Source of the DNA: Acidobacteriota bacterium
Lineage (GTDB): Bacteria; Acidobacteriota; Blastocatellia; UBA7656
DNA length: 64,000 nucleotides
Assembly (NCBI GenBank): GCA_038040445.1
Contig: JBBPIG010000001.1
Coordinates: forward strand, 30,402-94,401
Direction: 5' to 3'
Positions within the stretch are counted from its first letter, which is position 1; the number at the start of each line of letters is the position of its first letter. The translations under genes and the position numbers were made by a program. Below, piece by piece: positions 1 through 64,000 of the stretch. The notes beneath the pieces are model-generated. The model saw nothing but the letters and a program-made list of their open reading frames with translations. It was not told where the DNA came from and made no database searches.

Positions 1-58
1 CGATCCTCAATCCTCGATCGTCCATCCTCGATCGTCGATCCTCGATCCTCGATCTTCA
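1..58. repeat. GATCCTC-type low-complexity repeat, pyrimidine orientation
   Basis: Seven or eight tandem imperfect copies of a 7-8 nt unit (ATCCTCG / ATCGTCG) run from the window edge straight into the actB reading frame. The same family appears at 4570-4651, 5068-5098 and 11843-12027. Here only the pyrimidine-rich arm is present; a purine-rich partner arm could lie upstream of the window. Translated in the actB frame it gives SSI-HPRSS / ILDPRSS-like peptide without a stop. Confidence 0.85.
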
Positions 59-3000
59 GGCAAGCAGTACTGGCGCAGCCTCGAAGAGTTGGCCGAGACC
101 GATGAGTTTCAGGAACTGCTTCATCGCGAATTTCCCGAGAATGCGACCGAGTGGAGCGATCCGGTTGGCCGCCGCAGATTTCTTAAGCTGATGGGCGCGT
201 CGTTCGCCCTCGCCGGACTGACTGCCTGCACACGCCAACCGACCGAGTACATCGCGCCATATGTTCGTCAACCGGAAGAACTGGTTCCGGGCCAACCAGC
301 GTTCTTCGCTACCGCAATGGCGCTCGACGGGATTGCGACGGGACTGATCGTTGAGAGCCACGAGGGACGGCCTACCAAGATCGAAGGCAATAAAGATCAT
401 CCGGCAAGCCTTGGCGCCACCGACGTCTTCTCACAAGCATCGGTGTTGGGTTTATACGATCCGGACCGCTCTCAGACTTTGACTTACCTCGGCGACATCG
501 TGACGTGGCCGGCTTTTCTTGGAGCCGTGCGCCCGGCAGTCGAAGCGCAACGCGCGATTGGCGCGCAGAAGACATCCAAGGGCGGCCTGCGAATACTCAG
601 CGGGACGGTTACATCTCCGACGCTGGCGCATCAGATAAAGACTTTGCTTGCCACGCTGCCGACCGCCAGGTGGCACCAGTATGACCCGGCAGGCCGCGAC
701 AGTGCGCGCGAGGGCTCGCGACTCTCGTTCGGCCAGTACGCGAACACGGTTTATCGATTCGATAAGGCCGAGGTGATCCTGTCGCTCGATTCGGATTTTC
801 TTGGCTGCGGTCCGGCGAGTCTGCGATATGCGCGGGACTTTGCGGCAAAGCGGCGACTGACGGAAGGCAAGCGCGAGATGAACCGGTTGTACGTCGTCGA
901 AAGCACCGTGACCAACACCGGCTCGGTTGCCGATCATCGATTGCCGATGCGTCCGAGCGAGATCGAAAGTTTTGTGCGTGCACTGGCAACCGCCGCAGGC
1001 GTTCAGACGGGACAATCCGACTTCCTGACGGATGGGAAGCGCGCAAAGTGGCTGACCGCGATCTGGAACGACCTCCGCGAACATCGCGGATCGAGCATCG
1101 TGATCGCTGGAGACTCACAGCCGCCGGTCGTACATGCGCTGGCTCACGCGCTGAATCAGGCCCTCGGCAACGTGGGCAGCACGGTGATCCATACCGATCC
1201 AGTTGAAGCTAACCCGGTCGATGGGATGGCGTCGCTGCGTGAGCTGGTCGCGGACATGAACTCCGGTCAGGTCGATCTGCTTTTGATGCTCGGCGGCAAT
1301 CCAGTGTACGACGCCCCCGCTGATCTGGACTTCGCAGAGGCGATCCGGAAAGTTCCGCTTCGCGCTCACCTGAGCCTCTATAAAGACGAGACGTCAGAGT
1401 TGTGTCAGTGGCACATTCCGGAAGCTCACTATCTCGAGTCGTGGGGCGACGCGCGCGCGTATGACGGCACGGTCTCGATGATTCAACCGTTGATCGCGCC
1501 GCTGTATTCAGGCAAGTCCGCGCACGAGGTGCTCGCCGCTTTCATGAATGAACCGGAGCGTTCGAGCTATGACACCGTTCGTGATTATTGGAAGCGGCGC
1601 TTCGCGGCTGGAGGTCAGGAGCCCCCGATCAAGGTAACCGCTTCGCAGGCGCCGACGGCGAGTCCCGCGGCGCCCACCGCCGCCCAGCCGATGGCGACGG
1701 CCGCACCCTCGCAAACGGCATCAACCGGTTTCGAACAGTTCTGGCGCAAATCGCTTCACGATGGCGTAGTCGCAAACACGGCGCTGCAACCGAAAACCGT
1801 GGCATTGAAATCGGACTGGTCGAGCCAGACTTCCATACCCCATCCCTCATCCCCCAACCCCGAGCTGGAGATCGTGTTCCGGCCTGATCCGACGATTCAT
1901 GACGGGCGCTTTGCCAACAACGGCTGGCTCCAGGAATTGCCCAAACCGCTCAGCAAGCTCACGTGGGACAATGCGGCGATTATCAGCCCGGCGACCGCTG
2001 ATGGGCTGGGTCTGGGAAAGCGAGTGAATGGCTTTGCAACGAATCGAATGAGCAATATTGGCCGTGAGATTCTCGCCGATCAGATCGAGCTTCAGTACCG
2101 CGGCCGCAAAGTCATTGCGCCGGTCTTGATTCAGCCGGGCCATCCCGACAACGTCGTCACGGTGCACCTGGGTTACGGCAGGACAATCGCCGGGAGAGTC
2201 GGCTCAAACGCGGGCTTCAGTGCTTACGCTATTCGAACCTCCGACGCGCCGTGGTTTGGCTCAGGCCTTCGAGTCGAGAAGACCGGTGGAAGTTATTCGC
2301 TCGCTACCACGCAGGCGCATCACATGCTTGACGCGGAGGAAATAGGCGAGCGGGACATCGTTCGGTCGGGCTCGCTTGAAGAGTACAAGAAGCACCCGGC
2401 ACTCGCGCCCGAAGGCGCGCACGAGTCGGGTGAGCATGCCTCGCTGTATCCGCCGTTCGAGTACAAAGACTACGCCTGGGGGATGGCGATTGACCTAAGC
2501 TCGTGCGTTGGCTGCAGTGCCTGCGTTGTTGCCTGCGTAGCTGAGAACAACATTCCCGTCGTCGGCAAGGAACAGGTGGCGCGCAGCCGCGAGATGCATT
2601 GGCTGCGAATTGACGCCTACTACAAAGGCGGGCACGCAAACCCGGAAACCTACTTCCAACCGGTCGCGTGCCAACATTGCGAGGACGCTCCGTGCGAAGT
2701 CGTATGTCCGGTTGCGGCTACTGCGCACAGCGCCGAGGGCCTCAACGAAATGACGTACAACCGGTGCGTCGGAACGCGATATTGCTCGAACAACTGTCCG
2801 TATAAAGTCAGGCGATTCAATTTTCTTCTGTATCAGGATTTCTACACCGCGAGCCTGAAGATGATGCGCAACCCAGACGTGAGCGTGCGCAGCCGGGGCG
2901 TGATGGAAAAGTGCACCTACTGCGTGCAGCGAATTCAGAAAGCGAAGATCGACTCGGAGAAGGAAGACCGAAAAGTGCGCGATGGCGAGATCGTGCCGGC

Positions 3001-3184
3001 GTGCGCGCAGGCTTGCCCAACCGAAGCCATCGTGTTCGGCAACATCAACGATCACGAAAGCCGCGTCGCGAAGCTGAAAGGCGAACAGCGCAGCTACAGC
3101 TTGCTCGGCGAGTTGAATACGAAGCCGCGCACGACTTATTTGGCGGCGGTGCGAAACCCGAACCCCGAGTTGGAGAACGAGTAG
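2..3184 (+). CDS. actB: Alternative complex III iron-sulfur/molybdopterin-like subunit ActB (5' end open)
   Basis: Large periplasmic subunit of alternative complex III, the quinol:cytochrome c/oxidase oxidoreductase that replaces bc1. The frame is open to the window edge, and the recognisable ActB start [12 protein letters not shown] begins at 62, so the real start is upstream or inside the repeat; a TTG at 89 would cut conserved residues. A twin-arginine motif RRRFLKLMG with a Cys after the hydrophobic stretch (about 168-235) suggests Tat export. A catalytically dead molybdopterin-oxidoreductase-like region follows, then an Ala/Pro/Thr linker (about 1635-1725), then a ferredoxin part with four Cys groups: [11 protein letters not shown] (about 2503), [13 protein letters not shown] (about 2671), [11 protein letters not shown] (about 2766) and CTYC plus CAQAC (2911-3015). 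These match the known 3Fe-4S and three 4Fe-4S clusters. The fused length of about 1030 residues is usual for ActB. Confidence 0.93.
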
Positions 3185-3186
3185 CG

Positions 3187-4569
<1,383 letters not shown>

Positions 4570-4651
4570 GGGAAGATCGAGGATAGAGTATCGAGGATAG
4601 AAGATCGAGGATAGAGGATAGAAGATCGAGGATAGAGGATAGAAGATAGGA
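4570..4651. repeat. GAGGATAGA-type repeat, purine orientation (left arm of S23 element)
   Basis: Starts directly after the actC stop and consists of about ten imperfect units of GATCGAG / GATAGAG / GATAGAA. It is the reverse-complement orientation of the repeat at 5068-5098, so the two form inverted arms around the S23 gene. Its last unit ends in ATAGGAGG, six bases before the S23 ATG, so the repeat itself supplies the Shine-Dalgarno sequence. Confidence 0.9.
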
Positions 4652-4659
4652 GGTTGCAA

Positions 4660-5043
4660 ATGGCCGTGATAAGAAGCTTCAGAGACTTGGATGTATACAG
4701 ACTCGCCCTGACTGAAGCCAAGCGAATATTCATGATGACGCGGAGGTTTCCCGCAGAAGAGAGATATTCACTCACTGACCAGATTCGTCGCTCTTCTCGC
4801 GCCGTCAATGCGCTGCTAGCGGAGAGCTGGGCGAGGCGAAGGTATCTCGCCGCATTTAGGAACAAGGTCAATGAATCGCTAGGTGAGGCGATGGAGACGC
4901 AGGCGTGGCTGGATCACGCACTTGAGTGCGATTACATAAGCGAAGCACTGCATCGCGAACTTGATGACGCTTGGCAGCACATAGGTGCGATGCTCAACCG
5001 AATGATCCAGAGCGCTGAACAGTTTTGTAAATCGCAGAAATAG
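4660..5043 (+). CDS. Four-helix bundle protein, S23 / 23S rRNA intervening-sequence family
   Basis: About 127 residues. The sequence shows the S23 pattern: FRDLDVYRLALTEAKRIF (helix 1), RFPAEERYSLTDQIRRSS (family hallmark), AVNALLAESWARR, FRNKVNESLGEAMETQAWL and a C-terminal helix. Members are small RNA- or nucleic-acid-associated four-helix bundles, found in 23S rRNA intervening sequences, as Avd in diversity-generating retroelements, and often alone with unknown role. ATG 4660 was chosen because AGGAGG lies six bases upstream, at the end of the flanking repeat; a TTG at 4654 is possible. The gene sits between actC and actD inside inverted GAGGATAGA arms, which looks like an insertion into the respiratory operon. 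Its function here is unknown. Confidence 0.85.
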   Translation: MAVIRSFRDLDVYRLALTEAKRIFMMTRRFPAEERYSLTDQIRRSSRAVNALLAESWARRRYLAAFRNKVNESLGEAMETQAWLDHALECDYISEALHRELDDAWQHIGAMLNRMIQSAEQFCKSQK

Positions 5044-5064
5044 CCATTCAGTAAGGAGACTGTG

Positions 5065-5628
5065 ATGCGATCCTCAATCCTCGATCCTCGATCCTCGGTT
5101 CCGCGGCTTTATGGCTTGATGGCCGAGTTTGAAGAACCGACCAGCGTAGTGGTCGCGGCCCGGCGCGCGCACGAGGAGGGCTATCGCAAGATGGATGCGT
5201 ACACGCCCTTCCCGATTGAAGAACTGACCGAGGCGATCGGGATTCGTCACACCAGACTTCCGCTCATCGTGCTGATCGGCGGGATAGCCGGGTGTCTCGG
5301 CGGGTTCCTGTTGTGTTACTGGGTGTCGACGATTGCCTATCCGCTAAACATCGGAGGGCGGCCGCTCAACAGTTGGCCCTCGTTCATACCGGTGACGTTC
5401 GAATGCACGATCCTGCTGGCGGCGCTGTCGGCGGTGTTTGGGATGCTGGCTTTGAATGGTCTGCCGCAGCCTTATCATCCGGTGTTCAACGTGCCGAGCT
5501 TCGAGCAGGCGACTCGCAATCGCTTTTTTCTATGCATTGAGGCGAGCGATCCGATCTTCCAGGAGCAGGTGACCCGTGAGTTTTTGATGGAGCTTGGCCC
5601 GACGGAGGTTAGTGACGTTGAGTTTTAA
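5065..5628 (+). CDS. actD: Alternative complex III subunit ActD (DUF3341)
   Basis: Membrane subunit of alternative complex III, about 187 residues. The sequence has the DUF3341 signature: [31 protein letters not shown], then two membrane helices ([19 protein letters not shown] and [19 protein letters not shown]) and the C-terminal [15 protein letters not shown] 5065 (or GTG 5062) follows AAGGAG at 5053-5058. The first residues after the start, [12 protein letters not shown], are encoded by the GATCCTC repeat, so the native N-terminus has been extended or replaced by repeat DNA before the conserved RLYGLMAEF. The gene overlaps the start of actE. Confidence 0.93.
5068..5098. repeat. GATCCTC-type repeat inside the actD start (right arm of S23 element)
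   Basis: Four units of ATCCTC(A/G) in pyrimidine orientation, inverted relative to the arm at 4570-4651. It begins three bases after the actD ATG and is translated as part of ActD. Confidence 0.88.
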
Positions 5629-6376
5629 GATTGCTAAACCCAAAGACGCAAAGACACGAAGGAGCTTCGTACGGCCTTTGTGTCTTTGTGCCTTTGTGGT
5701 TGGCTTTTCAGCTTTTTTGACTGGCTGCCGCCAGGACATGCATGATCAGCCGAAGTACCGGGTTCTGAGACCGGTCGATCAGATCGGATCAATCAACGAC
5801 GGGCGTTCGGCGCGGCCCCTGGTAGAGGGCGTCGTCGCCCGCGGTCAGTTGAAAGACGACGTCGAGTTTTACACCGGCAGGCTTAGACAAGCTGCGCAGT
5901 CTGGCTCGGCAAGCGCTGCCCCACAGCCCGGAGCTGCGAGCCCGCAAGCGGAGCAAGCATCGCCGCAGACCTATCAAGGATTCGTCACCGAGTTTCCAAT
6001 GCCGATCACCGCCTCAGACCTCGATCGCGGGGAGGAGCGTTTCAATATCTTTTGCGCGGTCTGTCATGGCCGAATGGGAGACGGGTTGGGAATGATCGTT
6101 AAGCGAGGGTTCCGCAAGCCGCCTTCTTTTCATGACGAGCGATTGCGCAACGCGCCTGTCGGATACTTCTTCGATGTGGAGACCAACGGCTTTGGAGCGA
6201 TGCCCGATTACGCCTCTCAAGTGCCTCCCGAGGATCGGTGGCGCATCATCGCTTATATTCGTGCGCTGCAATTGAGTCAGCGCGGGACCCTCGCCGATGT
6301 GCCGCCGAGCGAGCGTGAAAAGCTAAGCGCCGGAGCGCCGCAGCCGGGAACCGAAAAGCAAGAGGAACACCGCTAG
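5618..6376 (+). CDS. actE: Alternative complex III monohaem cytochrome c subunit ActE
   Basis: Lipoprotein cytochrome c of alternative complex III. The haem motif CAVCH is at about 6055-6069, and GFGAMPDYA provides the distal Met. A hydrophobic stretch ends in the lipobox LTGC (about 5718-5729). An Ala/Gln/Pro-rich linker follows the lipidated Cys region, before the conserved [20 protein letters not shown]. Start choice is uncertain: TTG 5618 sits nine bases after GGAGG (5604-5608), and GTG 5612 or TTG 5594 are alternatives, all overlapping actD. The n- and h-regions of the signal peptide (KPKDAKT and LCLCAFVVG) are encoded by two arms of a CTTTGTG fold-back repeat. The gene ends TAGTG, overlapping the actF start. 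Confidence 0.92.
5636..5701. repeat. AAAGACGCAAAG / CTTTGTGTCTTTG fold-back repeat within actE signal-peptide region
   Basis: The left arm contains AAAGACGCAAAGACACGAAGG and the right arm CCTTTGTGTCTTTGTGCC, separated by about a dozen bases. The arms are largely complementary. It is the same CTTTGCG word family as 28007-28088 and 53588-53675. It lies wholly inside coding sequence. Confidence 0.85.
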
Positions 6377-7572
6377 TGATCGAGATGATCGAAAAGACTC
6401 CGCCCGAGTTAGATCAATTCCAGCGCCGCGCGCTGATAGTCGGCGTGATCGGCGGCGCGGTATGTGTCGGCGGCGCGGTGTTCAATCCGGAGCAGTTCTT
6501 TCGCTCATACTTGCTCGGGTATGTCTTCTGGATCGGCATCGCGCTTGGCTGTCTGGCGATCTTGATGCTTCAACATATGTCGGGAGGAGCATGGGGGCTG
6601 GTGACAAGGCGCTTGCTCGAGGCTTCGACGCGAACGTTCCCGCTGCTTGCGTTGTTATTCTTGCCGGTCGCGTTCGGCGTTCGATCTATTTTCACCTGGG
6701 CGCAGCCGGATCATTCCGGGGCGAGCGAAGCACTAAAGCATGCTCTGGCGCACAAGGCCCCTTATTTGAACGTGCCGTTCTTTCTGGCGAGAGCGGTTTT
6801 CTACTTTGCGGCGTGGAATGTGATGGCTTACTTCTTGAGCAAGTGGTCGCTTGAGCAGGACCGCACAGGGCATCGCCCGGTCACCACGAAGCTTCAGGGG
6901 CTGAGCGCGCCGGGACTTTTGCTGTACGGGTTCACGGTGACCTTCGCGTCAGTCGATTGGCTGATGTCGCTCGAGCCGCAATGGTTCTCGACGATGTACG
7001 GAATACTGGTGATGGGCGGCCAGGGCTTATCGGCGATGGCGTTCATCATTGCGGCGGTGGTTCTGCTGGCGCGCTACAAGCCGATGTCGGAGGTGATCAA
7101 GCCCTCGCACCTGCACGACCTCGGAAAACTGATGCTTGCGTTCCTGATGCTGTGGGCTTACTTCAGCTTCTCTCAGTTCTTGATCATCTGGTCAGGCAAC
7201 CTGCCTGAAGAGATTCCGTGGTACGTGCGACGACTTCAGTCGTCGTGGAAGTGGGTCGGTCTCTCCCTGGTGGTGCTTCAGTTCGCGCTGCCGTTTGTGT
7301 TGCTTTTGTCGCGAGACTTGAAGCGCAATGGCCGGACGCTCGCGGTGGTTGCGATAGCAATAATCGTTATGAGGTTTGTCGATTTGATCTGGATGACCGG
7401 CCCCGAGTTTCACGAGGGCGCGTTCTGGATTCACTGGATGGACGTGGTGATGCCGATCGGGTTGGGCGGACTGTGGCTGGCGTATTTCGCTTATCAACTG
7501 AAGACAAGACCGCTGCTGCCGATTGGAGATCCTGAGTTGGAACACGTGCTCGCGCATAGCGGAGGGCACTAG
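6376..7572 (+). CDS. actF: Alternative complex III membrane subunit ActF
   Basis: Integral membrane subunit related to ActC but shorter and more divergent, about 398 residues with around ten hydrophobic helices. Recognisable family stretches are LNVPFFLARAVFYFAAWN, FTVTFASVDWLMSLEPQWFST, LHDLGKLMLAFLMLWAYFSF and the histidine-containing GAFWIHWMDVVMPIGLGG. Translation starts at GTG 6376, overlapping the actE stop by one base, so the two are coupled. It closes the act gene set and is followed by a fold-back repeat. Confidence 0.94.
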   Translation: MIEMIEKTPPELDQFQRRALIVGVIGGAVCVGGAVFNPEQFFRSYLLGYVFWIGIALGCLAILMLQHMSGGAWGLVTRRLLEASTRTFPLLALLFLPVAFGVRSIFTWAQPDHSGASEALKHALAHKAPYLNVPFFLARAVFYFAAWNVMAYFLSKWSLEQDRTGHRPVTTKLQGLSAPGLLLYGFTVTFASVDWLMSLEPQWFSTMYGILVMGGQGLSAMAFIIAAVVLLARYKPMSEVIKPSHLHDLGKLMLAFLMLWAYFSFSQFLIIWSGNLPEEIPWYVRRLQSSWKWVGLSLVVLQFALPFVLLLSRDLKRNGRTLAVVAIAIIVMRFVDLIWMTGPEFHEGAFWIHWMDVVMPIGLGGLWLAYFAYQLKTRPLLPIGDPELEHVLAHSGGH

Positions 7573-7583
7573 AGGGCTAAGAG

Positions 7584-7690
7584 TATCCGCGCAAATCCGA
7601 CCGAATCAGTGTCATCCGTGGTCTATGGGCACTGCGATTCACGAACTCATAGACCACGGATGACGCGGATTTGACGGATTCGCACCGATT
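7584..7690. repeat. Fold-back repeat with core ATCAGTGTCATCCGTGGTCTAT
   Basis: The left arm is 7584-7627 and the right arm 7648-7690, separated by about 20 nt. The arms share the complementary words GTCATCCGTGGTCTAT and ATAGACCACGGATGAC. The same family recurs at 29824-29922 with longer near-perfect arms. It may act as a transcript hairpin between actF and the next gene, but no T-tract follows. Confidence 0.9.
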
Positions 7691-7717
7691 TCTCACGATC
7701 GATCAAACGGGAGGCGA

Positions 7718-8182
7718 ATGGCGGAAGATCGCACAGACAAGGTTGTAGCGAGCGACTCGCACGGCATCGGCGTTGGCCACGAAGCCAGCGATCTGAGAAT
7801 CACTCCGGTCGTGTGGTTCTTGATTGGGCTCAGCTTTGGGACGGTCGTCATCTGCTTGCTTATGGCCGGTCTGTTCGACGCCTTTGGGGATCTTGCAAAC
7901 GACGCGGAAGGGAAGCCATCGCCGCTGGCGAGCGAGCGCCAGAAGCTTCCGCCTGAGCCGCGGCTGCAACTCGCTCCTTCGACGGGCGAACAGTTGGAGG
8001 GCAAGCAGCCGAATCTCAAAGAAGACCACCCGCTTCAAGAGATGAAACGGGTCCGCGCTGAAGAGAATAAGAAACTGAGCAGCTACGGTTGGGTCGACGA
8101 AAAGGGAGGAGTCGTCCGGATTCCGATTGAAGAAGCGAAGAAGCTGATCCTTGAGAAGGGGCTTCCGACGAGGCAGAAGTGA
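7718..8182 (+). CDS. Single-span membrane protein of act/cox clusters, unknown function
   Basis: 154 residues. An N-terminal soluble segment is followed by one membrane helix (ITPVVWFLIGLSFGTVVICLL) and a Pro/Glu/Gln-rich stretch. The C-terminal module SYGWVDEKGGVVRIPIEEA, then KKLILEKGLP, looks conserved in proteins next to Sco1 in such clusters; this is from memory of the pattern. A role in oxidase or supercomplex assembly is inferred only from position. Its stop overlaps the sco1 start (GTGA), so the two genes are coupled. Confidence 0.75.
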   Translation: MAEDRTDKVVASDSHGIGVGHEASDLRITPVVWFLIGLSFGTVVICLLMAGLFDAFGDLANDAEGKPSPLASERQKLPPEPRLQLAPSTGEQLEGKQPNLKEDHPLQEMKRVRAEENKKLSSYGWVDEKGGVVRIPIEEAKKLILEKGLPTRQK

Positions 8183-9153
8183 AAAAGGCAAAAGGAAAAA
8201 GGCAAAAGGAAAAAGTGGAAAACAGAACGGTTGCGCAAACAGAGGTGTGCCGCTTTGGATTCGCTTGGCCGCGAGCATTCGTCACGCCAGCTCTGAACTT
8301 TTTCCTTTTTCCTTTTGCCTTTTGCCTTCTCTCTTGCCTTCCCGTCTTCGCTCAGGGCTGGGCTACCAAACCGCCGCCTCTAACCAGCGCGGATCCGTCC
8401 GAGGGCAAGATACGTCTGCTCGAAGACGTCGGCATAGACCAGCGGCTCGGCGAGCAGCTCCCGCTCGATCTGATTTTTCGGGATGAGAGCGGATCGCCGA
8501 TCCGGCTCGGAGATTGTTTCGGAGAGAAGCCGGTGGTGCTGGCGCTCGTCTATTACAACTGTCCGATGCTCTGCAACCAGGTTCTGAACGGACTCACGAG
8601 CGCGCTCGGTGTTGTCTCTTTCGATATCGGCAAGGAATTCGAAGTCGTCACGGTAAGCTTTGATCCGCGCGAAACGTCAGAGATGGCGCGAAACAAAAAG
8701 CAAACCTACATCGACTGGTATGAGCGTCCGGGCGCGGCTGAAGGCTGGCACTTTTTGACTGGCGATAAGGCGTCGATCGACAAGCTTACCGAAGCCGTTG
8801 GGTTTCACTACAGGTTTGACCAGTCGACGGATCAGTTCGTTCACGCGAGCGGCATCATGATCGCGACGCCCGAGGGAAAACTTGCTCGCTACTTCTACGG
8901 TATCGAATACGCGCCGAAAGATCTGCGCCTCGGGTTGGTTGAAGCGTCCGACAACAGGATCGGGAATCCCGTCGATCGCCTGCTTCTGTACTGCTTCCAC
9001 TACGACCCGGCGGCGGGTAAATACGGGGCGGTTGTGATGAACATTCTCAGGCTCGCGGGGGTTGTCACTCTGGCCGGCGTCGTCGCGATGCTGTGGCTGT
9101 TAAGGCGGCGCCGCCCGGTCGAGCAACCCGCGAGCGTAGGAGGAATGATCTAG
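8179..9153 (+). CDS. Sco1/SenC/PrrC-family copper chaperone
   Basis: Thioredoxin-fold copper protein for CuA-site assembly in cytochrome oxidase. The sequence shows the Cu-binding Cys pair in YYNCPMLCNQ (about 8554-8580), the conserved His in QFVHASGI (about 8836) and a C-terminal membrane helix (GVVTLAGVVAMLWLL) with a basic tail. Start GTG 8179 overlaps the previous stop; another GTG is at 8215. The N-terminus is odd: MKKAKGKRQKEK comes from the purine-rich arm of a repeat, and the hydrophobic NFFLFPFAFCLLSCLP from the complementary arm, so the signal peptide is built from a fold-back repeat. Placement before ctaC supports the role. Confidence 0.93.
   Translation: MKKAKGKRQKEKVENRTVAQTEVCRFGFAWPRAFVTPALNFFLFPFAFCLLSCLPVFAQGWATKPPPLTSADPSEGKIRLLEDVGIDQRLGEQLPLDLIFRDESGSPIRLGDCFGEKPVVLALVYYNCPMLCNQVLNGLTSALGVVSFDIGKEFEVVTVSFDPRETSEMARNKKQTYIDWYERPGAAEGWHFLTGDKASIDKLTEAVGFHYRFDQSTDQFVHASGIMIATPEGKLARYFYGIEYAPKDLRLGLVEASDNRIGNPVDRLLLYCFHYDPAAGKYGAVVMNILRLAGVVTLAGVVAMLWLLRRRRPVEQPASVGGMI
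8183..8338. repeat. GGCAAAAGG / CCTTTTGCC fold-back repeat inside sco1
   Basis: The purine arm (8183-8219, AAAAGGCAAAAGGAAAAAGG) and pyrimidine arm (8298-8335, TTTTTCCTTTTGCC) are complementary and enclose about 80 nt. Both are translated in the sco1 frame. A related GGCAAAG repeat lies at 24673-24763. Confidence 0.88.
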
Positions 9154-9156
9154 GTC

Positions 9157-10155
9157 ATGCAGGTGAGCGTGCCCTTTTCACCGGAGCAGGCCTCGACCCA
9201 GGCGGGGCGAGTCGATTCGCTTTTTGCCTTTCTTTGCGTGCTGACGATCCTGATCGGCGGACTCATCACGCTTGTGCTCATCTACTTCGCGGTCAAGTAC
9301 CGCCGGAGGAAAGACGACGAGATACCGCGGCCCATCGAAGGGTCGATGAAGCTCGAAACGGTTTGGATGGTGATTCCTTTCATCATCTCGATGGGTATAT
9401 TCGTTTGGGGCGCGAGCATCTACTACACGATGTACCGGGCTCCCAAGGAAGCGCTGGAAATCTACGTCGTCGCCAAGCAGTGGATGTGGAAGTTTCAGCA
9501 CCTGGACGGTCAGCGCGAAATCAATGAGCTGCACGTTCCGGTCGGACGCAAAGTCAAAGTCACAATGACCACCGAAGACGTTATTCATAGCTTCTTCGTC
9601 CCGGCATTTCGCATCAAGCTGGACGTCGTGCCCGGCAAGTACAGCACAATATGGTTCGAGGCGACCAAGCCGGGCCGTTATCATCTTTTTTGCGCCGAGT
9701 ACTGCGGCACCAGCCATTCGGGAATGATCGGGTGGGTCAATGTGATGGAAGCGTCCGAGTATCAAGCGTGGCTCGCCGGGGGCGCTGTCGATGGGTCGCT
9801 CGCCTCGACGGGTGAGAAGATGTTTCAGCAACTCGCTTGCATTACGTGTCACCGCAGCGATGCTCAGGGACGAGGCCCGGTGCTCGAGGGATTGTTCGGC
9901 AAACAAGTTCAGTTGCAAGACGGCGCTAAAGTGACCGTCGATGAAGCCTATATTCGCGAGTCGATACTGAATCCGCGAGCGAAGGTCGTCGCGGGATTTC
10001 AGACGATCATGCCGACCTTCCAGGGACAGGTCAGCGAAGAACAGTTGTTACAACTGATCGCATATATCAAGTCGATAGGATCTAAACCACCGGGCAGGGA
10101 AGCGGGCGCCGCTCAGCCCTTGGGCGGCTCCGGAGTGAAGCCGCCTCAGCAATAG
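9157..10155 (+). CDS. ctaC: Cytochrome c oxidase subunit II with fused cytochrome c (caa3 type)
   Basis: 332 residues. Two N-terminal helices (residues about 21-45 and 69-92) precede the cupredoxin domain. The CuA ligands are visible: H144, C179, E181, C183, H187 and M190 in [15 protein letters not shown]-terminal cytochrome c domain has C228-I-T-C231-H232 and the Met candidate TIMPTFQG. This fusion defines caa3 oxidases, which accept electrons directly from alternative complex III or a soluble cytochrome. ATG 9157 follows the sco1 stop closely. Confidence 0.96.
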
Positions 10156-10165
10156 GCAAAGGATT

Positions 10166-11854
10166 ATGGAAAGCGTAGTCGAAGTTGTCGTGCCACCTCG
10201 CACTCATTACGTCAACGCGACGTACGGCGTGAAGTCGTGGCTGCTCACGACGGATCACAAGCGCATCGCGCTTCTCTATCTGGCGTCGGTGACATTTTTC
10301 TTCTTCCTTGGCGGCTTGTTTGCCGTGTTGATTCGTCTCGAGCTGCTCACGCCGCAAGGCGATCTGGTTCAAGCCGAAACTTACAACCGGCTGTTCACGA
10401 TGCACGGCGTGGTGATGGTGTTCTTCTTTCTGATACCGGCGATACCGGCGGTGCTGGGAAACTTTCTTGTCCCGCTGATGATCGGCGCGAAGGACCTCGC
10501 CTTCCCGAAGCTAAACCTTCTTAGCTGGTACATCTACATCGCCGGAGCCTCGTTCACGGTCCTTGCCATAGTTCTGGGGGGCGTCGATACGGGTTGGACG
10601 TTTTATACGCCGTACAGCTCGACCTATTCGAACGGCAACGTGATTCTGAGCGGCATCGGAATTTTCATAACCGGTTTCTCCTCGATCCTGACCGGGCTGA
10701 ACTTTATTGTCACGATTCATACGATGCGGGCGCCCGGGCTGACATGGTTCAGGCTGCCGCTGTTCATCTGGTCGCACTACGCGACCAGCTTGATCATGAT
10801 CCTGGGGACTCCGGTCATCGCAGTGACCGTGTTGTTGCTGGCCCTCGAGCGATTGGTTCACATCGGCATCTTCGATCCGGCATTGGGGGGCGACCCGGTC
10901 TTGTTCCAGCATCTGTTCTGGTTCTACTCGCACCCGGCGGTCTACATAATGGTGTTGCCGGCGATGGGGGTGATCAGCGAGCTGATAGCGAACATGGCCA
11001 GGAAGAATATCTTCGGCTACAAGTTCGTTGCCATGGCCAGTATAGCCATCGCGGTATTCGGCTTTCTTGTATGGGGTCATCATCTGTTCGTCAGCACCCA
11101 GTCAGTTTATGCGGGGATGGTCTTCTCTGTGTTGAGCTACGCGGTCGGGATACCCTCGGCGGTGAAGGTGTTCAACTGGACAGCGACGCTCTACAAGGGA
11201 TCGATCTCTTACGACACGCCGATGCTTTATGCTTTTGGCTTTATCGGGTTTTTCATCATTGGCGGAATGACCGGTCTGTTTCTGGCGGCGCTGGGCATCG
11301 ATATTCACGTTCACGATACTTATTTCGTGGTCGCGCACTTTCATTACATCATGGTCGGCGGAACCATCATGGCTTATATGGGCGGGTTGCACTACTGGTG
11401 GCCCAAGATCACCGGCCGCATGTACCCGGAAGCCTGGGCGCGGTTCGCGGCGCTGGTAATCTTCGTCGGGTTCAACCTGACGTTCTTCCCTCAGTTCTTG
11501 CTCGGCTACATGGGTATGCCGCGCAGGTACTACGCGTATTCTTCGGAGTTTCAAGTATTGAACGTGATGTCTTCAGCGGGTGCGTCGATTCTCGGGATGG
11601 GGTACCTGATCCCGATGATCTATCTCATCTGGTCGATGAGGTACGGCCGGCACGCGCCGCCGAACCCGTGGGGGGCGTTTGGGCTTGAGTGGACCACCGC
11701 GTCGCCGCCTCCGACACAGAATTTCGAGAAGACTCCGGTGGTGACGTGGGAGGCCTACGAATTCAGACCTCGTGAGGAGATGGATGTCGTCAGCGTGAGA
11801 GATGTACTGGACCAGACGCTTCGACCGGGCGGAGTGAGGGACGATGGAGGATAG
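10166..11854 (+). CDS. ctaD: Cytochrome c oxidase subunit I, A2-type
   Basis: 562 residues with twelve hydrophobic helices. Haem and CuB ligands are visible: [11 protein letters not shown], the His-Tyr helix [14 protein letters not shown], and [11 protein letters not shown]. The YSHPAVY motif lacks the A1-type Glu (GHPEVY) and has the Tyr-Ser pair that marks the A2 proton channel, as in Rhodothermus and Thermus caa3 enzymes. The stop codon TAG (11852-11854) is part of the GAGGATAG repeat, so the last codons DDGG read into repeat DNA. ATG 10166 starts 11 bases after ctaC. Confidence 0.97.
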
Positions 11855-12027
11855 AAGATAGAAGATTGAAGATCGAGGATAGAAGATAGAAGATGGAGGA
11901 TAGATGATAGAAGTTTGGAACAGAATTGAAATTGAAAATTACAAATTGAAAATTTCAAATTTTCAATTTTCTATCCTCGATCCTCGATCTTCTATCCTCG
12001 ATCTTCTATCCTCGATCTATCCTCACT
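11843..12027. repeat. Nested fold-back element: GAGGATAGA arms around an AAATTGAAAATT palindrome
   Basis: The left purine arm is about 11843-11910 (GATAGAAGATAGAAG units). The centre, about 11915-11970, is an AT-rich palindrome of TTGAAATTGAAAATT words and their complement. The right pyrimidine arm is about 11971-12027 (CTATCCTCGATCTT units). The whole is a palindrome of about 185 bp that starts inside the ctaD coding end and stops just before the ctaE Shine-Dalgarno. It has no gene inside. Confidence 0.9.
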
Positions 12028-12045
12028 CTCGGATGGAGAATTGAC

Positions 12046-12717
12046 TTGTCAGATACTCACACAGCAACACATGCCGGGCTGGCGCACCACTTCGACGATC
12101 TCGAGCAGCAGCGAGAGGCCGGGACGCTCGGGATGTGGGCTTTCCTGGTCACCGAGGTGATGTTCTTCGGTGGCCTGTTCCTGGCCTACATCCTGTATCG
12201 ATCGAAGTATTCGGTTTCATTTGAAGCCGCCAGCGCGCACCTCGATTGGAAGCTTGGTGGGTTTAATACAATCGTTCTGATTTGCAGCAGCCTGACGATG
12301 GCGCTTGCGGTTTTTTACGCCCAGACTGGAAGCCGCCGGAAATTGATCGCTTTTCTGATACTCACTGAAATCCTCGGTTTGACGTTTCTTGCCGTGAAGG
12401 CTTACGAGTATCACGACAAGTGGGTACATCATTTGGTGCCGGGGCTTCGCCCGTTTGAATGGACCGGAGACGGAGACCCTGGAAACGTCGAGATGTTCTA
12501 CTGGTTATATTTTGCGATGACAGGCGTGCATGCGCTGCACATGATAATCGGCATCGGCGTGTTGACCGTCCTGATTCTAATGGCTCGGCGCGGCCGCTTC
12601 ACTCCCGAGTACAATTCGCCGGTTGTGCTGTCGGGTCTCTACTGGCACTTCGTGGATATCGTTTGGATTTTTCTATTCCCGTTGCTCTATCTGCTCGGCG
12701 CGCATCAGGGTCATTGA
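12046..12717 (+). CDS. ctaE: Cytochrome c oxidase subunit III
   Basis: 223 residues, five to six membrane helices. Family motifs are GMWAFLVTEVMFFGGLFLAY, FNTIVLICSSLTMALAV, MFYWLYFAMTGVHALHM and the C-terminal LYWHFVDIVWIFLFPLLYL. TTG 12046 is preceded by GGATGGAG at 12031-12038, which supports it. It follows ctaD after the long fold-back element and precedes ctaF by 11 bases. Confidence 0.95.
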   Translation: MSDTHTATHAGLAHHFDDLEQQREAGTLGMWAFLVTEVMFFGGLFLAYILYRSKYSVSFEAASAHLDWKLGGFNTIVLICSSLTMALAVFYAQTGSRRKLIAFLILTEILGLTFLAVKAYEYHDKWVHHLVPGLRPFEWTGDGDPGNVEMFYWLYFAMTGVHALHMIIGIGVLTVLILMARRGRFTPEYNSPVVLSGLYWHFVDIVWIFLFPLLYLLGAHQGH

Positions 12718-12728
12718 AGGACGGATTC

Positions 12729-13025
12729 ATGACAGAGCACATCGTTCCAAAGAAAACGTACTTCGTGATTTTCGGCGCCCTGATGGTGTTCACGGTAGCC
12801 ACGGTCATCGTCGCCCGATACGATCTCGGCCGGTGGAATGCGGTCCTAGCGCTGACAATCGCGGTCTTGAAAGCCACGCTCGTGGTGCTCTACTTCATGC
12901 ATGTGCGTTACGGTTCTCGATTGACGTGGGTTTTCGCGTGCGCCGGTTTCTTCTGGCTGGCCATCATGGTGGCGCTGACGTTGAGCGATTACATGACTCG
13001 AGGCTGGCTTACGATGGCTCACTAA
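12729..13025 (+). CDS. ctaF: Cytochrome c oxidase subunit IV (prokaryotic COX4 type)
   Basis: 98 residues with three helices: YFVIFGALMVFTVATVIVA, AVLALTIAVLKATLVVLYFM (with the family motif KATLVVLYFMH) and WVFACAGFFWLAIMVALTL. The small subunit helps assemble or stabilise the oxidase. ATG 12729 begins MTEHIVPKKTY; a longer open frame upstream overlaps ctaE and was not used. It ends the respiratory operon. Confidence 0.92.
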   Translation: MTEHIVPKKTYFVIFGALMVFTVATVIVARYDLGRWNAVLALTIAVLKATLVVLYFMHVRYGSRLTWVFACAGFFWLAIMVALTLSDYMTRGWLTMAH

Positions 13026-13075
13026 CCCTTCGCGCGACAGCCCAACTTCCGATTTCAGTCTTACTCCGTATGTTT

Positions 13076-13117
13076 GCGCCGAACTCTGAACCCGGAACTC
13101 TGAACCCGGAACCCCAG
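13076..13117. repeat. GAACTCTGAACCCG direct repeat in the gap after ctaF
   Basis: Two to three copies of GAACTCTGAACCCG in tandem within the 13026-13238 gap. The same word family appears at about 35838-35855 (TGAACTCTGAACC). No gene was seen in the rest of the gap; GAGGAG near 13227 is a fair Shine-Dalgarno for the next gene. Confidence 0.7.
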
Positions 13118-13238
13118 ACGTTCCAGTTGTCGGATTTGGGCGACATTGCTATGATCCCGACATCACCGACGAGCCAACCAGGCGAATGGCACAAACTGAT
13201 TCGCTAACTTTCTTGTCGATTTTCGAGGAGCTGCTTCT

Positions 13239-14396
13239 ATGTTGAAAAGTTTAGTGTGCGTTGCGATCGCGAGTCTTTTGACTGCGGTAACGTCCTATGC
13301 GGCGGAACAGGGTCGCAAGGTTGTGATCTACGACGGTGTCGCCACCGAAGTGACCGCCGCAGCCGAAGGGTCGAAGGACCTTTGGGTAACCATTAAAGAC
13401 CTGAAACGGGCTACGCGGTTCGTGGTTAAGCCTCAAGGCATTTGCCGCGATGAGCTTTGCTTCCCGATTCCAAAAGGCAAGAAGACCGGGTTCCTATCCA
13501 AGAAAGGATCGGTCACTTGGTTCAACTTGAGCGAGTTCGCGCGGCTTGTTAAGCAGCCGGTCGCGCCCGATGAGAAGAATGCCGTGTGGTATTTCGGCAA
13601 GCGTGAGGATGAGCGCGGAACCTATCTGGCGTCGCTCGAAGCGCCAGACTTTACGCTGCCCGACATGTCCGGGCGCACGCATTCGTTGTCGGACTTTCGC
13701 GGCAAGAAGGTATTGCTGGTGACCTGGGCTTCGTGGTGAGGGTGCCGCTTCGATCTGCCAGGATGGCAATCGCTATATCACGAACTGAAGGGCAAGAACT
13801 TTGAGATCATCTCGATAGCTCAGGACACAGGCGGCGTGAAGGATGCGGGACCGTGGATCACCGCGGCGAAGGCCGAATTCACCGCGTTGATCGACGACAA
13901 ACACATCGTGACGCAGCTCTACAACATGGTAAACGTCCCGACTGCGGTTTGGATCAACGAGCGGGGGCGGATCGTCCGGCCCAACGAAGTGGGCTACGTC
14001 GATAATCGGTACAAGGCCATGCACGGCATCGATGCCGGGCCGTACCTGGACGCAATACGGGATTGGGCGGCGAATGGAGAGCGCAGCGCGTTCTTGATGA
14101 GCGAGGCGGAGCTGAGAGAACGAATGAAACCGCCAAGTCCCGATCGCGCGATGGCCGACGTAGAGTTCGCGCTTGGCGAGTATCTATACAAGAACGGCAA
14201 GGGTCCGGATGCGATTCCGCACTTCAAGGAAGCTCAGCGGCTGTCACCTGACAATTGGAACTACAAACGGCAGGCGTGGGCGTTGTCGGATGCCGAACGG
14301 GACTACGGCACGAGTTTCATGAAGGAAGTACAGAAGCTGAATGGGAAGCCTTACTACGAGCCGAGGAAACTGCCGGAGGCGAAGAAGCAGCAATAG
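13239..14396 (+). CDS. Probable selenoprotein: secreted thioredoxin-fold (TlpA/AhpC-like) protein with in-frame UGA
   Basis: A signal peptide (LVCVAIASLLTAVTSYAA) starts an open frame that is interrupted only by TGA at 13737 and continues in the same frame to 14396, 385 residues if UGA is read. The context is VTWASW-U167-G-C169-RFDLP, where family members carry Cys at the first position of the redox motif. After it come the thioredoxin features IISIAQDTGG, VNVPTAVWIN and RIVRP, then a TPR-like tail (GPDAIPHFKEAQRLSPDNW). An N-terminal domain (residues 25-125) contains CRDELC. An SECIS-like hairpin follows the UGA. The alternative is a Cys-to-stop mutation or base error; continued frame and hairpin argue for selenocysteine. 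The protein probably reduces a periplasmic thiol or peroxide substrate; the substrate is unknown. Confidence 0.72.
13737..13772 (+). promoter_or_regulatory. UGA codon with candidate bacterial SECIS hairpin
   Basis: The UGA is at 13737-13739. Downstream, CGAT (13751-13754) pairs with ATCG (13769-13772) and TGCC (13756-13759) pairs with GGCA (13765-13768), leaving one bulged C (13755) and the 5-nt loop AGGAT. The loop starts 20 nt after the UGA and has GG near its start. Distance, short stem with bulge and G-containing loop agree with the bacterial SECIS recognised by SelB. It was folded by eye only. Confidence 0.6.
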
Positions 14397-14623
14397 CGAG
14401 ATCGATGGTTCCGGCGGTCGAAGGCTAATCAAGAGACATCTGACTGAAACGAATAAACAGTTCGCTCAATAGCGGTTGTAGCCTAGATTCTCGTCGTACC
14501 GATTGCCTAACTCAGGAGACTGGTTAGATCGTCGCGTCCCTTTCTTGGTATCCGTTGAAACCGAATCCGATGCGAAACCATTTTGGTTGCGCACTGACGT
14601 AGTTCTTCCCTATCCTGATTCGG

Positions 14624-14908
14624 GTGAAGATTCGCTTCTACCTCGACACAGCTACGGGACTGCCGCACATTTATCAACACGGCATAGACGAGGGCGAAAT
14701 CGAAGGTATTCTGACAAGTCCCGGTGAGGACCGCCCGGGCCGCGAGGGTTCGCGAGTTGCGATCGGGCAGACCTCGGCTGGCCGATATCTGCGCGTGATC
14801 TACGTGCGCGATCCTGAACCCGATAGCGTCTTCGTCATCACGGCTTATGAACTTGGAGTAAAAGCACTCTCAGCGTATCGGCGAAGACAAAGAAAGAAAC
14901 ATAGATGA
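14624..14908 (+). CDS. Small protein, possibly a toxin-like (DUF4258-type) partner
   Basis: 94 residues: MKIRFYLDTATGLPHIYQHG, EGEIEGILTSPGEDRPGREG, then a beta-rich TSAGRYLRVIYVRDPEPDSVFVITAYEL and a basic C-terminus. The build (short alpha/beta fold, GRYLRVIYV and FVITAYEL strands, basic tail) resembles RelE-like or DUF4258 proteins. GTG 14624 is the only suitable start. It overlaps the next gene by ATGA, typical of two-gene modules. Toxin activity is a guess from size, order and overlap. Confidence 0.6.
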   Translation: MKIRFYLDTATGLPHIYQHGIDEGEIEGILTSPGEDRPGREGSRVAIGQTSAGRYLRVIYVRDPEPDSVFVITAYELGVKALSAYRRRQRKKHR

Positions 14909-15126
14909 AACCGAACAAGTATCCAACCGGTTGGAATGAGCGTAAGGTTCGCAAGGTGCTAAAGCACTACGAGTCGCAGACTGAGGACGAGGCCATCGCA
15001 GAAGACGAAGCGGCCTTTGAGCTGAAAGATCAGACCGTGATGGTCGTCCCCAAGAAACTCGTTCCGAAAATCACTCGGCTTATAGAGCAACAACGTCCGC
15101 GCTCGAGCCGTGCGTCGAAGGCTTAA
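14905..15126 (+). CDS. Small acidic protein, possibly antitoxin-like
   Basis: 73 residues beginning MKPNKYPTGWNERKVRKVL, with an acidic middle (ESQTEDEAIAEDEAAFEL) and the strand QTVMVVPKKLVPKITRLIEQ. It overlaps the upstream gene by four bases (ATGA), so the pair is translationally coupled. The pattern of a longer basic protein followed by a shorter acidic one suits a toxin-antitoxin pair, but no DNA-binding motif is obvious. Confidence 0.6.
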   Translation: MKPNKYPTGWNERKVRKVLKHYESQTEDEAIAEDEAAFELKDQTVMVVPKKLVPKITRLIEQQRPRSSRASKA

Positions 15127-15128
15127 TA

Positions 15129-15149
15129 GTTACCCGGCTCGCCGGTAAC
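15129..15149. other. Short perfect hairpin after the two-gene pair
   Basis: GTTACC-C-GGC and GCCGGTAAC can pair over nine bases with one bulged C and a two-base loop (TC), so the tip must open slightly. No T-run follows, so it is not a classic terminator. It could mark the transcript end of the 14624-15126 pair. Confidence 0.4.
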
Positions 15150-15220
15150 GTTGAGAGGGTGAGTCCCTGCGCCGGAAGCGCGCGCTCCAGAGTGCAGAGT
15201 CAGCTACCTGATAAGACGTT

Positions 15221-15772
15221 ATGCCAGCACAAACGATTCAAAAGTCACTCATCAAACTCACTCTCAACGGCGAGCAGACCGAAGTCGCTTTTGCACCGCA
15301 CAAGACACTGCTTGAAGTTCTGCGAGAAGATCTGGCGCTTACCGGAACCAAGCACGGATGCGAGCTTGGCGAGTGCGGCGTGTGTACGGTGTTGATCGAT
15401 GGCCAGCCGATGCTCTCGTGTCTCTTTCTCGGTCTCGATGCAGAAGGCCGCGAGGTGACTAGCATAGAGGGCATGGCTGCGGGGGGGCAGCTTCATCCGT
15501 TGCAAGAGACATTCGCCGATCTTGGCGCCGCCCAGTGCGGCTACTGTACGCCGGCCTTTCTGCTGGTTGCCAAAGAACTGCTTGAAAAGAATTCGGCTCC
15601 GACGCGAGGGGAGATTCAAGACGCGCTGGCGGGGAACCTATGCCGGTGTACCGGCTACATAAAAATCTACGAAGCAGTGGAACTGGCTGCTGCGAGAATG
15701 CGCGGCGAGGAGGTCGAACCCGCAAGGGAGATTCTCTACGGCATTGACGGCGCGGCAATCGAGAAACGATGA
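15221..15772 (+). CDS. Molybdenum hydroxylase small subunit, two [2Fe-2S] clusters
   Basis: 183 residues. The plant-type ferredoxin cluster is in GCELGECGVCTVLIDG with a fourth Cys in PMLSCLFL. The second cluster is in AAQCGYCTPAFLL and LAGNLCRCTGYIKI. It belongs to the xanthine oxidase family and passes electrons from the Mo subunit to FAD. The rest of the enzyme is encoded at 16500-18932 and 19888-20883. The FAD subunit suggests a 4-hydroxybenzoyl-CoA-reductase-like enzyme, but the substrate is not fixed by sequence. The C-terminus is longer than usual (GEEVEPAREILYGIDG). Confidence 0.92.
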   Translation: MPAQTIQKSLIKLTLNGEQTEVAFAPHKTLLEVLREDLALTGTKHGCELGECGVCTVLIDGQPMLSCLFLGLDAEGREVTSIEGMAAGGQLHPLQETFADLGAAQCGYCTPAFLLVAKELLEKNSAPTRGEIQDALAGNLCRCTGYIKIYEAVELAAARMRGEEVEPAREILYGIDGAAIEKR

Positions 15773-15807
15773 TGCTCTTTAGCAGCGAAGTGCCTGGGTG
15801 GTGACCT

Positions 15808-16443
15808 ATGAGCCTACGAAAAGAAGATCAGCTTTTTACGATCGAATACCCGGAGTCGGACGGTGAACCCATGGCTGAGACCGACGTGCACTATCGTCTG
15901 ATGACTGATCTGCGGTTCGAACTCGAACAGTTCTTTCGTGACGACGAGGATGTCTACGTTTCGGGAAACATCTTGCTTTACTACGTCGAGGGCAATCCGA
16001 AGAAACGTGTCGCTCCCGATGTGCTCGTCGCGCGCGGCGTCCGAAGAGGCGAGCGCCGCGTATACAAGCTCTGGGAGGAGGGACGGGCTCCGGATGTCGT
16101 GTTTGAAGTCTCTTCGCGACAGACGTGGAGGGAGGACCTCAACACAAAGTGGCGATTGTACGAAGACCTCGGGGTGAAGGAGTACTTCATCTTCGATCCG
16201 GAATACGACTATCTTGTTGAGCCGCTCATTGCCTGGAGGCTGGAATCGGGCCGCTACGAAGCGGTGGAGGTCGTCGAGGGAGCCGTCAAGAGCGAAGTGT
16301 TGGACCTGGAACTGGTCAATACTGGAGAGACTCTGCGTCTCCGGAATCTCGTGACGGGTCAATTCTTGCTCACGCCTTCGGAACTCGCGGAAGAGGCCGA
16401 TCGTCTTCGACGGGAAGTTGAGCAGCTCAGGGGTAAGAGTTAG
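15808..16443 (+). CDS. Uma2-family (DUF820) putative endonuclease
   Basis: 211 residues. The PD-(D/E)xK-like core is visible as YVSGNILLYYVEG, VAPDVLVARG and PDVVFEVSSRQTWREDL, then KWRLYEDLGVKEYFIFDP and DYLVEPLIAWRLESGRYE. The C-terminus is a short coiled coil (LAEEADRLRREVEQL), common in Uma2 proteins. Family role is unproven; most members occur in many copies per genome. It interrupts the molybdenum hydroxylase operon between small and large subunits, on the same strand. Confidence 0.9.
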   Translation: MSLRKEDQLFTIEYPESDGEPMAETDVHYRLMTDLRFELEQFFRDDEDVYVSGNILLYYVEGNPKKRVAPDVLVARGVRRGERRVYKLWEEGRAPDVVFEVSSRQTWREDLNTKWRLYEDLGVKEYFIFDPEYDYLVEPLIAWRLESGRYEAVEVVEGAVKSEVLDLELVNTGETLRLRNLVTGQFLLTPSELAEEADRLRREVEQLRGKS

Positions 16444-16499
16444 ACGAGCCGGGCGGTCGCTCCGAAAGCCGTTATTATTCGTTATTATTCGGTCTATCC

Positions 16500-18932
16500 A
16501 TGCCAACTAACAACCGCGGTGAAGATCAGTTGAGAGTAGTCGGAAAACCTCTCCGCAAAGTCGATGCTCGCGCGAAGTGCACGGGGCAAACTCGATTCGC
16601 CGATGACATCATTCTTCCGCGAATGCTGTTCGCCAAGCTGCTCCGCTCGCCCGTCCCTCACGCTTTGATCAAGCACATTGACGTTTCAAAAGCCCTCGAG
16701 CTTCCCGGCGTAGTCGCAGTCCTCACCGGCAAAGAACTGCCAATCCCTTACGGCATCCTGCCAGTCAGCGAGGACGAGCACGCGCTGTGCATCAATAAAG
16801 TCCGCTTCATCGGCGACCCCGTCGCCGCGATCGCCGCACTCGACGAAGACACCGCCTTCGATGCGATGGATCTTATCGAGGTCGAGTACGAATCGCTCAC
16901 GTCAATCGCGTCAATAGAAGGCGCATTGAATACGCCCGAGCCGCGCATTCACGAGTACGGCGACGGCGGCAACGTACACAAGAAAGTGTCGCTCGAGTTC
17001 GGCGACGTTGAAGAGGGATTTGCTGAAGCCGATCTTATTCGAGAAGACGTTTTCTTCTATGAAGGCAACACCCATTTGCCACTGGAGCAGCACGCGGCAG
17101 TTGCTGTCTTAGATCCGGACGAAAAGCTGACGCTGTGGAGCGCGACTCAGACTCCCCACTACGTGCATCGCGCGCTTGCCAAGGTGCTGGAGATGCCGGC
17201 CAGTCACATTCGAGTGATTGCTACTCCGAACGGCGGAGGCTTCGGCGGCAAGAGCGATCCGTTCAATCACGAGATTGTCGTCGCGAAGCTCGCGATGATG
17301 ACCGGCCGCCCGGTTAAGATCACGCTGACGCGCGAAGAAGTCTTCTATTGTCATCGCGGCCGGCATCCGGTGTTGATGTGGGTGAAGACCGGAGTAAAGA
17401 ATGACGGCGCGATCACGGCGATGCACTTCCGCTCGCTGCTCGACGGCGGGGCATACGGCAGCTACGGCGTCGCGAGCACTTTTTACACCGGCGCGCTTCA
17501 GACCGTGACCTACGAAGTCCCGCGCTACAAGTTTGAAGGCCTTCGAGTCTTCACCAACAAGCCTCCTTGCGGGCCGAAGCGGGGACACGGTACCCCTCAG
17601 CCTAGATTCGCGCTGGAAGTTCAGATCGACAAGATAGCTGAAGAGCTTCAGCTTGATCCGGTCGAGATGCGCAGGCGGCACCTGGTGAAGCCCAATACCG
17701 TTACCGCGAACTATCTTCGCGTTGGGAGCGTCGGGCTGGGCGATTGCATCGACAAAGTTGCCGGCGCATCGGACTGGAAGGCCAGGTTTCAAAAGCTGCC
17801 TTATGGCAAGGGCGTCGGCTTCGCGTGCAGCTCTTACATCTGCGGCGCAGGCTTGCCCATCTACTGGAACAACATGCCGCATTCCGGTGTTCAGCTTCGG
17901 CTGGATCGTCAAGGCGGCGTGTGCGTGATGTGCGGCTCGATCGACATAGGCCAGGGTTCTGATTCCATTCTTGCCTACATCGTGGCTGAAGTGCTGGGCA
18001 TCGACCCGTTCGACATTCGCGTCCTCACTGCCGACACCGATCTCACACCCGTTGATCTGGGCAGCTACTCGAGCCGCGTCACGCTGATGACCGGGCACGC
18101 GGCGCTGCAAGCCGCCGAACGCGCGCGCGAGTTGTTGGCTAAGGCCGTTGCCGAAAAGCTGGACGTTCCTACTGAATACATCACCTTCGCTGATCGCCGC
18201 GTCTTCGATGTTGAAGACGCCGAGCGAGGGATGACCTTTGCCGAAGCCGTGCAGCTTGCGGAATCGAAGTTCGGCGTGATAGGCACCGTCGGTTCTTACA
18301 CCCCGCCGCGCTCGCCGGGCAAATACAAAGGCGCGGGCGTCGGGCCTTCGCCGGCATACAGCTATTCGGCAGCGGTGGCAGAGGTGGACGTCGATCCGGA
18401 GACTGGAATCGTCGTGGTCGAGCGGGTCTGGATCGCTCACGACGTCGGGCAATCGATCAACCCTGCATTGGTGATGGGTCAGGTCGAGGGCAGCGTCTAC
18501 ATGGGTCTGGGCGAAGCATTGATGGAAGAGATGGCTTATCGCGGGAACCGAAACGTCGTGCATAAGTTTCCTTCGATGCTCGAGTACAAGAGCCCGACGA
18601 CGCTGGAGATGTGCGACGTGAAGACTATCTTGATTGAAGACCCTGATCCCAACGGACCCTTCGGCGCTAAGGAAGTCGGGCAAGGCCCCCTCCTGCCGGT
18701 TCCGCCCGCGGTTGTGAACGCGATCTACGACGCTGTCGGCGTGAGAATCGACGAAGTGCCCGCGACGCCTGAAAAAGTTCTGGCGGCAATTCGCGCGAAG
18801 GCTCAAGGGAAGGAGGGTCGCTTCGGCCCGAAGTCAGTTCCTGAAGTCGAGTGGCCCGAGCCGATCAGAGTGCCGACGCCGGCTGAAGGCGGAGATGGAA
18901 AGGAACTGCCGCGCGTGGCGGTGCATTCGTGA
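16500..18932 (+). CDS. Molybdenum hydroxylase large (molybdopterin cytosine dinucleotide) subunit
   Basis: 810 residues of the xanthine oxidase / CO dehydrogenase family. The N-terminal domain starts RVVGKPLRKVDARAKCTGQT. Cofactor-binding stretches are GGGFGGKSDPF, HGTPQPRFALE, SIDIGQGSDSIL and GSYSSRVTLMTGHAA. The catalytic Glu sits in GPFGAKEVGQGPLLP. The sequence resembles 4-hydroxybenzoyl-CoA reductase alpha subunits more than CO dehydrogenase (no AYRCSFR-type loop), but the substrate is not certain. The last 20 codons are partly duplicated 310 bp downstream (19245-19313), after an inserted antitoxin-like gene. Confidence 0.93.
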   Translation: MPTNNRGEDQLRVVGKPLRKVDARAKCTGQTRFADDIILPRMLFAKLLRSPVPHALIKHIDVSKALELPGVVAVLTGKELPIPYGILPVSEDEHALCINKVRFIGDPVAAIAALDEDTAFDAMDLIEVEYESLTSIASIEGALNTPEPRIHEYGDGGNVHKKVSLEFGDVEEGFAEADLIREDVFFYEGNTHLPLEQHAAVAVLDPDEKLTLWSATQTPHYVHRALAKVLEMPASHIRVIATPNGGGFGGKSDPFNHEIVVAKLAMMTGRPVKITLTREEVFYCHRGRHPVLMWVKTGVKNDGAITAMHFRSLLDGGAYGSYGVASTFYTGALQTVTYEVPRYKFEGLRVFTNKPPCGPKRGHGTPQPRFALEVQIDKIAEELQLDPVEMRRRHLVKPNTVTANYLRVGSVGLGDCIDKVAGASDWKARFQKLPYGKGVGFACSSYICGAGLPIYWNNMPHSGVQLRLDRQGGVCVMCGSIDIGQGSDSILAYIVAEVLGIDPFDIRVLTADTDLTPVDLGSYSSRVTLMTGHAALQAAERARELLAKAVAEKLDVPTEYITFADRRVFDVEDAERGMTFAEAVQLAESKFGVIGTVGSYTPPRSPGKYKGAGVGPSPAYSYSAAVAEVDVDPETGIVVVERVWIAHDVGQSINPALVMGQVEGSVYMGLGEALMEEMAYRGNRNVVHKFPSMLEYKSPTTLEMCDVKTILIEDPDPNGPFGAKEVGQGPLLPVPPAVVNAIYDAVGVRIDEVPATPEKVLAAIRAKAQGKEGRFGPKSVPEVEWPEPIRVPTPAEGGDGKELPRVAVHS

Positions 18933-18964
18933 GGCGATACTTGAGAGTAGCTAATACTAGCTGT

Positions 18965-19234
18965 ATGAAGAAGAAGACAGATGAAGATTTGGATGAGCTG
19001 AGACCGGAGTACGACCTCCGGAAGCTGAAGTTTATCGGCCGTGGAATCTATGCCGAGCGATATCGCTCGGGCACCAACCTCGTGCTGTTGGACCCTGATG
19101 TCAGGAAAGCGTTTCCCGATGATGAATCTGTCAACGAAGCTTTGCGAGTGATCGCAAAGGCGGCGAAGAGCCAGCTTTCTCGCAACCGAAGAAGTTCGCC
19201 GAAGAGTCGGGGTCAAACATCACAAGCTCGCTAG
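18965..19234 (+). CDS. Small antitoxin-like hypothetical protein
   Basis: 89 residues: MKKKTDEDLDELRPEYDLRK, then FIGRGIYAERYRSGTNLVLL, DPDVRKAFPDDESVNEALRV and a basic tail. The pattern of a short strand pair followed by DPDVxxxFPDxExVNEALR is common in small proteins beside toxin genes. No toxin partner is next to it. ATG 18965 was preferred to an upstream GTG (18929) that overlaps the molybdenum subunit. It lies between two versions of the same 3' coding end, so it looks like an insertion. Confidence 0.65.
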   Translation: MKKKTDEDLDELRPEYDLRKLKFIGRGIYAERYRSGTNLVLLDPDVRKAFPDDESVNEALRVIAKAAKSQLSRNRRSSPKSRGQTSQAR

Positions 19235-19244
19235 TCAAGAGTGA

Positions 19245-19313
19245 GTGCCGACTCCTGCTGAAGGCGGAGATGGAAGGGAATTGCCGCAGGTAGCTGTGCA
19301 TGTGAGAGACTAA
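19245..19313 (+). pseudogene. Diverged duplicate of the 3' end of the molybdenum subunit gene
   Basis: In frame this stretch encodes VPTPAEGGDGRELPQVAVHV-RD and a stop, against VPTPAEGGDGKELPRVAVHS at 18870-18932. About ten of 60 bases differ, mostly at third codon positions. It carries no start and cannot be a gene by itself. It may be the original or a related allele's end, displaced by insertion of the 18965-19234 gene. Confidence 0.8.
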
Positions 19314-19340
19314 CGTAGATTGGTTGATGGGAGGCCGAGC

Positions 19341-19586
19341 ATGCAAACGAAGAAGGTCGTTAGGAAGCACAAACGAGAGAACCGAACCTTCACTGTACTG
19401 ATTGAACAAGATGAAGATGGTTATTATGTCGCAACAGTGCCCGCACTAAAGAGTTGCTACGCGCAAGCGAAGACAGTCGAAGCTCTTTATCCGCGGATCA
19501 GAGAGGTGATAGCGCTTTGCTTGGAAGAGGAAGATCCCATTCCTATGAAATTCATCGGAGTACAGCAACTCCAGTTTAGCAATTAA
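19341..19586 (+). CDS. hicB: HicB-type antitoxin
   Basis: 81 residues. The partial RNase H-like fold of HicB is clear: RTFTVLIEQDEDGYYVATVP, ALKSCYAQAKTVEALYPRIR and EVIALCLEEEDP. It lacks the usual C-terminal DNA-binding helix, as many short HicB proteins do. ATG 19341 has GGGAGG at 19329-19334. A broken hicA follows, in the less common B-A order. HicB normally neutralises the HicA mRNA interferase. Confidence 0.85.
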   Translation: MQTKKVVRKHKRENRTFTVLIEQDEDGYYVATVPALKSCYAQAKTVEALYPRIREVIALCLEEEDPIPMKFIGVQQLQFSN

Positions 19587-19602
19587 ACACGGAACGCCTC
19601 GT

Positions 19603-19834
19603 ATGCCCAGAATGCCGACCGTTACATCCGCACTGATGATTGGGTTCTTGAAGAGCCTGCTTCAAGCAATCCAGACAGAAGGGCAGTCATAAGTTCTTCA
19701 GGCATTCTGATGGACGTACGGCGACCGTTCCGTTTCACAAAGGTGAGGATCTTGGAAGAGGATTGACGGAGAAGATTCTCAAGGACACTGACGTAACAAG
19801 GGATGATTTTCTAAAATGGCGCGAGCGGCGCTGA
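19603..19834 (+). pseudogene. hicA: hicA toxin with a 2-bp frameshift
   Basis: From ATG 19603 the frame reads MPRMPTVTSALMIGFLKSL, then shifts. In the +1 frame the sequence continues FKQSRQKGSHKFFRHSDG, RTATVPFHKGEDLGRGL and TEKILKDTDVTRDDFLKW, ending at TGA 19832-19834. The break is at about 19659-19661, where two bases (probably GG of a Gly codon) are missing. The catalytic His motif GSHKFFRH is intact. The lesion is either true inactivation of the toxin or a sequence error; the paired hicB is intact. Confidence 0.8.
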
Positions 19835-19887
19835 TACGTTGCCGTTCTAGTTCGGGCTGTTAAGCGCGGGAGCGAGCTCAACATACG

Positions 19888-20883
19888 ATGATGCGACTAC
19901 CCAAATTCACCTACCGCGTGCCGAGGACGGTTTCGGACGCGGTGAAGATGGTTGGTGACGCCGGCGCTGACGCGATGTTTGTTGCCGGCGGGACCGACCT
20001 CTATCCGAATATGAAACGCCGCCAGCAGACGCCGAAGACGGTCATCTCAGTGACCCGTCTCGGCGAGCTTCATCAAATTCAGGGCGACGCAATTACGGGA
20101 ATGGTGATCGGCTCCTCGGTTTCATTGACCGAGTTATGTGACCACCCGACTGTCAATCGGGACTTTGGATTTGTCGCGGATGCCGCGCGGCTGATATCGA
20201 CGCCGATTCTTCGAAACATGGGAACAATCGGCGGCAATCTTCTTCTCGACACCCGCTGCAATTATTACGATCAGAATTACGAGTGGCGCAAGGGCATCAA
20301 CTTTTGCATGAAAAAAGACGGAGAGATTTGCTGGGTCGCGCCTTCGAGTCCGAAATGCTGGGCCGTTCAGTCGTCTGATCTTGCGCCGGTGATGGTCGCG
20401 ATCGGCGCGAAGGTGAAACTCGTATCCGAGAGCGGCGAGCGCATGCTTGACGCGGCCGATCTTTACAAAGACGACGGGATTGACTATCTACGCAAGCGGC
20501 CGGATGAGCTGCTGACCGAGATCCATCTGCCGCCGCGCAACGGAATGCGGGCCGTCTACAAGAAGCTGCGTCGTCGCGGCGCCTTTGACTTTCCGGTTCT
20601 TGGAGTGGCAGCGGCTCTTGACGTTGCCGACGACGGAACCGTGCGCGCAGCGAAGCTTATCCTCGGCGGCGTTGCGCCATCTCCGATTGAAGTGACCGAA
20701 GCTCAACAAGCACTCATAGGAGAACGCTTCGATCAGGAGAGAATCAACGCGGCTGCGGAAGCGTGCTACTTGAAGGCTCGCCCGCTCGACAACACCGACT
20801 TCGTAATGGGTTGGCGCAAACAGATGGCCCGTCCGTTTGTGCAGCGCGCGCTTGAGGAGTTAAAGCGCCATCTGACTGTGTGA
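19888..20883 (+). CDS. Molybdenum hydroxylase FAD subunit with 4-HBCR-type [4Fe-4S] insertion
   Basis: 331 residues. FAD-binding motifs are AMFVAGGTDLYPNMKRR and RNMGTIGGNLLLDTRC. The insertion after it has four Cys: RCNYYDQ, INFCMKK, EICWVAP and PKCWAVQ. This insertion is known from 4-hydroxybenzoyl-CoA reductase beta subunits, where it holds an extra [4Fe-4S] cluster; ordinary xanthine or CO dehydrogenases lack it. It completes the enzyme with the subunits at 15221 and 16500. Tandem ATGs at 19888 and 19891 are both possible. The separation from the large subunit by toxin-antitoxin-like genes is unusual. Confidence 0.9.
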   Translation: MMRLPKFTYRVPRTVSDAVKMVGDAGADAMFVAGGTDLYPNMKRRQQTPKTVISVTRLGELHQIQGDAITGMVIGSSVSLTELCDHPTVNRDFGFVADAARLISTPILRNMGTIGGNLLLDTRCNYYDQNYEWRKGINFCMKKDGEICWVAPSSPKCWAVQSSDLAPVMVAIGAKVKLVSESGERMLDAADLYKDDGIDYLRKRPDELLTEIHLPPRNGMRAVYKKLRRRGAFDFPVLGVAAALDVADDGTVRAAKLILGGVAPSPIEVTEAQQALIGERFDQERINAAAEACYLKARPLDNTDFVMGWRKQMARPFVQRALEELKRHLTV

Positions 20884-21122
20884 AATCGGAAGACCACCCA
20901 CAGCGTGGTGGATCGTTCAAATCCAGCCTACACGAAAAGCAGTCCGCCTCTCCCGTTGCGAGAATGTCTCAGCACCAAAATCAGTTTGACTTCGAGCGCT
21001 CCCATAAACATCATGCTGCCGAGCGAGTCCCAAGGGTTGAGGCTCGAGAGACTTCCTCACTTCACTTGTGTGCCCATCGCTATAGACGAAACACCTCTCC
21101 CGATCGGGTTGTATTGAATCCG

Positions 21123-21141
21123 AAGGCGAAGCGCCTTTCTT
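21123..21141 (+). terminator. Weak candidate terminator before qhpA
   Basis: AAGGCG-AAG-CGCCTT forms a 6-bp stem with a 3-nt loop, followed by TCTT. It is short and lacks a proper T-tract. It would separate the molybdenum operon from the Qhp operon. The rest of 20884-21167 shows no convincing gene. Confidence 0.3.
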
Positions 21142-21167
21142 GAACCTGAGCGTTTGTCGAGGTCCCG

Positions 21168-22910
21168 ATGAATGCATTAAAGCGATTCGTTGTTGCGGCG
21201 TTCCTGCTCTCGCCGCTGCTTCTCACGTTCACCGCGCGGTCACAGTCTCAGACTCAACCGGCGCAGCCCCCGGCAACCGACGACAAATCGAAAGAGGCCG
21301 CCGAAGAAGGTATCCCTGTCACGAACCAGCTAGTAATCGACCGCTGCTCGTCGTGTCACAAGAAGGATGAGAAGGGCCGCCTCACTCGAATCTCCTTTGA
21401 GCGCACGACTCCGGAGGGATGGCAACAGGTCATCAAGCGGATGATTCGGCTCAACGGCCTCACGCTCAGTCCGGAGGAGGCCAGGCAGATCGTCAAGTAC
21501 TTGAGCAACAATCACGGGCTTGCGCCTGAAGAAGCCAAGCCTGCGTTCTACGAAGCTGAAAAACGGGTCATCGACGAGAAGTTGCCTGACGAGAGCCTGC
21601 GAGCTACGTGCGTGATATGTCACAGTCTTGGGAGGGTCCTCTCGCAGCGTCGCTCGAAAGAAGAGTGGGAGCTGTTGGGGAACATGCACGTTGGGCTCTT
21701 TCCGGTTGTGCAGTTTCAGGGTTTCTATCGTTTCCCGCAGCCTGCTGGCGCGCCGCCTCCGACCGACCCCGATCAGCGACATCCGCTGGATAAGTCGCTC
21801 GACTACCTGGCCAAGAACTATCCGCTCACCACGCCCGAGTGGGGCGCGTGGCGCGCGAATATGCGAGCGCCCAGACTCCAGGGACGCTGGCTGGTCAGCG
21901 CCTATCAAGTCGGCAGCGGTCAGATCTACGGAGAGATGATAGTTGAGCCGGCTCAGGTTGAAGACGAGTTCACTACCAAGCTCAAGCTGCGCTATGTCAA
22001 AGACGGTTCGACCGTGACCCGGGCCGGTCGCGGGATCGTGTACTCGGGCTATAGCTGGCGCGGGCGCGCGACCTCGAGCGACGGCAAGGAGCCGGGCGAG
22101 AATCGCGAAGCGATGCTCGTGTCGCGCGACTGGACGACAATGGAAGGTCGCTGGTTTTGGGGCGCGTACGATGAGTTCGGCATCGACGTGACTCTACGAA
22201 GAATCACCGCCGAACCGTTGATCGCCGGAGTTGATCGCGTGGGGCTCAAGTCGCCCTCGACCGGTGTTCAGGTACACGTCTATGGAGCCAACCTCCCAAG
22301 CGACATCAAAGCCGACGAAATCGACTTCGGCCCAGGCGTGAAGATCAAGCGAGTCGTCAGCGCGAAGAGCGACGACGTGACGGTTGAAGTTGACGTTGTC
22401 GAAGGCTCGGCGAACGGCTACCGCGATATTTCGCTTCGCAGATATTTCGCGCCGCGCGCGGTCGCCGTTTTCGATAAGGTCGACTACATCAAGGTCAACC
22501 CTGACGCTGGAATGGCCCGGGTGGGCGGCGTGGCCTTCCCGAAGCAGTTTCAGCAATTCGGCGCCGTCGCTTACAATCGCGGTCCCGACGGAAAGCCCCA
22601 GACTCCCGACGATGTCAGTCTGGGAATCGCCGACGTCGAATGGTCGATAGACGAGTTCCCCGCGACGTTCGATGATGACGACAAGGACTTCGTAGGCGCG
22701 CTTTCCGGCAATGGGTTGTTCACCCCCGCGGTGGACGGGCCAAATCCCAAGCGGAAAAAAGGTGTTAACAACTACGGCGACGTGTGGGTTGTCGCCACCT
22801 ATAAACCAAGAGATGCCGCGAAAGATGCCCAGCCCTTGAAGGCGCGGTCTTATCTTGTTGTAACCGTCCCGCTCTACGTGAAGTGGGACCAACCGGAGGT
22901 GTCTCGATGA
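21168..22910 (+). CDS. qhpA: Quinohemoprotein amine dehydrogenase alpha subunit (dihaem)
   Basis: 580 residues. A signal peptide (FVVAAFLLSPLLLTFTARS) is followed by an N-terminal dihaem region with C60-SS-C63-H64 and C148-VI-C151-H152. The remainder is beta-rich (RLQGRWLVSAYQVGSGQIYG, VHVYGANLP, FRR-type immunoglobulin-like domains), as in the 60-kDa alpha subunit of quinohemoprotein amine dehydrogenase. The subunit carries electrons from the CTQ cofactor of the gamma subunit to a periplasmic acceptor. The stop overlaps the qhpD start (ATGA). The following rSAM and gamma genes make this identification firm. Confidence 0.93.
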   Translation: MNALKRFVVAAFLLSPLLLTFTARSQSQTQPAQPPATDDKSKEAAEEGIPVTNQLVIDRCSSCHKKDEKGRLTRISFERTTPEGWQQVIKRMIRLNGLTLSPEEARQIVKYLSNNHGLAPEEAKPAFYEAEKRVIDEKLPDESLRATCVICHSLGRVLSQRRSKEEWELLGNMHVGLFPVVQFQGFYRFPQPAGAPPPTDPDQRHPLDKSLDYLAKNYPLTTPEWGAWRANMRAPRLQGRWLVSAYQVGSGQIYGEMIVEPAQVEDEFTTKLKLRYVKDGSTVTRAGRGIVYSGYSWRGRATSSDGKEPGENREAMLVSRDWTTMEGRWFWGAYDEFGIDVTLRRITAEPLIAGVDRVGLKSPSTGVQVHVYGANLPSDIKADEIDFGPGVKIKRVVSAKSDDVTVEVDVVEGSANGYRDISLRRYFAPRAVAVFDKVDYIKVNPDAGMARVGGVAFPKQFQQFGAVAYNRGPDGKPQTPDDVSLGIADVEWSIDEFPATFDDDDKDFVGALSGNGLFTPAVDGPNPKRKKGVNNYGDVWVVATYKPRDAAKDAQPLKARSYLVVTVPLYVKWDQPEVSR

Positions 22911-24340
22911 GCGCTTATCGACAAGGCGAGTTTCACGCATTTGAAGGCGGAGGACAGAGCTATCTTTACCTGGTTCCAAGCGCTGCGATTTTTGCGCTTG
23001 AAGACCTGTCTGGCGCGGTGCTCGATCTGCTCAAGGACCGCGAGCTGACCAGGGACCAGATTGTTGACGAACTTATGGGCGCCGGATATGCGCGCGCGAA
23101 TATCGAGGAAACTCTCGAAGAACTTCATCAGGCGCATGCGATTGCGCTGGGCGAAGGGTTCGTCGAGCCGAGACTGGAAGCGCCGCAGCAACCGTTCCCG
23201 CTTCAGACGGTTGTCATGAACGTGACCAATCAGTGCAATCTGAGTTGTTCGTATTGCTACGAGTACGGCGAAGACCGCATCGCAACGCCCGAAGGCAAGA
23301 CGAAGTTCATGAGCGAGGAGACCGCTCGCGGGACGGTGGACTTCCTGCTGAATCAATCGCCCGGACGCCGCATGGTCCATCTAACCTTTTTCGGCGGCGA
23401 GACCTTGCTCAACTTCAAAGTCGTGAAGTCCACGATTGAATACGCGCGCACCAAAGCGGCTGAGATGGGCAAGTACATCGACTTCAGCATGACCACCAAC
23501 GCGACGATGTTGACTTCGGAGATTATAAGCTTTCTCGCCGAGAACAACGTGGGCGTGACGGTCAGCATAGACGGCCCGAAAGAATCGAACGATCGCTTTC
23601 GCGTCTTTCACAACGGGAAGGGAAGCTATGACGTGATCGCCCCGAAGATCAAAGAGCTGGTGAAAGTTCACCGCTCGCGGCCGATCGGCGCGCGGGTGAC
23701 GCTGACGGCTCAGGTGATCGACGTGAAAAAGATATTTCGTCACCTGACGGAAGAGATGGGATTCGACGAGGTCGGGTTCGCGCCCGTAACCACGTCGCCC
23801 GTGCGGCTGTACGCAATCGGCAACACGGGACTCGATCACGTGCTCGATCAGTTCACGGAGCTTGCCGGCGAGTATCTCGACTATGCGCTTGAAAACAAGC
23901 ATCACGGATTTTCTAACGTCAACGACACGCTTCAAGAACTGCACCAGGGAGTGAGCAAGGCTTATCCGTGTGGCGCGGGGCTTGGGCTGCTGGGAGTTGC
24001 GCCGTCGGGCGATATCGGACTTTGCCATCGGTTTGTTGATTCGCCGGCGGGGAAGCTTGGGCACATCGATACGGGCATTGATCGCGAAGCGCAGGCCGAA
24101 CACCTCAATCGCGCTCACATCAATACCAAGTACGACTGTCATACTTGCTGGGCGCGGCCGGTTTGTTCGGGCGGCTGTTATCACGAAGCTTACGTCCGCT
24201 ACGGTGACACCTCACATGCGAATTTGCACTATTGCGATTGGATTCGCGGATGGACTGATGTGTGTTTGCGAATCTACGGCGAGATCGCCGCGCGCAATCC
24301 GAAGTATCTCGAGCGGTTCGATGAAAGGAAAGCCATATGA
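22907..24340 (+). CDS. qhpD: Radical SAM maturase of QHNDH gamma subunit
   Basis: 477 residues. QhpD forms the Cys-to-Asp/Glu thioether cross-links in the gamma subunit, in the cytoplasm. An N-terminal PqqD-like part (residues about 1-90) precedes the radical SAM motif C110-NLS-C114-SY-C117. TFFGGETLLNF is the SAM-binding GGE region. C-terminal auxiliary-cluster Cys are in CGAGLGLLG, LCHRF, YDCHTCWARPVCSGGC and LHYCDW. ATG 22907 overlaps the qhpA stop and follows GGAGG. The stop overlaps the qhpC start, so maturase and substrate peptide are coupled. Confidence 0.95.
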   Translation: MSAYRQGEFHAFEGGGQSYLYLVPSAAIFALEDLSGAVLDLLKDRELTRDQIVDELMGAGYARANIEETLEELHQAHAIALGEGFVEPRLEAPQQPFPLQTVVMNVTNQCNLSCSYCYEYGEDRIATPEGKTKFMSEETARGTVDFLLNQSPGRRMVHLTFFGGETLLNFKVVKSTIEYARTKAAEMGKYIDFSMTTNATMLTSEIISFLAENNVGVTVSIDGPKESNDRFRVFHNGKGSYDVIAPKIKELVKVHRSRPIGARVTLTAQVIDVKKIFRHLTEEMGFDEVGFAPVTTSPVRLYAIGNTGLDHVLDQFTELAGEYLDYALENKHHGFSNVNDTLQELHQGVSKAYPCGAGLGLLGVAPSGDIGLCHRFVDSPAGKLGHIDTGIDREAQAEHLNRAHINTKYDCHTCWARPVCSGGCYHEAYVRYGDTSHANLHYCDWIRGWTDVCLRIYGEIAARNPKYLERFDERKAI

Positions 24341-24672
24341 AACACCTGAAAGCCATCAACCGGAAGGCCCGGCGAGTGGAGGAGTTTATCGCCTCGGAGT
24401 ACGGCGACGTTCACGCGCTTCAACAGCCTCCCCCGCAGCGGCCTCATTATCCGCTCGGCTGTTCGCTGGTTTTTTCGCCGGGATGGGAAACGGACTCGGC
24501 GGGAGGAACCGCTGGATTGTGCCAGCCGGTTGAGCGCGATCTGTACGATTGCTACATCACTTGCTTCTGGCCGGCTCAGGTGCCCGACCATTTCAACAAC
24601 TATCCGGATTGGACCAGCAAGTGCGCGAGCGCGACGAAGGATTGGCGGAACATCGATCTGGTCTTTCCGTGA
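24337..24672 (+). CDS. qhpC: QHNDH gamma subunit precursor (CTQ-bearing, multiply cross-linked)
   Basis: 111 residues. An unusual leader of about 35 residues (MKHLKAINRKARRVEEFIAS...) precedes the core. All cross-link residues known in Paracoccus and Pseudomonas gamma subunits are present at exact spacing: C42-E51, C62-D68 and C76-D84 for thioethers, and C72-W78 for cysteine tryptophylquinone. These correspond to mature 7-16, 27-33, 41-49 and 37-43. The motif WPAQVPD and PDWT follow. An extra Cys near the C-terminus (TSKCAS) has no known role. It is modified by QhpD, then hydroxylated, trimmed by QhpE and exported. Confidence 0.96.
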   Translation: MKHLKAINRKARRVEEFIASEYGDVHALQQPPPQRPHYPLGCSLVFSPGWETDSAGGTAGLCQPVERDLYDCYITCFWPAQVPDHFNNYPDWTSKCASATKDWRNIDLVFP

Positions 24673-24763
24673 AGAAGGCAAAGAGCAAAGGGCAAAGAGC
24701 TAAGAGAACGCTGTGCCCTTCGCGCTTCGCCCTTTGCGCTTTGCCCTTTGCGCTTTGCCACTA
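24673..24763. repeat. GGCAAAGAGCAAAGGG / CCCTTTGCGCTTTGCC fold-back repeat between qhpC and qhpB
   Basis: It starts on the base after the qhpC stop. The purine arm is about 24675-24701 and the pyrimidine arm 24728-24760. Loop words TAAGAGAACGCTGTGCCC lie between. It belongs to the same class as the repeat inside sco1. It may set different transcript levels of qhpC and qhpB. Confidence 0.88.
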
Positions 24764-24776
24764 TCGGAGGTCCCGA

Positions 24777-25883
24777 ATGCGAATCAAACTTTCTCTCATA
24801 GCGGTTTTGCTTCTTGTTGTCGCGCCGGCCTACGCGCAGCAACCAAGCCAACCCACCGGTGCTCTGATGTACCTCGGCACCTGGCCCAATAAGATCCTGG
24901 TTATTGATGAAGCCAAGCAACAGGTGATCGACGAGATCAAACTCGAGACCGGCGCGCCTCTCCAGGTCGTGCTCGCTCAAGACAAGAAGAAGCTGTTCAT
25001 TCTTACAACCAAGATGGGAATCGAAGTGGTCGACCTCGCTACGCGAAAAGTCACCAGCCATTTCGACCTCAACGAAGGCAATCGCCGAGTATATCCGTTA
25101 GGCGCGGCGCCCGACCCTCTGGGCAAATACATCTACGCCACATTGCGGACCTCTATCAAGGAGATTGACCGCTACAAGATTGAGAAGCCCAAGTTTGTGG
25201 TGATCGATCTGGAGCAAAAGAAGATCACCAAGACTTTCGATTTCCCAAAGGAGTTCGATCAGGGCTTCGGGTTCTTCGCCGGCTACAAAGTCTCGCCCGA
25301 CGGAAAGCTGTTGTACGTGTTCAAGGAAGATATCCTGATCTTCGATCTGACCAATTTCAAGCAGGTCGACAAGATCGAGCTTTCAAAGCCGCTCTACCCC
25401 GGGCTGTTTCCGATAAACGTGCGGGGCGACGACGATCCAAATGAGGAACCGGGCTACGTCACATCGGTGTTCAATGCCACCGATCCAGTCGTGCGGCGCG
25501 CGATATTTGGCATCGCCAGGATAAACCTGTTAACGAAGAATGTGGATTTCACCCCGATAGGTCCTGCAGCGCCTATGAACAGGTTCTATCTGACGCCGGA
25601 TCGGAAGAAGGGCTACACGGTTACGTTCAGCGGGCAGGGTGGAAACCGGCGGACTGAGTTTTGGGTGTTCGACGTCACCGCTCGAAAGGTGATCAAGAAG
25701 CTCGAGTTCGAGAGCCGTGCGCGATTTAATTTCGCAGTAAGCGGCGACGGGCGCAAGCTTTACATCTACGGCGCGGGGCCGACGATCGAGATTTACGATG
25801 CCGATACGTTGACGCTGGAGAAGACAATAACGCTCGACGGCGACGCGATCACGCAATTGCTGGTTCTTCGTCCTCAATCTTAG
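24777..25883 (+). CDS. qhpB: Quinohemoprotein amine dehydrogenase beta subunit (beta-propeller)
   Basis: 368 residues. A clear signal peptide RIKLSLIAVLLLVVAPAYA is followed by YVTN-type propeller blades (GTWPNKILVIDEAKQQVID, YKVSPDGKLLYVFKEDI, NFAVSGDGRKLYIYGAG). The seven-bladed beta subunit forms part of the active-site cleft in the periplasm. ATG 24777 follows GGAGG nine bases upstream; the open frame extends upstream through the repeat but would add a non-signal peptide. Order qhpA-D-C-B is as in known operons. Confidence 0.92.
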   Translation: MRIKLSLIAVLLLVVAPAYAQQPSQPTGALMYLGTWPNKILVIDEAKQQVIDEIKLETGAPLQVVLAQDKKKLFILTTKMGIEVVDLATRKVTSHFDLNEGNRRVYPLGAAPDPLGKYIYATLRTSIKEIDRYKIEKPKFVVIDLEQKKITKTFDFPKEFDQGFGFFAGYKVSPDGKLLYVFKEDILIFDLTNFKQVDKIELSKPLYPGLFPINVRGDDDPNEEPGYVTSVFNATDPVVRRAIFGIARINLLTKNVDFTPIGPAAPMNRFYLTPDRKKGYTVTFSGQGGNRRTEFWVFDVTARKVIKKLEFESRARFNFAVSGDGRKLYIYGAGPTIEIYDADTLTLEKTITLDGDAITQLLVLRPQS

Positions 25884-25904
25884 AGGTCAGCCGAGTTGAA
25901 GATA

Positions 25905-25994
25905 CCTGTACGGGCGTCCCTCCGCGTGGCGCCCTCCTTCCTCCTAAGAGCGTCTCACAACGAAGGGGCGCCCGCGGAGGGACGCCCGTACAGG
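25905..25994. repeat. CCTGTACGGGCGTCCCTCCGC fold-back repeat
   Basis: The left arm 25905-25934 and right arm 25963-25994 are complementary for about 28 bases with one or two mismatches (ACGGGCGTCCCTCCGCG against CGCGGAGGGACGCCCGT). The loop is about 30 nt. It lies between qhpB and the first U32 gene. It could act as a strong transcript hairpin. Confidence 0.92.
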
Positions 25995-26036
25995 TCGGCG
26001 TAAACACACTCTTGATCCGAGTCTTCCTTGAACCCT

Positions 26037-26975
26037 ATGGACTGGAGCATTCACGTCAGCAACGCAGCGGAAGTCAGGAGCGGCCTGAGCGCACTTGAGC
26101 CCGCGAGCTTCGACAGCGGGTCGAAACTCGCGCCTGTCGTTCAACTGACGCAGAGGCTCATTTACGAACTGTTTGGTCCGATTGCCTTCAGCCGTTGCGC
26201 TTACGGGAATGAGTTCTGCGAGCACTTGATTCCCTCGCCCGACCAGCTCGAAGCTGTTGTTACCGCGGCGCGCGACCGTGAAATCGGCCTCACCTTACTG
26301 ACGCCTTATGTGACCGATGCCGGGATAGATTTGCTCAGGCCTCTGTTCGAGGTGCTTAGCGCGAACGGCGAAAGCGAAGTCGTGTTCAACGATTGGGGCG
26401 TTTTGAATCTGCTTCGCCGTGAGTTTTCCGGCTTGAAGCCCGTTCAAGGGCGGTTGATGAACAAGTCCTTGCGCGATCCGCGCGTTACCGGCGTCTATGC
26501 TGCAAGCGACGCGCCGGCGCCGGCGCTCGTATCGCTGCGCCGCTCGAATCTGGACTGCGCCAGCTACACCGGATTCTTGTCGGGATTAGGAGTCGAGTCG
26601 GTTGAGGTGGACAATCTGCCGCAAGGCGTCGATCTGAGCTTCGCGGAAAACGGCGTGAAGGCTAGCGCGTACGTGCCCTTTGGGTTCATCAGCACGAGCC
26701 GCATCTGCATGGCGGCCGGTATTCACTACGATAAGCGCGACAAGTTCCAACCGGGAGCGCCTTGTCATCACGAGTGTCAGACTCATCTGCTCGAATATGC
26801 TTACACGAACACGCCGTTCGAGAACCGGGATCAGAAGTTCTACCTCAAGGGCAACAGTTATTTCTACGTTCACACGGAAGCGATGCTGCGCGGCCTGTTC
26901 GAGCAAGCTCGTGCCGGCCTCATCGACCGAATCGTTTTTCAACCACAGTTGCCTATGACGTGGGAGCGAGCTTGA
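26037..26975 (+). CDS. U32-family protein, UbiV-like cysteine pattern, in the qhp operon
   Basis: 312 residues from ATG 26037 (TTG 26028 is also open). Features are SRCAYGNEFCEHLIPS (C54, C61), a TIM-barrel-like middle, then C224-x18-C243-x3-C247 in SRICMAAG and APCHHECQTH. A single N-terminal Cys region combined with a late C-x(n)-C-x3-C resembles UbiV, the partner of UbiU in oxygen-independent ubiquinone hydroxylation. U32 proteins with Fe-S clusters hydroxylate aromatic or tRNA/rRNA substrates, some using prephenate. It sits five bases before a second U32 gene. A role in CTQ formation is inference; a peptidase role is less likely. Confidence 0.75.
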   Translation: MDWSIHVSNAAEVRSGLSALEPASFDSGSKLAPVVQLTQRLIYELFGPIAFSRCAYGNEFCEHLIPSPDQLEAVVTAARDREIGLTLLTPYVTDAGIDLLRPLFEVLSANGESEVVFNDWGVLNLLRREFSGLKPVQGRLMNKSLRDPRVTGVYAASDAPAPALVSLRRSNLDCASYTGFLSGLGVESVEVDNLPQGVDLSFAENGVKASAYVPFGFISTSRICMAAGIHYDKRDKFQPGAPCHHECQTHLLEYAYTNTPFENRDQKFYLKGNSYFYVHTEAMLRGLFEQARAGLIDRIVFQPQLPMTWERA

Positions 26976-26979
26976 AGTC

Positions 26980-27993
26980 ATGAAAGTTCTTGCGCCAATC
27001 AGCTCATACGATGAATTGGAGATGCTCGCGGCGAGCGGGGCAGAAGAATTCTATTGCGGCGTCGTTCCGCGGGAGTGGCTCGATCGCTACACGGGAGCGG
27101 TCTGGCTGAACCGTCGCAGTCCGAAGGGCGGGAGCCTTGAAACTTTCTCCGAGTTGAAACGGCTGGTAGAAGGCTCGCACCGGCTGGGCATTCCGGTTTT
27201 CCTCACGCTCAACGCTCCGTACTACACGGCTGAACAGATGTCGTGGGTGATGGAGCTCGCTCGAGCGCTTGATGGCGAAGCAGGAATTGACGCGTTGATC
27301 GTGACCGACATCAATCTGCTGATGCAGCTATCGAAGGCGAAGCTGAACGCAGCACTGCACGTCAGCTCCGTCGCCGCGACCTTGAACACCGAAGCGATTC
27401 GCTTTCTGCTTCAGTTTGGTCCGAGCAGAATCATTCTGCCTCGAAGCCTGACCATTCCTGAGATAGAGAGGATCGTGAACGCCACTCGTGATGAAGTCGA
27501 AATCGAAGTCTTCATGCTCAACGACGGCTGCGCCTTTGAAGAAGGCTTTTGCGCGACCACTCACCATCACACGGTCGGCGCCTTCTGCACCAGTCTCTCC
27601 GAAATGGACACGGAGTTTGAACGCAGCGGCGGGCGCGAGCTTACGCGCAGGCAGAATTCGCGGCTGCGCCGAAACCTCACCGACTATCGCGAATGGATCT
27701 GGTATGTAAATGGCAACGGCTGCGGGGCAACAGCGAACGGTCTACCGTACGGGCCGTGCGGGTTGTGCGCGATTCACGACTTCCAGCGAATCGGCGTGGC
27801 TTCATTGAAGATCGTGGGCCGCGAAGCTTCGCCGTTTAAGAAGCTCGCCAGCGTGCGAATGGTTCGAGCGATCGTCGATCAGGTTCGAAGCGGGCCGGAT
27901 AAGCTGGTAGTGATCGAACGGGCGAAGTCCTTGCGCGGCGACCGCAAGCATTGCGACTCCGGATATATGTGCTACTACAAAGTTGAAGCGTGA
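26980..27993 (+). CDS. U32-family protein, UbiU-like cysteine pattern, in the qhp operon
   Basis: 337 residues, clearly U32: MKVLAPISSYDELEMLAASG, AEEFYCGV, HVSSVAATLNTEAIRFL and RIILPRSLTIPEI. The Fe-S cysteines are C184-x6-C191-x11-C203 in NDGCAFEEGFCATTHHH, plus C260 and C263 in PCGLCAIHDF, followed by VASLKIVGREAS, the usual U32 ending. C325 and C331 are extra. The pair with the preceding gene mirrors the UbiU-UbiV heterodimer. The stop overlaps a GTG that opens the repeat-bearing leader of qhpF. It may hydroxylate the gamma-subunit Trp without O2, or modify another substrate. Confidence 0.85.
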   Translation: MKVLAPISSYDELEMLAASGAEEFYCGVVPREWLDRYTGAVWLNRRSPKGGSLETFSELKRLVEGSHRLGIPVFLTLNAPYYTAEQMSWVMELARALDGEAGIDALIVTDINLLMQLSKAKLNAALHVSSVAATLNTEAIRFLLQFGPSRIILPRSLTIPEIERIVNATRDEVEIEVFMLNDGCAFEEGFCATTHHHTVGAFCTSLSEMDTEFERSGGRELTRRQNSRLRRNLTDYREWIWYVNGNGCGATANGLPYGPCGLCAIHDFQRIGVASLKIVGREASPFKKLASVRMVRAIVDQVRSGPDKLVVIERAKSLRGDRKHCDSGYMCYYKVEA

Positions 27994-28006
27994 CGAGGGT
28001 TGACGG

Positions 28007-28088
28007 CCTTGCGTCTTTGCGAGTCTTAGCGTGCTTTGCGGGAAACCGGGTTCGCGCAGAGCACGCTAAGACTCGCAAAGGCCGCAAA
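28007..28088. repeat. CTTTGCGAGTCTTAGCGTGC fold-back repeat
   Basis: The left arm 28007-28040 and right arm 28053-28088 pair around a short loop (GGAAACCGGGTT). The words CGAGTCTTAGCGTGC and GCACGCTAAGACTCG are exact complements. It is the same word family as 5636-5701 and 53588-53675. It fills the gap between the second U32 gene and qhpF and is open in the qhpF frame. Confidence 0.92.
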
Positions 28089-28094
28089 CTTCAA

Positions 28095-29885
28095 ATGAAC
28101 AACGACTATAGGCGAATCTTCGACTACATCTTTCCGTACTGGCGCAGGCTGGCGCTTGTGCTTGGGTTAAGTCTCGTCTCGACTCTTGTCGGCTTAGCTC
28201 AACCATACATAACCAAGCTGCTGATCGACGAAGCGCTACTCCGGCGCGACAGGCAAGCATTGACGATGGTCGCGGCGTTGATGGTCGTTGTGACTGTGCT
28301 CGGGTTCGCGCTGAACATAGCGAGCAGCTATCGCTATATAGCAGTATCGGCGGCGGTGTTGTTCGACATGCGGCTTGCGGTTTACAAACACCTGCAGAAG
28401 CTGTCGCCGCGGTTTTACACTCGCACGAAACTCGGAGAAATCGTTTCGCGCTTGAACAACGACATCAGCGAGGTGCAACGCGTCGCCGCCGACACGCTGC
28501 TTGCGGCCATCAGCAATTTCATTTTTCTTATTGGCAGCGTGACGATAATGGTCTGGCTCAATTGGAAGCTGTTCTTGTTGAGCATTCTGCTCATCCCTGT
28601 GTCGGTGATCGCGCTGAAGCACTATCGCCAGAAGCTCACCGACAGAGTGAGAGAGATGCGCGAGCGCAGCGCCGACATCGGAAGCTTTCTGATCGAGAGT
28701 TTGATGGGCATGCGTCTGGTCGTGACGTCAAACACTCAGGACACGGAAGTCGCTCGATTTCGGCAGAAGAACCAAGGCTTCGTCGACGCGCTGCTATCGA
28801 TGCAACTCGTATCTTACTTCGCCGGTGTGCTGCCGGGAACGGTGCTGACGCTGAGCACCGCGCTGGTGTTCCTCTATGGCGGCAAGCTGGTCATCGACGG
28901 CGTGATGGAACTCGGCTCGCTGGTGGCGTTCATGGCTTATCACATGCGCCTGCTTGCGCCGGTGCAGAATCTGATGGGGCTTTACACTAGTATTGCTACT
29001 GCGCGCGTGTCCTTGAATCGAGTATTCGAGATACTTGACACCCCGGTCGAAGTGAATGACGCGCCCGATGCCGTCGCGCTTCAGGCTGTAAGAGGTGAGA
29101 TCGAGTTCGACGACGTCACGCTCAAGTACGATCGCGACACTGTAGTCCTTGACGCGGTGAGCTTCAAGATTCCTGCCGGTTCGCTTTGCGCGATTGCCGG
29201 GCCAAGCGGAGTCGGCAAATCGACGGTAGCCGACTTGTTGCTTCGATTTTACGATCCACAAGCCGGCACGATTCGGCTGGACGGTCACGACCTGCGCGAT
29301 ATTCGGCTTGTCGATTTGCGCAGAGAGGTTGTTCTCGTCGAGCAGACGGCTTTCCTGTTCAACGCAACCATCGCCGAGAACATAAGGTACGGCCGGCCCG
29401 AAGCGACTCGAGAAGAAATCATTCGAGCTGCGAAGGCGGCCTCCATAGATGGTTTCATTCGCGCATTGCCGGACGGCTACGACACAGAGGTCGGCGAGCG
29501 AGGGCAGGCGCTTTCGGCGGGCGAGCGCCAGCGCGTCGCTCTAGCGCGCGCTCTTTTGAGAGACCCCGCGGTGCTGGTCCTCGACGAGCCAACCGCCTCG
29601 GTCGATCCGATCACCGAGCAGACGATAGCCGCCGAGCTTGCGTCGGTGATGCGAGGGCGCACGACGGTGGTCATATCTCACCGGCTGTCGCTGATCGAAC
29701 GCGCCGACTGGGTGATAGTGATAGACGACGGCAAAGTGATCGAGACGGGCCGGCCTGCCGAACTACTAGCGAGCGGCAAGGCGCTCGCGACCCTGTTCTC
29801 CTACCTGCCCCAGGAAGCAAATGATCCGCGTGAATCCGTCAAATCAGTGTCATCCGTGGTCTATCGAAGGAACGAAACGAAATAG
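28095..29885 (+). CDS. qhpF: ABC transporter (permease-ATPase fusion) of the qhp operon
   Basis: 596 residues from ATG 28095; a GTG at 27990 would add 35 repeat-encoded residues. Six membrane helices ([15 protein letters not shown] onward) are followed by the nucleotide-binding domain: Walker [10 protein letters not shown]-loop VEQTAFLFN, signature LSAGERQRV and Walker [14 protein letters not shown]. QhpF is thought to export the modified gamma subunit. The C-terminal tail [20 protein letters not shown] is encoded by the left arm of a fold-back repeat and is not part of the transporter fold. The next gene is the protease qhpE. Confidence 0.92.
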
Positions 29886-29922
29886 ACCACGGATGACACT
29901 GATTTGACGGATTCACACGGAT
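29824..29922. repeat. GTCATCCGTGGTCTAT fold-back repeat overlapping qhpF 3' end
   Basis: The left arm 29824-29864 and right arm 29882-29922 are complementary along 41 bases with very few mismatches, around a 17-nt loop. It is the same family as 7584-7690. The left arm is coding in qhpF; the right arm lies just before the qhpE start. Confidence 0.95.
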
Positions 29923-29944
29923 TCTTCATCGGGGTCTAAATTTC

Positions 29945-30679
29945 GTGGAGACGATCGAGAAACTCACATTAGTGCGCGAACCCTTTGCTAGCTACACCGG
30001 CCGAGGCGTTAAGGTCGCAGTCATCGATAGCGGAGTCAACCCCGCTCACCCCCACGTCGGCGGTGTGGCCGGCGGCGCGAGAATAACCGCGAGCGAAGCG
30101 GACTCTTCGAACGATTATCTGGACTTCATCGGTCACGGCACCGCCGTCGCAGGGGCGATTCGTGAAAAGGCGCCCGATGCGCAGCTCTACGCCGTCAAGG
30201 TCTTTGACCGCGCGCTGACAACTAACATCGAAGCGATCATCAAAGCGATCGATTGGTGTGTCGAGAATCAAATCGATGTCATCAACTTGAGCCTGGGCAC
30301 CGTGAACCTGGAGCATCGGGATAAGATCGAGAGGGCCGTCGCGCGCGCCGCAGAGAAGGGATCTGTTCTTGTCGCGGCGCGCGAGATGTCCGACAAGTCG
30401 TCCTTGCCCGGCTGTCTTTCATCGGTTATCGGTGTGACTGCGGATTGGGAGTGCGCGCGTGACCGCTATGACGTGAATCGCTCGGATGTCGATCCGGTGT
30501 TCATCGCGTCTGCATACCCTCGCGATATCCCGGGCGTGTCGCGTGAGCGCAATCTGAACGGCATCAGCTTTGCGGTGGCGAATATGACCGGCTTCGTGGC
30601 GCGCGCGAGAGAGTTCGCGCCCAATGCTTCGATTGATCAGCTCAAGCGCTTGCTGGTCGAAGAGTCAACGAACGAATGA
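29945..30679 (+). CDS. qhpE: Subtilisin-like leader peptidase QhpE
   Basis: 244 residues, no signal peptide, so cytoplasmic. The S8 triad is Asp in VAVIDSGVNP, His in DFIGHGTAVAG and Ser in LNGISFAVANMTG. It is shorter than secreted subtilisins because there is no prodomain, as known for QhpE, which cuts the leader from the cross-linked gamma subunit. GTG 29945 is the only start close to the core. The stop overlaps the next ATG (ATGA), coupling it to the formylglycine enzyme gene. Confidence 0.92.
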   Translation: METIEKLTLVREPFASYTGRGVKVAVIDSGVNPAHPHVGGVAGGARITASEADSSNDYLDFIGHGTAVAGAIREKAPDAQLYAVKVFDRALTTNIEAIIKAIDWCVENQIDVINLSLGTVNLEHRDKIERAVARAAEKGSVLVAAREMSDKSSLPGCLSSVIGVTADWECARDRYDVNRSDVDPVFIASAYPRDIPGVSRERNLNGISFAVANMTGFVARAREFAPNASIDQLKRLLVEESTNE

Positions 30680-31851
30680 AGAAGGCGATGCAATCAGCGA
30701 ATGAAAGGAGCAACGCATCATCGGCTCGCTCAAGGCCCCGGCTGTTGTACGGCGTCGCTGTAGTTCTCACTTTGGCCGCGTCAATCGCATTCTTCCTTGG
30801 CAAGGATAAGTGGTTGGCCCAGCGGCGGGATGCTTCGCACCCGGCTCAACACTCAGGCGGTCACGGCTCCAGCGCAAAGCAGCCGGATGCGGAATCAGCC
30901 GCGCTTGTCAGCATAAGCAGCACACCGCCGCCCGGCACGGCGCCGGATGGCATGGTCTGGATTCCCGGCGGGACGTTCTGGATGGGTTGCGATGACTGCG
31001 ATATGCCGGACACGCAGCCCGTGCATCTGGTTGCCGTGGATGGCTTCTGGGTGGACAGCACACCGGTGACGAACGGCCAGTTCGCGCAGTTCGTGAAAGC
31101 CACCGGTTACGTCACAATCGCGGAACGCAAGCCAGATCCGAAAGACTACCCCGGAGTGGATCCGGGTAAGCTTGTCGCCGGCTCGGCGGTGTTCTCTCCT
31201 CCCGCGAAGGATGTGGCTCTTGACGACATAAGGCAGTGGTGGGGATACGTGCCGGGCGCGAGTTGGAAGCACCCGGAAGGTCCCGCCAGCACGATAGAAG
31301 GCCGTGAGGATCATCCGGTAGTGCATATCGCTTGGGAGGACGCGGTCGCTTATGCGAAGTGGGCAGGGAAGCGTTTGCCAACCGAAGCGGAGTTCGAGTT
31401 TGCCGCGCGCGGCGGAATGGATCGCAACCGTTACGCGTGGGGCAACGAGTTGAAGCCGGGCGGCAAGTGGTTAGCGAACATCTGGCAGGGCCGCTTTCCT
31501 ACAAACGACCTTGCCGAAGACGGTTATCAGCGCACGTCGCCGGTTACCGCTTTTCCGGCTAACGGCTTCGGCCTGTGCGACGTGGGCGGCAATGTTTGGC
31601 AATGGTGCGCCGATTGGTATCGCCCCGATTATTTCGCGACGCTGGCGGCGAGCGGAGTGAGTAGGAATCCGCAAGGTCCGGCGGATAGCTACGATCCTCA
31701 GGAGCCGGGAATCGCCAAGCGCGTGCAGAAGGGCGGCTCTTTCTTGTGCAGCGACCGCTATTGCTCGCGGTACCTAGTCGGGAGCCGAGGCCGAGGCGCC
31801 GTTGACAGCGGAGGATCGAATACTGGTTTTCGGTGTGTGAAATCGCAGTAA
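30676..31851 (+). CDS. Membrane-anchored formylglycine-generating enzyme (SUMF1 family)
   Basis: 391 residues. A membrane helix (LLYGVAVVLTLAASIAFFLG, residues about 24-43) precedes the FGE fold: GMVWIPGGTFWMGCDDCD, VDGFWVDSTPVTNGQFAQFV, HPVVHIAWEDAVAYAKWAGK and RLPTEAEFEFAARGG. The copper-site Cys are C357 and C362 in FLCSDRYCSRY, and the end is NTGFRC. This Cys pair marks true FGE, which converts the sulfatase Cys to formylglycine. The likely client is the sulfatase at 33077. The anchor suggests it works outside the cytoplasm. It is translationally coupled to qhpE, which is unexpected. A PvdO-like oxidase role is a less likely alternative. Confidence 0.88.
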   Translation: MKKAMQSANERSNASSARSRPRLLYGVAVVLTLAASIAFFLGKDKWLAQRRDASHPAQHSGGHGSSAKQPDAESAALVSISSTPPPGTAPDGMVWIPGGTFWMGCDDCDMPDTQPVHLVAVDGFWVDSTPVTNGQFAQFVKATGYVTIAERKPDPKDYPGVDPGKLVAGSAVFSPPAKDVALDDIRQWWGYVPGASWKHPEGPASTIEGREDHPVVHIAWEDAVAYAKWAGKRLPTEAEFEFAARGGMDRNRYAWGNELKPGGKWLANIWQGRFPTNDLAEDGYQRTSPVTAFPANGFGLCDVGGNVWQWCADWYRPDYFATLAASGVSRNPQGPADSYDPQEPGIAKRVQKGGSFLCSDRYCSRYLVGSRGRGAVDSGGSNTGFRCVKSQ

Positions 31852-31957
31852 GGAGTCTCAAGTCTTACGGCAGTCAGGTTGCACAAACCGAATCTTCAGC
31901 TCAGCCGAAACAATGGTCGAACGTTCTATCGTGATTCAATCGTGAAGGAGGTGACGG

Positions 31958-32986
31958 ATGTCTGGTTTGAAGGCCCGCAGCGGATCGATTGTAGCCATCG
32001 TCGTTATGTGCATTGCGCTGGTCGTACCGGCCCGGCCCGCGGAATATAGGGTCTGGGTGTTCGCGACTTTCGAAGACACGCCAGAGGGACTGGCCGTCGA
32101 TGCCAGCGGCAACATTTACGCAGCGCTGTTCCACACCGGGAAGATCATGAAGCTCACGCCCGACGGCAAGAAGGAAGTCATCGCCGTCGTGCCGTCTGAG
32201 AAGGATGCCAGCAAGGGTGATACTGTAGGGATCGACTTGGACAAGGACGGGAACATCTACGTTGCCTACAAGCAGAACTCGCCGAAATACGAGGCTAACA
32301 ACTTGAACGACCCGCAGCACGCTGCTTGCCGTGATGCCACCGTCACCCTGAGCGGGGTCTACAAGATCGACAACAAAACACGGCGTGTCACGGCGCTGGC
32401 GACTCGTGCCGACGGATGGGCCTTCTGCTTGCCTGATGACGTTGAGATTGATTCGAGTGGCAACATCTATCTCAGCGATCTGACTTATTCAGGGATTTGG
32501 AAGATCTCGCCAGACGGCAAGCAGGTCAAGATGTGGTCCTCGCATCCGCTCTTGAACTGGTCATCAACACCCTATTCTGGTTTCCCGCTCGGGGTCAACG
32601 TGCTAGTCATGGACAAAGATGAAAAGAACATCTACGCGGCTACCGATGGCGAGCCCATGATCCTGAAGATCCCGATCAAGCCAGATGGCTCGGCGGGCGA
32701 GCCTGCGATAATTTCGCGCGGTCATTCACCGTTTGACGGCATAGAGCTCGACGACCGTGGCAACATCTATGTGTCTGAGATCCTGCGCAGCGAGATATGG
32801 GTGCTGTCGCCTGACGGCTCGCAGCGTATGCTGGTCGCCAACAAGCGCACCGCGCCGCTCGACAACAATACCAGTTTGATTTGGCACAAGGGCATGCTCT
32901 GCACGGCCAATCTCGGCTTCGCGCATGCGAAAGTTGAGGACGCGGCCAAGACCATCGTATGCGTTAGCGGATTCGACCGGCCATAG
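31958..32986 (+). CDS. Secreted SMP-30/NHL-type beta-propeller protein
   Basis: 342 residues. A signal peptide (SIVAIVVMCIALVVPARPA) is followed by propeller repeats: EGLAVDASGNIYAALFHTGK, VGIDLDKDGNIYVAY, DDVEIDSSGNIYLSDLTYSG and DGIELDDRGNIYVSEILRSE. Such D-x-x-GNIY repeats occur in SMP-30/gluconolactonase and NHL proteins. Substrate or partner is unknown. AAGGAGGTG upstream of ATG 31958 is a strong ribosome site. It lies between the FGE and sulfatase genes and may act with them. Confidence 0.8.
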   Translation: MSGLKARSGSIVAIVVMCIALVVPARPAEYRVWVFATFEDTPEGLAVDASGNIYAALFHTGKIMKLTPDGKKEVIAVVPSEKDASKGDTVGIDLDKDGNIYVAYKQNSPKYEANNLNDPQHAACRDATVTLSGVYKIDNKTRRVTALATRADGWAFCLPDDVEIDSSGNIYLSDLTYSGIWKISPDGKQVKMWSSHPLLNWSSTPYSGFPLGVNVLVMDKDEKNIYAATDGEPMILKIPIKPDGSAGEPAIISRGHSPFDGIELDDRGNIYVSEILRSEIWVLSPDGSQRMLVANKRTAPLDNNTSLIWHKGMLCTANLGFAHAKVEDAAKTIVCVSGFDRP

Positions 32987-33076
32987 CTGAATTGACCGGT
33001 CGTTCCGTTTGCGGCTTGTCGCGCAGTTGCTACAATCTCACCCTAATTGAAATGAAGACGAAAGCAGGAGTTCGAC

Positions 33077-35455
33077 ATGAATAGAACTAAGATGTCGGTT
33101 CTAGCGCCGATCAAAATCGCGGCACTGGCGATGGCGCTAGCGGCGGTCTTTATGCTCGGCCACGGCTTGAGCACAGCAACGGAGCAGCAACAGGAGCCGC
33201 AGCGCAGCAGCATTGGCCGATCTTACAAAGACTCGAAGCCGGCGTGGGAGTTGCCGCCTCAACCGCCTAAGGGCGCGCCTAACGTCATCTACCTGGTTCT
33301 CGACGACGTGGGCTACGCGCAACTTGGCTGCTACGGCTCGGAGATTCAGACGCCGAACCTTGATCGGCTGGCCGCGGGCGGGTTGCGCTACAGCAACTTT
33401 CACACGACCTCGCTGTGCTCGCCGTCGCGCGCGGCTTTGTTGACCGGGCACAACCATCACAGCAACCATCTTGGGGTAATAACCGAGGCCGCGACCGGCT
33501 ATCCCGGCTACGACGGCCGGATGCCGCGAAGTCAGGCGACGATCGCCGAGATATTGAAGCAGACTGGCTACAGCACATTCTACGTTGGCAAGTGGCACCA
33601 GGCGCCGCTATCAGAAACAAGCGACGCGGGCCCTTACGACCATTGGCCGCTTGGAATGGGCTTCGAGCGGTTCTACGGCTTTTTGGGCGGCGAGACAAAC
33701 CAGTGGTTTCCCGATCTGGTCTACGACAATCACCGCGTCGAGCGTCCGCAGCGGCCGGGCTATCACTTGACTGAAGACTTGACCGACCGGGCGATTCAGT
33801 TCATCACCGAACAGAAGCAGGTCACACCCGACAAACCCTTCTTCCTCAATCTGGCCTACGGCGCCGGTCACGCTCCTCATCACGTCGCCAGGAAGTACAT
33901 CGAGATGTACCGAGGCAAGTTCGATAAGGGATGGGACAAGGTTCGCGAGGAAACGCTCGCTCGGCAGAAGCAAATGGGCATCGTACCGGCCAATGCTCAG
34001 CTTGCGCCTCGCAACTCTGATGTTAAGGCCTGGGCCGAGCTATCCAACGATGAACGGCGATTGTACGCGCGGATGGAAGAGGTCTACGCCGGGTTCCTGA
34101 CTCACTGTGACGAAAACATCGGCCGGTTGCTTAGTTTTCTCAACGAGGGAAACCTGATCGAGAACACTCTGTTGGTCGTCGTCTCCGACAACGGCGCGAG
34201 TCAGGAGGGCCGCGAGGCCGGCTCGTTCAATGAGAGTCTGTACTTCAACCAGATTCCCGAAAACCTCGAGATGAATCTGAAGCTGATTGATGAGCTGGGC
34301 GGGCCAATGACCTATCCGCACTACCCGCTCGGATGGGCGATGGCCGGCAACACGCCGTTCAAGCGCTACAAGCAGGAGACGCACGCGGGTGGAATCACCG
34401 ACCCGTTGATCATTCACTGGCCGAAGACGATAAAAGAGAAGGGAGGCATTCGGAGCCAGTATCATCACATGATCGACATCACGCCAACGGTGCTCGAGAT
34501 GATCGGGCTTCAACAGCCGCGAGTGGTGAATGGCGTCGATCAGCGGCCGATGGACGGACTGAGCATGGCTTACACCTTTAGCGACGCGAAGGCGCCAAGC
34601 CGGCGTGAGACTCAGTACTACGAGATGCTCGGCCACCGCGCGATCTACTACAAAGGGTGGAACGCCGTCGCTGTGCACGCGCGCGGCGATGACTTCGACA
34701 AGGACCGCTGGGAGCTTTACAACATTGACGAAGACTTTTCTGAGAGCAACGATCTGGCGGCGCAGAATCCCGGCAAGCTGCGCGAGATGGTCGAACGATG
34801 GTGGAGCGAGGCGGGAAGGTACAACGTCTTGCCGCTCGACGATCGAGGGGTCATACGCTCGCTAGAGCAGCCGGCGACCAATCGTCCGAGCACGATCGTG
34901 ACTTACTACCCGGGGATGTCATCGGTGCCCAGAGGCAACATGCTGAACTTCCGCAACCGCTCGTACAGCATAACCGCTGAGGTCGAGGTTCCGCGGAGCG
35001 GCGCCGACGGCGTGCTGCTCTCGTTCGGAGGGCGCTTTGGCGGGTTCAGCTTGTTCATGCAAAGTCATCGGCTGAGCTACGTTTACAACTGGGTTGGCCT
35101 CGAGCGCTACACGGTGACTTCGACAGAAGCTGCGCCTGCAGGATCAGTGAAGCTGCGAGTCGAGTTCACGAGTGCCGGCCCGAGCAGTGGGACAGCGGCG
35201 CTGTTCATCAATGACAAGCGCGTCGGCGAAGGGAAGATCGCGCGTCTGGTTCCTGTGACATTCGGACTGAGTGAAGGTCTGACGGTGGGCCGCGATCCCT
35301 CGACCCCGGTTACGGAGAGCTATCAGTCACCGTTCGAGTTCACCGGAAAGATTAAGAAAGTTGTGATGGAACTGAAGGAAGATCCTAAGCAGGCTCAGTC
35401 GAGCACTGTACGGCTTATGGATGAACGCGAGAAGAAGAGCTATGGCAAGAAGTAG
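33077..35455 (+). CDS. Secreted arylsulfatase (formylglycine type)
   Basis: 792 residues with an N-terminal signal (IAALAMALAAVFMLGHGLS). The metal-binding YLVLDDVGYAQLGCYG and sulfatase signature C114-S-P-S-R-A-ALLTGHNHH are intact, so C114 is the formylglycine site. Further sulfatase parts are VGKWHQAP, FLNLAYGAGHAPHH, VVVSDNGASQEG and GGITDPLIIHWP. A C-terminal beta-sandwich (about residues 620-770) follows. It hydrolyses a sulfate ester outside the cytoplasm; the substrate is unknown. The FGE at 30676 is the likely activator. GCAGGAG at 33064-33070 precedes ATG 33077. Confidence 0.94.
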   Translation: MNRTKMSVLAPIKIAALAMALAAVFMLGHGLSTATEQQQEPQRSSIGRSYKDSKPAWELPPQPPKGAPNVIYLVLDDVGYAQLGCYGSEIQTPNLDRLAAGGLRYSNFHTTSLCSPSRAALLTGHNHHSNHLGVITEAATGYPGYDGRMPRSQATIAEILKQTGYSTFYVGKWHQAPLSETSDAGPYDHWPLGMGFERFYGFLGGETNQWFPDLVYDNHRVERPQRPGYHLTEDLTDRAIQFITEQKQVTPDKPFFLNLAYGAGHAPHHVARKYIEMYRGKFDKGWDKVREETLARQKQMGIVPANAQLAPRNSDVKAWAELSNDERRLYARMEEVYAGFLTHCDENIGRLLSFLNEGNLIENTLLVVVSDNGASQEGREAGSFNESLYFNQIPENLEMNLKLIDELGGPMTYPHYPLGWAMAGNTPFKRYKQETHAGGITDPLIIHWPKTIKEKGGIRSQYHHMIDITPTVLEMIGLQQPRVVNGVDQRPMDGLSMAYTFSDAKAPSRRETQYYEMLGHRAIYYKGWNAVAVHARGDDFDKDRWELYNIDEDFSESNDLAAQNPGKLREMVERWWSEAGRYNVLPLDDRGVIRSLEQPATNRPSTIVTYYPGMSSVPRGNMLNFRNRSYSITAEVEVPRSGADGVLLSFGGRFGGFSLFMQSHRLSYVYNWVGLERYTVTSTEAAPAGSVKLRVEFTSAGPSSGTAALFINDKRVGEGKIARLVPVTFGLSEGLTVGRDPSTPVTESYQSPFEFTGKIKKVVMELKEDPKQAQSSTVRLMDEREKKSYGKK

Positions 35456-35710
35456 AGTCAAAAAGCAACGAGATCCGCTGCCAGAGCAGTTCAATAGCCT
35501 CGATGACGCGGTGGAATTCTGGGATACGCACAGCATCGCCGATTACGAAGAAGCTTGGAAGGATGTGCAATGCGAGATTGATATAAAGCGGCGCACATAT
35601 CAGATCTCAGTCGATAGCAGCCTATATCAGAAATTGCGCCATGCTGCGCGCGAGCGAGCGTATCGGCCGAGACGTTGGTAAACCTTTGGCTGCAAGAAAA
35701 AGTATCATAG
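35442..35710 (+). pseudogene. CopG-type antitoxin gene with a 1-bp frameshift
   Basis: ATG 35442 (inside the sulfatase 3' end) gives EQFNSLDDAVEFWDTHSIAD, then QISVDSSLYQKLRHAARER, and a premature stop at 35679-35681. In another frame from about 35658 the expected end appears: SVSAETLVNLWLQEKVS, stop 35708-35710. One base is missing near CGAGCG. The EFWDTHS start and ribbon-helix-helix ending are typical of CopG/BrnA-like antitoxins. No toxin gene is next to it. A sequence error is possible. Confidence 0.75.
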
Positions 35711-35753
35711 GCCTCGATTCAAGTAGCATGGCTGCCTCGGCTGCGTCGCAGTT

Positions 35754-35843
35754 ATGAAATCGAGAAAGAAGCCGGCGAAGAAGCAGCCTACTGAAGAAGA
35801 AATAGACAGGATCGTAGAATCGCACGCGCAGGCTGAAGCCTGA
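35754..35843 (+). CDS. Very short ORF resembling an antitoxin N-terminus, possibly a remnant
   Basis: 29 residues: MKSRKKPAKKQPTEEEIDRI then VESHAQAEA and a stop. The basic start followed by TEEEIDRIVES resembles the start of small antitoxins. It ends in the word GGCTGAAGCCTGAACTCTGAACC, a dispersed repeat, so it may have been truncated. It may not be translated. Confidence 0.35.
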   Translation: MKSRKKPAKKQPTEEEIDRIVESHAQAEA

Positions 35844-35876
35844 ACTCTGAACCAAGGTTCTTGGGAGGGATGTCAA

Positions 35877-36338
35877 ATGATGGCGACTCTGATGAGCATA
35901 CTGCTTTCGGGATTGGTTGTCGTCGGCGGACAGCAGGGTACTGGGTCGCAGGTGAAAGACGTGCCGATCGCGCCATCGCAGCCAAGCGTTCAACTGCCGG
36001 CCGAGCTTGCCAGGGTGTTGACCGACTACGAAGGCGCGTGGCGCAGCCGCAATGCGAATGCACTCGCTCTTCTATTTGCCGAGGATGGGTTCGTGCTGCC
36101 GAACGGCTCCTTACCCGTTAGAGGTCGAGCGGAGGTTGAGCGCTTCTACACCGGCAAGGGTGGGCCGCTATCACTCCGAGCAATCGCCTTTGCTGCTGAG
36201 GGTAAAGTCGGATACATCATCGGAGGCTTTGCGCGCCAGAAGGGCGAACCTGATATCGGTAAATTCACCCTCACGCTACGCAAAGGAACTGACGGGCGAT
36301 GGCTAATCGTTTCGGATATGGACAGCTCAAACCGTTAG
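35877..36338 (+). CDS. Secreted DUF4440/SnoaL-like (NTF2-fold) protein
   Basis: 153 residues. A short hydrophobic N-terminus (MSILLSGLVVVGG) is followed by the NTF2-like core: LTDYEGAWRSRNANALALLF, AEDGFVLPNGSLPVRGRAEV, RAIAFAAEGKVGYIIGGFA and GRWLIVSDMDSSN. Such proteins bind small ligands or act as simple enzymes; the role here is unknown. GGGAGGG at 35863-35869 supports ATG 35877. It faces the permease genes convergently. Confidence 0.82.
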   Translation: MMATLMSILLSGLVVVGGQQGTGSQVKDVPIAPSQPSVQLPAELARVLTDYEGAWRSRNANALALLFAEDGFVLPNGSLPVRGRAEVERFYTGKGGPLSLRAIAFAAEGKVGYIIGGFARQKGEPDIGKFTLTLRKGTDGRWLIVSDMDSSNR

Positions 36339-36392
36339 CGGAAGTGACGATGATTTGCGGTTACTCGGGCGATGAGTCGGACCTCACGGCTG

Positions 36393-37634
36393 TTACTCAT
36401 ACCTGAGCGCGTCAATCGGGTCCAACCGAGCGGCCTTCATTGCGGGCCACATCCCGAACACCAATCCAATGCCGCACGAAACTGTTATCCCTGCGATTGG
36501 CGCCCACGCCGGCACGTGTACTGGCAGAATCAGGTTTACAAGCAGGCTCAGCCCCCAGCCGATCGCGATTCCAAGCAATCCGCCCGAGCCGGTCAGCGAA
36601 ATCGCTTCAATCAAAAACTGACGCATTATGTCGCGACGCCGGGCGCCAATCGCTTTCCGAACGCCGATCTCTTTCGTTCGCTCGGTGACTGAAACCAGCA
36701 TGATGTTCATCACTCCTATGCCGCCGATCAACAACCCCACGCTCGAGATCGCAAACATCAGGATCGCGATGCCGCCGGTGATCTGATGAAACTGCTCGGT
36801 GATCGCGTCGGGAGTCGAGAGGCCGAAGTTGTCCTTCGCGTCATAGGCAACGCCACGCCGGCGCCGCAGCAGCGATCTTATCTCGTCCTCCGCCTGAGCA
36901 AGCTTTCCTTCTTCGGCCTGCGCCATCACGAAGTGGTCTTTTTCGGCGGGGAACATCTTCTTCATCGATTCATACGGAAGGTACACGGCGCGATTTTGAT
37001 TGCCCCCATCGTTATCCCCCATGAAGAAGCTGTCCACCTTTTGAATGACCCCGATCACCGTGAAGGGTTTCTCGTTGACCAGGATCTCCTTGCCGAGCGC
37101 GCGAAGATTGGGAAAGAACTTGTCGGCGATGTCCGCTCCAATTACGCACACGTCTGCGCGGTGTTGGTTTTCGGTTTCCGTGAAGTAGCGCCCCTCGGCA
37201 ATGTGCACCGAGGACATTCGCTCGTAGTCCGTCGTCGTTCCCTGCACCTGGGTGACGTACAGCTCCTGGTCTTGATAGCGAACCTTCAACACATCGTCTG
37301 GGCTCAGGAAGGGAGCTACGTATTTGACTGCCGGACACTGGTCTTTGATGGCCATCGCGTCTTCGTAGCTGATCGGTTTGCGCATGCGCTCTTCGGGGGT
37401 GAGCCTCCCGGTATGAATGCCCGGTTCGAATTTGTAGATGAAAACAGTGTTGGTGCCGAAGGACTCGATGTCCTGCTTGAATTGCTGGTCGAGTCCCGAG
37501 ATAAACGAGGCGATTACCATCACGGTGACCGTGCCTATAACAACGCCGAGCACGGTGAGGAACGACCGAAACTTGTGCGCGCGCAGAGTTGCCAGCGCCA
37601 TCCAGAAGCTTTCTCTTGTATCTTGTTTGCTCAT
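36393..37634 (-). CDS. MacB/FtsX-type ABC transporter permease
   Basis: 413 residues. One N-terminal helix (FLTVLGVVIGTVTVMVIASF), a periplasmic MacB_PCD domain (QGTTTDYERMSSVHIAEGRY, VCVIGADIADKFFPN) and three C-terminal helices with the FtsX motif SVTERTKEIGVRKAIGARR. The end is AARLDPIDALRYE. The family exports lipoproteins, peptides or drugs, or transmits mechanical force, with a separate ATPase. None is encoded nearby. It lies downstream of the paralogue at 37753-38973, separated by an AT-rich repeat. Confidence 0.92.
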   Translation of the reverse strand: MSKQDTRESFWMALATLRAHKFRSFLTVLGVVIGTVTVMVIASFISGLDQQFKQDIESFGTNTVFIYKFEPGIHTGRLTPEERMRKPISYEDAMAIKDQCPAVKYVAPFLSPDDVLKVRYQDQELYVTQVQGTTTDYERMSSVHIAEGRYFTETENQHRADVCVIGADIADKFFPNLRALGKEILVNEKPFTVIGVIQKVDSFFMGDNDGGNQNRAVYLPYESMKKMFPAEKDHFVMAQAEEGKLAQAEDEIRSLLRRRRGVAYDAKDNFGLSTPDAITEQFHQITGGIAILMFAISSVGLLIGGIGVMNIMLVSVTERTKEIGVRKAIGARRRDIMRQFLIEAISLTGSGGLLGIAIGWGLSLLVNLILPVHVPAWAPIAGITVSCGIGLVFGMWPAMKAARLDPIDALRYE

Positions 37635-37654
37635 GCTTCCAACCTAATCCCGCC

Positions 37655-37748
37655 AGCCAATCGCAAATTGCAAATTGCAAATTTGAGAACGAATCCGGCG
37701 AGCCCGCAATTTGAAATTTTCAATTTGCACTTTTCAATTTTCAATTCC
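37655..37748. repeat. CAAATTGCAAATTGC / CAATTTTCAATTTGC fold-back repeat
   Basis: The left arm is about 37664-37690 (GCAAATTGCAAATTGCAAATT) and the right arm about 37708-37746 (GCAATTTGAAATTTTCAATTTG). It fills the gap between the two minus-strand permease genes. It is the same AT-rich family as 11915-11970 and 60242-60343. Confidence 0.88.
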
Positions 37749-37752
37749 CGCG

Positions 37753-38973
37753 TTAGTCCGCCCGAAGCGCCTCAATCGGATCGAGCTTCGCGGCTTTCCA
37801 CGCCGGATAGATTCCGAAGAACAAACCGATGCTCGCCGAGACGGTCAGCGCGACGAACGTCCACAAGATCGGCAGAGAAGTCGGGAGATCAAAAAGAACG
37901 GTCGCCAGTTTTCCGAGACCGTACGCGATCGCGACGCCGATGCACCCCCCGAGCAATGAAAGCACCGTGGACTCGGACAAGAATTGACGGACGATGTCGG
38001 TTCGTCGCGCGCCCAGCGATTTTCGAATTCCGATCTCACGCGTCCGCTCGGTCACTGAGACGAGCATGATGTTCATAATCACGATGCCGCCGACGACCAG
38101 CGATATTGAAGTCACGCCTATCGCGACGATAGAGATCGTGCCGAAGATCTGCTCGCGCAGTTTGTTGAGCGCATCCGAAGTCACGATGCCGAAGTTGTCC
38201 GGGTCGTTGTAGTTCAGATGCCTCCGCGAGCGCATCACCACCCTTACCTCGTCCTGCGCTTTCTCCAGAGCTTCCGGGCCGATTGCTTGTACTCTGATCC
38301 CGATTGAGCCGCGCGAGCCGTAGATGCTCTGATAAGTCGTGATCGGCATGATGACGAAGTTGTCTCGCGGGTTTCCGAATACGGTCCCGACCTCTTGCGC
38401 GACGCCTACGATGCGGAAGGGCAGGCCTTCGATCTTAATTTCCTTATCGATCGGATCGACGCTGGGGAAGAGCTGGTTGGCAACGCCATAACCGATGAAG
38501 CAGGTATTTTTTGAGTGCTCTTCCTCGGTAGGAATTATGTATCGGCCCTGATCGACCTTGATCGAATCGATATCGACCATGTTCGCGCTCACGCCGAGAA
38601 GCTCAATGTCTTCAAGAAGGCGAGTGTCGCGTTTGATGCTTCCGCGCCTGCGCATCGTCGCAGCCGCGTCTTTGACGTAGGTCGGGTGTTCCTTGATGGC
38701 GCGCAGATCATCGAGCTTGATGTCTTTATTCTTCTTGCTTCGTTCGATCCACTCTTCCAGGCTGGTGACGATGCCCATTTTGTTAACGACGAAGGCGTTG
38801 GACCCCATGTCGGCGATCTTATCGTTGAAATACTTATTGAAGCCTTCCACCAGCGAGACGACGACGATGACCGTCGCCACGCCGAAGATGATCCCCAGCA
38901 GAGTGAGAAACGAGCGAAGCTTATGCGCGAGAATCGCGCTGAGAGCCAATGATACGGACTCAAAGAATTTCAT
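37753..38973 (-). CDS. MacB/FtsX-type ABC transporter permease, paralogue
   Basis: 406 residues with the same plan as its neighbour: KLRSFLTLLGIIFGVATVIV at the start, a periplasmic domain (QGRYIIPTEEEHSKNTCFIG, RIVGVAQEVGTVFG) and three C-terminal helices carrying SVTERTREIGIRKSLGARR, ending AAKLDPIEALRAD. The pair may form a heterodimer. No ATPase or HlyD-like adaptor lies up- or downstream in the window. Confidence 0.92.
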   Translation of the reverse strand: MKFFESVSLALSAILAHKLRSFLTLLGIIFGVATVIVVVSLVEGFNKYFNDKIADMGSNAFVVNKMGIVTSLEEWIERSKKNKDIKLDDLRAIKEHPTYVKDAAATMRRRGSIKRDTRLLEDIELLGVSANMVDIDSIKVDQGRYIIPTEEEHSKNTCFIGYGVANQLFPSVDPIDKEIKIEGLPFRIVGVAQEVGTVFGNPRDNFVIMPITTYQSIYGSRGSIGIRVQAIGPEALEKAQDEVRVVMRSRRHLNYNDPDNFGIVTSDALNKLREQIFGTISIVAIGVTSISLVVGGIVIMNIMLVSVTERTREIGIRKSLGARRTDIVRQFLSESTVLSLLGGCIGVAIAYGLGKLATVLFDLPTSLPILWTFVALTVSASIGLFFGIYPAWKAAKLDPIEALRAD

Positions 38974-39344
38974 AAGATGATTCCCAGTATGTTTTCGAGG
39001 ATTGTCCCCAAGTGACTAGAACGAGATTTCTCAGCATAAGTTCAAGCCTTCTACCTTTGATGATGCACATAAGTCTATACGCACGCTCGCTTGCGCGAAG
39101 GTGCATGACACTCATGTTTGAAACGCAGCAACCGCGGTCTTCATTAACAAGTGAACCGCGCGGGTCACTAACCCGACTGGGAAACGCTCAGGTTAGCACA
39201 AGCGTCCTGCCACGATCCGTAGACGTTCAGCTTGACCGGTGGCTCGCGGGGCGATAGCCTTGCGCGCAGAAGCGTCTCCGGTTGGTTTTGACGGCACGGC
39301 CTGCGCAGGGTCGAGCTGCTTGATTAGGGTTCCAGAGGTTCGCG
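38974..39344. other. Divergent intergenic region, no gene recognised
   Basis: 371 bp between the minus-strand permease pair and the plus-strand kinase gene. It must hold two divergent promoters, but I could not fix any -35/-10 pair with confidence. A short open frame (39012-39257) has no recognisable features and no good ribosome site. GCGGGTCACTAACCCG (39159-39174) is a small imperfect palindrome. Confidence 0.5.
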
Positions 39345-42300
39345 ATGTATGAAACTGAGTCGCACTATCGCGTGCTTGAGCCGCTCGGTTCTGGGGGGGC
39401 GGGACAGGTATGGAAAGCTGAAGACCTCAGGCTTAAACGTATAGTTGCCATCAAGTTCCTCGCGCCTGGTCTTGCGCGGGACGAACAAGCCAGAGCGCGA
39501 TTGCGGAGCGAAGCTCAAATGGCGGCGGCGCTCACCCATCCGAACGTTGCTACCGTCTACGAGCTTGGCGAGGCCGGCGATCAGCTTTACATCGTCATGG
39601 AGTGCGTGGATGGCGAGACCTTGAAATCAAGAATCGGGCGCGGCCCGTTCGACCTGAAGCAGTCGCTCGAAATCGCGGCGGAAGTTGGCGAAGCGTTAAA
39701 AGCTGCGCACGCTCGTGGGTTGCTTCATTGCGATATCAAGAGCTCGAACATAATGATCACGCCGGATGGACTGGTCAAAGTCCTGGATTTCGGACTGGCC
39801 AAAGTTGCATCCGTAACCATGCCCAGCACGTCGGCCAGTCCGTCGCACGATGGTTTCCAGACGCGCGAGCTACGTGTTGAGAGCGGAGACTTCAGCGGGA
39901 AGGAGTGGCTGAAGTCCGCTTCGGTGATCTCAGGCACTCTCGGGAATATGTCACCCGAGCAAGTTCGAGGTGAAGCGCTTGACTGCCGCACTGACATTTT
40001 CTCGCTGGGCGCGGTGCTGTACGAGATGTTGACCGCCAGATCGCCGTTCGACGGCCACAGGGCGGTTGAGATTCTTCAGTCGGTTTTGAATGATGAGGCG
40101 GCGCCCCTAAGCGCATTCCGCGACGATGTGCCGCTGGAACTGGAGGGCGTCGTTAGGAGAGCGCTTGCGAAACGTCGCGATGAGCGCTACGCGAATGTAG
40201 AAAACCTGATCGCCGATCTGCGCGGTTTAAGAGATCAGCTTGAAAACAAATCGGCACGCGAGGCGCGATTCGTTATCGACCAGGGGTCGGGAAACACGCT
40301 TGATGATTCGGCGTCTATCGACCTCGATCGATTCTCGTCATTGCGAGCAGGCGCGCTACGTAAGCGAGGATGGTTGCTGTTGGCTGGCGCTTTAGCGGCT
40401 TCGATAGCGGTGTGGGATGTTATCGCTCTTCAACCGCATGGATTGGAATGGGCAATAGCAGCCGGTCTGCTCGCGATCGCCGCGGCGTGCGCGTTGGGTT
40501 ACGGCGCCGCTCGGCCGAGAGCATCAAGGACTCTGAACCCGATGCGGAGCGGGGCCGCGTTTCGAGGCTTGCTACCCTTTCAAGAAGCCGATCGCGATCG
40601 ATTCTACGGAAGAGAGACGGACACGGCGGCGCTCTTTGAAATGATTCGCCACGGTGACTTTCGCTTCGGCGTGCTTTTCGGGGAATCCGGTTGCGGCAAG
40701 ACGTCGCTGCTCAGAGCGGGGTTGCTGCCGAAGCTATGGGAGGAAGGCTGTGTCCCCGTCTACTGCCGCTCGTACAAAGACCCGCTCGCGGCTGCGCTGG
40801 AAGAATGCCGCAAGCGCAGCCACGTGAAAGCTATCGAAGGCGAGCCTCCCAAGGAATACTTGGCGCGAGCGGCGCGAGAGCTCGGCGCAACAATTGTCAT
40901 CGTCTGCGATCAGTTCGAAGAGTTCTTCATCAACCACAAATCAAGCGAGGAGCGAGAGCCGTTCCTTTCATTCATCGCCGCCTGTCACGACGCGGACGAC
41001 ATTGCCGTCAAGTTCCTTGTTTCGATGCGCAGCGACTTTCTCTACCTGATCAGCTCGGAGCTTAGCGGCCGGATTGCCGAGCCTCTGATCAGTTCGCGGC
41101 TCTTTCACCTTCGCAACTTCGACGAGGCACAAGCAAACGAGATCATCGAGAAATCAGCTCGGCGGGCGGGACTGCCCTTTGAAGATGGGCTGAGCCGTCA
41201 GGTCGCAGGCGATCTGGCAAGCGGAGATGTTGTCTCTCCTTCTGAACTGCAAATCGTCGGTGAGCAATTGCAGAGCAAGCGCATCTATACGGTTCTAGGT
41301 TATCGGCGAGCCGGCGGTAAAGAACCCTTGGTGCACAGTTTTCTCGAAGATGTCATTCAGGCATCCGGTGACGCCGAAACAGCGCGACTGCTGTTGCGCA
41401 GCCTCATCTCCGACGAGAACACCAGGCTCACGCTGACCGTTGACGACATAGCCAAACGAACCCAGCGTAGCAACGCTTTGGCGGAGCGCTTGTTGAATAT
41501 CTTCGTCGAGGCGCGGCTGATCCGTGAGATTCAGGAAGACGAGCCGTGGCGATACGAGTTGATGCACGAGTACCTCATCGAGAGGATCAACCAGGTGACC
41601 GGGAAGGTGATGGATGCGACGCAGCGTGCGAACCGGCTGCTCAAACAGTACGCGTCGAACCATTCGGTAGACGGAAAGACTCGCATCCCAATCAACAGGC
41701 TCTGGTTTATCCGGCGTTACTCGGACGTTGCACGCGGAGAACGCGAGCGAGAGCTGATAAAGAAGAGCCTTCGATGGGGCCTTATGAAGGCAGGGGTGCT
41801 GACGTTGCTTTTGGTTATGGGAGCGACAATAGCAGCAGCGGCGCTGTCGGTGAATGAAGAGTGGGAAGGCGTTAGGCTCAGTGACGGGCACACGGCGGCG
41901 GCGCGCAAAGCGGCCTTCTCGCCCGACGGACGGTTGCTTGTTACGTGCGGTGAAGATGGGAGAATCATCGTCTGGGATTTCGCGCGAAGGGAACGACTGG
42001 CTACGTTCAACGACAACGGCGGCTGGGTCAGCTCGGTCGCTTTTTCGCCGGACGGGAAGTGGTTCGCAACGCCAGGCGCCAATCAAACGGTGACAGTCTG
42101 GGATGCCAAGCGGCTTGAAATAGCGGTAGTGCTGGAAGGTCATCGCTCTAGGGTCAACGTCGTTGTCTTCTCGCCGGACGGAGGGTTGCTGGGTTCGATT
42201 TCTGGGGGCGACGATGGAAAGACGCTTGTCTGGGACACGGCTCGATGGGAAAAGGCCTATGAGTTGCCGCGCAATGCGATGTGGGCGGACCTCGTTGTCT

Positions 42301-43658
42301 CACCTGACGGACGCCGCATACTAATTTGCAATCAAGTATGGGACCTGCAAACGGCAAGCGTGACTGGGGCGCTGGATCCCGAAACGAACTTTGCTGCTTT
42401 TTCACCGGACGGCCGCCGGTTGGTCGGAATCGGCAGCAGCGGCACTGTCTCCTTCTTTGACGTCGAACGGTTTTGGGAGAAATCTCAGTTTCGAGTCTTA
42501 AGCAGCCAGCGGGTACACAGCTATCACGGGCGCGCGGTGGCCTTCTCTCCAGATGGAAAACTAGCGGCGTCCGGCGCCGAAGACATAGTCTTGTGGGATG
42601 CAGCGACTCAGAAGAAGCTTGTGCGGCTAAAGCATTCCGCGCAGGTGTGGAGCGTTGCGTTTTCACCTGACGGGCGATGGTTGGTTTCAACTCATGACGA
42701 TGGCTCCGTCCTGGTCTGGGATGTATCGGAACGTGAGCTTGCAGCAAGCTTTGACGGCCACAGCGCCTCGGTTCACTCGGTCGCCTTTTCGCCGGACGGG
42801 AAGCGGCTCGCTTCCGCGGGCGAAGACCGATCGGTGATTGTCTGGGACACAGAGCGCGGTGAGAAACAGGCAGTCTTGATTGGCGACGCAAACCGGATCA
42901 CGTCTGTCGCCTTCTCGCGTGATGGGGAGCGCCTTGCGTCGTCGGATATGGACGCCAACATCATTCTCTGGGATTTGGACGGGCGCAAACCAGAGAGGAC
43001 GCATGGGTACACTGGTGTTGGATCAAACGCAAGCTCCTATTGCGTAGCGTTTTCGCCGGACGGCCGCTTCCTGGCAAGCACAAATGCTGTATACGACTGC
43101 CGCGATGGCCGGCAAGTCGTTGATCTGGAGGCGATGAGGCGTACTTATCCAGGCGCAATGGGTGAAGCCTACGGGGCTGCGTTTTCGCCGGATGGCAAAC
43201 TGCTGGCGTGTGCTACTGATAACGGCGCTTTGACCTTATGGGAAACGGAACAATGGCAACTGGTTGATAAGGTCCAGCTCTCCAGCACGCCGCTCATCAG
43301 CGTTGGCTTTGCTCCCGACGGCAAAGGACTTGTTACAGGAGACGACGATGGAGTGGTGCGCCTTTGGTATCTGAACCCGCTGCGTCTAATGGCCGTACTC
43401 GGCCGGCACTCGGCGCGGATCAAGTCAGTGTGCTTTTCTCCAGAAGGCAGTGAAGTGGCATCGGCCGGCGACGATCAGACAATCTGTCTGTGGAATGTGA
43501 GGCGACGGACGCTCCTCACTCGGATAGGCACGCACGCCGTGTCTGTGTTGTCCGTCGCCTTCTCCCCTGACGGGAAGCAAATCGCCTGCGGCGAGCATGA
43601 CAAATCGGTCCGCGTATACACTCGCCACCGCTCGCTTTGGGGATACAGACTGAATTGA
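39345..43658 (+). CDS. Ser/Thr kinase - STAND ATPase - WD40 repeat membrane protein
   Basis: 1437 residues. The Hanks kinase (about 8-290) has [31 protein letters not shown] (HCD instead of HRD), DFGLAKV and [20 protein letters not shown]. Two helices (about 339-388) are followed by a STAND ATPase ([20 protein letters not shown], Walker [10 protein letters not shown] near 446, [11 protein letters not shown], then arginine-rich helices to about 780). A third helix ([17 protein letters not shown], about 818-834) precedes about 14 WD40 repeats ([17 protein letters not shown] type). The topology implies kinase and STAND in the cytoplasm and the propeller outside. The next gene, a sigma-54 activator, starts six bases after the stop and is a likely partner. 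The signal sensed is unknown. Confidence 0.95.
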
Positions 43659-43663
43659 ATCTC

Positions 43664-45466
<1,803 letters not shown>

Positions 45467-45835
45467 GAGCCTTATGAACCTGCCCGTAGCCAGGCTGGCT
45501 ACAGCGATGCGCATTTGCGCGCGCCCGTCAGCCGCCCAGCAATCCCCGATACGTTAACAATAAATCCTTTTTCCGATTTGAATCGCGCTCGACGTGTGTA
45601 GCTGATAGGGCTACAACGGAACCGTGTTCGAGTTTGGACCAACTCCCGATAAATACCCTTCCACGCCGTGAGGATAGCAGCCTCCAGCTCGCACAATCGG
45701 GCTCGCGGCATTGCACTTGCGGACTCGATTGCCGGGCCTACGGGGAATACCAGGCAATCTCCGAGAAGAAGCCAGCACGCCGAGACCTATGAGAGCGATG
45801 CATTCCCAGTTGGTTCATGAAAGGAGAAGAGAATC
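45467..45835. other. Intergenic region, no gene recognised
   Basis: 369 bp before the beta-helix gene. I saw no gene with support on either strand; short minus-strand frames (45499-45716) look random. I searched by eye for a -24/-12 (GG-N10-GC) promoter that the preceding activator could use and found no good match. AAAGGAG near 45819 is the ribosome site of the next gene. Confidence 0.5.
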
Positions 45836-48070
45836 ATGCTGACCCGGCATTTTCGGAGCAGGACGACCGTGCTGTTCCTCATCGCTGCGATTCCTTTGTT
45901 GGTCTTTGCATACCCGGCTCAATCGAGCGCGCCGGATATTCTTGTCACGACTACTTCAGATTTGTTGGATTTTGGTGGTGCCCAGCAAGTCGCGGATTTG
46001 CCTGGCCCAGATGGGCTGGTCTCGTTGCGAGAAGCGATCATTGCCGCGAATAACAGACCCGGACCTGAGCTGATCGGATTCAACATTCCAACCAGCGATG
46101 CAGGGTTTGGCGGCGCAGTCTTCACGATCGCGCCATTATCTGTGCTGCCGCCACTGTCCGGCGGCGGGACCACGATAGATGGAACAACTCAGACGGCCTT
46201 TACAGGGAACAGCAACCCCGCCGGACCGGAGATAGTAATCACGGGTAGCTCCGAGAGTACTGCGTCCGATGGGTTGTTTATCAGCTCAGCCAACAATGTT
46301 ATTCGAGGTCTCGTGATCAACAGTTTTCCGGGGACACCCGGTGGCACAGGTAACGGGATCGTGATCTATGGTCCGCAATCGAGTGGTAATGTTGTTTCCG
46401 GGTGCTTCGTGGGGATTGACGCGACCGGCACTTCCATCGCGGGAAATGCTAGCAACGGCATATTTATCATCGACGGAGCCACGAACAATCGAGTGGGAGG
46501 ATTGACTCCGAGCGAGCGAAATGTCGTGTCCGGGAACGGTCTCGATGGTATAAGCATGCACTCGGGGGCGAACCCCGGGGCGAATCAGAATGTAGTTCAG
46601 GGCAATTTCGTTGGCACCGATGTTACAGGAACAATCGCTCTGGGCAACGCGCGGGATGGTGTAGACACTGAGACCGCGTTCAATACAATCGGTGGCCCGG
46701 ATCCTGCCGCCAGAAACATATGTTCCGGCAACCTCCGCATCGGCGTCTTCTTGGTGGGGGGAATCAATATCGCCGACCACAACCTGGTTCAGGGTAACTA
46801 CATCGGAATGGACGTGACGGGAACAGTGGCTCTCGGTAATCAGTTGGAGGGGGTGGGCATTGTCTCTTCAATCGGGACTAACGTGCGCAACAATGTAGTC
46901 ATCGGCAATTTGATCTCTGCCAATGCGCTGGACGGCGTAGGGATTTTTTCATCCGATGGCAATCTAATCAAGGATAACCTGATAGGAACCGACGTCAATG
47001 GGAATCCGTCATTTGGCAATGGTCATTTTGGACTTCACATAAGTGGTGGACCTGGAGATCCAGCGTCGAATGACAATCGAGTTGAAGACAACGTTATCGC
47101 CGGGAATGCTTCAGCGGGAGTTTTTATCGCTGCCGGGGTGCGCAATTCCATAAGTCGAAATCGCATTTTTTCAAACGGCGATTTGGGAATTCAGCTTAAC
47201 CCCGGGTTGACCCCCAACGATCCAGGAGACCTCGACACTGGGCCGAACGAGTTGATGAATTATCCGGTGCTCGATCGGGCCGATGCGACCCCTGTATGTC
47301 TGCTAGGTCAGGGAACGATAGATACACCGAACCCTGGGAATGTCGTAATTGAATTCTTCGCCAATCCAGTGCCGACGCCAGGTGGTGATCCTTCAGGTCA
47401 TGGCGAAGGAGCTGTCTTTCTCGGCTCAACAACTCCAAACGCATCCGGTAACTTTTGGACGACCCTGCCACCAGTATCCGCTGGGACGCTGATCACTGCC
47501 ACCGCTACAGACGCGGCCGGCAACACTTCTGAGTTTGCCGCAAACATCGTGGCGGGCGCTCCCGCGGTGAATGCTCCGGTGCTGACCGCGCTCGGCCCGG
47601 CAAGAGTCTGGATAGGCCTCAAGAACAGCGATGACGTAGGCACGAAGTTCGACGTGCTAGCCGAAGTGTTCAAGAACAGCGCTCTCATAGGCTCGGGTCA
47701 ACTCAACGGCATACCCGGCGGGAGCAGCGGATTCAATAATGCCGTGTTGCGGACGATCGACCTCGCCCTATCCGCTCCTGTGGATATTCACTCCGGCGAT
47801 AGCCTCAGTTTCAGGCTTTCGGTACGGATAGCGGTGGGAGTCTCAGGCCATAGGAGCGGCACAGCGAGGCTGTGGTTCAACGACGTGGCTGCGAACACTC
47901 GCTTCGCTGCGACGATCGGGTGCGTAACACGCGACCACTTCCTCTTGAACGGCTTCGCCTTAGGCGCCACAGCCGGAACCGGGCCGAAGAAGACGATAGA
48001 CGTGTTCGTAGACAGTGCAATTGGAGGCAATCCGTTCAAGCCGTTCGGAACCTGGAGCAAAGTGTTCTGA
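45836..48070 (+). CDS. Secreted CSLREA-type right-handed beta-helix protein
   Basis: 744 residues. A signal peptide (TTVLFLIAAIPLLVFAYPAQ) precedes the CSLREA-like start (TTSDLLDFGG, DGLVSLREAIIAANN). The body is beta-helix repeats rich in Asn/Gly (NVVSGNGLDGISMHSGAN, NLVQGNYIGMDVTGTVALGN). A C-terminal beta domain (about 575-740) has GPARVWIGLKNSDDVGTKFD. Such proteins are outside the cell or on its surface; binding or structural roles are likely. No anchoring motif is seen at the end. AAAGGAGAAG precedes ATG 45836. Confidence 0.88.
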   Translation: MLTRHFRSRTTVLFLIAAIPLLVFAYPAQSSAPDILVTTTSDLLDFGGAQQVADLPGPDGLVSLREAIIAANNRPGPELIGFNIPTSDAGFGGAVFTIAPLSVLPPLSGGGTTIDGTTQTAFTGNSNPAGPEIVITGSSESTASDGLFISSANNVIRGLVINSFPGTPGGTGNGIVIYGPQSSGNVVSGCFVGIDATGTSIAGNASNGIFIIDGATNNRVGGLTPSERNVVSGNGLDGISMHSGANPGANQNVVQGNFVGTDVTGTIALGNARDGVDTETAFNTIGGPDPAARNICSGNLRIGVFLVGGINIADHNLVQGNYIGMDVTGTVALGNQLEGVGIVSSIGTNVRNNVVIGNLISANALDGVGIFSSDGNLIKDNLIGTDVNGNPSFGNGHFGLHISGGPGDPASNDNRVEDNVIAGNASAGVFIAAGVRNSISRNRIFSNGDLGIQLNPGLTPNDPGDLDTGPNELMNYPVLDRADATPVCLLGQGTIDTPNPGNVVIEFFANPVPTPGGDPSGHGEGAVFLGSTTPNASGNFWTTLPPVSAGTLITATATDAAGNTSEFAANIVAGAPAVNAPVLTALGPARVWIGLKNSDDVGTKFDVLAEVFKNSALIGSGQLNGIPGGSSGFNNAVLRTIDLALSAPVDIHSGDSLSFRLSVRIAVGVSGHRSGTARLWFNDVAANTRFAATIGCVTRDHFLLNGFALGATAGTGPKKTIDVFVDSAIGGNPFKPFGTWSKVF

Positions 48071-48093
48071 GCGATCTACCTTCTGCGTGCGAA

Positions 48094-49191
48094 TCACTCG
48101 CTGAGTCGCCGCGGTGCTTGACCGCGCATCGAGTGCCGGCGCAACGCTCTCGCAATGCGCTGTGATGTAACTTCGAGATACCGAGGCACGCGTACCGGAA
48201 AGAGGCGCGACACCAGCGCCTCTTTCTTCTTTTGCAGATGCGCCGCCGCTTGAAGCATCTGGCTGCTCTCGGCGAGGTGTTGCTTCATGAATTCGGGGCT
48301 CGAGACGATCGCGATTATCTCCCCTTCCAGCGCTTCCAGGTCGTGCCAGTCGCCTATGCGATCTTGAAGCGTCCGTAGCCAGGCCAACGCGCGCGACGCA
48401 TCGCCGTAGCCCATCTCCGAGACGAGCTCCAACAAATACCTTACTCGCTTCGCGGCGATTCGTAGCTGATGCAACTCCGCCGGATTGTTAGTCGGCTGCG
48501 ACTGCGCCGCGAGAGCTTGAAACTCTGCAAGCCTCTGGTCGAGCCGCTCGGCCGCATAGCCCGCTACGCTTCGTTCATCGATGACCATCGTTTCGGCCGC
48601 AGTCTCGAGCGTCGGCGCTTCATCGCGCGTATCGTCGACGACGCGAATTGGATCAGGCGTCTCATTAGGCGCGGGCGTGCTTAGTCCCAGGCCATGGGCG
48701 ATTGCGTTGATGTTGATGTGTTGCAGGAACTTCTTTACCTTTGCAGCGCGTTGCAAGCGTCGGTCTTGCAGAATGGTCTTTACCAACTCGAGCTGCTCTC
48801 GCCGAGTCCGGCCCCGGCTTGTCACTTCCTTCTCGATGAGTTCGAGAAATACGTCGTAGTTCCTGACGGTGGAGAGCTTGCGGCGCCAATTGCGAAGCCG
48901 CCTCTTCAGCTTGCGCACCTTCATCTCGCGTGCGAGCAAATCAAGCGAGGCCTGAAGCCTGCGCGTCGTTACTCTCATCTTGTGGACAGCCTCGACCGCT
49001 TCGGTGTCGAGAACGGCGCTGTGGTAAGTGCGCAAGGCCGCCAACTGAGAAGGGATGATCTCAACAAGCTTGCGCGCCTGGCGTGCCTGCGGTTTCTTCG
49101 CAGCGGGAGCGTCCGCCTCGGTAGTCAGTATTTGTTCGGCCTCAGCCATCGTTTGGTTCGCGCGATCGCAGAGAGAGATTACTATCTTCAC
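48094..49191 (-). CDS. CHAD-domain protein
   Basis: 365 residues. The conserved His motifs of CHAD are AVEAVHKMRVTTRRLQASL and PAELHQLRIAAKRVRYLLEL, with TLQDRIGDWHDL after the second. The helical domain binds polyphosphate or granule surfaces in characterised members. A low-complexity insert (about 175-215, PAPNETPDPIRVVDDTRDEA) splits the two halves. No CYTH partner is adjacent. It is convergent with the beta-helix gene and divergent from the gene at 49318. An internal ATG at residue 15 is a possible start. Confidence 0.92.
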   Translation of the reverse strand: MKIVISLCDRANQTMAEAEQILTTEADAPAAKKPQARQARKLVEIIPSQLAALRTYHSAVLDTEAVEAVHKMRVTTRRLQASLDLLAREMKVRKLKRRLRNWRRKLSTVRNYDVFLELIEKEVTSRGRTRREQLELVKTILQDRRLQRAAKVKKFLQHININAIAHGLGLSTPAPNETPDPIRVVDDTRDEAPTLETAAETMVIDERSVAGYAAERLDQRLAEFQALAAQSQPTNNPAELHQLRIAAKRVRYLLELVSEMGYGDASRALAWLRTLQDRIGDWHDLEALEGEIIAIVSSPEFMKQHLAESSQMLQAAAHLQKKKEALVSRLFPVRVPRYLEVTSQRIARALRRHSMRGQAPRRLSE

Positions 49192-49317
49192 CCTGCCTCA
49201 GCAACATGGGTGCAGGAGTTGAAAGCGTAGACCTCGCGTCGAGGCAGGAATACCGCGAGTCAATTCGGTGATTAGGTAAGTAGCGGCTATAATTCTGTAT
49301 CGCCGAAAGACACGCGA

Positions 49318-50895
49318 ATGGACATTCTAAAGCTCGATTTGAATAAAGCGGCGCCGGACCTGCCGACAGAGAGCGAGATTCAATTCCAGGTCGGGCTATT
49401 GGCAGGAGTGGCGGCGCTGATCGCAGGCTTCATCGCTCGATTCGTCTTCGACGCGCCGCTCGTGCCCGAGCTTCTCGCTCAATTCATCTTCGCGATAGCT
49501 CCCATCTGGATGGTCGAGCTTGCGGTAGGAATGCTGGGTCCGTTCGCCAAGCATCTGGCATTTCTCGGCTGCACAGTGATTTATTTCATTGCGTTGATCG
49601 GAGCGGCGCTCGCTTATCTTCGGTACGCACCCGGAAGGGGCTCGACTCTCTCGCGCTATGTCTGGCTGGTCGCATTCTCGTTTTTGATGTGGGCTTTTAC
49701 TGCTGTGCTTCTGATACCGCTGCTGGGAGGCGGAATGTTTGGAAACCGCTTGCGGCAAGGAGCGCTATTCACGAGCGCGTGGCTCCTAGTCGTGTACGCG
49801 CTGTACGGAATTGCTCTTCGCGTAGCAAGCGCCCAATACATCGAACGCCCGATCTCTGCAAACGCGCCGGGGAGGATCGTCAGCAGACGCCGCGTTGTCC
49901 GAGGTGTTGGCTACGCAGTTCTGGCAATTGGGATCTACGACATAGGCAAGTCGCTTTTTGGAATGTGGCTGCAGTCCGGCTCGGGCCGTGTAAAGCGCGG
50001 CGATGGCGTGTTCCCGAACATCGATAATCTCGCCCTCGAGATCACGCCCACTCGAGACTTTTACCAGGTGTCCAAGAACGCGTTTGAGCCCGAGGTTGAT
50101 GCGCGGAGATGGAAGCTGGAAGTGACAGGTCTCGTAGACAACAGGCTCTCGCTGACTTACGACGAGATGAAGGCGCTGCCTTCGGTTGATCAATATGCGA
50201 CGCTGGCCTGCATCAGCAATGTAGTCGGAGGCGATCTGATCGGCACCGCCTTGTGGCGGGGAGTGCGCCTCAAAGACGTTCTTGCAAAAGCCGGGCTCAA
50301 GCAGGCAGTTGTCGACATCGTGCTGCGAGCGAGCGACGATTACACCGACTCGATTCCGCTCGATCGCGCGATGGCTGATGGGACTCTCCTTGTGTACGAG
50401 ATGAACGGCGAACCGCTTACACCTGAGCACGGCTCCCCTGTGCGACTGCTGGTGCCGGGGATCTACGGGATGAAGAACGTGAAGTGGATCACCCGCATCG
50501 AAGCGGTGGACTTCGACTTCAAAGGCTATTGGCAACGGCGAGGATGGGATGATCGCGCGGAGTACAAGACGATGTCGCGGATAGACGCGCCCGATAGCTC
50601 TGTGAAAGGCGAAGCTACGATTGCTGGAATCGCATTCGCGGGCGACCGCGGAATCAGCAAGGTCGAAGTCTCGACTGATGGCGGCGCGAGTTGGGACCAA
50701 GCAGAGATCAAGCCTGCTCTTTCGCCGATCTCGTGGGTGCTGTGGCAACGGCGGTGGAAACCCGCGCAACCCGGCAAGCACAAAGTCCTAGTGAGGGCGA
50801 CGGACGGTCGAGGTCAGACGCAGACCTCGCAATATGCGCCCCCGGCTCCAAGCGGATCGTCGGGCTATCACGGCGTTACCGTACGCGCTGAATGA
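49318..50895 (+). CDS. Membrane-fused sulfite-oxidase-type molybdenum enzyme
   Basis: 525 residues. Six hydrophobic helices (from VGLLAGVAALIAGFIARF to AWLLVVYALYGIALRVA) are followed by SRRRVVRGVGYAVLAIGIYD, which looks like a Tat-type motif inside the chain. The sulfite oxidase domain (about 230-430) has FYQVSKNAFEPEVDARRWKL, LACISNVVGGDLIGTALWRG with the molybdenum-ligand Cys, and HGSPVRLLVPGIYGMKNVKW. A dimerisation-like beta domain (KVEVSTDGGASWDQAEI) ends it. Most relatives are soluble; the membrane fusion suggests quinone-linked or anchored oxidation of a sulfur or methionine-sulfoxide substrate, unknown here. Confidence 0.9.
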   Translation: MDILKLDLNKAAPDLPTESEIQFQVGLLAGVAALIAGFIARFVFDAPLVPELLAQFIFAIAPIWMVELAVGMLGPFAKHLAFLGCTVIYFIALIGAALAYLRYAPGRGSTLSRYVWLVAFSFLMWAFTAVLLIPLLGGGMFGNRLRQGALFTSAWLLVVYALYGIALRVASAQYIERPISANAPGRIVSRRRVVRGVGYAVLAIGIYDIGKSLFGMWLQSGSGRVKRGDGVFPNIDNLALEITPTRDFYQVSKNAFEPEVDARRWKLEVTGLVDNRLSLTYDEMKALPSVDQYATLACISNVVGGDLIGTALWRGVRLKDVLAKAGLKQAVVDIVLRASDDYTDSIPLDRAMADGTLLVYEMNGEPLTPEHGSPVRLLVPGIYGMKNVKWITRIEAVDFDFKGYWQRRGWDDRAEYKTMSRIDAPDSSVKGEATIAGIAFAGDRGISKVEVSTDGGASWDQAEIKPALSPISWVLWQRRWKPAQPGKHKVLVRATDGRGQTQTSQYAPPAPSGSSGYHGVTVRAE

Positions 50896-50914
50896 ACAAC
50901 TAAGAAAAAAGAGC

Positions 50915-50946
50915 TTGACCCTGGAACCTGTTCCAGAGTCTATAAT
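50915..50946 (+). promoter_or_regulatory. MerR-type promoter with operator dyad
   Basis: TTGACC (50915-50920) and TATAAT (50941-50946) are separated by 20 bp, longer than the normal 17 and typical of MerR-regulated promoters. The spacer begins with the perfect dyad CTGGAA-CCTG-TTCCAG (50921-50936). The regulator gene starts 17 bp after the -10, which implies autoregulation together with the downstream gene. Confidence 0.88.
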
Positions 50947-50963
50947 CGCTCGAAGGTGAACAA

Positions 50964-51488
50964 GTGAGGGACGAGACCCCGAAACAGGAGTATTTGCGGT
51001 CAGGAGAACTGGCGCGGCTGGCCGGTGTGAGCACCGACACATTGCGGCATTACGAGCGCAAGGGCTTGCTCGCGCGGCCGCGCCGTTCGGCAAACGGTTA
51101 TCGCGAATATCCGGCCAGTGACCTCGATCGAGTGCGTCTTGTGCGCGGCGCGCTCGGAATCGGATTCACCCTGGACGAACTGGCTCGCATCTTCAGCGTG
51201 CGTGACCGAGGCGGCGCGCCGTGCCATCAGGTGAGAGCACTCGCGGGGACAAAGCTTACGGAGGTTGAGACGCAACTTGGCGAACTTACAGCGCTGCGCG
51301 ATGAACTGCGCAGGCTGTTGAAGAACTGGGACGCGCTTTTGGCGAAGAACTTGCCTTCGGAGCGCGCCGGTCTGTTGGAGTCGCTAGCAGCGAAAGCGAC
51401 GAAAGCTCTAGGGAGGCGGACACGGTCATCGCGCTTCACCCGTACACCTATCAATCGAAAGAAAGAGAGCAAGGAGAATCAATGGTAA
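50964..51488 (+). CDS. MerR-family transcriptional regulator
   Basis: 174 residues. The winged helix LRSGELARLAGVSTDTLRHY, ERKGLLARPRRSANGYREYP and a long dimer helix (EVETQLGELTALRDELRRLL) are typical. The metal-sensing region contains GAPCHQVRAL with a single Cys, where CueR/ZntR-like sensors have two or more, so the ligand is not clear; the following His and the downstream His-rich protein hint at metal. GTG 50964 follows GAAGG. It overlaps the next gene by seven bases. The basic tail (LGRRTRSSRFTRTPINRKKE) is unusual. Confidence 0.9.
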   Translation: MRDETPKQEYLRSGELARLAGVSTDTLRHYERKGLLARPRRSANGYREYPASDLDRVRLVRGALGIGFTLDELARIFSVRDRGGAPCHQVRALAGTKLTEVETQLGELTALRDELRRLLKNWDALLAKNLPSERAGLLESLAAKATKALGRRTRSSRFTRTPINRKKESKENQW

Positions 51489-52021
51489 AAGCGAAAAACT
51501 ACTTTGGGGTTTTGTTAGCACTGATGCTGCCTTTGGTTTTGGCCGCCAGAACACAGCAGCCGTCGGATCAACATCACAATCATCAGCAAGACAAGCAGCG
51601 TGTGGATGGCGTGAACGAACGCGGCGACCACGCGATGGGTTTCAGCCACGACAAGACCACTCATCATTTTCGCCTGACTGCGGACGGCGGCGCGATCGAG
51701 GTGACCGCCAATGATCCCAATGACGCCGCAAGCCAGGAACAAATCAGGACTCACCTCTCGCACATCGCAAAGCTCTTCAAGGAGGGCGATTTCAGCAAGC
51801 CGATGTTTATTCATGGCGAAGCGCCTCCGGGCGTACCAACGATGAAACGTTTGAAGGCGGATATCAGCTACACACTTGAGACTATGGAACGAGGCGCTCG
51901 AGTCCGGATTGCTACCGCAAACGCTGAAGCAGTCGCGGCGATTCACGAGTTTTTGCGTTACCAGATCAAAGACCACCAGACGGGCGACTCCCTGGAAGCG
52001 GACAAGCAAGCGTCAATCTGA
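51482..52021 (+). CDS. Secreted His-rich protein of unknown function under MerR control
   Basis: 179 residues. A signal peptide (YFGVLLALMLPLVLAA) is followed by a His/Gln-rich stretch (DQHHNHQQDKQRVDGV) and a folded part: MGFSHDKTTHHFRLTADGGA, RTHLSHIAKLFKEGDFSKPM, FIHGEAPPGVPTMKRLKADI and IHEFLRYQIKDHQTGDS. Many His residues suggest periplasmic metal binding. It is co-transcribed with the MerR gene. I do not recognise a named family. Confidence 0.8.
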   Translation: MVKAKNYFGVLLALMLPLVLAARTQQPSDQHHNHQQDKQRVDGVNERGDHAMGFSHDKTTHHFRLTADGGAIEVTANDPNDAASQEQIRTHLSHIAKLFKEGDFSKPMFIHGEAPPGVPTMKRLKADISYTLETMERGARVRIATANAEAVAAIHEFLRYQIKDHQTGDSLEADKQASI

Positions 52022-52087
52022 GGCGACCACTCTTGCAGCAGCTTAAGGGGAACGTGCCCCTTCGCCGGCAAGACTGTGAAAAGGCCG

Positions 52088-52268
52088 AGGATGCCACCAG
52101 CTTGCCTGGTGGAGGTTCACGGTCGCTGTTAACGGCGCCGAGTACCGTGCCGCCAAACTAGCAGCCAGCGTGAAGCTCCACGGGGCAAGCCCGTGGCATC
52201 TCGCGCGTCGCATGCGAATCGTTGTAGCAGCCAGCGTGAACCTACCAACGGGGCAAGCCCGTGGCATC
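52088..52268. repeat. GGGGCAAGCCCGTGGCATC repeat: two direct copies and one inverted copy
   Basis: Direct copies at 52161-52200 and 52227-52268 share CAGCCAGCGTGAA and CGGGGCAAGCCCGTGGCATC. An imperfect inverted copy is at 52088-52131 (GATGCCACCAGCTTGCCTGG). They fill most of the 52022-52426 gap, which otherwise shows no gene. Confidence 0.85.
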
Positions 52269-52426
52269 CTCAGACTCTTCACACATTGCCCGCCGAATAA
52301 GCGACTGCGGCGCATCTACATTTCTAGAGCTACAAGGCAGAGTGCACACAAAGTCTCAATCAGTTGACTGATCTCAAACTCGCCTTCTATATTGATCAAC
52401 GCAGAAAGGGCCTGCCATCTTCCGAA

Positions 52427-53572
52427 ATGCACAAAACCTCCAGGCGAGAAGACAAACCCAGTAGCAGCCACGCCGCGCACGCCGCGCGGGAGCAAGGCCG
52501 CCTTCGGTCTGATCGCGTCGTCTATCCGTTCACCGCGATCGTCGGCCAGGAAGAGATGAAGCTCGCGCTGATGCTGGGCGCTATCGACCCGAACATCGGC
52601 GGCGTGATCATCATGGGTCATCGGGGCACGGGCAAGTCTACAGCCGTTCGCGCGCTTGCGGATTTATTGCCGCTCATCAAGAAAGTGAAAGGCTGCCTTT
52701 ACGGCTGCGACCCCGAGCGGCCGAATGAGCTGTGCGACGAATGCGCGAACCGAGCGTCCGGTGAGGGCCGCTTGCCTGCGCAGCGCGCTACCGTCCCGGT
52801 CGTCGATCTGCCGCTCGGCGCAACCGAGGATCGGGTTTGCGGCACGCTCGACATAGAACGCGCGCTGGTGGAAGGAGTGAAAGCATTCGAGCCGGGCTTG
52901 CTCGCGCGCGCGAATCGCGGCTTTCTTTACATCGACGAAGTCAATCTGCTCGACGATCATTTGGTGGACGTCTTGCTCGACGCCGCGGCATCCGGCCGCA
53001 ACGTAGTCGAACGCGAAGGCATTTCAGTGAGCCATCCCGCGCGCTTCGTGCTCGTCGGTTCGGGCAATCCCGAAGAAGGCGAGTTGAGGCCGCAGCTACT
53101 TGACCGCTTCGGGCTCTATACTCAGATCACGACCATCTCCGACATCGACCAGCGCGTCGAGATAGTTGAGAGACGCGAGCGGTTCGATGATGACCCGGCG
53201 GCTTTTCACGACGCGACGGCGCGCGACCAGTACCACCTGCGAAGGCGAATCACCCGCGCAAAGAAGCTGCTCCCTCGTGTCGGCATCAATCGGAGTCTGT
53301 TGATGCTGATCGCCGAGTTGTGTGTCGCGCTCGAGGTGGATGGGCACCGCGGCGAGTTGACGATCGCTCGTGCCGCGCGCGCGCTAGCTGCATTTGAGGG
53401 ACGCGTAACGGCGAGCGCTGATGATGTTGAACGAGTCGTGCTGATGTCGTTGCGTCACCGGCTGCGGAGAGATCCGCTTGAAACAGTGGACAGCGGCGCG
53501 CGAATAGAGCAGGCGATTCGTGAGACGATTCCGAAGCACGCGGGCAGTGCGCGGTTGGCAGCAATCAGATGA
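52427..53572 (+). CDS. AAA+ chelatase subunit I (BchI/ChlI type)
   Basis: 381 residues from ATG 52427; a TTG at 52364 is open. Walker A is GHRGTGKST, Walker [14 protein letters not shown], and [24 protein letters not shown] carries the sensor and Arg finger. An insertion with four Cys ([17 protein letters not shown]) is present; it is found in some archaeal and actinobacterial chelatase I proteins and may bind metal. The subunit drives metal insertion into a tetrapyrrole with the D and H subunits encoded downstream. Because the metal is not fixed, no symbol is given. Confidence 0.9.
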
Positions 53573-53587
53573 GAGCACCGATATTGA

Positions 53588-53675
53588 CGTCTTTGCGTCT
53601 TTGCGAGTCTTTGTGATCTTTGCGCGAAACCGGATTTCACGCAAAGCCCACAAAGACTCGCAAAGACGCAAAGAC
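53588..53675. repeat. CTTTGCGTCTTTGCGAGTC fold-back repeat
   Basis: The left arm 53588-53623 (TTTGCGTCTTTGCGAGTCTT) and right arm about 53638-53675 (AAAGACTCGCAAAGACGC) are complementary around a short loop. It lies between the chelatase I and D genes. It is the same family as 28007-28088. Confidence 0.92.
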
Positions 53676-53700
53676 GCTGAGCACTTGGGAGAGGATTGGA

Positions 53701-55656
53701 ATGGGATCGTCGCCGGGTCGGATCGAATATCCTTTCGCAGCGGTCGCCGGGCGCCGCGCCGAGAAGCACGCGCTGCTGTTGCTGGCCGCCGAGCCGCGGC
53801 TTCGGGGCGTGCTCATCGCAGCGGAGAGCGCTTCAGCTTGTGGCTCTCTAGCGCGAGCGTTCGGATCTGTGCTGCCTGACGATGAGAATCGCGCGTTGCG
53901 AACGGCGAACCCTTCAAGCGACTTCGACCTCGATACCGTCCAACTGCCGATCAACATTACCGAGGACTCGTTGCTCGGCGGGCTTGAACTCGAGCGCACC
54001 CTGGCTACCGGAAAGCGCCAGGTTTCAACAGGCCTTCTTGCGCGAGCCAATGGGCGAGTGCTTTACGTTGACGATGTGAACCTGCTGGAGGCGGACACAG
54101 CAGCCCACTTAGGAAACGCGCTCGACTGTCGCCAGGTGCGCGTCGAACGTGAAGGTGTGAGCGCGATTCACGACGCCGATTTCCTATTTGTGGGGGCTTT
54201 CGGCCGGGCCGAGGGAGAGCCGAGCGCGTTGTTGCGCGATCGCGTCGGATTGATCGTGAGCTCCGGGACAGAATGCTCGGCGGACGAAACGGTAGAGATG
54301 ATCGACCGAGCCTTTCGGTTCGACGACAACCCATCCACCTTCGCGGAGGACTTTGCGTTTGAGACTGCCGGGATCAAGAGTGTGATCGAAAACGCGCGAG
54401 CGCATTTGCCGCGGGTTCGGGTCTCGAAGGATCAGATTCGTCAAATAGCGCTGGTAGCGATCCGGCTTGGAGTGGAAGGGAATCGAGCCGACGTTTTCGC
54501 TTTGCAGGCGGCGCGGGCAAATGCAGCGCTCGCCGGGCGCGACGCGGTTAACGAAGACGACGTCATTGTCGCTATTCAGCTTGTGCTTGCGCCGCGCGCG
54601 ACAACGCTTCCGTCGGCGAGAGAGAAGACAGAAAAACAGAACGACTCTACACAGCAGGAGGACTCCGGCGAAGGCAGTGGGGACGAGGCTAGAGATGGCG
54701 GGCGCGATTTCATCGCGGGTGCGATCGAAGACCTGATTATTCAGACAATCGACGCCGAGTTGCAGAAGGACCTGCTCTCGCCCTTGCAACGAACATCTGG
54801 CCGCTCTCGCGACGGCAAGCGGTTCAAACCATCCGCATCGATGCGCGGACGATATGTGCGAAGCACGACACGACGGACTCGGGACCAGAGGGTCGCCGTC
54901 GACGCCACGCTTCGTGCAGCCGCGCCGTTTCAATTGCGGCGGCGTATGCAAGGTGGCTTGAACGGCGAACAGCCGGCGAAAGGCGAATGGCCGGCCGGAT
55001 CGCCGACTAACACTCGCTCTACTCGTGTGAAGATCGAACCTGAGGATCTTCGATTCAAAGAGTTCAAGCGCCGTTCAGGGATCATGTTTATTCTCGCCGT
55101 GGATGCAAGCGGCAGCATGGCTCTCAACCGTATGGCGCATGCGAAGGGCGCGCTTACTCGATTACTCGCGCAAGCATATCTTCACCGCGACAACGTCGCG
55201 TTGATCAGCTTCCGAGGCGCAGGGTCAGAAGTTCTGCTGGCCCCAACTCGCAGCGTGGAGCTTGCAAAGCGGTTGGTAGACGCGATTCCCGCCGGAGGCG
55301 GAACGCCGCTTTCCGCGGGCGTGGTCAAGGCGATAGAGTTAGCCCGGCTCGGGCGGCTGCGAGGTGTGACGCAAGCTATGTTAGTGCTGTTCACCGACGG
55401 AAGGGCTAACGTTTCTTTGCGCGAGGGGCGGACTACGATCGGTGACGAGTTGAGGGCGCTCGGCCAGTTGCTGCGATCGGAACAGATCCCGGCAGTTGTG
55501 GTTGATACAAAGTCGAGGTTCGTATCCAGCGGGGAAGGTGATGCGCTTGCACGGATGCTCGGGGCCAGCTATGTCTATCTTCCTCGCCCGGACGTTCGCA
55601 CGGTCTACGAGGCAATCGCGTCGGCCGCTGGGAGAACGCGAATAAGCGATGGCTGA
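53701..55656 (+). CDS. Chelatase subunit D (AAA+ and vWA domains, BchD/ChlD type)
   Basis: 651 residues. A degenerate AAA+ part (IEYPFAAVAGRRAEKHALLL, TGLLARANGRVLYVDDVNLL) lacks a proper Walker A. A Glu/Asp/Gly-rich linker (EKQNDSTQQEDSGEGSGDEA) precedes a basic segment and a vWA domain with the MIDAS motif AVDASGSMALNRM and PAGGGTPLSAGV. The I:D ring activates the large subunit. ATG 53701 follows GGAGAGG; the open frame upstream is repeat DNA. The stop overlaps the next gene by eight bases. Confidence 0.9.
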   Translation: MGSSPGRIEYPFAAVAGRRAEKHALLLLAAEPRLRGVLIAAESASACGSLARAFGSVLPDDENRALRTANPSSDFDLDTVQLPINITEDSLLGGLELERTLATGKRQVSTGLLARANGRVLYVDDVNLLEADTAAHLGNALDCRQVRVEREGVSAIHDADFLFVGAFGRAEGEPSALLRDRVGLIVSSGTECSADETVEMIDRAFRFDDNPSTFAEDFAFETAGIKSVIENARAHLPRVRVSKDQIRQIALVAIRLGVEGNRADVFALQAARANAALAGRDAVNEDDVIVAIQLVLAPRATTLPSAREKTEKQNDSTQQEDSGEGSGDEARDGGRDFIAGAIEDLIIQTIDAELQKDLLSPLQRTSGRSRDGKRFKPSASMRGRYVRSTTRRTRDQRVAVDATLRAAAPFQLRRRMQGGLNGEQPAKGEWPAGSPTNTRSTRVKIEPEDLRFKEFKRRSGIMFILAVDASGSMALNRMAHAKGALTRLLAQAYLHRDNVALISFRGAGSEVLLAPTRSVELAKRLVDAIPAGGGTPLSAGVVKAIELARLGRLRGVTQAMLVLFTDGRANVSLREGRTTIGDELRALGQLLRSEQIPAVVVDTKSRFVSSGEGDALARMLGASYVYLPRPDVRTVYEAIASAAGRTRISDG

Positions 55657-57400
55657 GCGAATGAACAATGAAGACCGAGACCGGCGCGTGCTTGAATTCT
55701 ACGAGAAGGTTCTCGAGATCGAGCAGCGATTGATTCCGACTGGCCTGCACGTATTCGGGCGCGCATCGACGCATGCTGAGCTTGCCGATCTGTTGAGAAT
55801 GGTCGCGTCGTTCGACCGGCCCGAGCTTGGCATTCGCTCGCTGCCTGACCTTGTTGCCGAAGGTCTGGGCTTAAAGGCTTACGGCACACTGCTACAGGAG
55901 AGCGGCCACTCGGAACGGCGACTGAGTGAGCGTGAACAGGTTGAGGCCATCGTGCGAGATGCGGTTGCGCATTTCCTGAAAGGCACGGGCGAGGAGGGAA
56001 GAGAAGCCGCGGCCAGGTTGCTGTCGAAGCGCGCGGCGGTTGCCAGCGAGCAGTCGCTAAAAGTGTTCGCCCTGCTCGGCCGAATTCGGGAGCAACTGGA
56101 GACTAACCATGAGCTCGATGGATTGATCCGCGCTCTGAGAGGCGGGTATCTCGAGCCCGGTCCCGGCGCCGACATCATTCAGAACCCAGGCATCCTTCCA
56201 ACGGGCCGCAACACTCACGCGGTCAACCCTTACTCAGTTCCTTCTCCTGTCGCGGTCCGGCGCGCTGAACCGATAGCCAGCGCCCTGCTCGATCGTCACC
56301 TCAAGGAAACGGGCCGCTTCCCTGAATCAATAGCGATGGTTTTGTGGGGCATTGATAACATCAAGACCGAAGGGGAAGCGCTCGCGCAGGTTCTCTGGCT
56401 GTTGGGAGTGACGCCTCGACGCGATGCTATGAATCGCGCGACCGACGTGGACATCATTCCGCTCGAACAGTTGGGCCGGCCGCGTGTTGATATCGTGATG
56501 ACTGTGTCGGGAATCTTTCGCGATTTATTCGGCGCGACGATTACGCTGCTCGACAATGCGGTGCGAAAAGTTGCGGCGCTCGATGAACCGGTCGAGATGA
56601 ACTACATCAAACGGCACGTCGAGGAACAGATGACTGAGACGGGCTGTTCTTTTGATGAAGCGGCGGTGCGAGTGTTCTCAAACGCGGCCGGCAACTATGG
56701 GACAAACGTCAACTTCATGGTGCTTGACAGCCAGTGGGAGGACAGCGGTGAGCTTGGAGATCTGTTCGTCACCCGAAAGTGTTTTGCCTACGGGCGCGAC
56801 TCGCAGGGAAAGAGCTTCGATGGCCGGGAAGCGCGCAGGCTGTTGGAGCGCGCGCTGTCGCGAGTCGAGGTGACCTATCAAAACATCGACACAACCGAAG
56901 TCGGCATAACCGACGTCGATCACTACTTCGAGTACCTGGGCGGCGTATCCAAGGCGATCGAAAAACAAACCGGCACGCGGCCGAGCATCTATTTGTCGGA
57001 CTCGCTTTCGCCGGGAGCCAAAGTCAGAACGCTTGAAGAGACTGTCAGGCTGGAGACGCGAACGAAGACGCTGAACCCAAAATGGTTCGAAGGCATGCTT
57101 CGGCATGGTTTCAGCGGCGTGGCTGAAATCGAACACCACGTAACAAACACGTTTGGCTGGTCGGCGACTGCTGACGCGGTTGACGATTGGATCTACGATG
57201 AAGCCGCTGCGACATTCGTGCTTGACGAAGCGATGCTCGATCGATTGCGCTCGCTCAATCCGCACTCGGCGCGAACGCTCGTTGGGCGGTTGCTGGAAGC
57301 TTCCGGCCGCGGATTCTGGTCGGCGGAGCAATCAGTGCTCGAACGGCTCCAGGAAGTGTTCGCCGGCCTCGAAGACAAGCTCGAGGGAGTGACAGGTTGA
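55649..57400 (+). CDS. Half-length BchH/CobN-type chelatase large subunit
   Basis: 583 residues, all matching the C-terminal half of magnesium/cobalt chelatase H subunits, which are usually 1200-1300 long. Landmarks: LEIEQRLIPTGLHVFGRAS at the start, ILPTGRNTHAVNPYSVPSPV, VLWGIDNIKTEGEALAQVLW, IIPLEQLGRPRVDIVMTVSG, FSNAAGNYGTNVN, VRTLEETVRLETRTKTLNPK and GWSATADAVDDWIYDEA. The N-terminal half is neither upstream nor downstream in the window. Sequence reads closer to BchH in the middle and partly CobN-like later. The metal and tetrapyrrole are unknown; no other chlorophyll gene is present here. Confidence 0.88.
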   Translation: MAERMNNEDRDRRVLEFYEKVLEIEQRLIPTGLHVFGRASTHAELADLLRMVASFDRPELGIRSLPDLVAEGLGLKAYGTLLQESGHSERRLSEREQVEAIVRDAVAHFLKGTGEEGREAAARLLSKRAAVASEQSLKVFALLGRIREQLETNHELDGLIRALRGGYLEPGPGADIIQNPGILPTGRNTHAVNPYSVPSPVAVRRAEPIASALLDRHLKETGRFPESIAMVLWGIDNIKTEGEALAQVLWLLGVTPRRDAMNRATDVDIIPLEQLGRPRVDIVMTVSGIFRDLFGATITLLDNAVRKVAALDEPVEMNYIKRHVEEQMTETGCSFDEAAVRVFSNAAGNYGTNVNFMVLDSQWEDSGELGDLFVTRKCFAYGRDSQGKSFDGREARRLLERALSRVEVTYQNIDTTEVGITDVDHYFEYLGGVSKAIEKQTGTRPSIYLSDSLSPGAKVRTLEETVRLETRTKTLNPKWFEGMLRHGFSGVAEIEHHVTNTFGWSATADAVDDWIYDEAAATFVLDEAMLDRLRSLNPHSARTLVGRLLEASGRGFWSAEQSVLERLQEVFAGLEDKLEGVTG

Positions 57401-57472
57401 GAACAGGTCCGAAACGGCCGGCAAGCCGTCGGCAAGATTTCATTGACAGCAGTGTTGCGCAACAGGACAGAG

Positions 57473-57566
57473 ACAACTAGTACTCAGTCAGACTCGGTTT
57501 GACGGATCGCAGATCGAGTTACAACTAGTACGCAGTCAGACTCGGTTTGATGGATCGCAGATCGAG
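57473..57566. repeat. Two tandem copies of a 48-bp direct repeat
   Basis: 57473-57520 and 57521-57566 both read ACAACTAGTAC-x-CAGTCAGAC then TCGGTTTGA-x-GGATCGCAG and ATCGAG, with only two differences. They lie in the 57401-57897 gap after the chelatase operon. The rest of that gap shows no supported gene. With two copies and no spacers it is not a CRISPR array. Confidence 0.88.
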
Positions 57567-57897
57567 ATCTCCAGGCTGGCAATCCCGTAGGGATGACCTG
57601 TCTGAGAAGGTAAGCTGAGAAATCACGTGAGAACAACAGCCGGAGAGCATTTCTTGACCCGACTCTACTCCAATCGCTCATCGTTCATAATGATAGTTGC
57701 CAATCAGTCATTCCTACCGTCCATGCCGTTTTATCCCTCGGCCATATGACGTGACTGGTGCATTTAGCCTCGCTTGAAGCGCTCTGCCCAGTGGCATTGC
57801 TCTTGCCACTATTCCTGCGAATGAAGAGGGTCTGCCCGCCCCACTACTGCAGTCTCTTGTTCGTCGAATAAATGCCGTTGATGAAGAGAGGCATCGA

Positions 57898-60192
57898 TTG
57901 AGCGTACAGTTTCAGGTACTACAGTCAGAGATTCCAGCGCCGGCGCTGGAGGGCGGAGCTTCGAGAATCGATGCTCTGCAAAGCTATCAGACTCACTTGC
58001 TGGAGCCCGACTCACTGCTCGATGATCTTACCCGTCTGGCGGCTGAAGTCTGCGGGGCGGCGGGTGCTTTGTTGAGCGTCGTCAGGTCTGACCGCGTCCA
58101 ACACCTCTCGCGAGCCGGCTCGTTGTCGAGTGACGCTGCCGGTGAAGACTCGCTCATCTCGCTGGCAATTCAAGCCGGCGGCTTGTTCGTAGTATCAGAT
58201 ACGCAAACCGCTGGCGAGCTCAACAGCGACGCTCCGAACTCCAACAGTGCCGCGGTTCGCTTCTACGCCGGAGCGCCGCTGACTACACCTGAAGGTTACG
58301 TGATCGGCATGCTGTCGGTGATCGATCAAAGGCCTCGCACGTTGAGCGAAGCTCAGTCGAGTGCGCTGAGCTCATTAGCTCACGCCGCAATGGCCGGGCT
58401 CGAGGTCAGGCGCAAAAGCCTTGAACTGGATCAAGCGATGGCGGAACGCGCAAAAGCGTTCGAGTCGCTTACCGCCAGCGAAGAGCGTTGCGCGACGCTT
58501 CTGCGCGGCGCGACCGACGGCCTGTGGGAGTGGGATCTCGAGACCAACGAAATGCAATTCTGCGCGCGGTGGAAGGCGATGCTCGGCTACAAGGAGCACG
58601 AGCTGAACAGCCGGCCCGATGAGTGGTTCAATCGCGTTCACGCCGAAGATATCGAGCGGGTGCAGTCCGAGATAATGTCCCACCTGCTCGGATTGACACC
58701 ACAGTACCAAAGTGAACATCGCGTGCGAAGACAAGACGGCAGCTATCGGTGGATGTTGAGCCGCGGTTTGGCAGTGATGGACTCGAACCGGCACGTTTAT
58801 CGGATGACCGGCGCGTTGACCGATGTGACCGAGCAAAAACAAGCGGAGAAGCGGTTGCTGCACAACGCGTTTCACGACGCGCTGACCGGGTTGCCTAACC
58901 GCGCATTGTTCATGGATCGGCTGAAACATTCGCTGGCCGAGGTGAAAAAAGGCGACGGCTATGCGTTTGGCGTGCTGTTCCTGGATCTCGACCGCTTCAA
59001 GGTTGTCAACGATAGCCTCGGTCATCAGATCGGCGACCAGTTGCTGGTAGCGACCGCGCGCAGGCTCGAATCATGTCTGCGGCCCGGCGACATAGTCGCG
59101 AGGCTGGGAGGCGATGAGTTCGCAATCATCGTCGACCGCGTCAGGCACGTGAGCGATTGTGTTCAGGCCGCCGAACGCATACGCGAGCACCTATCTTCGC
59201 CGTTCAATCTTAGCGGCCACGAAGTCTTCATCTCGGCCAGCATCGGCATTGCGCTCAACCAGACCGGGTCAGAGCAGCCTGACGAGATCATTCGCAACGC
59301 GGACACCGCGATGTATCGCGCGAAAGATCAGGGCCGAGGCTGCTTCGAGCTATTCGACCAGGGGATGCATGCCCGCAACGCGGCGCTCTCGCAATTGGAG
59401 TCCGGACTGCGCCGTGCCCTCGCGCACGGCGAGTTCAGCGTCCACTATCAGCCAATAATATCGCTGGAAACCTGGCGAATCAGCGGCTTCGAAGCGCTGA
59501 TAAGGTGGAACCATCCGGAACACGGCTACATCTCGCCGTTGAAGTTCATCCCGGTGGCAGAAGATACGGGACTGATCATCGAGATAGGCCAGTGGGTGCT
59601 GCGAGAAGCCTGCCAGCAACTGAAATTGTGGCAAGAGCAATTTCCCTCGGACCCGCCGCTCAGCATCAGCGTCAATCTTTCGGGCAGACAATTCTCGCAG
59701 CCTGATCTTATCGATCGCATCTCTCAGATCCTGGATGAAACGGGGCTGGATGCAGGCAGCTTGAAGATGGAGATCACCGAGAGCGCCATCATCGAGAATA
59801 TTGACGCTGCGGCTCTGATGCTGAAGCGAATCAAAGCGCTCGGCGTTCGACTGTCTCTCGACGATTTTGGCACAGGCTACTCTTCGCTGAGTTACCTGCA
59901 CCGGTTTCCGATCGACACGTTGAAGATCGATCGCTCATTCGTGTCGCGGATCAGCCTGCCAAAGAACGCGGAGATAGTTAAAACGATTTTGACGCTGGCC
60001 AGGAACCTGGGAATGGACGTGGTTGCTGAAGGCGTCGAGACTCGCGACCAGATAATTCAGCTCACCGGGTTGAATTGCGAGTACGTGCAAGGCTATTTGC
60101 TGTCGAAGCCGATAGACGGCCGCGCCATGAGGGAACTGATAAGCGAGATATACCACAAGGGTCTGGGCCAGCACGCGGGGGCAGCAGCGTAG
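57898..60192 (+). CDS. GAF-PAS-GGDEF-EAL cyclic-di-GMP protein
   Basis: 764 residues. A GAF-like sensor (about 30-170, APLTTPEGYVIGMLSV), a PAS domain with PAC (about 195-320, GATDGLWEWDLETNEMQF, YRMTGALTDVTEQKQ), an active-looking GGDEF domain (LVVNDSLGHQIGDQ region, VARLGGDEFAIIV) with the I-site RPGD just before it, and an EAL domain (FEALIRWNHPEHGYI, LSLDDFGTGYSSLSYLHRFP, DVVAEGVETRDQ). Both synthesis and hydrolysis of c-di-GMP are possible. No membrane helix is seen, so it is cytoplasmic. TTG 57898 is the likely start. Confidence 0.94.
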   Translation: MSVQFQVLQSEIPAPALEGGASRIDALQSYQTHLLEPDSLLDDLTRLAAEVCGAAGALLSVVRSDRVQHLSRAGSLSSDAAGEDSLISLAIQAGGLFVVSDTQTAGELNSDAPNSNSAAVRFYAGAPLTTPEGYVIGMLSVIDQRPRTLSEAQSSALSSLAHAAMAGLEVRRKSLELDQAMAERAKAFESLTASEERCATLLRGATDGLWEWDLETNEMQFCARWKAMLGYKEHELNSRPDEWFNRVHAEDIERVQSEIMSHLLGLTPQYQSEHRVRRQDGSYRWMLSRGLAVMDSNRHVYRMTGALTDVTEQKQAEKRLLHNAFHDALTGLPNRALFMDRLKHSLAEVKKGDGYAFGVLFLDLDRFKVVNDSLGHQIGDQLLVATARRLESCLRPGDIVARLGGDEFAIIVDRVRHVSDCVQAAERIREHLSSPFNLSGHEVFISASIGIALNQTGSEQPDEIIRNADTAMYRAKDQGRGCFELFDQGMHARNAALSQLESGLRRALAHGEFSVHYQPIISLETWRISGFEALIRWNHPEHGYISPLKFIPVAEDTGLIIEIGQWVLREACQQLKLWQEQFPSDPPLSISVNLSGRQFSQPDLIDRISQILDETGLDAGSLKMEITESAIIENIDAAALMLKRIKALGVRLSLDDFGTGYSSLSYLHRFPIDTLKIDRSFVSRISLPKNAEIVKTILTLARNLGMDVVAEGVETRDQIIQLTGLNCEYVQGYLLSKPIDGRAMRELISEIYHKGLGQHAGAAA

Positions 60193-60241
60193 AAAGCGAT
60201 GTCAGGCCGGTGGATGCGCCGAAACTGAAACTGTGCAGGAC

Positions 60242-60343
60242 ATTGAAATTGGAAAGCGCAAGAAATTGAAAATTGCAAATTAGAAATTGCAAATTGAGGG
60301 ACGGGCCGCCGCCTTAGTCTTCAATTTTCAATTTTCAATCCCC
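60242..60343. repeat. AATTGCAAATT / CAATTTTCAATTTTC fold-back repeat
   Basis: The left arm 60253-60297 (GAAATTGAAAATTGCAAATT words) and right arm 60319-60341 (TTCAATTTTCAATTTTCAAT) pair around a GC-rich loop (GGGACGGGCCGCCGCC). It lies between two convergent genes and could end both transcripts. It is the same AT-rich family as 11915-11970 and 37655-37748. Confidence 0.88.
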
Positions 60344-60347
60344 CCCG

Positions 60348-63300
60348 TCAGCGAGGGTCCCGGTCCCACCAGTACTGCTTCTCGAGCTTCTTCCGGGCGG
60401 GCCAGACCTCGTCGAGCGTGTCGCCTTCGAACATCTGTCCGTTCTTCATCACGAAGCGAATCGAGTTCGTATTGTGAATATCAAGGAGCGGATTCTTATC
60501 GAGCACGATGAGATCAGCCAGCTTGCCGGCTTCAATTGAGCCGATATCTTGCTGTAGACCGATCGCCTCGGCTCCAAACAACGTCGCCACCCTCAAAGCT
60601 TCGAGCGTAGTCATACCGCCCGACTGCAGGTTCCAGATTTCCCAGTGACAGCCCAGCCCTTGAAACTGACCGTGACCGCCTAAACATACTCGGCCTCCCG
60701 CGTGAACGATGTCGGCGCAAGCCTTGGCGAGTCCGACGTGGCCATATTCGGAAGGCAAGAACCATTGGCCGCGGCGCTTGACCATCGTGTCAATCAATTC
60801 GTGCGGAATGAAACGGCGAACCTTCGCGTTGCCGTGAATGTCCGTGCTTTCGAAGTAGTAGTTCTCGGACCACGGCGCGCCGTACGCGACGAGCGTCGTC
60901 GGCGTGTAGAACGTGCCGGTCTTGGCGACAAACTGGACAACGTCTTTGTAGAGCGGTTGTATCGGCAGCGAGTGCTCGTGACCAGAGAAGCCGTCCGCCA
61001 TCTGAGTCAGATCGAGCTTCATATCGAGCGCGCCTTCGGTTGTCGAAGTGATGCCGAATTCCTTGCAAGCCATCGCCACCCACTGGCGCACGATGCGATC
61101 GCCGACAACGTACTGCTTGAGCGTCGTCGTGTGATAAGCCTCCTTGTACCGCTTGATGAAATTGCGGGCCGCTTCTTTATCCTCGATTCCTGACTGAGCA
61201 AACACCCCCGGCCCCGTGGAGTAGACTCGCGGTCCAAGAATGTCGCCGGTCTCGACAAGGTCGGTATAGGCGAACACATCGGTCGTCGAGCTCTGTGGGT
61301 CACGAGTGGTGGTCACACCGTAAGCAAGGTTCGCCAGGTACTGCCACACCTGCGTTTGATGCACCCCGCGCGGCGGCCACATGTGCGCGTGAACATCTAC
61401 GAATCCCGGAATGATAGTCTTGCCGGTCACATCGATGATTTTTGCGCCGGCAGGTATTTGCGCTTTGCCTTTCGCTGCCACTGCCGCTATTCGATTGTCG
61501 GTGATCACGATGTCGCCGCGCTCGATCACCTCATCGCCTTTCATCGTGACGATGCGGGCGCCGCTTAAAACAACGGTGCCCTTAGGTCGAGCGCGAGGAG
61601 CTTCGACGACGACATCGGTTACATCGGGTTTGTCGGCGCTCACGTCCTGGCGATAGAACTTCGCGCCCCAGGCCCAGGTCACCGATTTGCCATCGTTTGA
61701 CCACGTGAGATAGTCGCCTCCTTCAAGCGACATTTTCTTGACTGGAACCGATGAGGGCCCGCTGGTGATGCTGATGGCCACCGTCTCCTTGCCGGCTTTT
61801 GGAACGTTCACCATGTAGTGCTTGCCCTGGAGGCTCACGAATGCACGCTGGCCGTCGGGCGAGATCTTGATATCGTCGGCACTCGGTGGGTTCGGGCCGG
61901 TACCGGTGCCGGTGACTTTGAAGTGCGTCCTTCGATCGAGGCCGTCAAGCCTTACCGAGGTGAGTCCGGCCTGGGTTGTGAGATAGACGCGGTTCGGATC
62001 GTTGGTAAAATGCGGCGAGCGTCCACCTTGAGCGGGGCCGATCAACGTCGAATCACCTCCCGTAGCGGGAATCCATCTGAGGTCCACACCGGTGCCCTGA
62101 CCGATGCCGGTGATCTCGCTCGGATCCATCGTTGCGTCCGGCAGAACGTCCGGATCGTGTATCGTAAGATCCGCGAAGAGCTGGTCGGTGGTCGCACCCG
62201 ATCCGAAAACGATCTTCGACGAGTCGGGGGAGTAAACGGGGTTTGAATAGTGCGCGGCCCGCCGAGTGAGCTGTTCAGGCCTCGAGCTGCCGCCGGCCGC
62301 GGCTCGATAGATGTGCCCGCCTTCGCGCGACCAGGTCACATAAGCTACGTAGCGTCCGTCAGGAGACCACGACGGCATAAACTCGCCAAGCGGCGAATCG
62401 GTCAAGCGGCGCGGCGTGCCCGCCGGCAGGTCCATAACGCAAAGCTTGTTCAGTGAGCTAAAGGCAATACGCTTGCCGTCCGGCGAGAGCGCAGGCCAGC
62501 GAATCAGCCGAGCGCGCACGGTCGAGCTGTCATCGACGCGATTTTGAAAATAGACTCGCGGCGCCAGTTCAGCTTCGACCTTGGCGGTGAACGGAATGAC
62601 CGTGGCTTTGCAGGACTCGATATCGACGCGCTGAATTTTCCCGTTGATTGGAACGATGAGGGATTTACCGTCGGGCATGAAAGCGTAGCCGGGCATCGTG
62701 TCTCGAGTCCCACGCGATTCCTGATCATCGCGCGTGACCGGATTGATCAGCCAGTGCTCTTCGCTGGTTTCGAGATCGCGCACGCGCAACGCCGTGCCCG
62801 ACTCATAGCGGGTGGCGTAGACGAGCTTCTTGCCGTCGGGTGACAACACCGGTCTCATCGCGCTGCCTTGCGCGTTGGTTATCGTCGAAGTCTCGCTGCT
62901 CTCGCGATCGAAGCGTATGATTTGCCAGAGCGGAAACTGAGCGTTATAGGTGAATGCTCCGTTACGCTGAGCATAGTAGACGAATCGCCCGTCGGCAGAG
63001 GCTACCGCGCCGTACTTGTTTTGCCGGGGCGGCTGGGGTTGACCCGAGCCAAAAGGTTGAAGCGGCGGTGGCGGCGGCCCCAGGCTTACTCCCGAGCCGC
63101 CGTCCTTGTGATACATCCACAGCGAGAAGGTGCCGAGCCCTTCGGTTGATTTCGACGCGATGACGTAATCACCGTCCGCGGTCCACGACGGAGACAGAAA
63201 CGATGTGTTGCGTCCCTTGGTCAGCGGCTTGGGGTTCGAGCCGTCCGCGTCGGCGATCCACAAATTCTCGGCTCCGCTGCGATCGCTTATGAACACGATC

Positions 63301-63656
63301 TTCTTGCCGTCGGGCGAGAACCTGGGCTGACTCTCGAAAGACAGACCGCCCATTACGCGCCGGGCTTCGCCGCCGGTTGACGGCAGCGTGTAGACGTCAC
63401 CGAGCAGATCAAAGATGATCGTCTTGCCGTCGGGCGAAACATCGAGAGACATCCACGTTCCTTCATCTGTGGTGAACTCGATCTTCTTGTCCGTCTTTAG
63501 CGGCAGCTCTTCGTCTTTCTTTTCCTTCTTGTCTTCTTTCGTTTCGTCGTCTTTCTTCGGGTCCTGCGCGAATGTCCCGAGGGGCAGGGACACGAAAAGA
63601 ATAGTGAACAAAGACACGGCCACACGGAAGCGCTTAAAGGCGGACATGAGAGTCAT
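60348..63656 (-). CDS. Secreted TolB-like propeller - amidohydrolase fusion
   Basis: 1102 residues. The signal peptide (VAVSLFTILFVSLPLGTFA) is followed by a Lys/Asp/Glu-rich linker (KKDDETKEDKKEKKDEE), TolB/WD40-like repeats (RFSPDGKKIVFISDRSGAEN, PALSPDGKRIAFSSLNKLCV, YSPDSSKIVFGSG) to about 650, then an amidohydrolase domain: GARIVTMKGDEVIERGDIVI, IPGFVDVHAHMWPPRG with the HxH pair, and GGRVCLGGHGQFQGLGCHWE. The fusion is common in Acidobacteriota and related phyla; the substrate (possibly a peptide or cyclic amide) is not known. ATG at 63656 is the start, and M4 is possible. Confidence 0.92.
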   Translation of the reverse strand: MTLMSAFKRFRVAVSLFTILFVSLPLGTFAQDPKKDDETKEDKKEKKDEELPLKTDKKIEFTTDEGTWMSLDVSPDGKTIIFDLLGDVYTLPSTGGEARRVMGGLSFESQPRFSPDGKKIVFISDRSGAENLWIADADGSNPKPLTKGRNTSFLSPSWTADGDYVIASKSTEGLGTFSLWMYHKDGGSGVSLGPPPPPLQPFGSGQPQPPRQNKYGAVASADGRFVYYAQRNGAFTYNAQFPLWQIIRFDRESSETSTITNAQGSAMRPVLSPDGKKLVYATRYESGTALRVRDLETSEEHWLINPVTRDDQESRGTRDTMPGYAFMPDGKSLIVPINGKIQRVDIESCKATVIPFTAKVEAELAPRVYFQNRVDDSSTVRARLIRWPALSPDGKRIAFSSLNKLCVMDLPAGTPRRLTDSPLGEFMPSWSPDGRYVAYVTWSREGGHIYRAAAGGSSRPEQLTRRAAHYSNPVYSPDSSKIVFGSGATTDQLFADLTIHDPDVLPDATMDPSEITGIGQGTGVDLRWIPATGGDSTLIGPAQGGRSPHFTNDPNRVYLTTQAGLTSVRLDGLDRRTHFKVTGTGTGPNPPSADDIKISPDGQRAFVSLQGKHYMVNVPKAGKETVAISITSGPSSVPVKKMSLEGGDYLTWSNDGKSVTWAWGAKFYRQDVSADKPDVTDVVVEAPRARPKGTVVLSGARIVTMKGDEVIERGDIVITDNRIAAVAAKGKAQIPAGAKIIDVTGKTIIPGFVDVHAHMWPPRGVHQTQVWQYLANLAYGVTTTRDPQSSTTDVFAYTDLVETGDILGPRVYSTGPGVFAQSGIEDKEAARNFIKRYKEAYHTTTLKQYVVGDRIVRQWVAMACKEFGITSTTEGALDMKLDLTQMADGFSGHEHSLPIQPLYKDVVQFVAKTGTFYTPTTLVAYGAPWSENYYFESTDIHGNAKVRRFIPHELIDTMVKRRGQWFLPSEYGHVGLAKACADIVHAGGRVCLGGHGQFQGLGCHWEIWNLQSGGMTTLEALRVATLFGAEAIGLQQDIGSIEAGKLADLIVLDKNPLLDIHNTNSIRFVMKNGQMFEGDTLDEVWPARKKLEKQYWWDRDPR

Positions 63657-63790
63657 GGGAATCCTCCGAGAATCAAACGTCAGCTTTCCACTGGGAGTAA
63701 AACGAGAGTGAGAATATAAAACAAAATCGACCGCAATACTACGTGAAATCCCGCAATGTTCTAACGAGGTTGTGCTAGGATTCAGCGGCG

Positions 63791-64000
63791 ATGTTGATGC
63801 TTTGTCCTATCTGCGCCGAAGAGTTTGAAACCAACGCAGGCAGGTGCCTGAGTTGCGGATGTGAACTGGTCGCGAGCACGCTGAACGACGAGGCGGGAAG
63901 TGTGGTTGGAACCAGCGAAGAAAGGGACGTTGAATTTGTCGAGTTATGCCGCCCGCAATCACACCCGGAGGCGATGTTCATCAAGCAAACGCTTGAACAG
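63791..64000 (+). CDS. Zinc-ribbon / DUF2007-like protein, cut by the window end
   Basis: The frame from ATG 63791 is open for 70 codons to the edge. C5-PI-C8 and C19-LS-C22 form a zinc ribbon. After an acidic linker comes FVELCRPQSHPEAMFIKQTL, which looks like the start of a DUF2007 (signal-transducing, PII-like) domain. A second ATG at 63797 is possible. It is divergent from the amidohydrolase gene. Confidence 0.75.
   Translation, partial: MLMLCPICAEEFETNAGRCLSCGCELVASTLNDEAGSVVGTSEERDVEFVELCRPQSHPEAMFIKQTLEQ

Follow-up and report, generated by a model that had tools for sequence, protein, structure and literature searches.

Gene content of the qhp operon

The DNA analysed here, referred to as the window, is a stretch of 64,000 nt from an Acidobacteriota bacterium (Blastocatellia; UBA7656; assembly GCA_038040445.1, contig JBBPIG010000001.1, positions 30,402-94,401). 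It carries a complete and compact qhp operon, the product of which is quinohemoprotein amine dehydrogenase (QHNDH) together with its maturation proteins. The genes are on the + strand in the order qhpA-D-C-B-U32a-U32b-F-E, at these window positions:

21168..22910, + strand: qhpA, diheme alpha subunit of QHNDH (TIGR03908, 500 bits, cut-off 274)
22904..24340, + strand: qhpD, radical SAM enzyme for the Cys-Asp/Glu thioether cross-links (TIGR03906, 596 bits, cut-off 453)
24337..24672, + strand: qhpC, gamma subunit (NF037958, 138 bits, cut-off 50)
24777..25883 (start approximate), + strand: qhpB, beta-propeller beta subunit (TIGR03907 QH_beta, 83.7 bits, under the cut-off of 223)
26037..26975, + strand: U32a, UbiV-like partner, 312 aa (predicted TIM barrel with four invariant Cys; no Pfam or NCBIfam match)
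26980..27993, + strand: U32b, UbiU homologue, 337 aa (Pfam PF01136, E 2.9e-33; hhalign to E. coli UbiU, E 1.9e-27)
28092..29885 (start approximate), + strand: qhpF, ABC exporter of the gamma subunit (Pfam ABC_membrane and ABC_tran; qhpF profile, 906 bits)
29945..30679, + strand: qhpE, subtilisin-like protease that cuts the leader from QhpC (NF049966, 180 bits, cut-off 165)

The two adjacent U32-type genes between qhpB and qhpF, which the initial annotation had located correctly, are separated by a gap of 4 bases. The NCBIfam equivalog cut-offs are passed by qhpA, qhpD, qhpC, and qhpE and missed by qhpB, which is a clear match to a qhpB profile made from sister operons. The tryptophan and cysteine of cysteine tryptophylquinone (CTQ) and the three Cys-Asp/Glu cross-link pairs are kept in the QhpC of the window and in every other QhpC recovered. 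The thioether pairs are C42-E51, C62-D68, and C76-D84, with C72 and W78 for the cofactor (numbers of the mature Paracoccus protein plus 35).

Inverted repeats, perfect and near-perfect, occupy both the gap between qhpB and U32a (window 25904-25995) and that between U32b and qhpF (28016-28079). The first of these, with 23-base arms, has no other copy in the genome. It is possible that the repeats flanking the U32 pair cause attenuation or processing of the transcript on either side. Directly 3' of qhpE is a gene resembling those for formylglycine-generating enzymes (30676-31848), with a sulfatase-like gene shortly beyond it (33077-35455).

The U32 proteins

U32b is a member of the Peptidase_U32 family (PF01136), with 115.5 bits against a gathering score of 22.4. 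Its best NCBIfam match is UbiU (NF047963), at 89 bits against an equivalog cut-off of 440, and its hhalign alignment with E. coli UbiU extends over 276 columns, pairing UbiU C169 and C176 with C184 and C191. On sequence, it is clear that U32b is homologous to UbiU, but is not UbiU itself. U32a has no significant match to any Pfam or NCBIfam family, including UbiV (NF047965), and profile comparison with UbiV (hhalign) returned E values of 0.009 to 0.16, which are marginal or not significant. UbiU and UbiV, both of them U32 proteins with a [4Fe-4S] cluster, pair as a heterodimer, and this hydroxylates a precursor of ubiquinone independently of O2 (PMC6747719), even in air (PMC10470549).

Four conserved cluster-type cysteines are present in each partner (33 U32a rows, 29 U32b rows). 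In U32a these are C61, C224, C243, and C247, invariant over the 33 relatives and arranged as one distant cysteine plus C-X18-C-X3-C, resembling the layout in UbiV, where the motif is C-X12-C-X3-C. C61 is aligned with UbiV C39 in the marginal hhalign comparison (E 0.009). The initial annotation had called this protein UbiV-like and added C54 to its cysteine set; the layout bears the description out, the likeness in sequence is marginal, and C54 is not conserved. The set read as UbiU-like in U32b (C184, C191, C203, and C260) is invariant in all 29 rows and, unlike UbiU, U32b has the further invariant cysteines C263, C325, and C331. As in the E. coli pair, then, two U32-type genes are adjacent, with the first two cluster cysteines of UbiU aligned in U32b. 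The qhp pair differs in being part of an operon for a protein substrate rather than lying among ubiquinone genes, and in having no UbiT neighbour.

The family also includes TrhP and RlhA, which need prephenate, and in TrhP residues E162, C170, and C177 are essential (PMC6599085). U32b conserves this glutamate and both cysteines, with matching spacing, as E176, C184, and C191. Unlike the qhp pair, TrhP and RlhA are single-gene U32 proteins in E. coli and their substrates are RNA. U32a and U32b are proposed here to be [4Fe-4S] proteins, and would together form a heterodimer.

The AlphaFold models of the two U32 proteins are of good quality, with mean pLDDT values of 88.5 and 87.6. The top structural match of the U32b model is the U32 protein Mk0906 (5d88; Z 18.5, 210 residues, 2.8 A). 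The same structure is the top match of the U32a model (Z 13.4, 200 residues, 3.9 A), by a small margin over unrelated barrels. In the searches of solved structures, those below 5d88 were generic barrels, with no UbiU-UbiV entry among the matches listed.

The Pfam family name, together with the nearness of both genes to those for the exporter and the protease, could suggest that the U32 proteins are peptidases that replace or assist QhpE in removing the leader. QhpE is kept in nearly all of the U32 operons with a visible right flank, making a peptidase role unlikely; the invariant cysteine sets fit Fe-S hydroxylases and no known protease site, and oxygenation of the tryptophan would be left without an enzyme. 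This is the least probable of the explanations considered.

Distribution of the U32 pair and QhpG

QhpG, the flavin monooxygenase of the Paracoccus and Pseudomonas qhp operons, is an O2-dependent dihydroxylase of peptidyl tryptophan. It acts on cross-linked QhpC in the cytoplasm, and both of the oxygens that it introduces come from O2 (PMC7876137). In the operons described here the U32 pair is, like QhpG in Paracoccus and Pseudomonas, the part that varies while qhpD, qhpE, and qhpF stay; unlike QhpG, which uses FAD and O2, it is from an unrelated protein family.

The distribution of the two was surveyed using QhpC, not the U32 proteins, as the query, with the flanks fetched and annotated with profiles. 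The genomes searched were 396 from the window's phylum, 141 from Geobacter's order, 301 and 399 around a Burkholderiales MAG, and 64 from a related family, the Geobacterales and betaproteobacterial groups having been sampled because they surround U32-positive genomes. A total of 49 qhp loci were identified, with 29 having QhpG only, 16 the U32 pair only, and 4 neither. No locus has both. The exclusion that the initial annotation had expected such a survey to reveal is therefore strict (Fisher p 1.4e-9, with phylogeny ignored). Three of the loci with neither reach contig ends and the fourth, L031, comes from a genome with two qhp loci, the other of which has the pair. Within the window's phylum alone, QhpG or a QhpG-like protein is found at 23 loci, the U32 pair at 3, neither at 3, and both at none. 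In the Geobacterales, the pair is present and QhpG absent at all six qhp loci, among them that of the isolate Geobacter argillaceus.

Included in the 29 are four Acidobacteriota loci (L033-L036) with a strongly diverged QhpG-like protein beside qhpE. This protein has no Pfam match and scores 68 bits with NF049967 in L036; three of the four have GDG near the N-terminus, where GGG is usual.

The U32a alignment was used separately to scan species genomes, and 78 loci were identified. Many of these U32 pairs are without qhp genes. Pairs within qhp operons were found in Acidobacteriota, Geobacter argillaceus, other Desulfuromonadales/deltaproteobacteria, Burkholderiales, and other Pseudomonadota, and the commonest gene order in the U32-type operons is A-D-C-B-U32a-U32b-F-E. 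Variants occur, such as the split qhp systems of genome G371, with one locus A-D-C-B and a separate D-C-U32a-U32b-F-E (L031 and L032), and the similar partial loci L059 and L065. The Acidobacteriota loci L059, L069, and L073 each have one qhp gene missing within the fetched 20 kb. In L069 and L073 (Acidobacteriaceae) the order is A-C-B-U32a-U32b, qhpD was not found within 20 kb, and other catabolic genes are adjacent. Beside two of the non-qhp U32 pairs (L077 and L079) there are weak QhpG-like matches of 29 and 34 bits.

Phylogeny of the pair

On the QhpD tree, the label changes between U32 and QhpG at least four times. The U32-type L182 is beside the QhpG-type L156, and the U32-type L062 is within the group of L033-L036, which have the QhpG-like protein. 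The exchange at this step has thus happened repeatedly, and the two have never been seen together.

Trees of U32a and U32b each place the qhp-linked proteins in one clade, apart from E. coli UbiV and UbiU. In the former tree UbiV is far outside the qhp-linked clade, as are UbiU, TrhP, and RlhA in the latter. The few unlinked rows inside these clades are all from Acidobacteriota (truncated contigs, partial qhp loci, and L074). This grouping shows that the U32 pairs near qhp genes are not chance neighbours, as the initial annotation had allowed they might be.

Another explanation is that an ordinary UbiU-UbiV, or an RNA hydroxylase, has come to lie in the operon by chance, as could be supposed from UbiU being the best NCBIfam match of U32b and from the UbiU-UbiV-like cysteine layout. 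It is opposed by the separate clades and by the exclusion with QhpG. In addition, searches of the window genome and of Acidobacteriota and Geobacterales genomes gave no proteobacterial UbiA over the cut-off, and G000, G371, and G396 gave no UbiV homologue; there is therefore no sign of ubiquinone synthesis in those genomes. The betaproteobacterial genomes with qhp-U32 operons (G1155, G1268, G1273, G1277, G1285, and G403) have a separate UbiV. A canonical UbiUV function was rejected on the UbiA and UbiV searches, and this explanation is considered very improbable.

QhpG in the genomes with the U32 pair

In the QhpG-type loci seen, qhpG is located upstream of qhpA or past qhpE. The initial annotation had noted that there is no flavin monooxygenase gene between qhpA and qhpE, and since QhpG is not expected at that spot, the flanks and the genome needed checking. 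No QhpG-like ORF was found with the QhpG profile anywhere in the 64 kb window. The best match to this profile in the window genome is on contig 4 (195601-196698), at 152.8 bits. Genuine proteobacterial QhpG reach about 107-145 bits on the profile used; because true QhpG scores are this low, the profile score alone is not decisive and NCBIfam, context, and the tree were relied upon.

The contig 4 protein scores 288 bits as GoxB, 279 as LodB, and 184 as QhpG, and its gene is directly after one encoding LodA (Pfam LodA_N and LodA_C). It was rejected as a QhpG on these grounds and, given the higher GoxB and LodB scores and the adjacent LodA, most likely serves as maturase to another CTQ enzyme. 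The next match in this genome, on contig 7, was rejected as a halogenase/reductase-like flavoprotein. The genome search for qhpG foreseen in the initial annotation thus found none, and the result was the same in the other U32-type genomes searched. Across 25 such genomes, 23 are without a match above 66 bits, the exceptions being the window genome (153 bits) and G397 (179 bits), the best match of which was rejected on grouping with halogenase/reductase-like paralogues in the tree.

The contig 4 locus (L187, about 193750-196760) consists of the gene for a LodA-like CTQ oxidase and that for the LodB/GoxB-like maturase. Residues 472-501 of this LodA (WWPAQRPDE) are a weak match to the QhpC Pfam family (E 0.013). 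LodB and GoxB, like the qhp system, build cysteine tryptophylquinone; unlike the U32 pair, they are O2-dependent flavoproteins and act on the mono-hydroxylated tryptophan of a different host protein. There seem to be two routes to CTQ in the window organism, one with an O2-using flavoprotein and the other with the U32 pair. Because LodA and LodB imply the use of O2, this organism is probably not a strict anaerobe. NrfA, looked for as a mark of anaerobic respiration, was not found in the window genome, and what the organism would gain from O2 independence is less obvious than for strict anaerobes.

Probable formation of CTQ without oxygen

Quinone cofactors that derive from protein residues are generally ascribed to O2 chemistry. 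QhpG needs O2, therefore an anaerobe with a QHNDH operon needs another route to the cofactor. The Geobacterales members that PMC8516083 describes are strict anaerobes. The QhpC sequences found in this order keep the tryptophan, the cysteine, and all three thioether pairs, so CTQ is still expected to be formed. The U32 pair never occurs together with QhpG and is present in strict anaerobes, which suggests that it probably makes CTQ without oxygen.

On this evidence the U32a-U32b pair very likely replaces QhpG in the qhp operon as an O2-independent tryptophan dihydroxylase, with a probability of about 0.8. That the operon has swapped its O2-dependent step for a U32 pair was proposed in the initial annotation; the swap is now strongly supported by comparative genomics, and as its chemistry we infer tryptophan as the substrate, two oxygen insertions, and an oxygen source other than O2.

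In the proposed pathway, QhpD would make the three thioether bridges in QhpC in the cytoplasm. The U32a-U32b heterodimer, with one [4Fe-4S] cluster per subunit, would then add two hydroxyls to QhpC W78 independently of O2; prephenate may serve as the oxygen donor or as a cofactor, by analogy with the U32 enzymes RlhA and TrhP. QhpE would cut off the leader, QhpF would export the gamma subunit, and the quinone and the Cys-Trp bond would be finished in the periplasm.

The main rival to this reading is that the pair has another job in the operon, such as assisting QhpD, making the Cys-Trp bond, or adding just a single hydroxyl, with the remaining oxygenation due to another enzyme or to autocatalysis. 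The first hydroxyl is indeed thought to be autocatalytic in LodA, GoxA, and methylamine dehydrogenase (PMC7876137), and the window genome does encode a LodB/GoxB-like flavoprotein. The other U32-type genomes searched, save G397, are without a match of LodB or QhpG grade. LodB, MauG, and the known autocatalysis depend upon O2 or peroxide, neither of which would be usable by strict anaerobes. That the pair and QhpG are exchanged one for one argues that the step is the same, and a pair in need of a helper gene as yet unknown is less economical. A different job for the pair is thus considered unlikely, if less so than either explanation discussed above.

Replacement of QhpG by the pair would answer how the quinone forms in strict anaerobes with QHNDH operons. 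The known U32 hydroxylases have RNA or quinone-precursor substrates and, to our knowledge, none acts on a protein. It is likely, at slightly lower confidence than the replacement itself, that the pair is, within its family, the first O2-independent hydroxylase known to act on a protein amino acid, dihydroxylating the QhpC tryptophan and completing an oxygen-free route to CTQ in anaerobes. If the swap is true, U32 hydroxylases extend from RNA and lipids to protein, with a substrate that is tractable for finding the oxygen donor. A literature search found no paper joining peptidase U32 and cysteine tryptophylquinone. Going by the title of a 2019 paper by Schmitt et al., two QHNDHs reportedly start anaerobic amine degradation in Aromatoleum, and that work may anticipate part of the present finding.

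UbiU/UbiV-like pairs were also seen in two archaeal MAGs (L110, 8523-9956, and L134, 12907-14295), within a few kb of the radical SAM maturase HxsB of the His-Xaa-Ser system. This is possibly another case of U32 pairs being linked to the modification of peptides.
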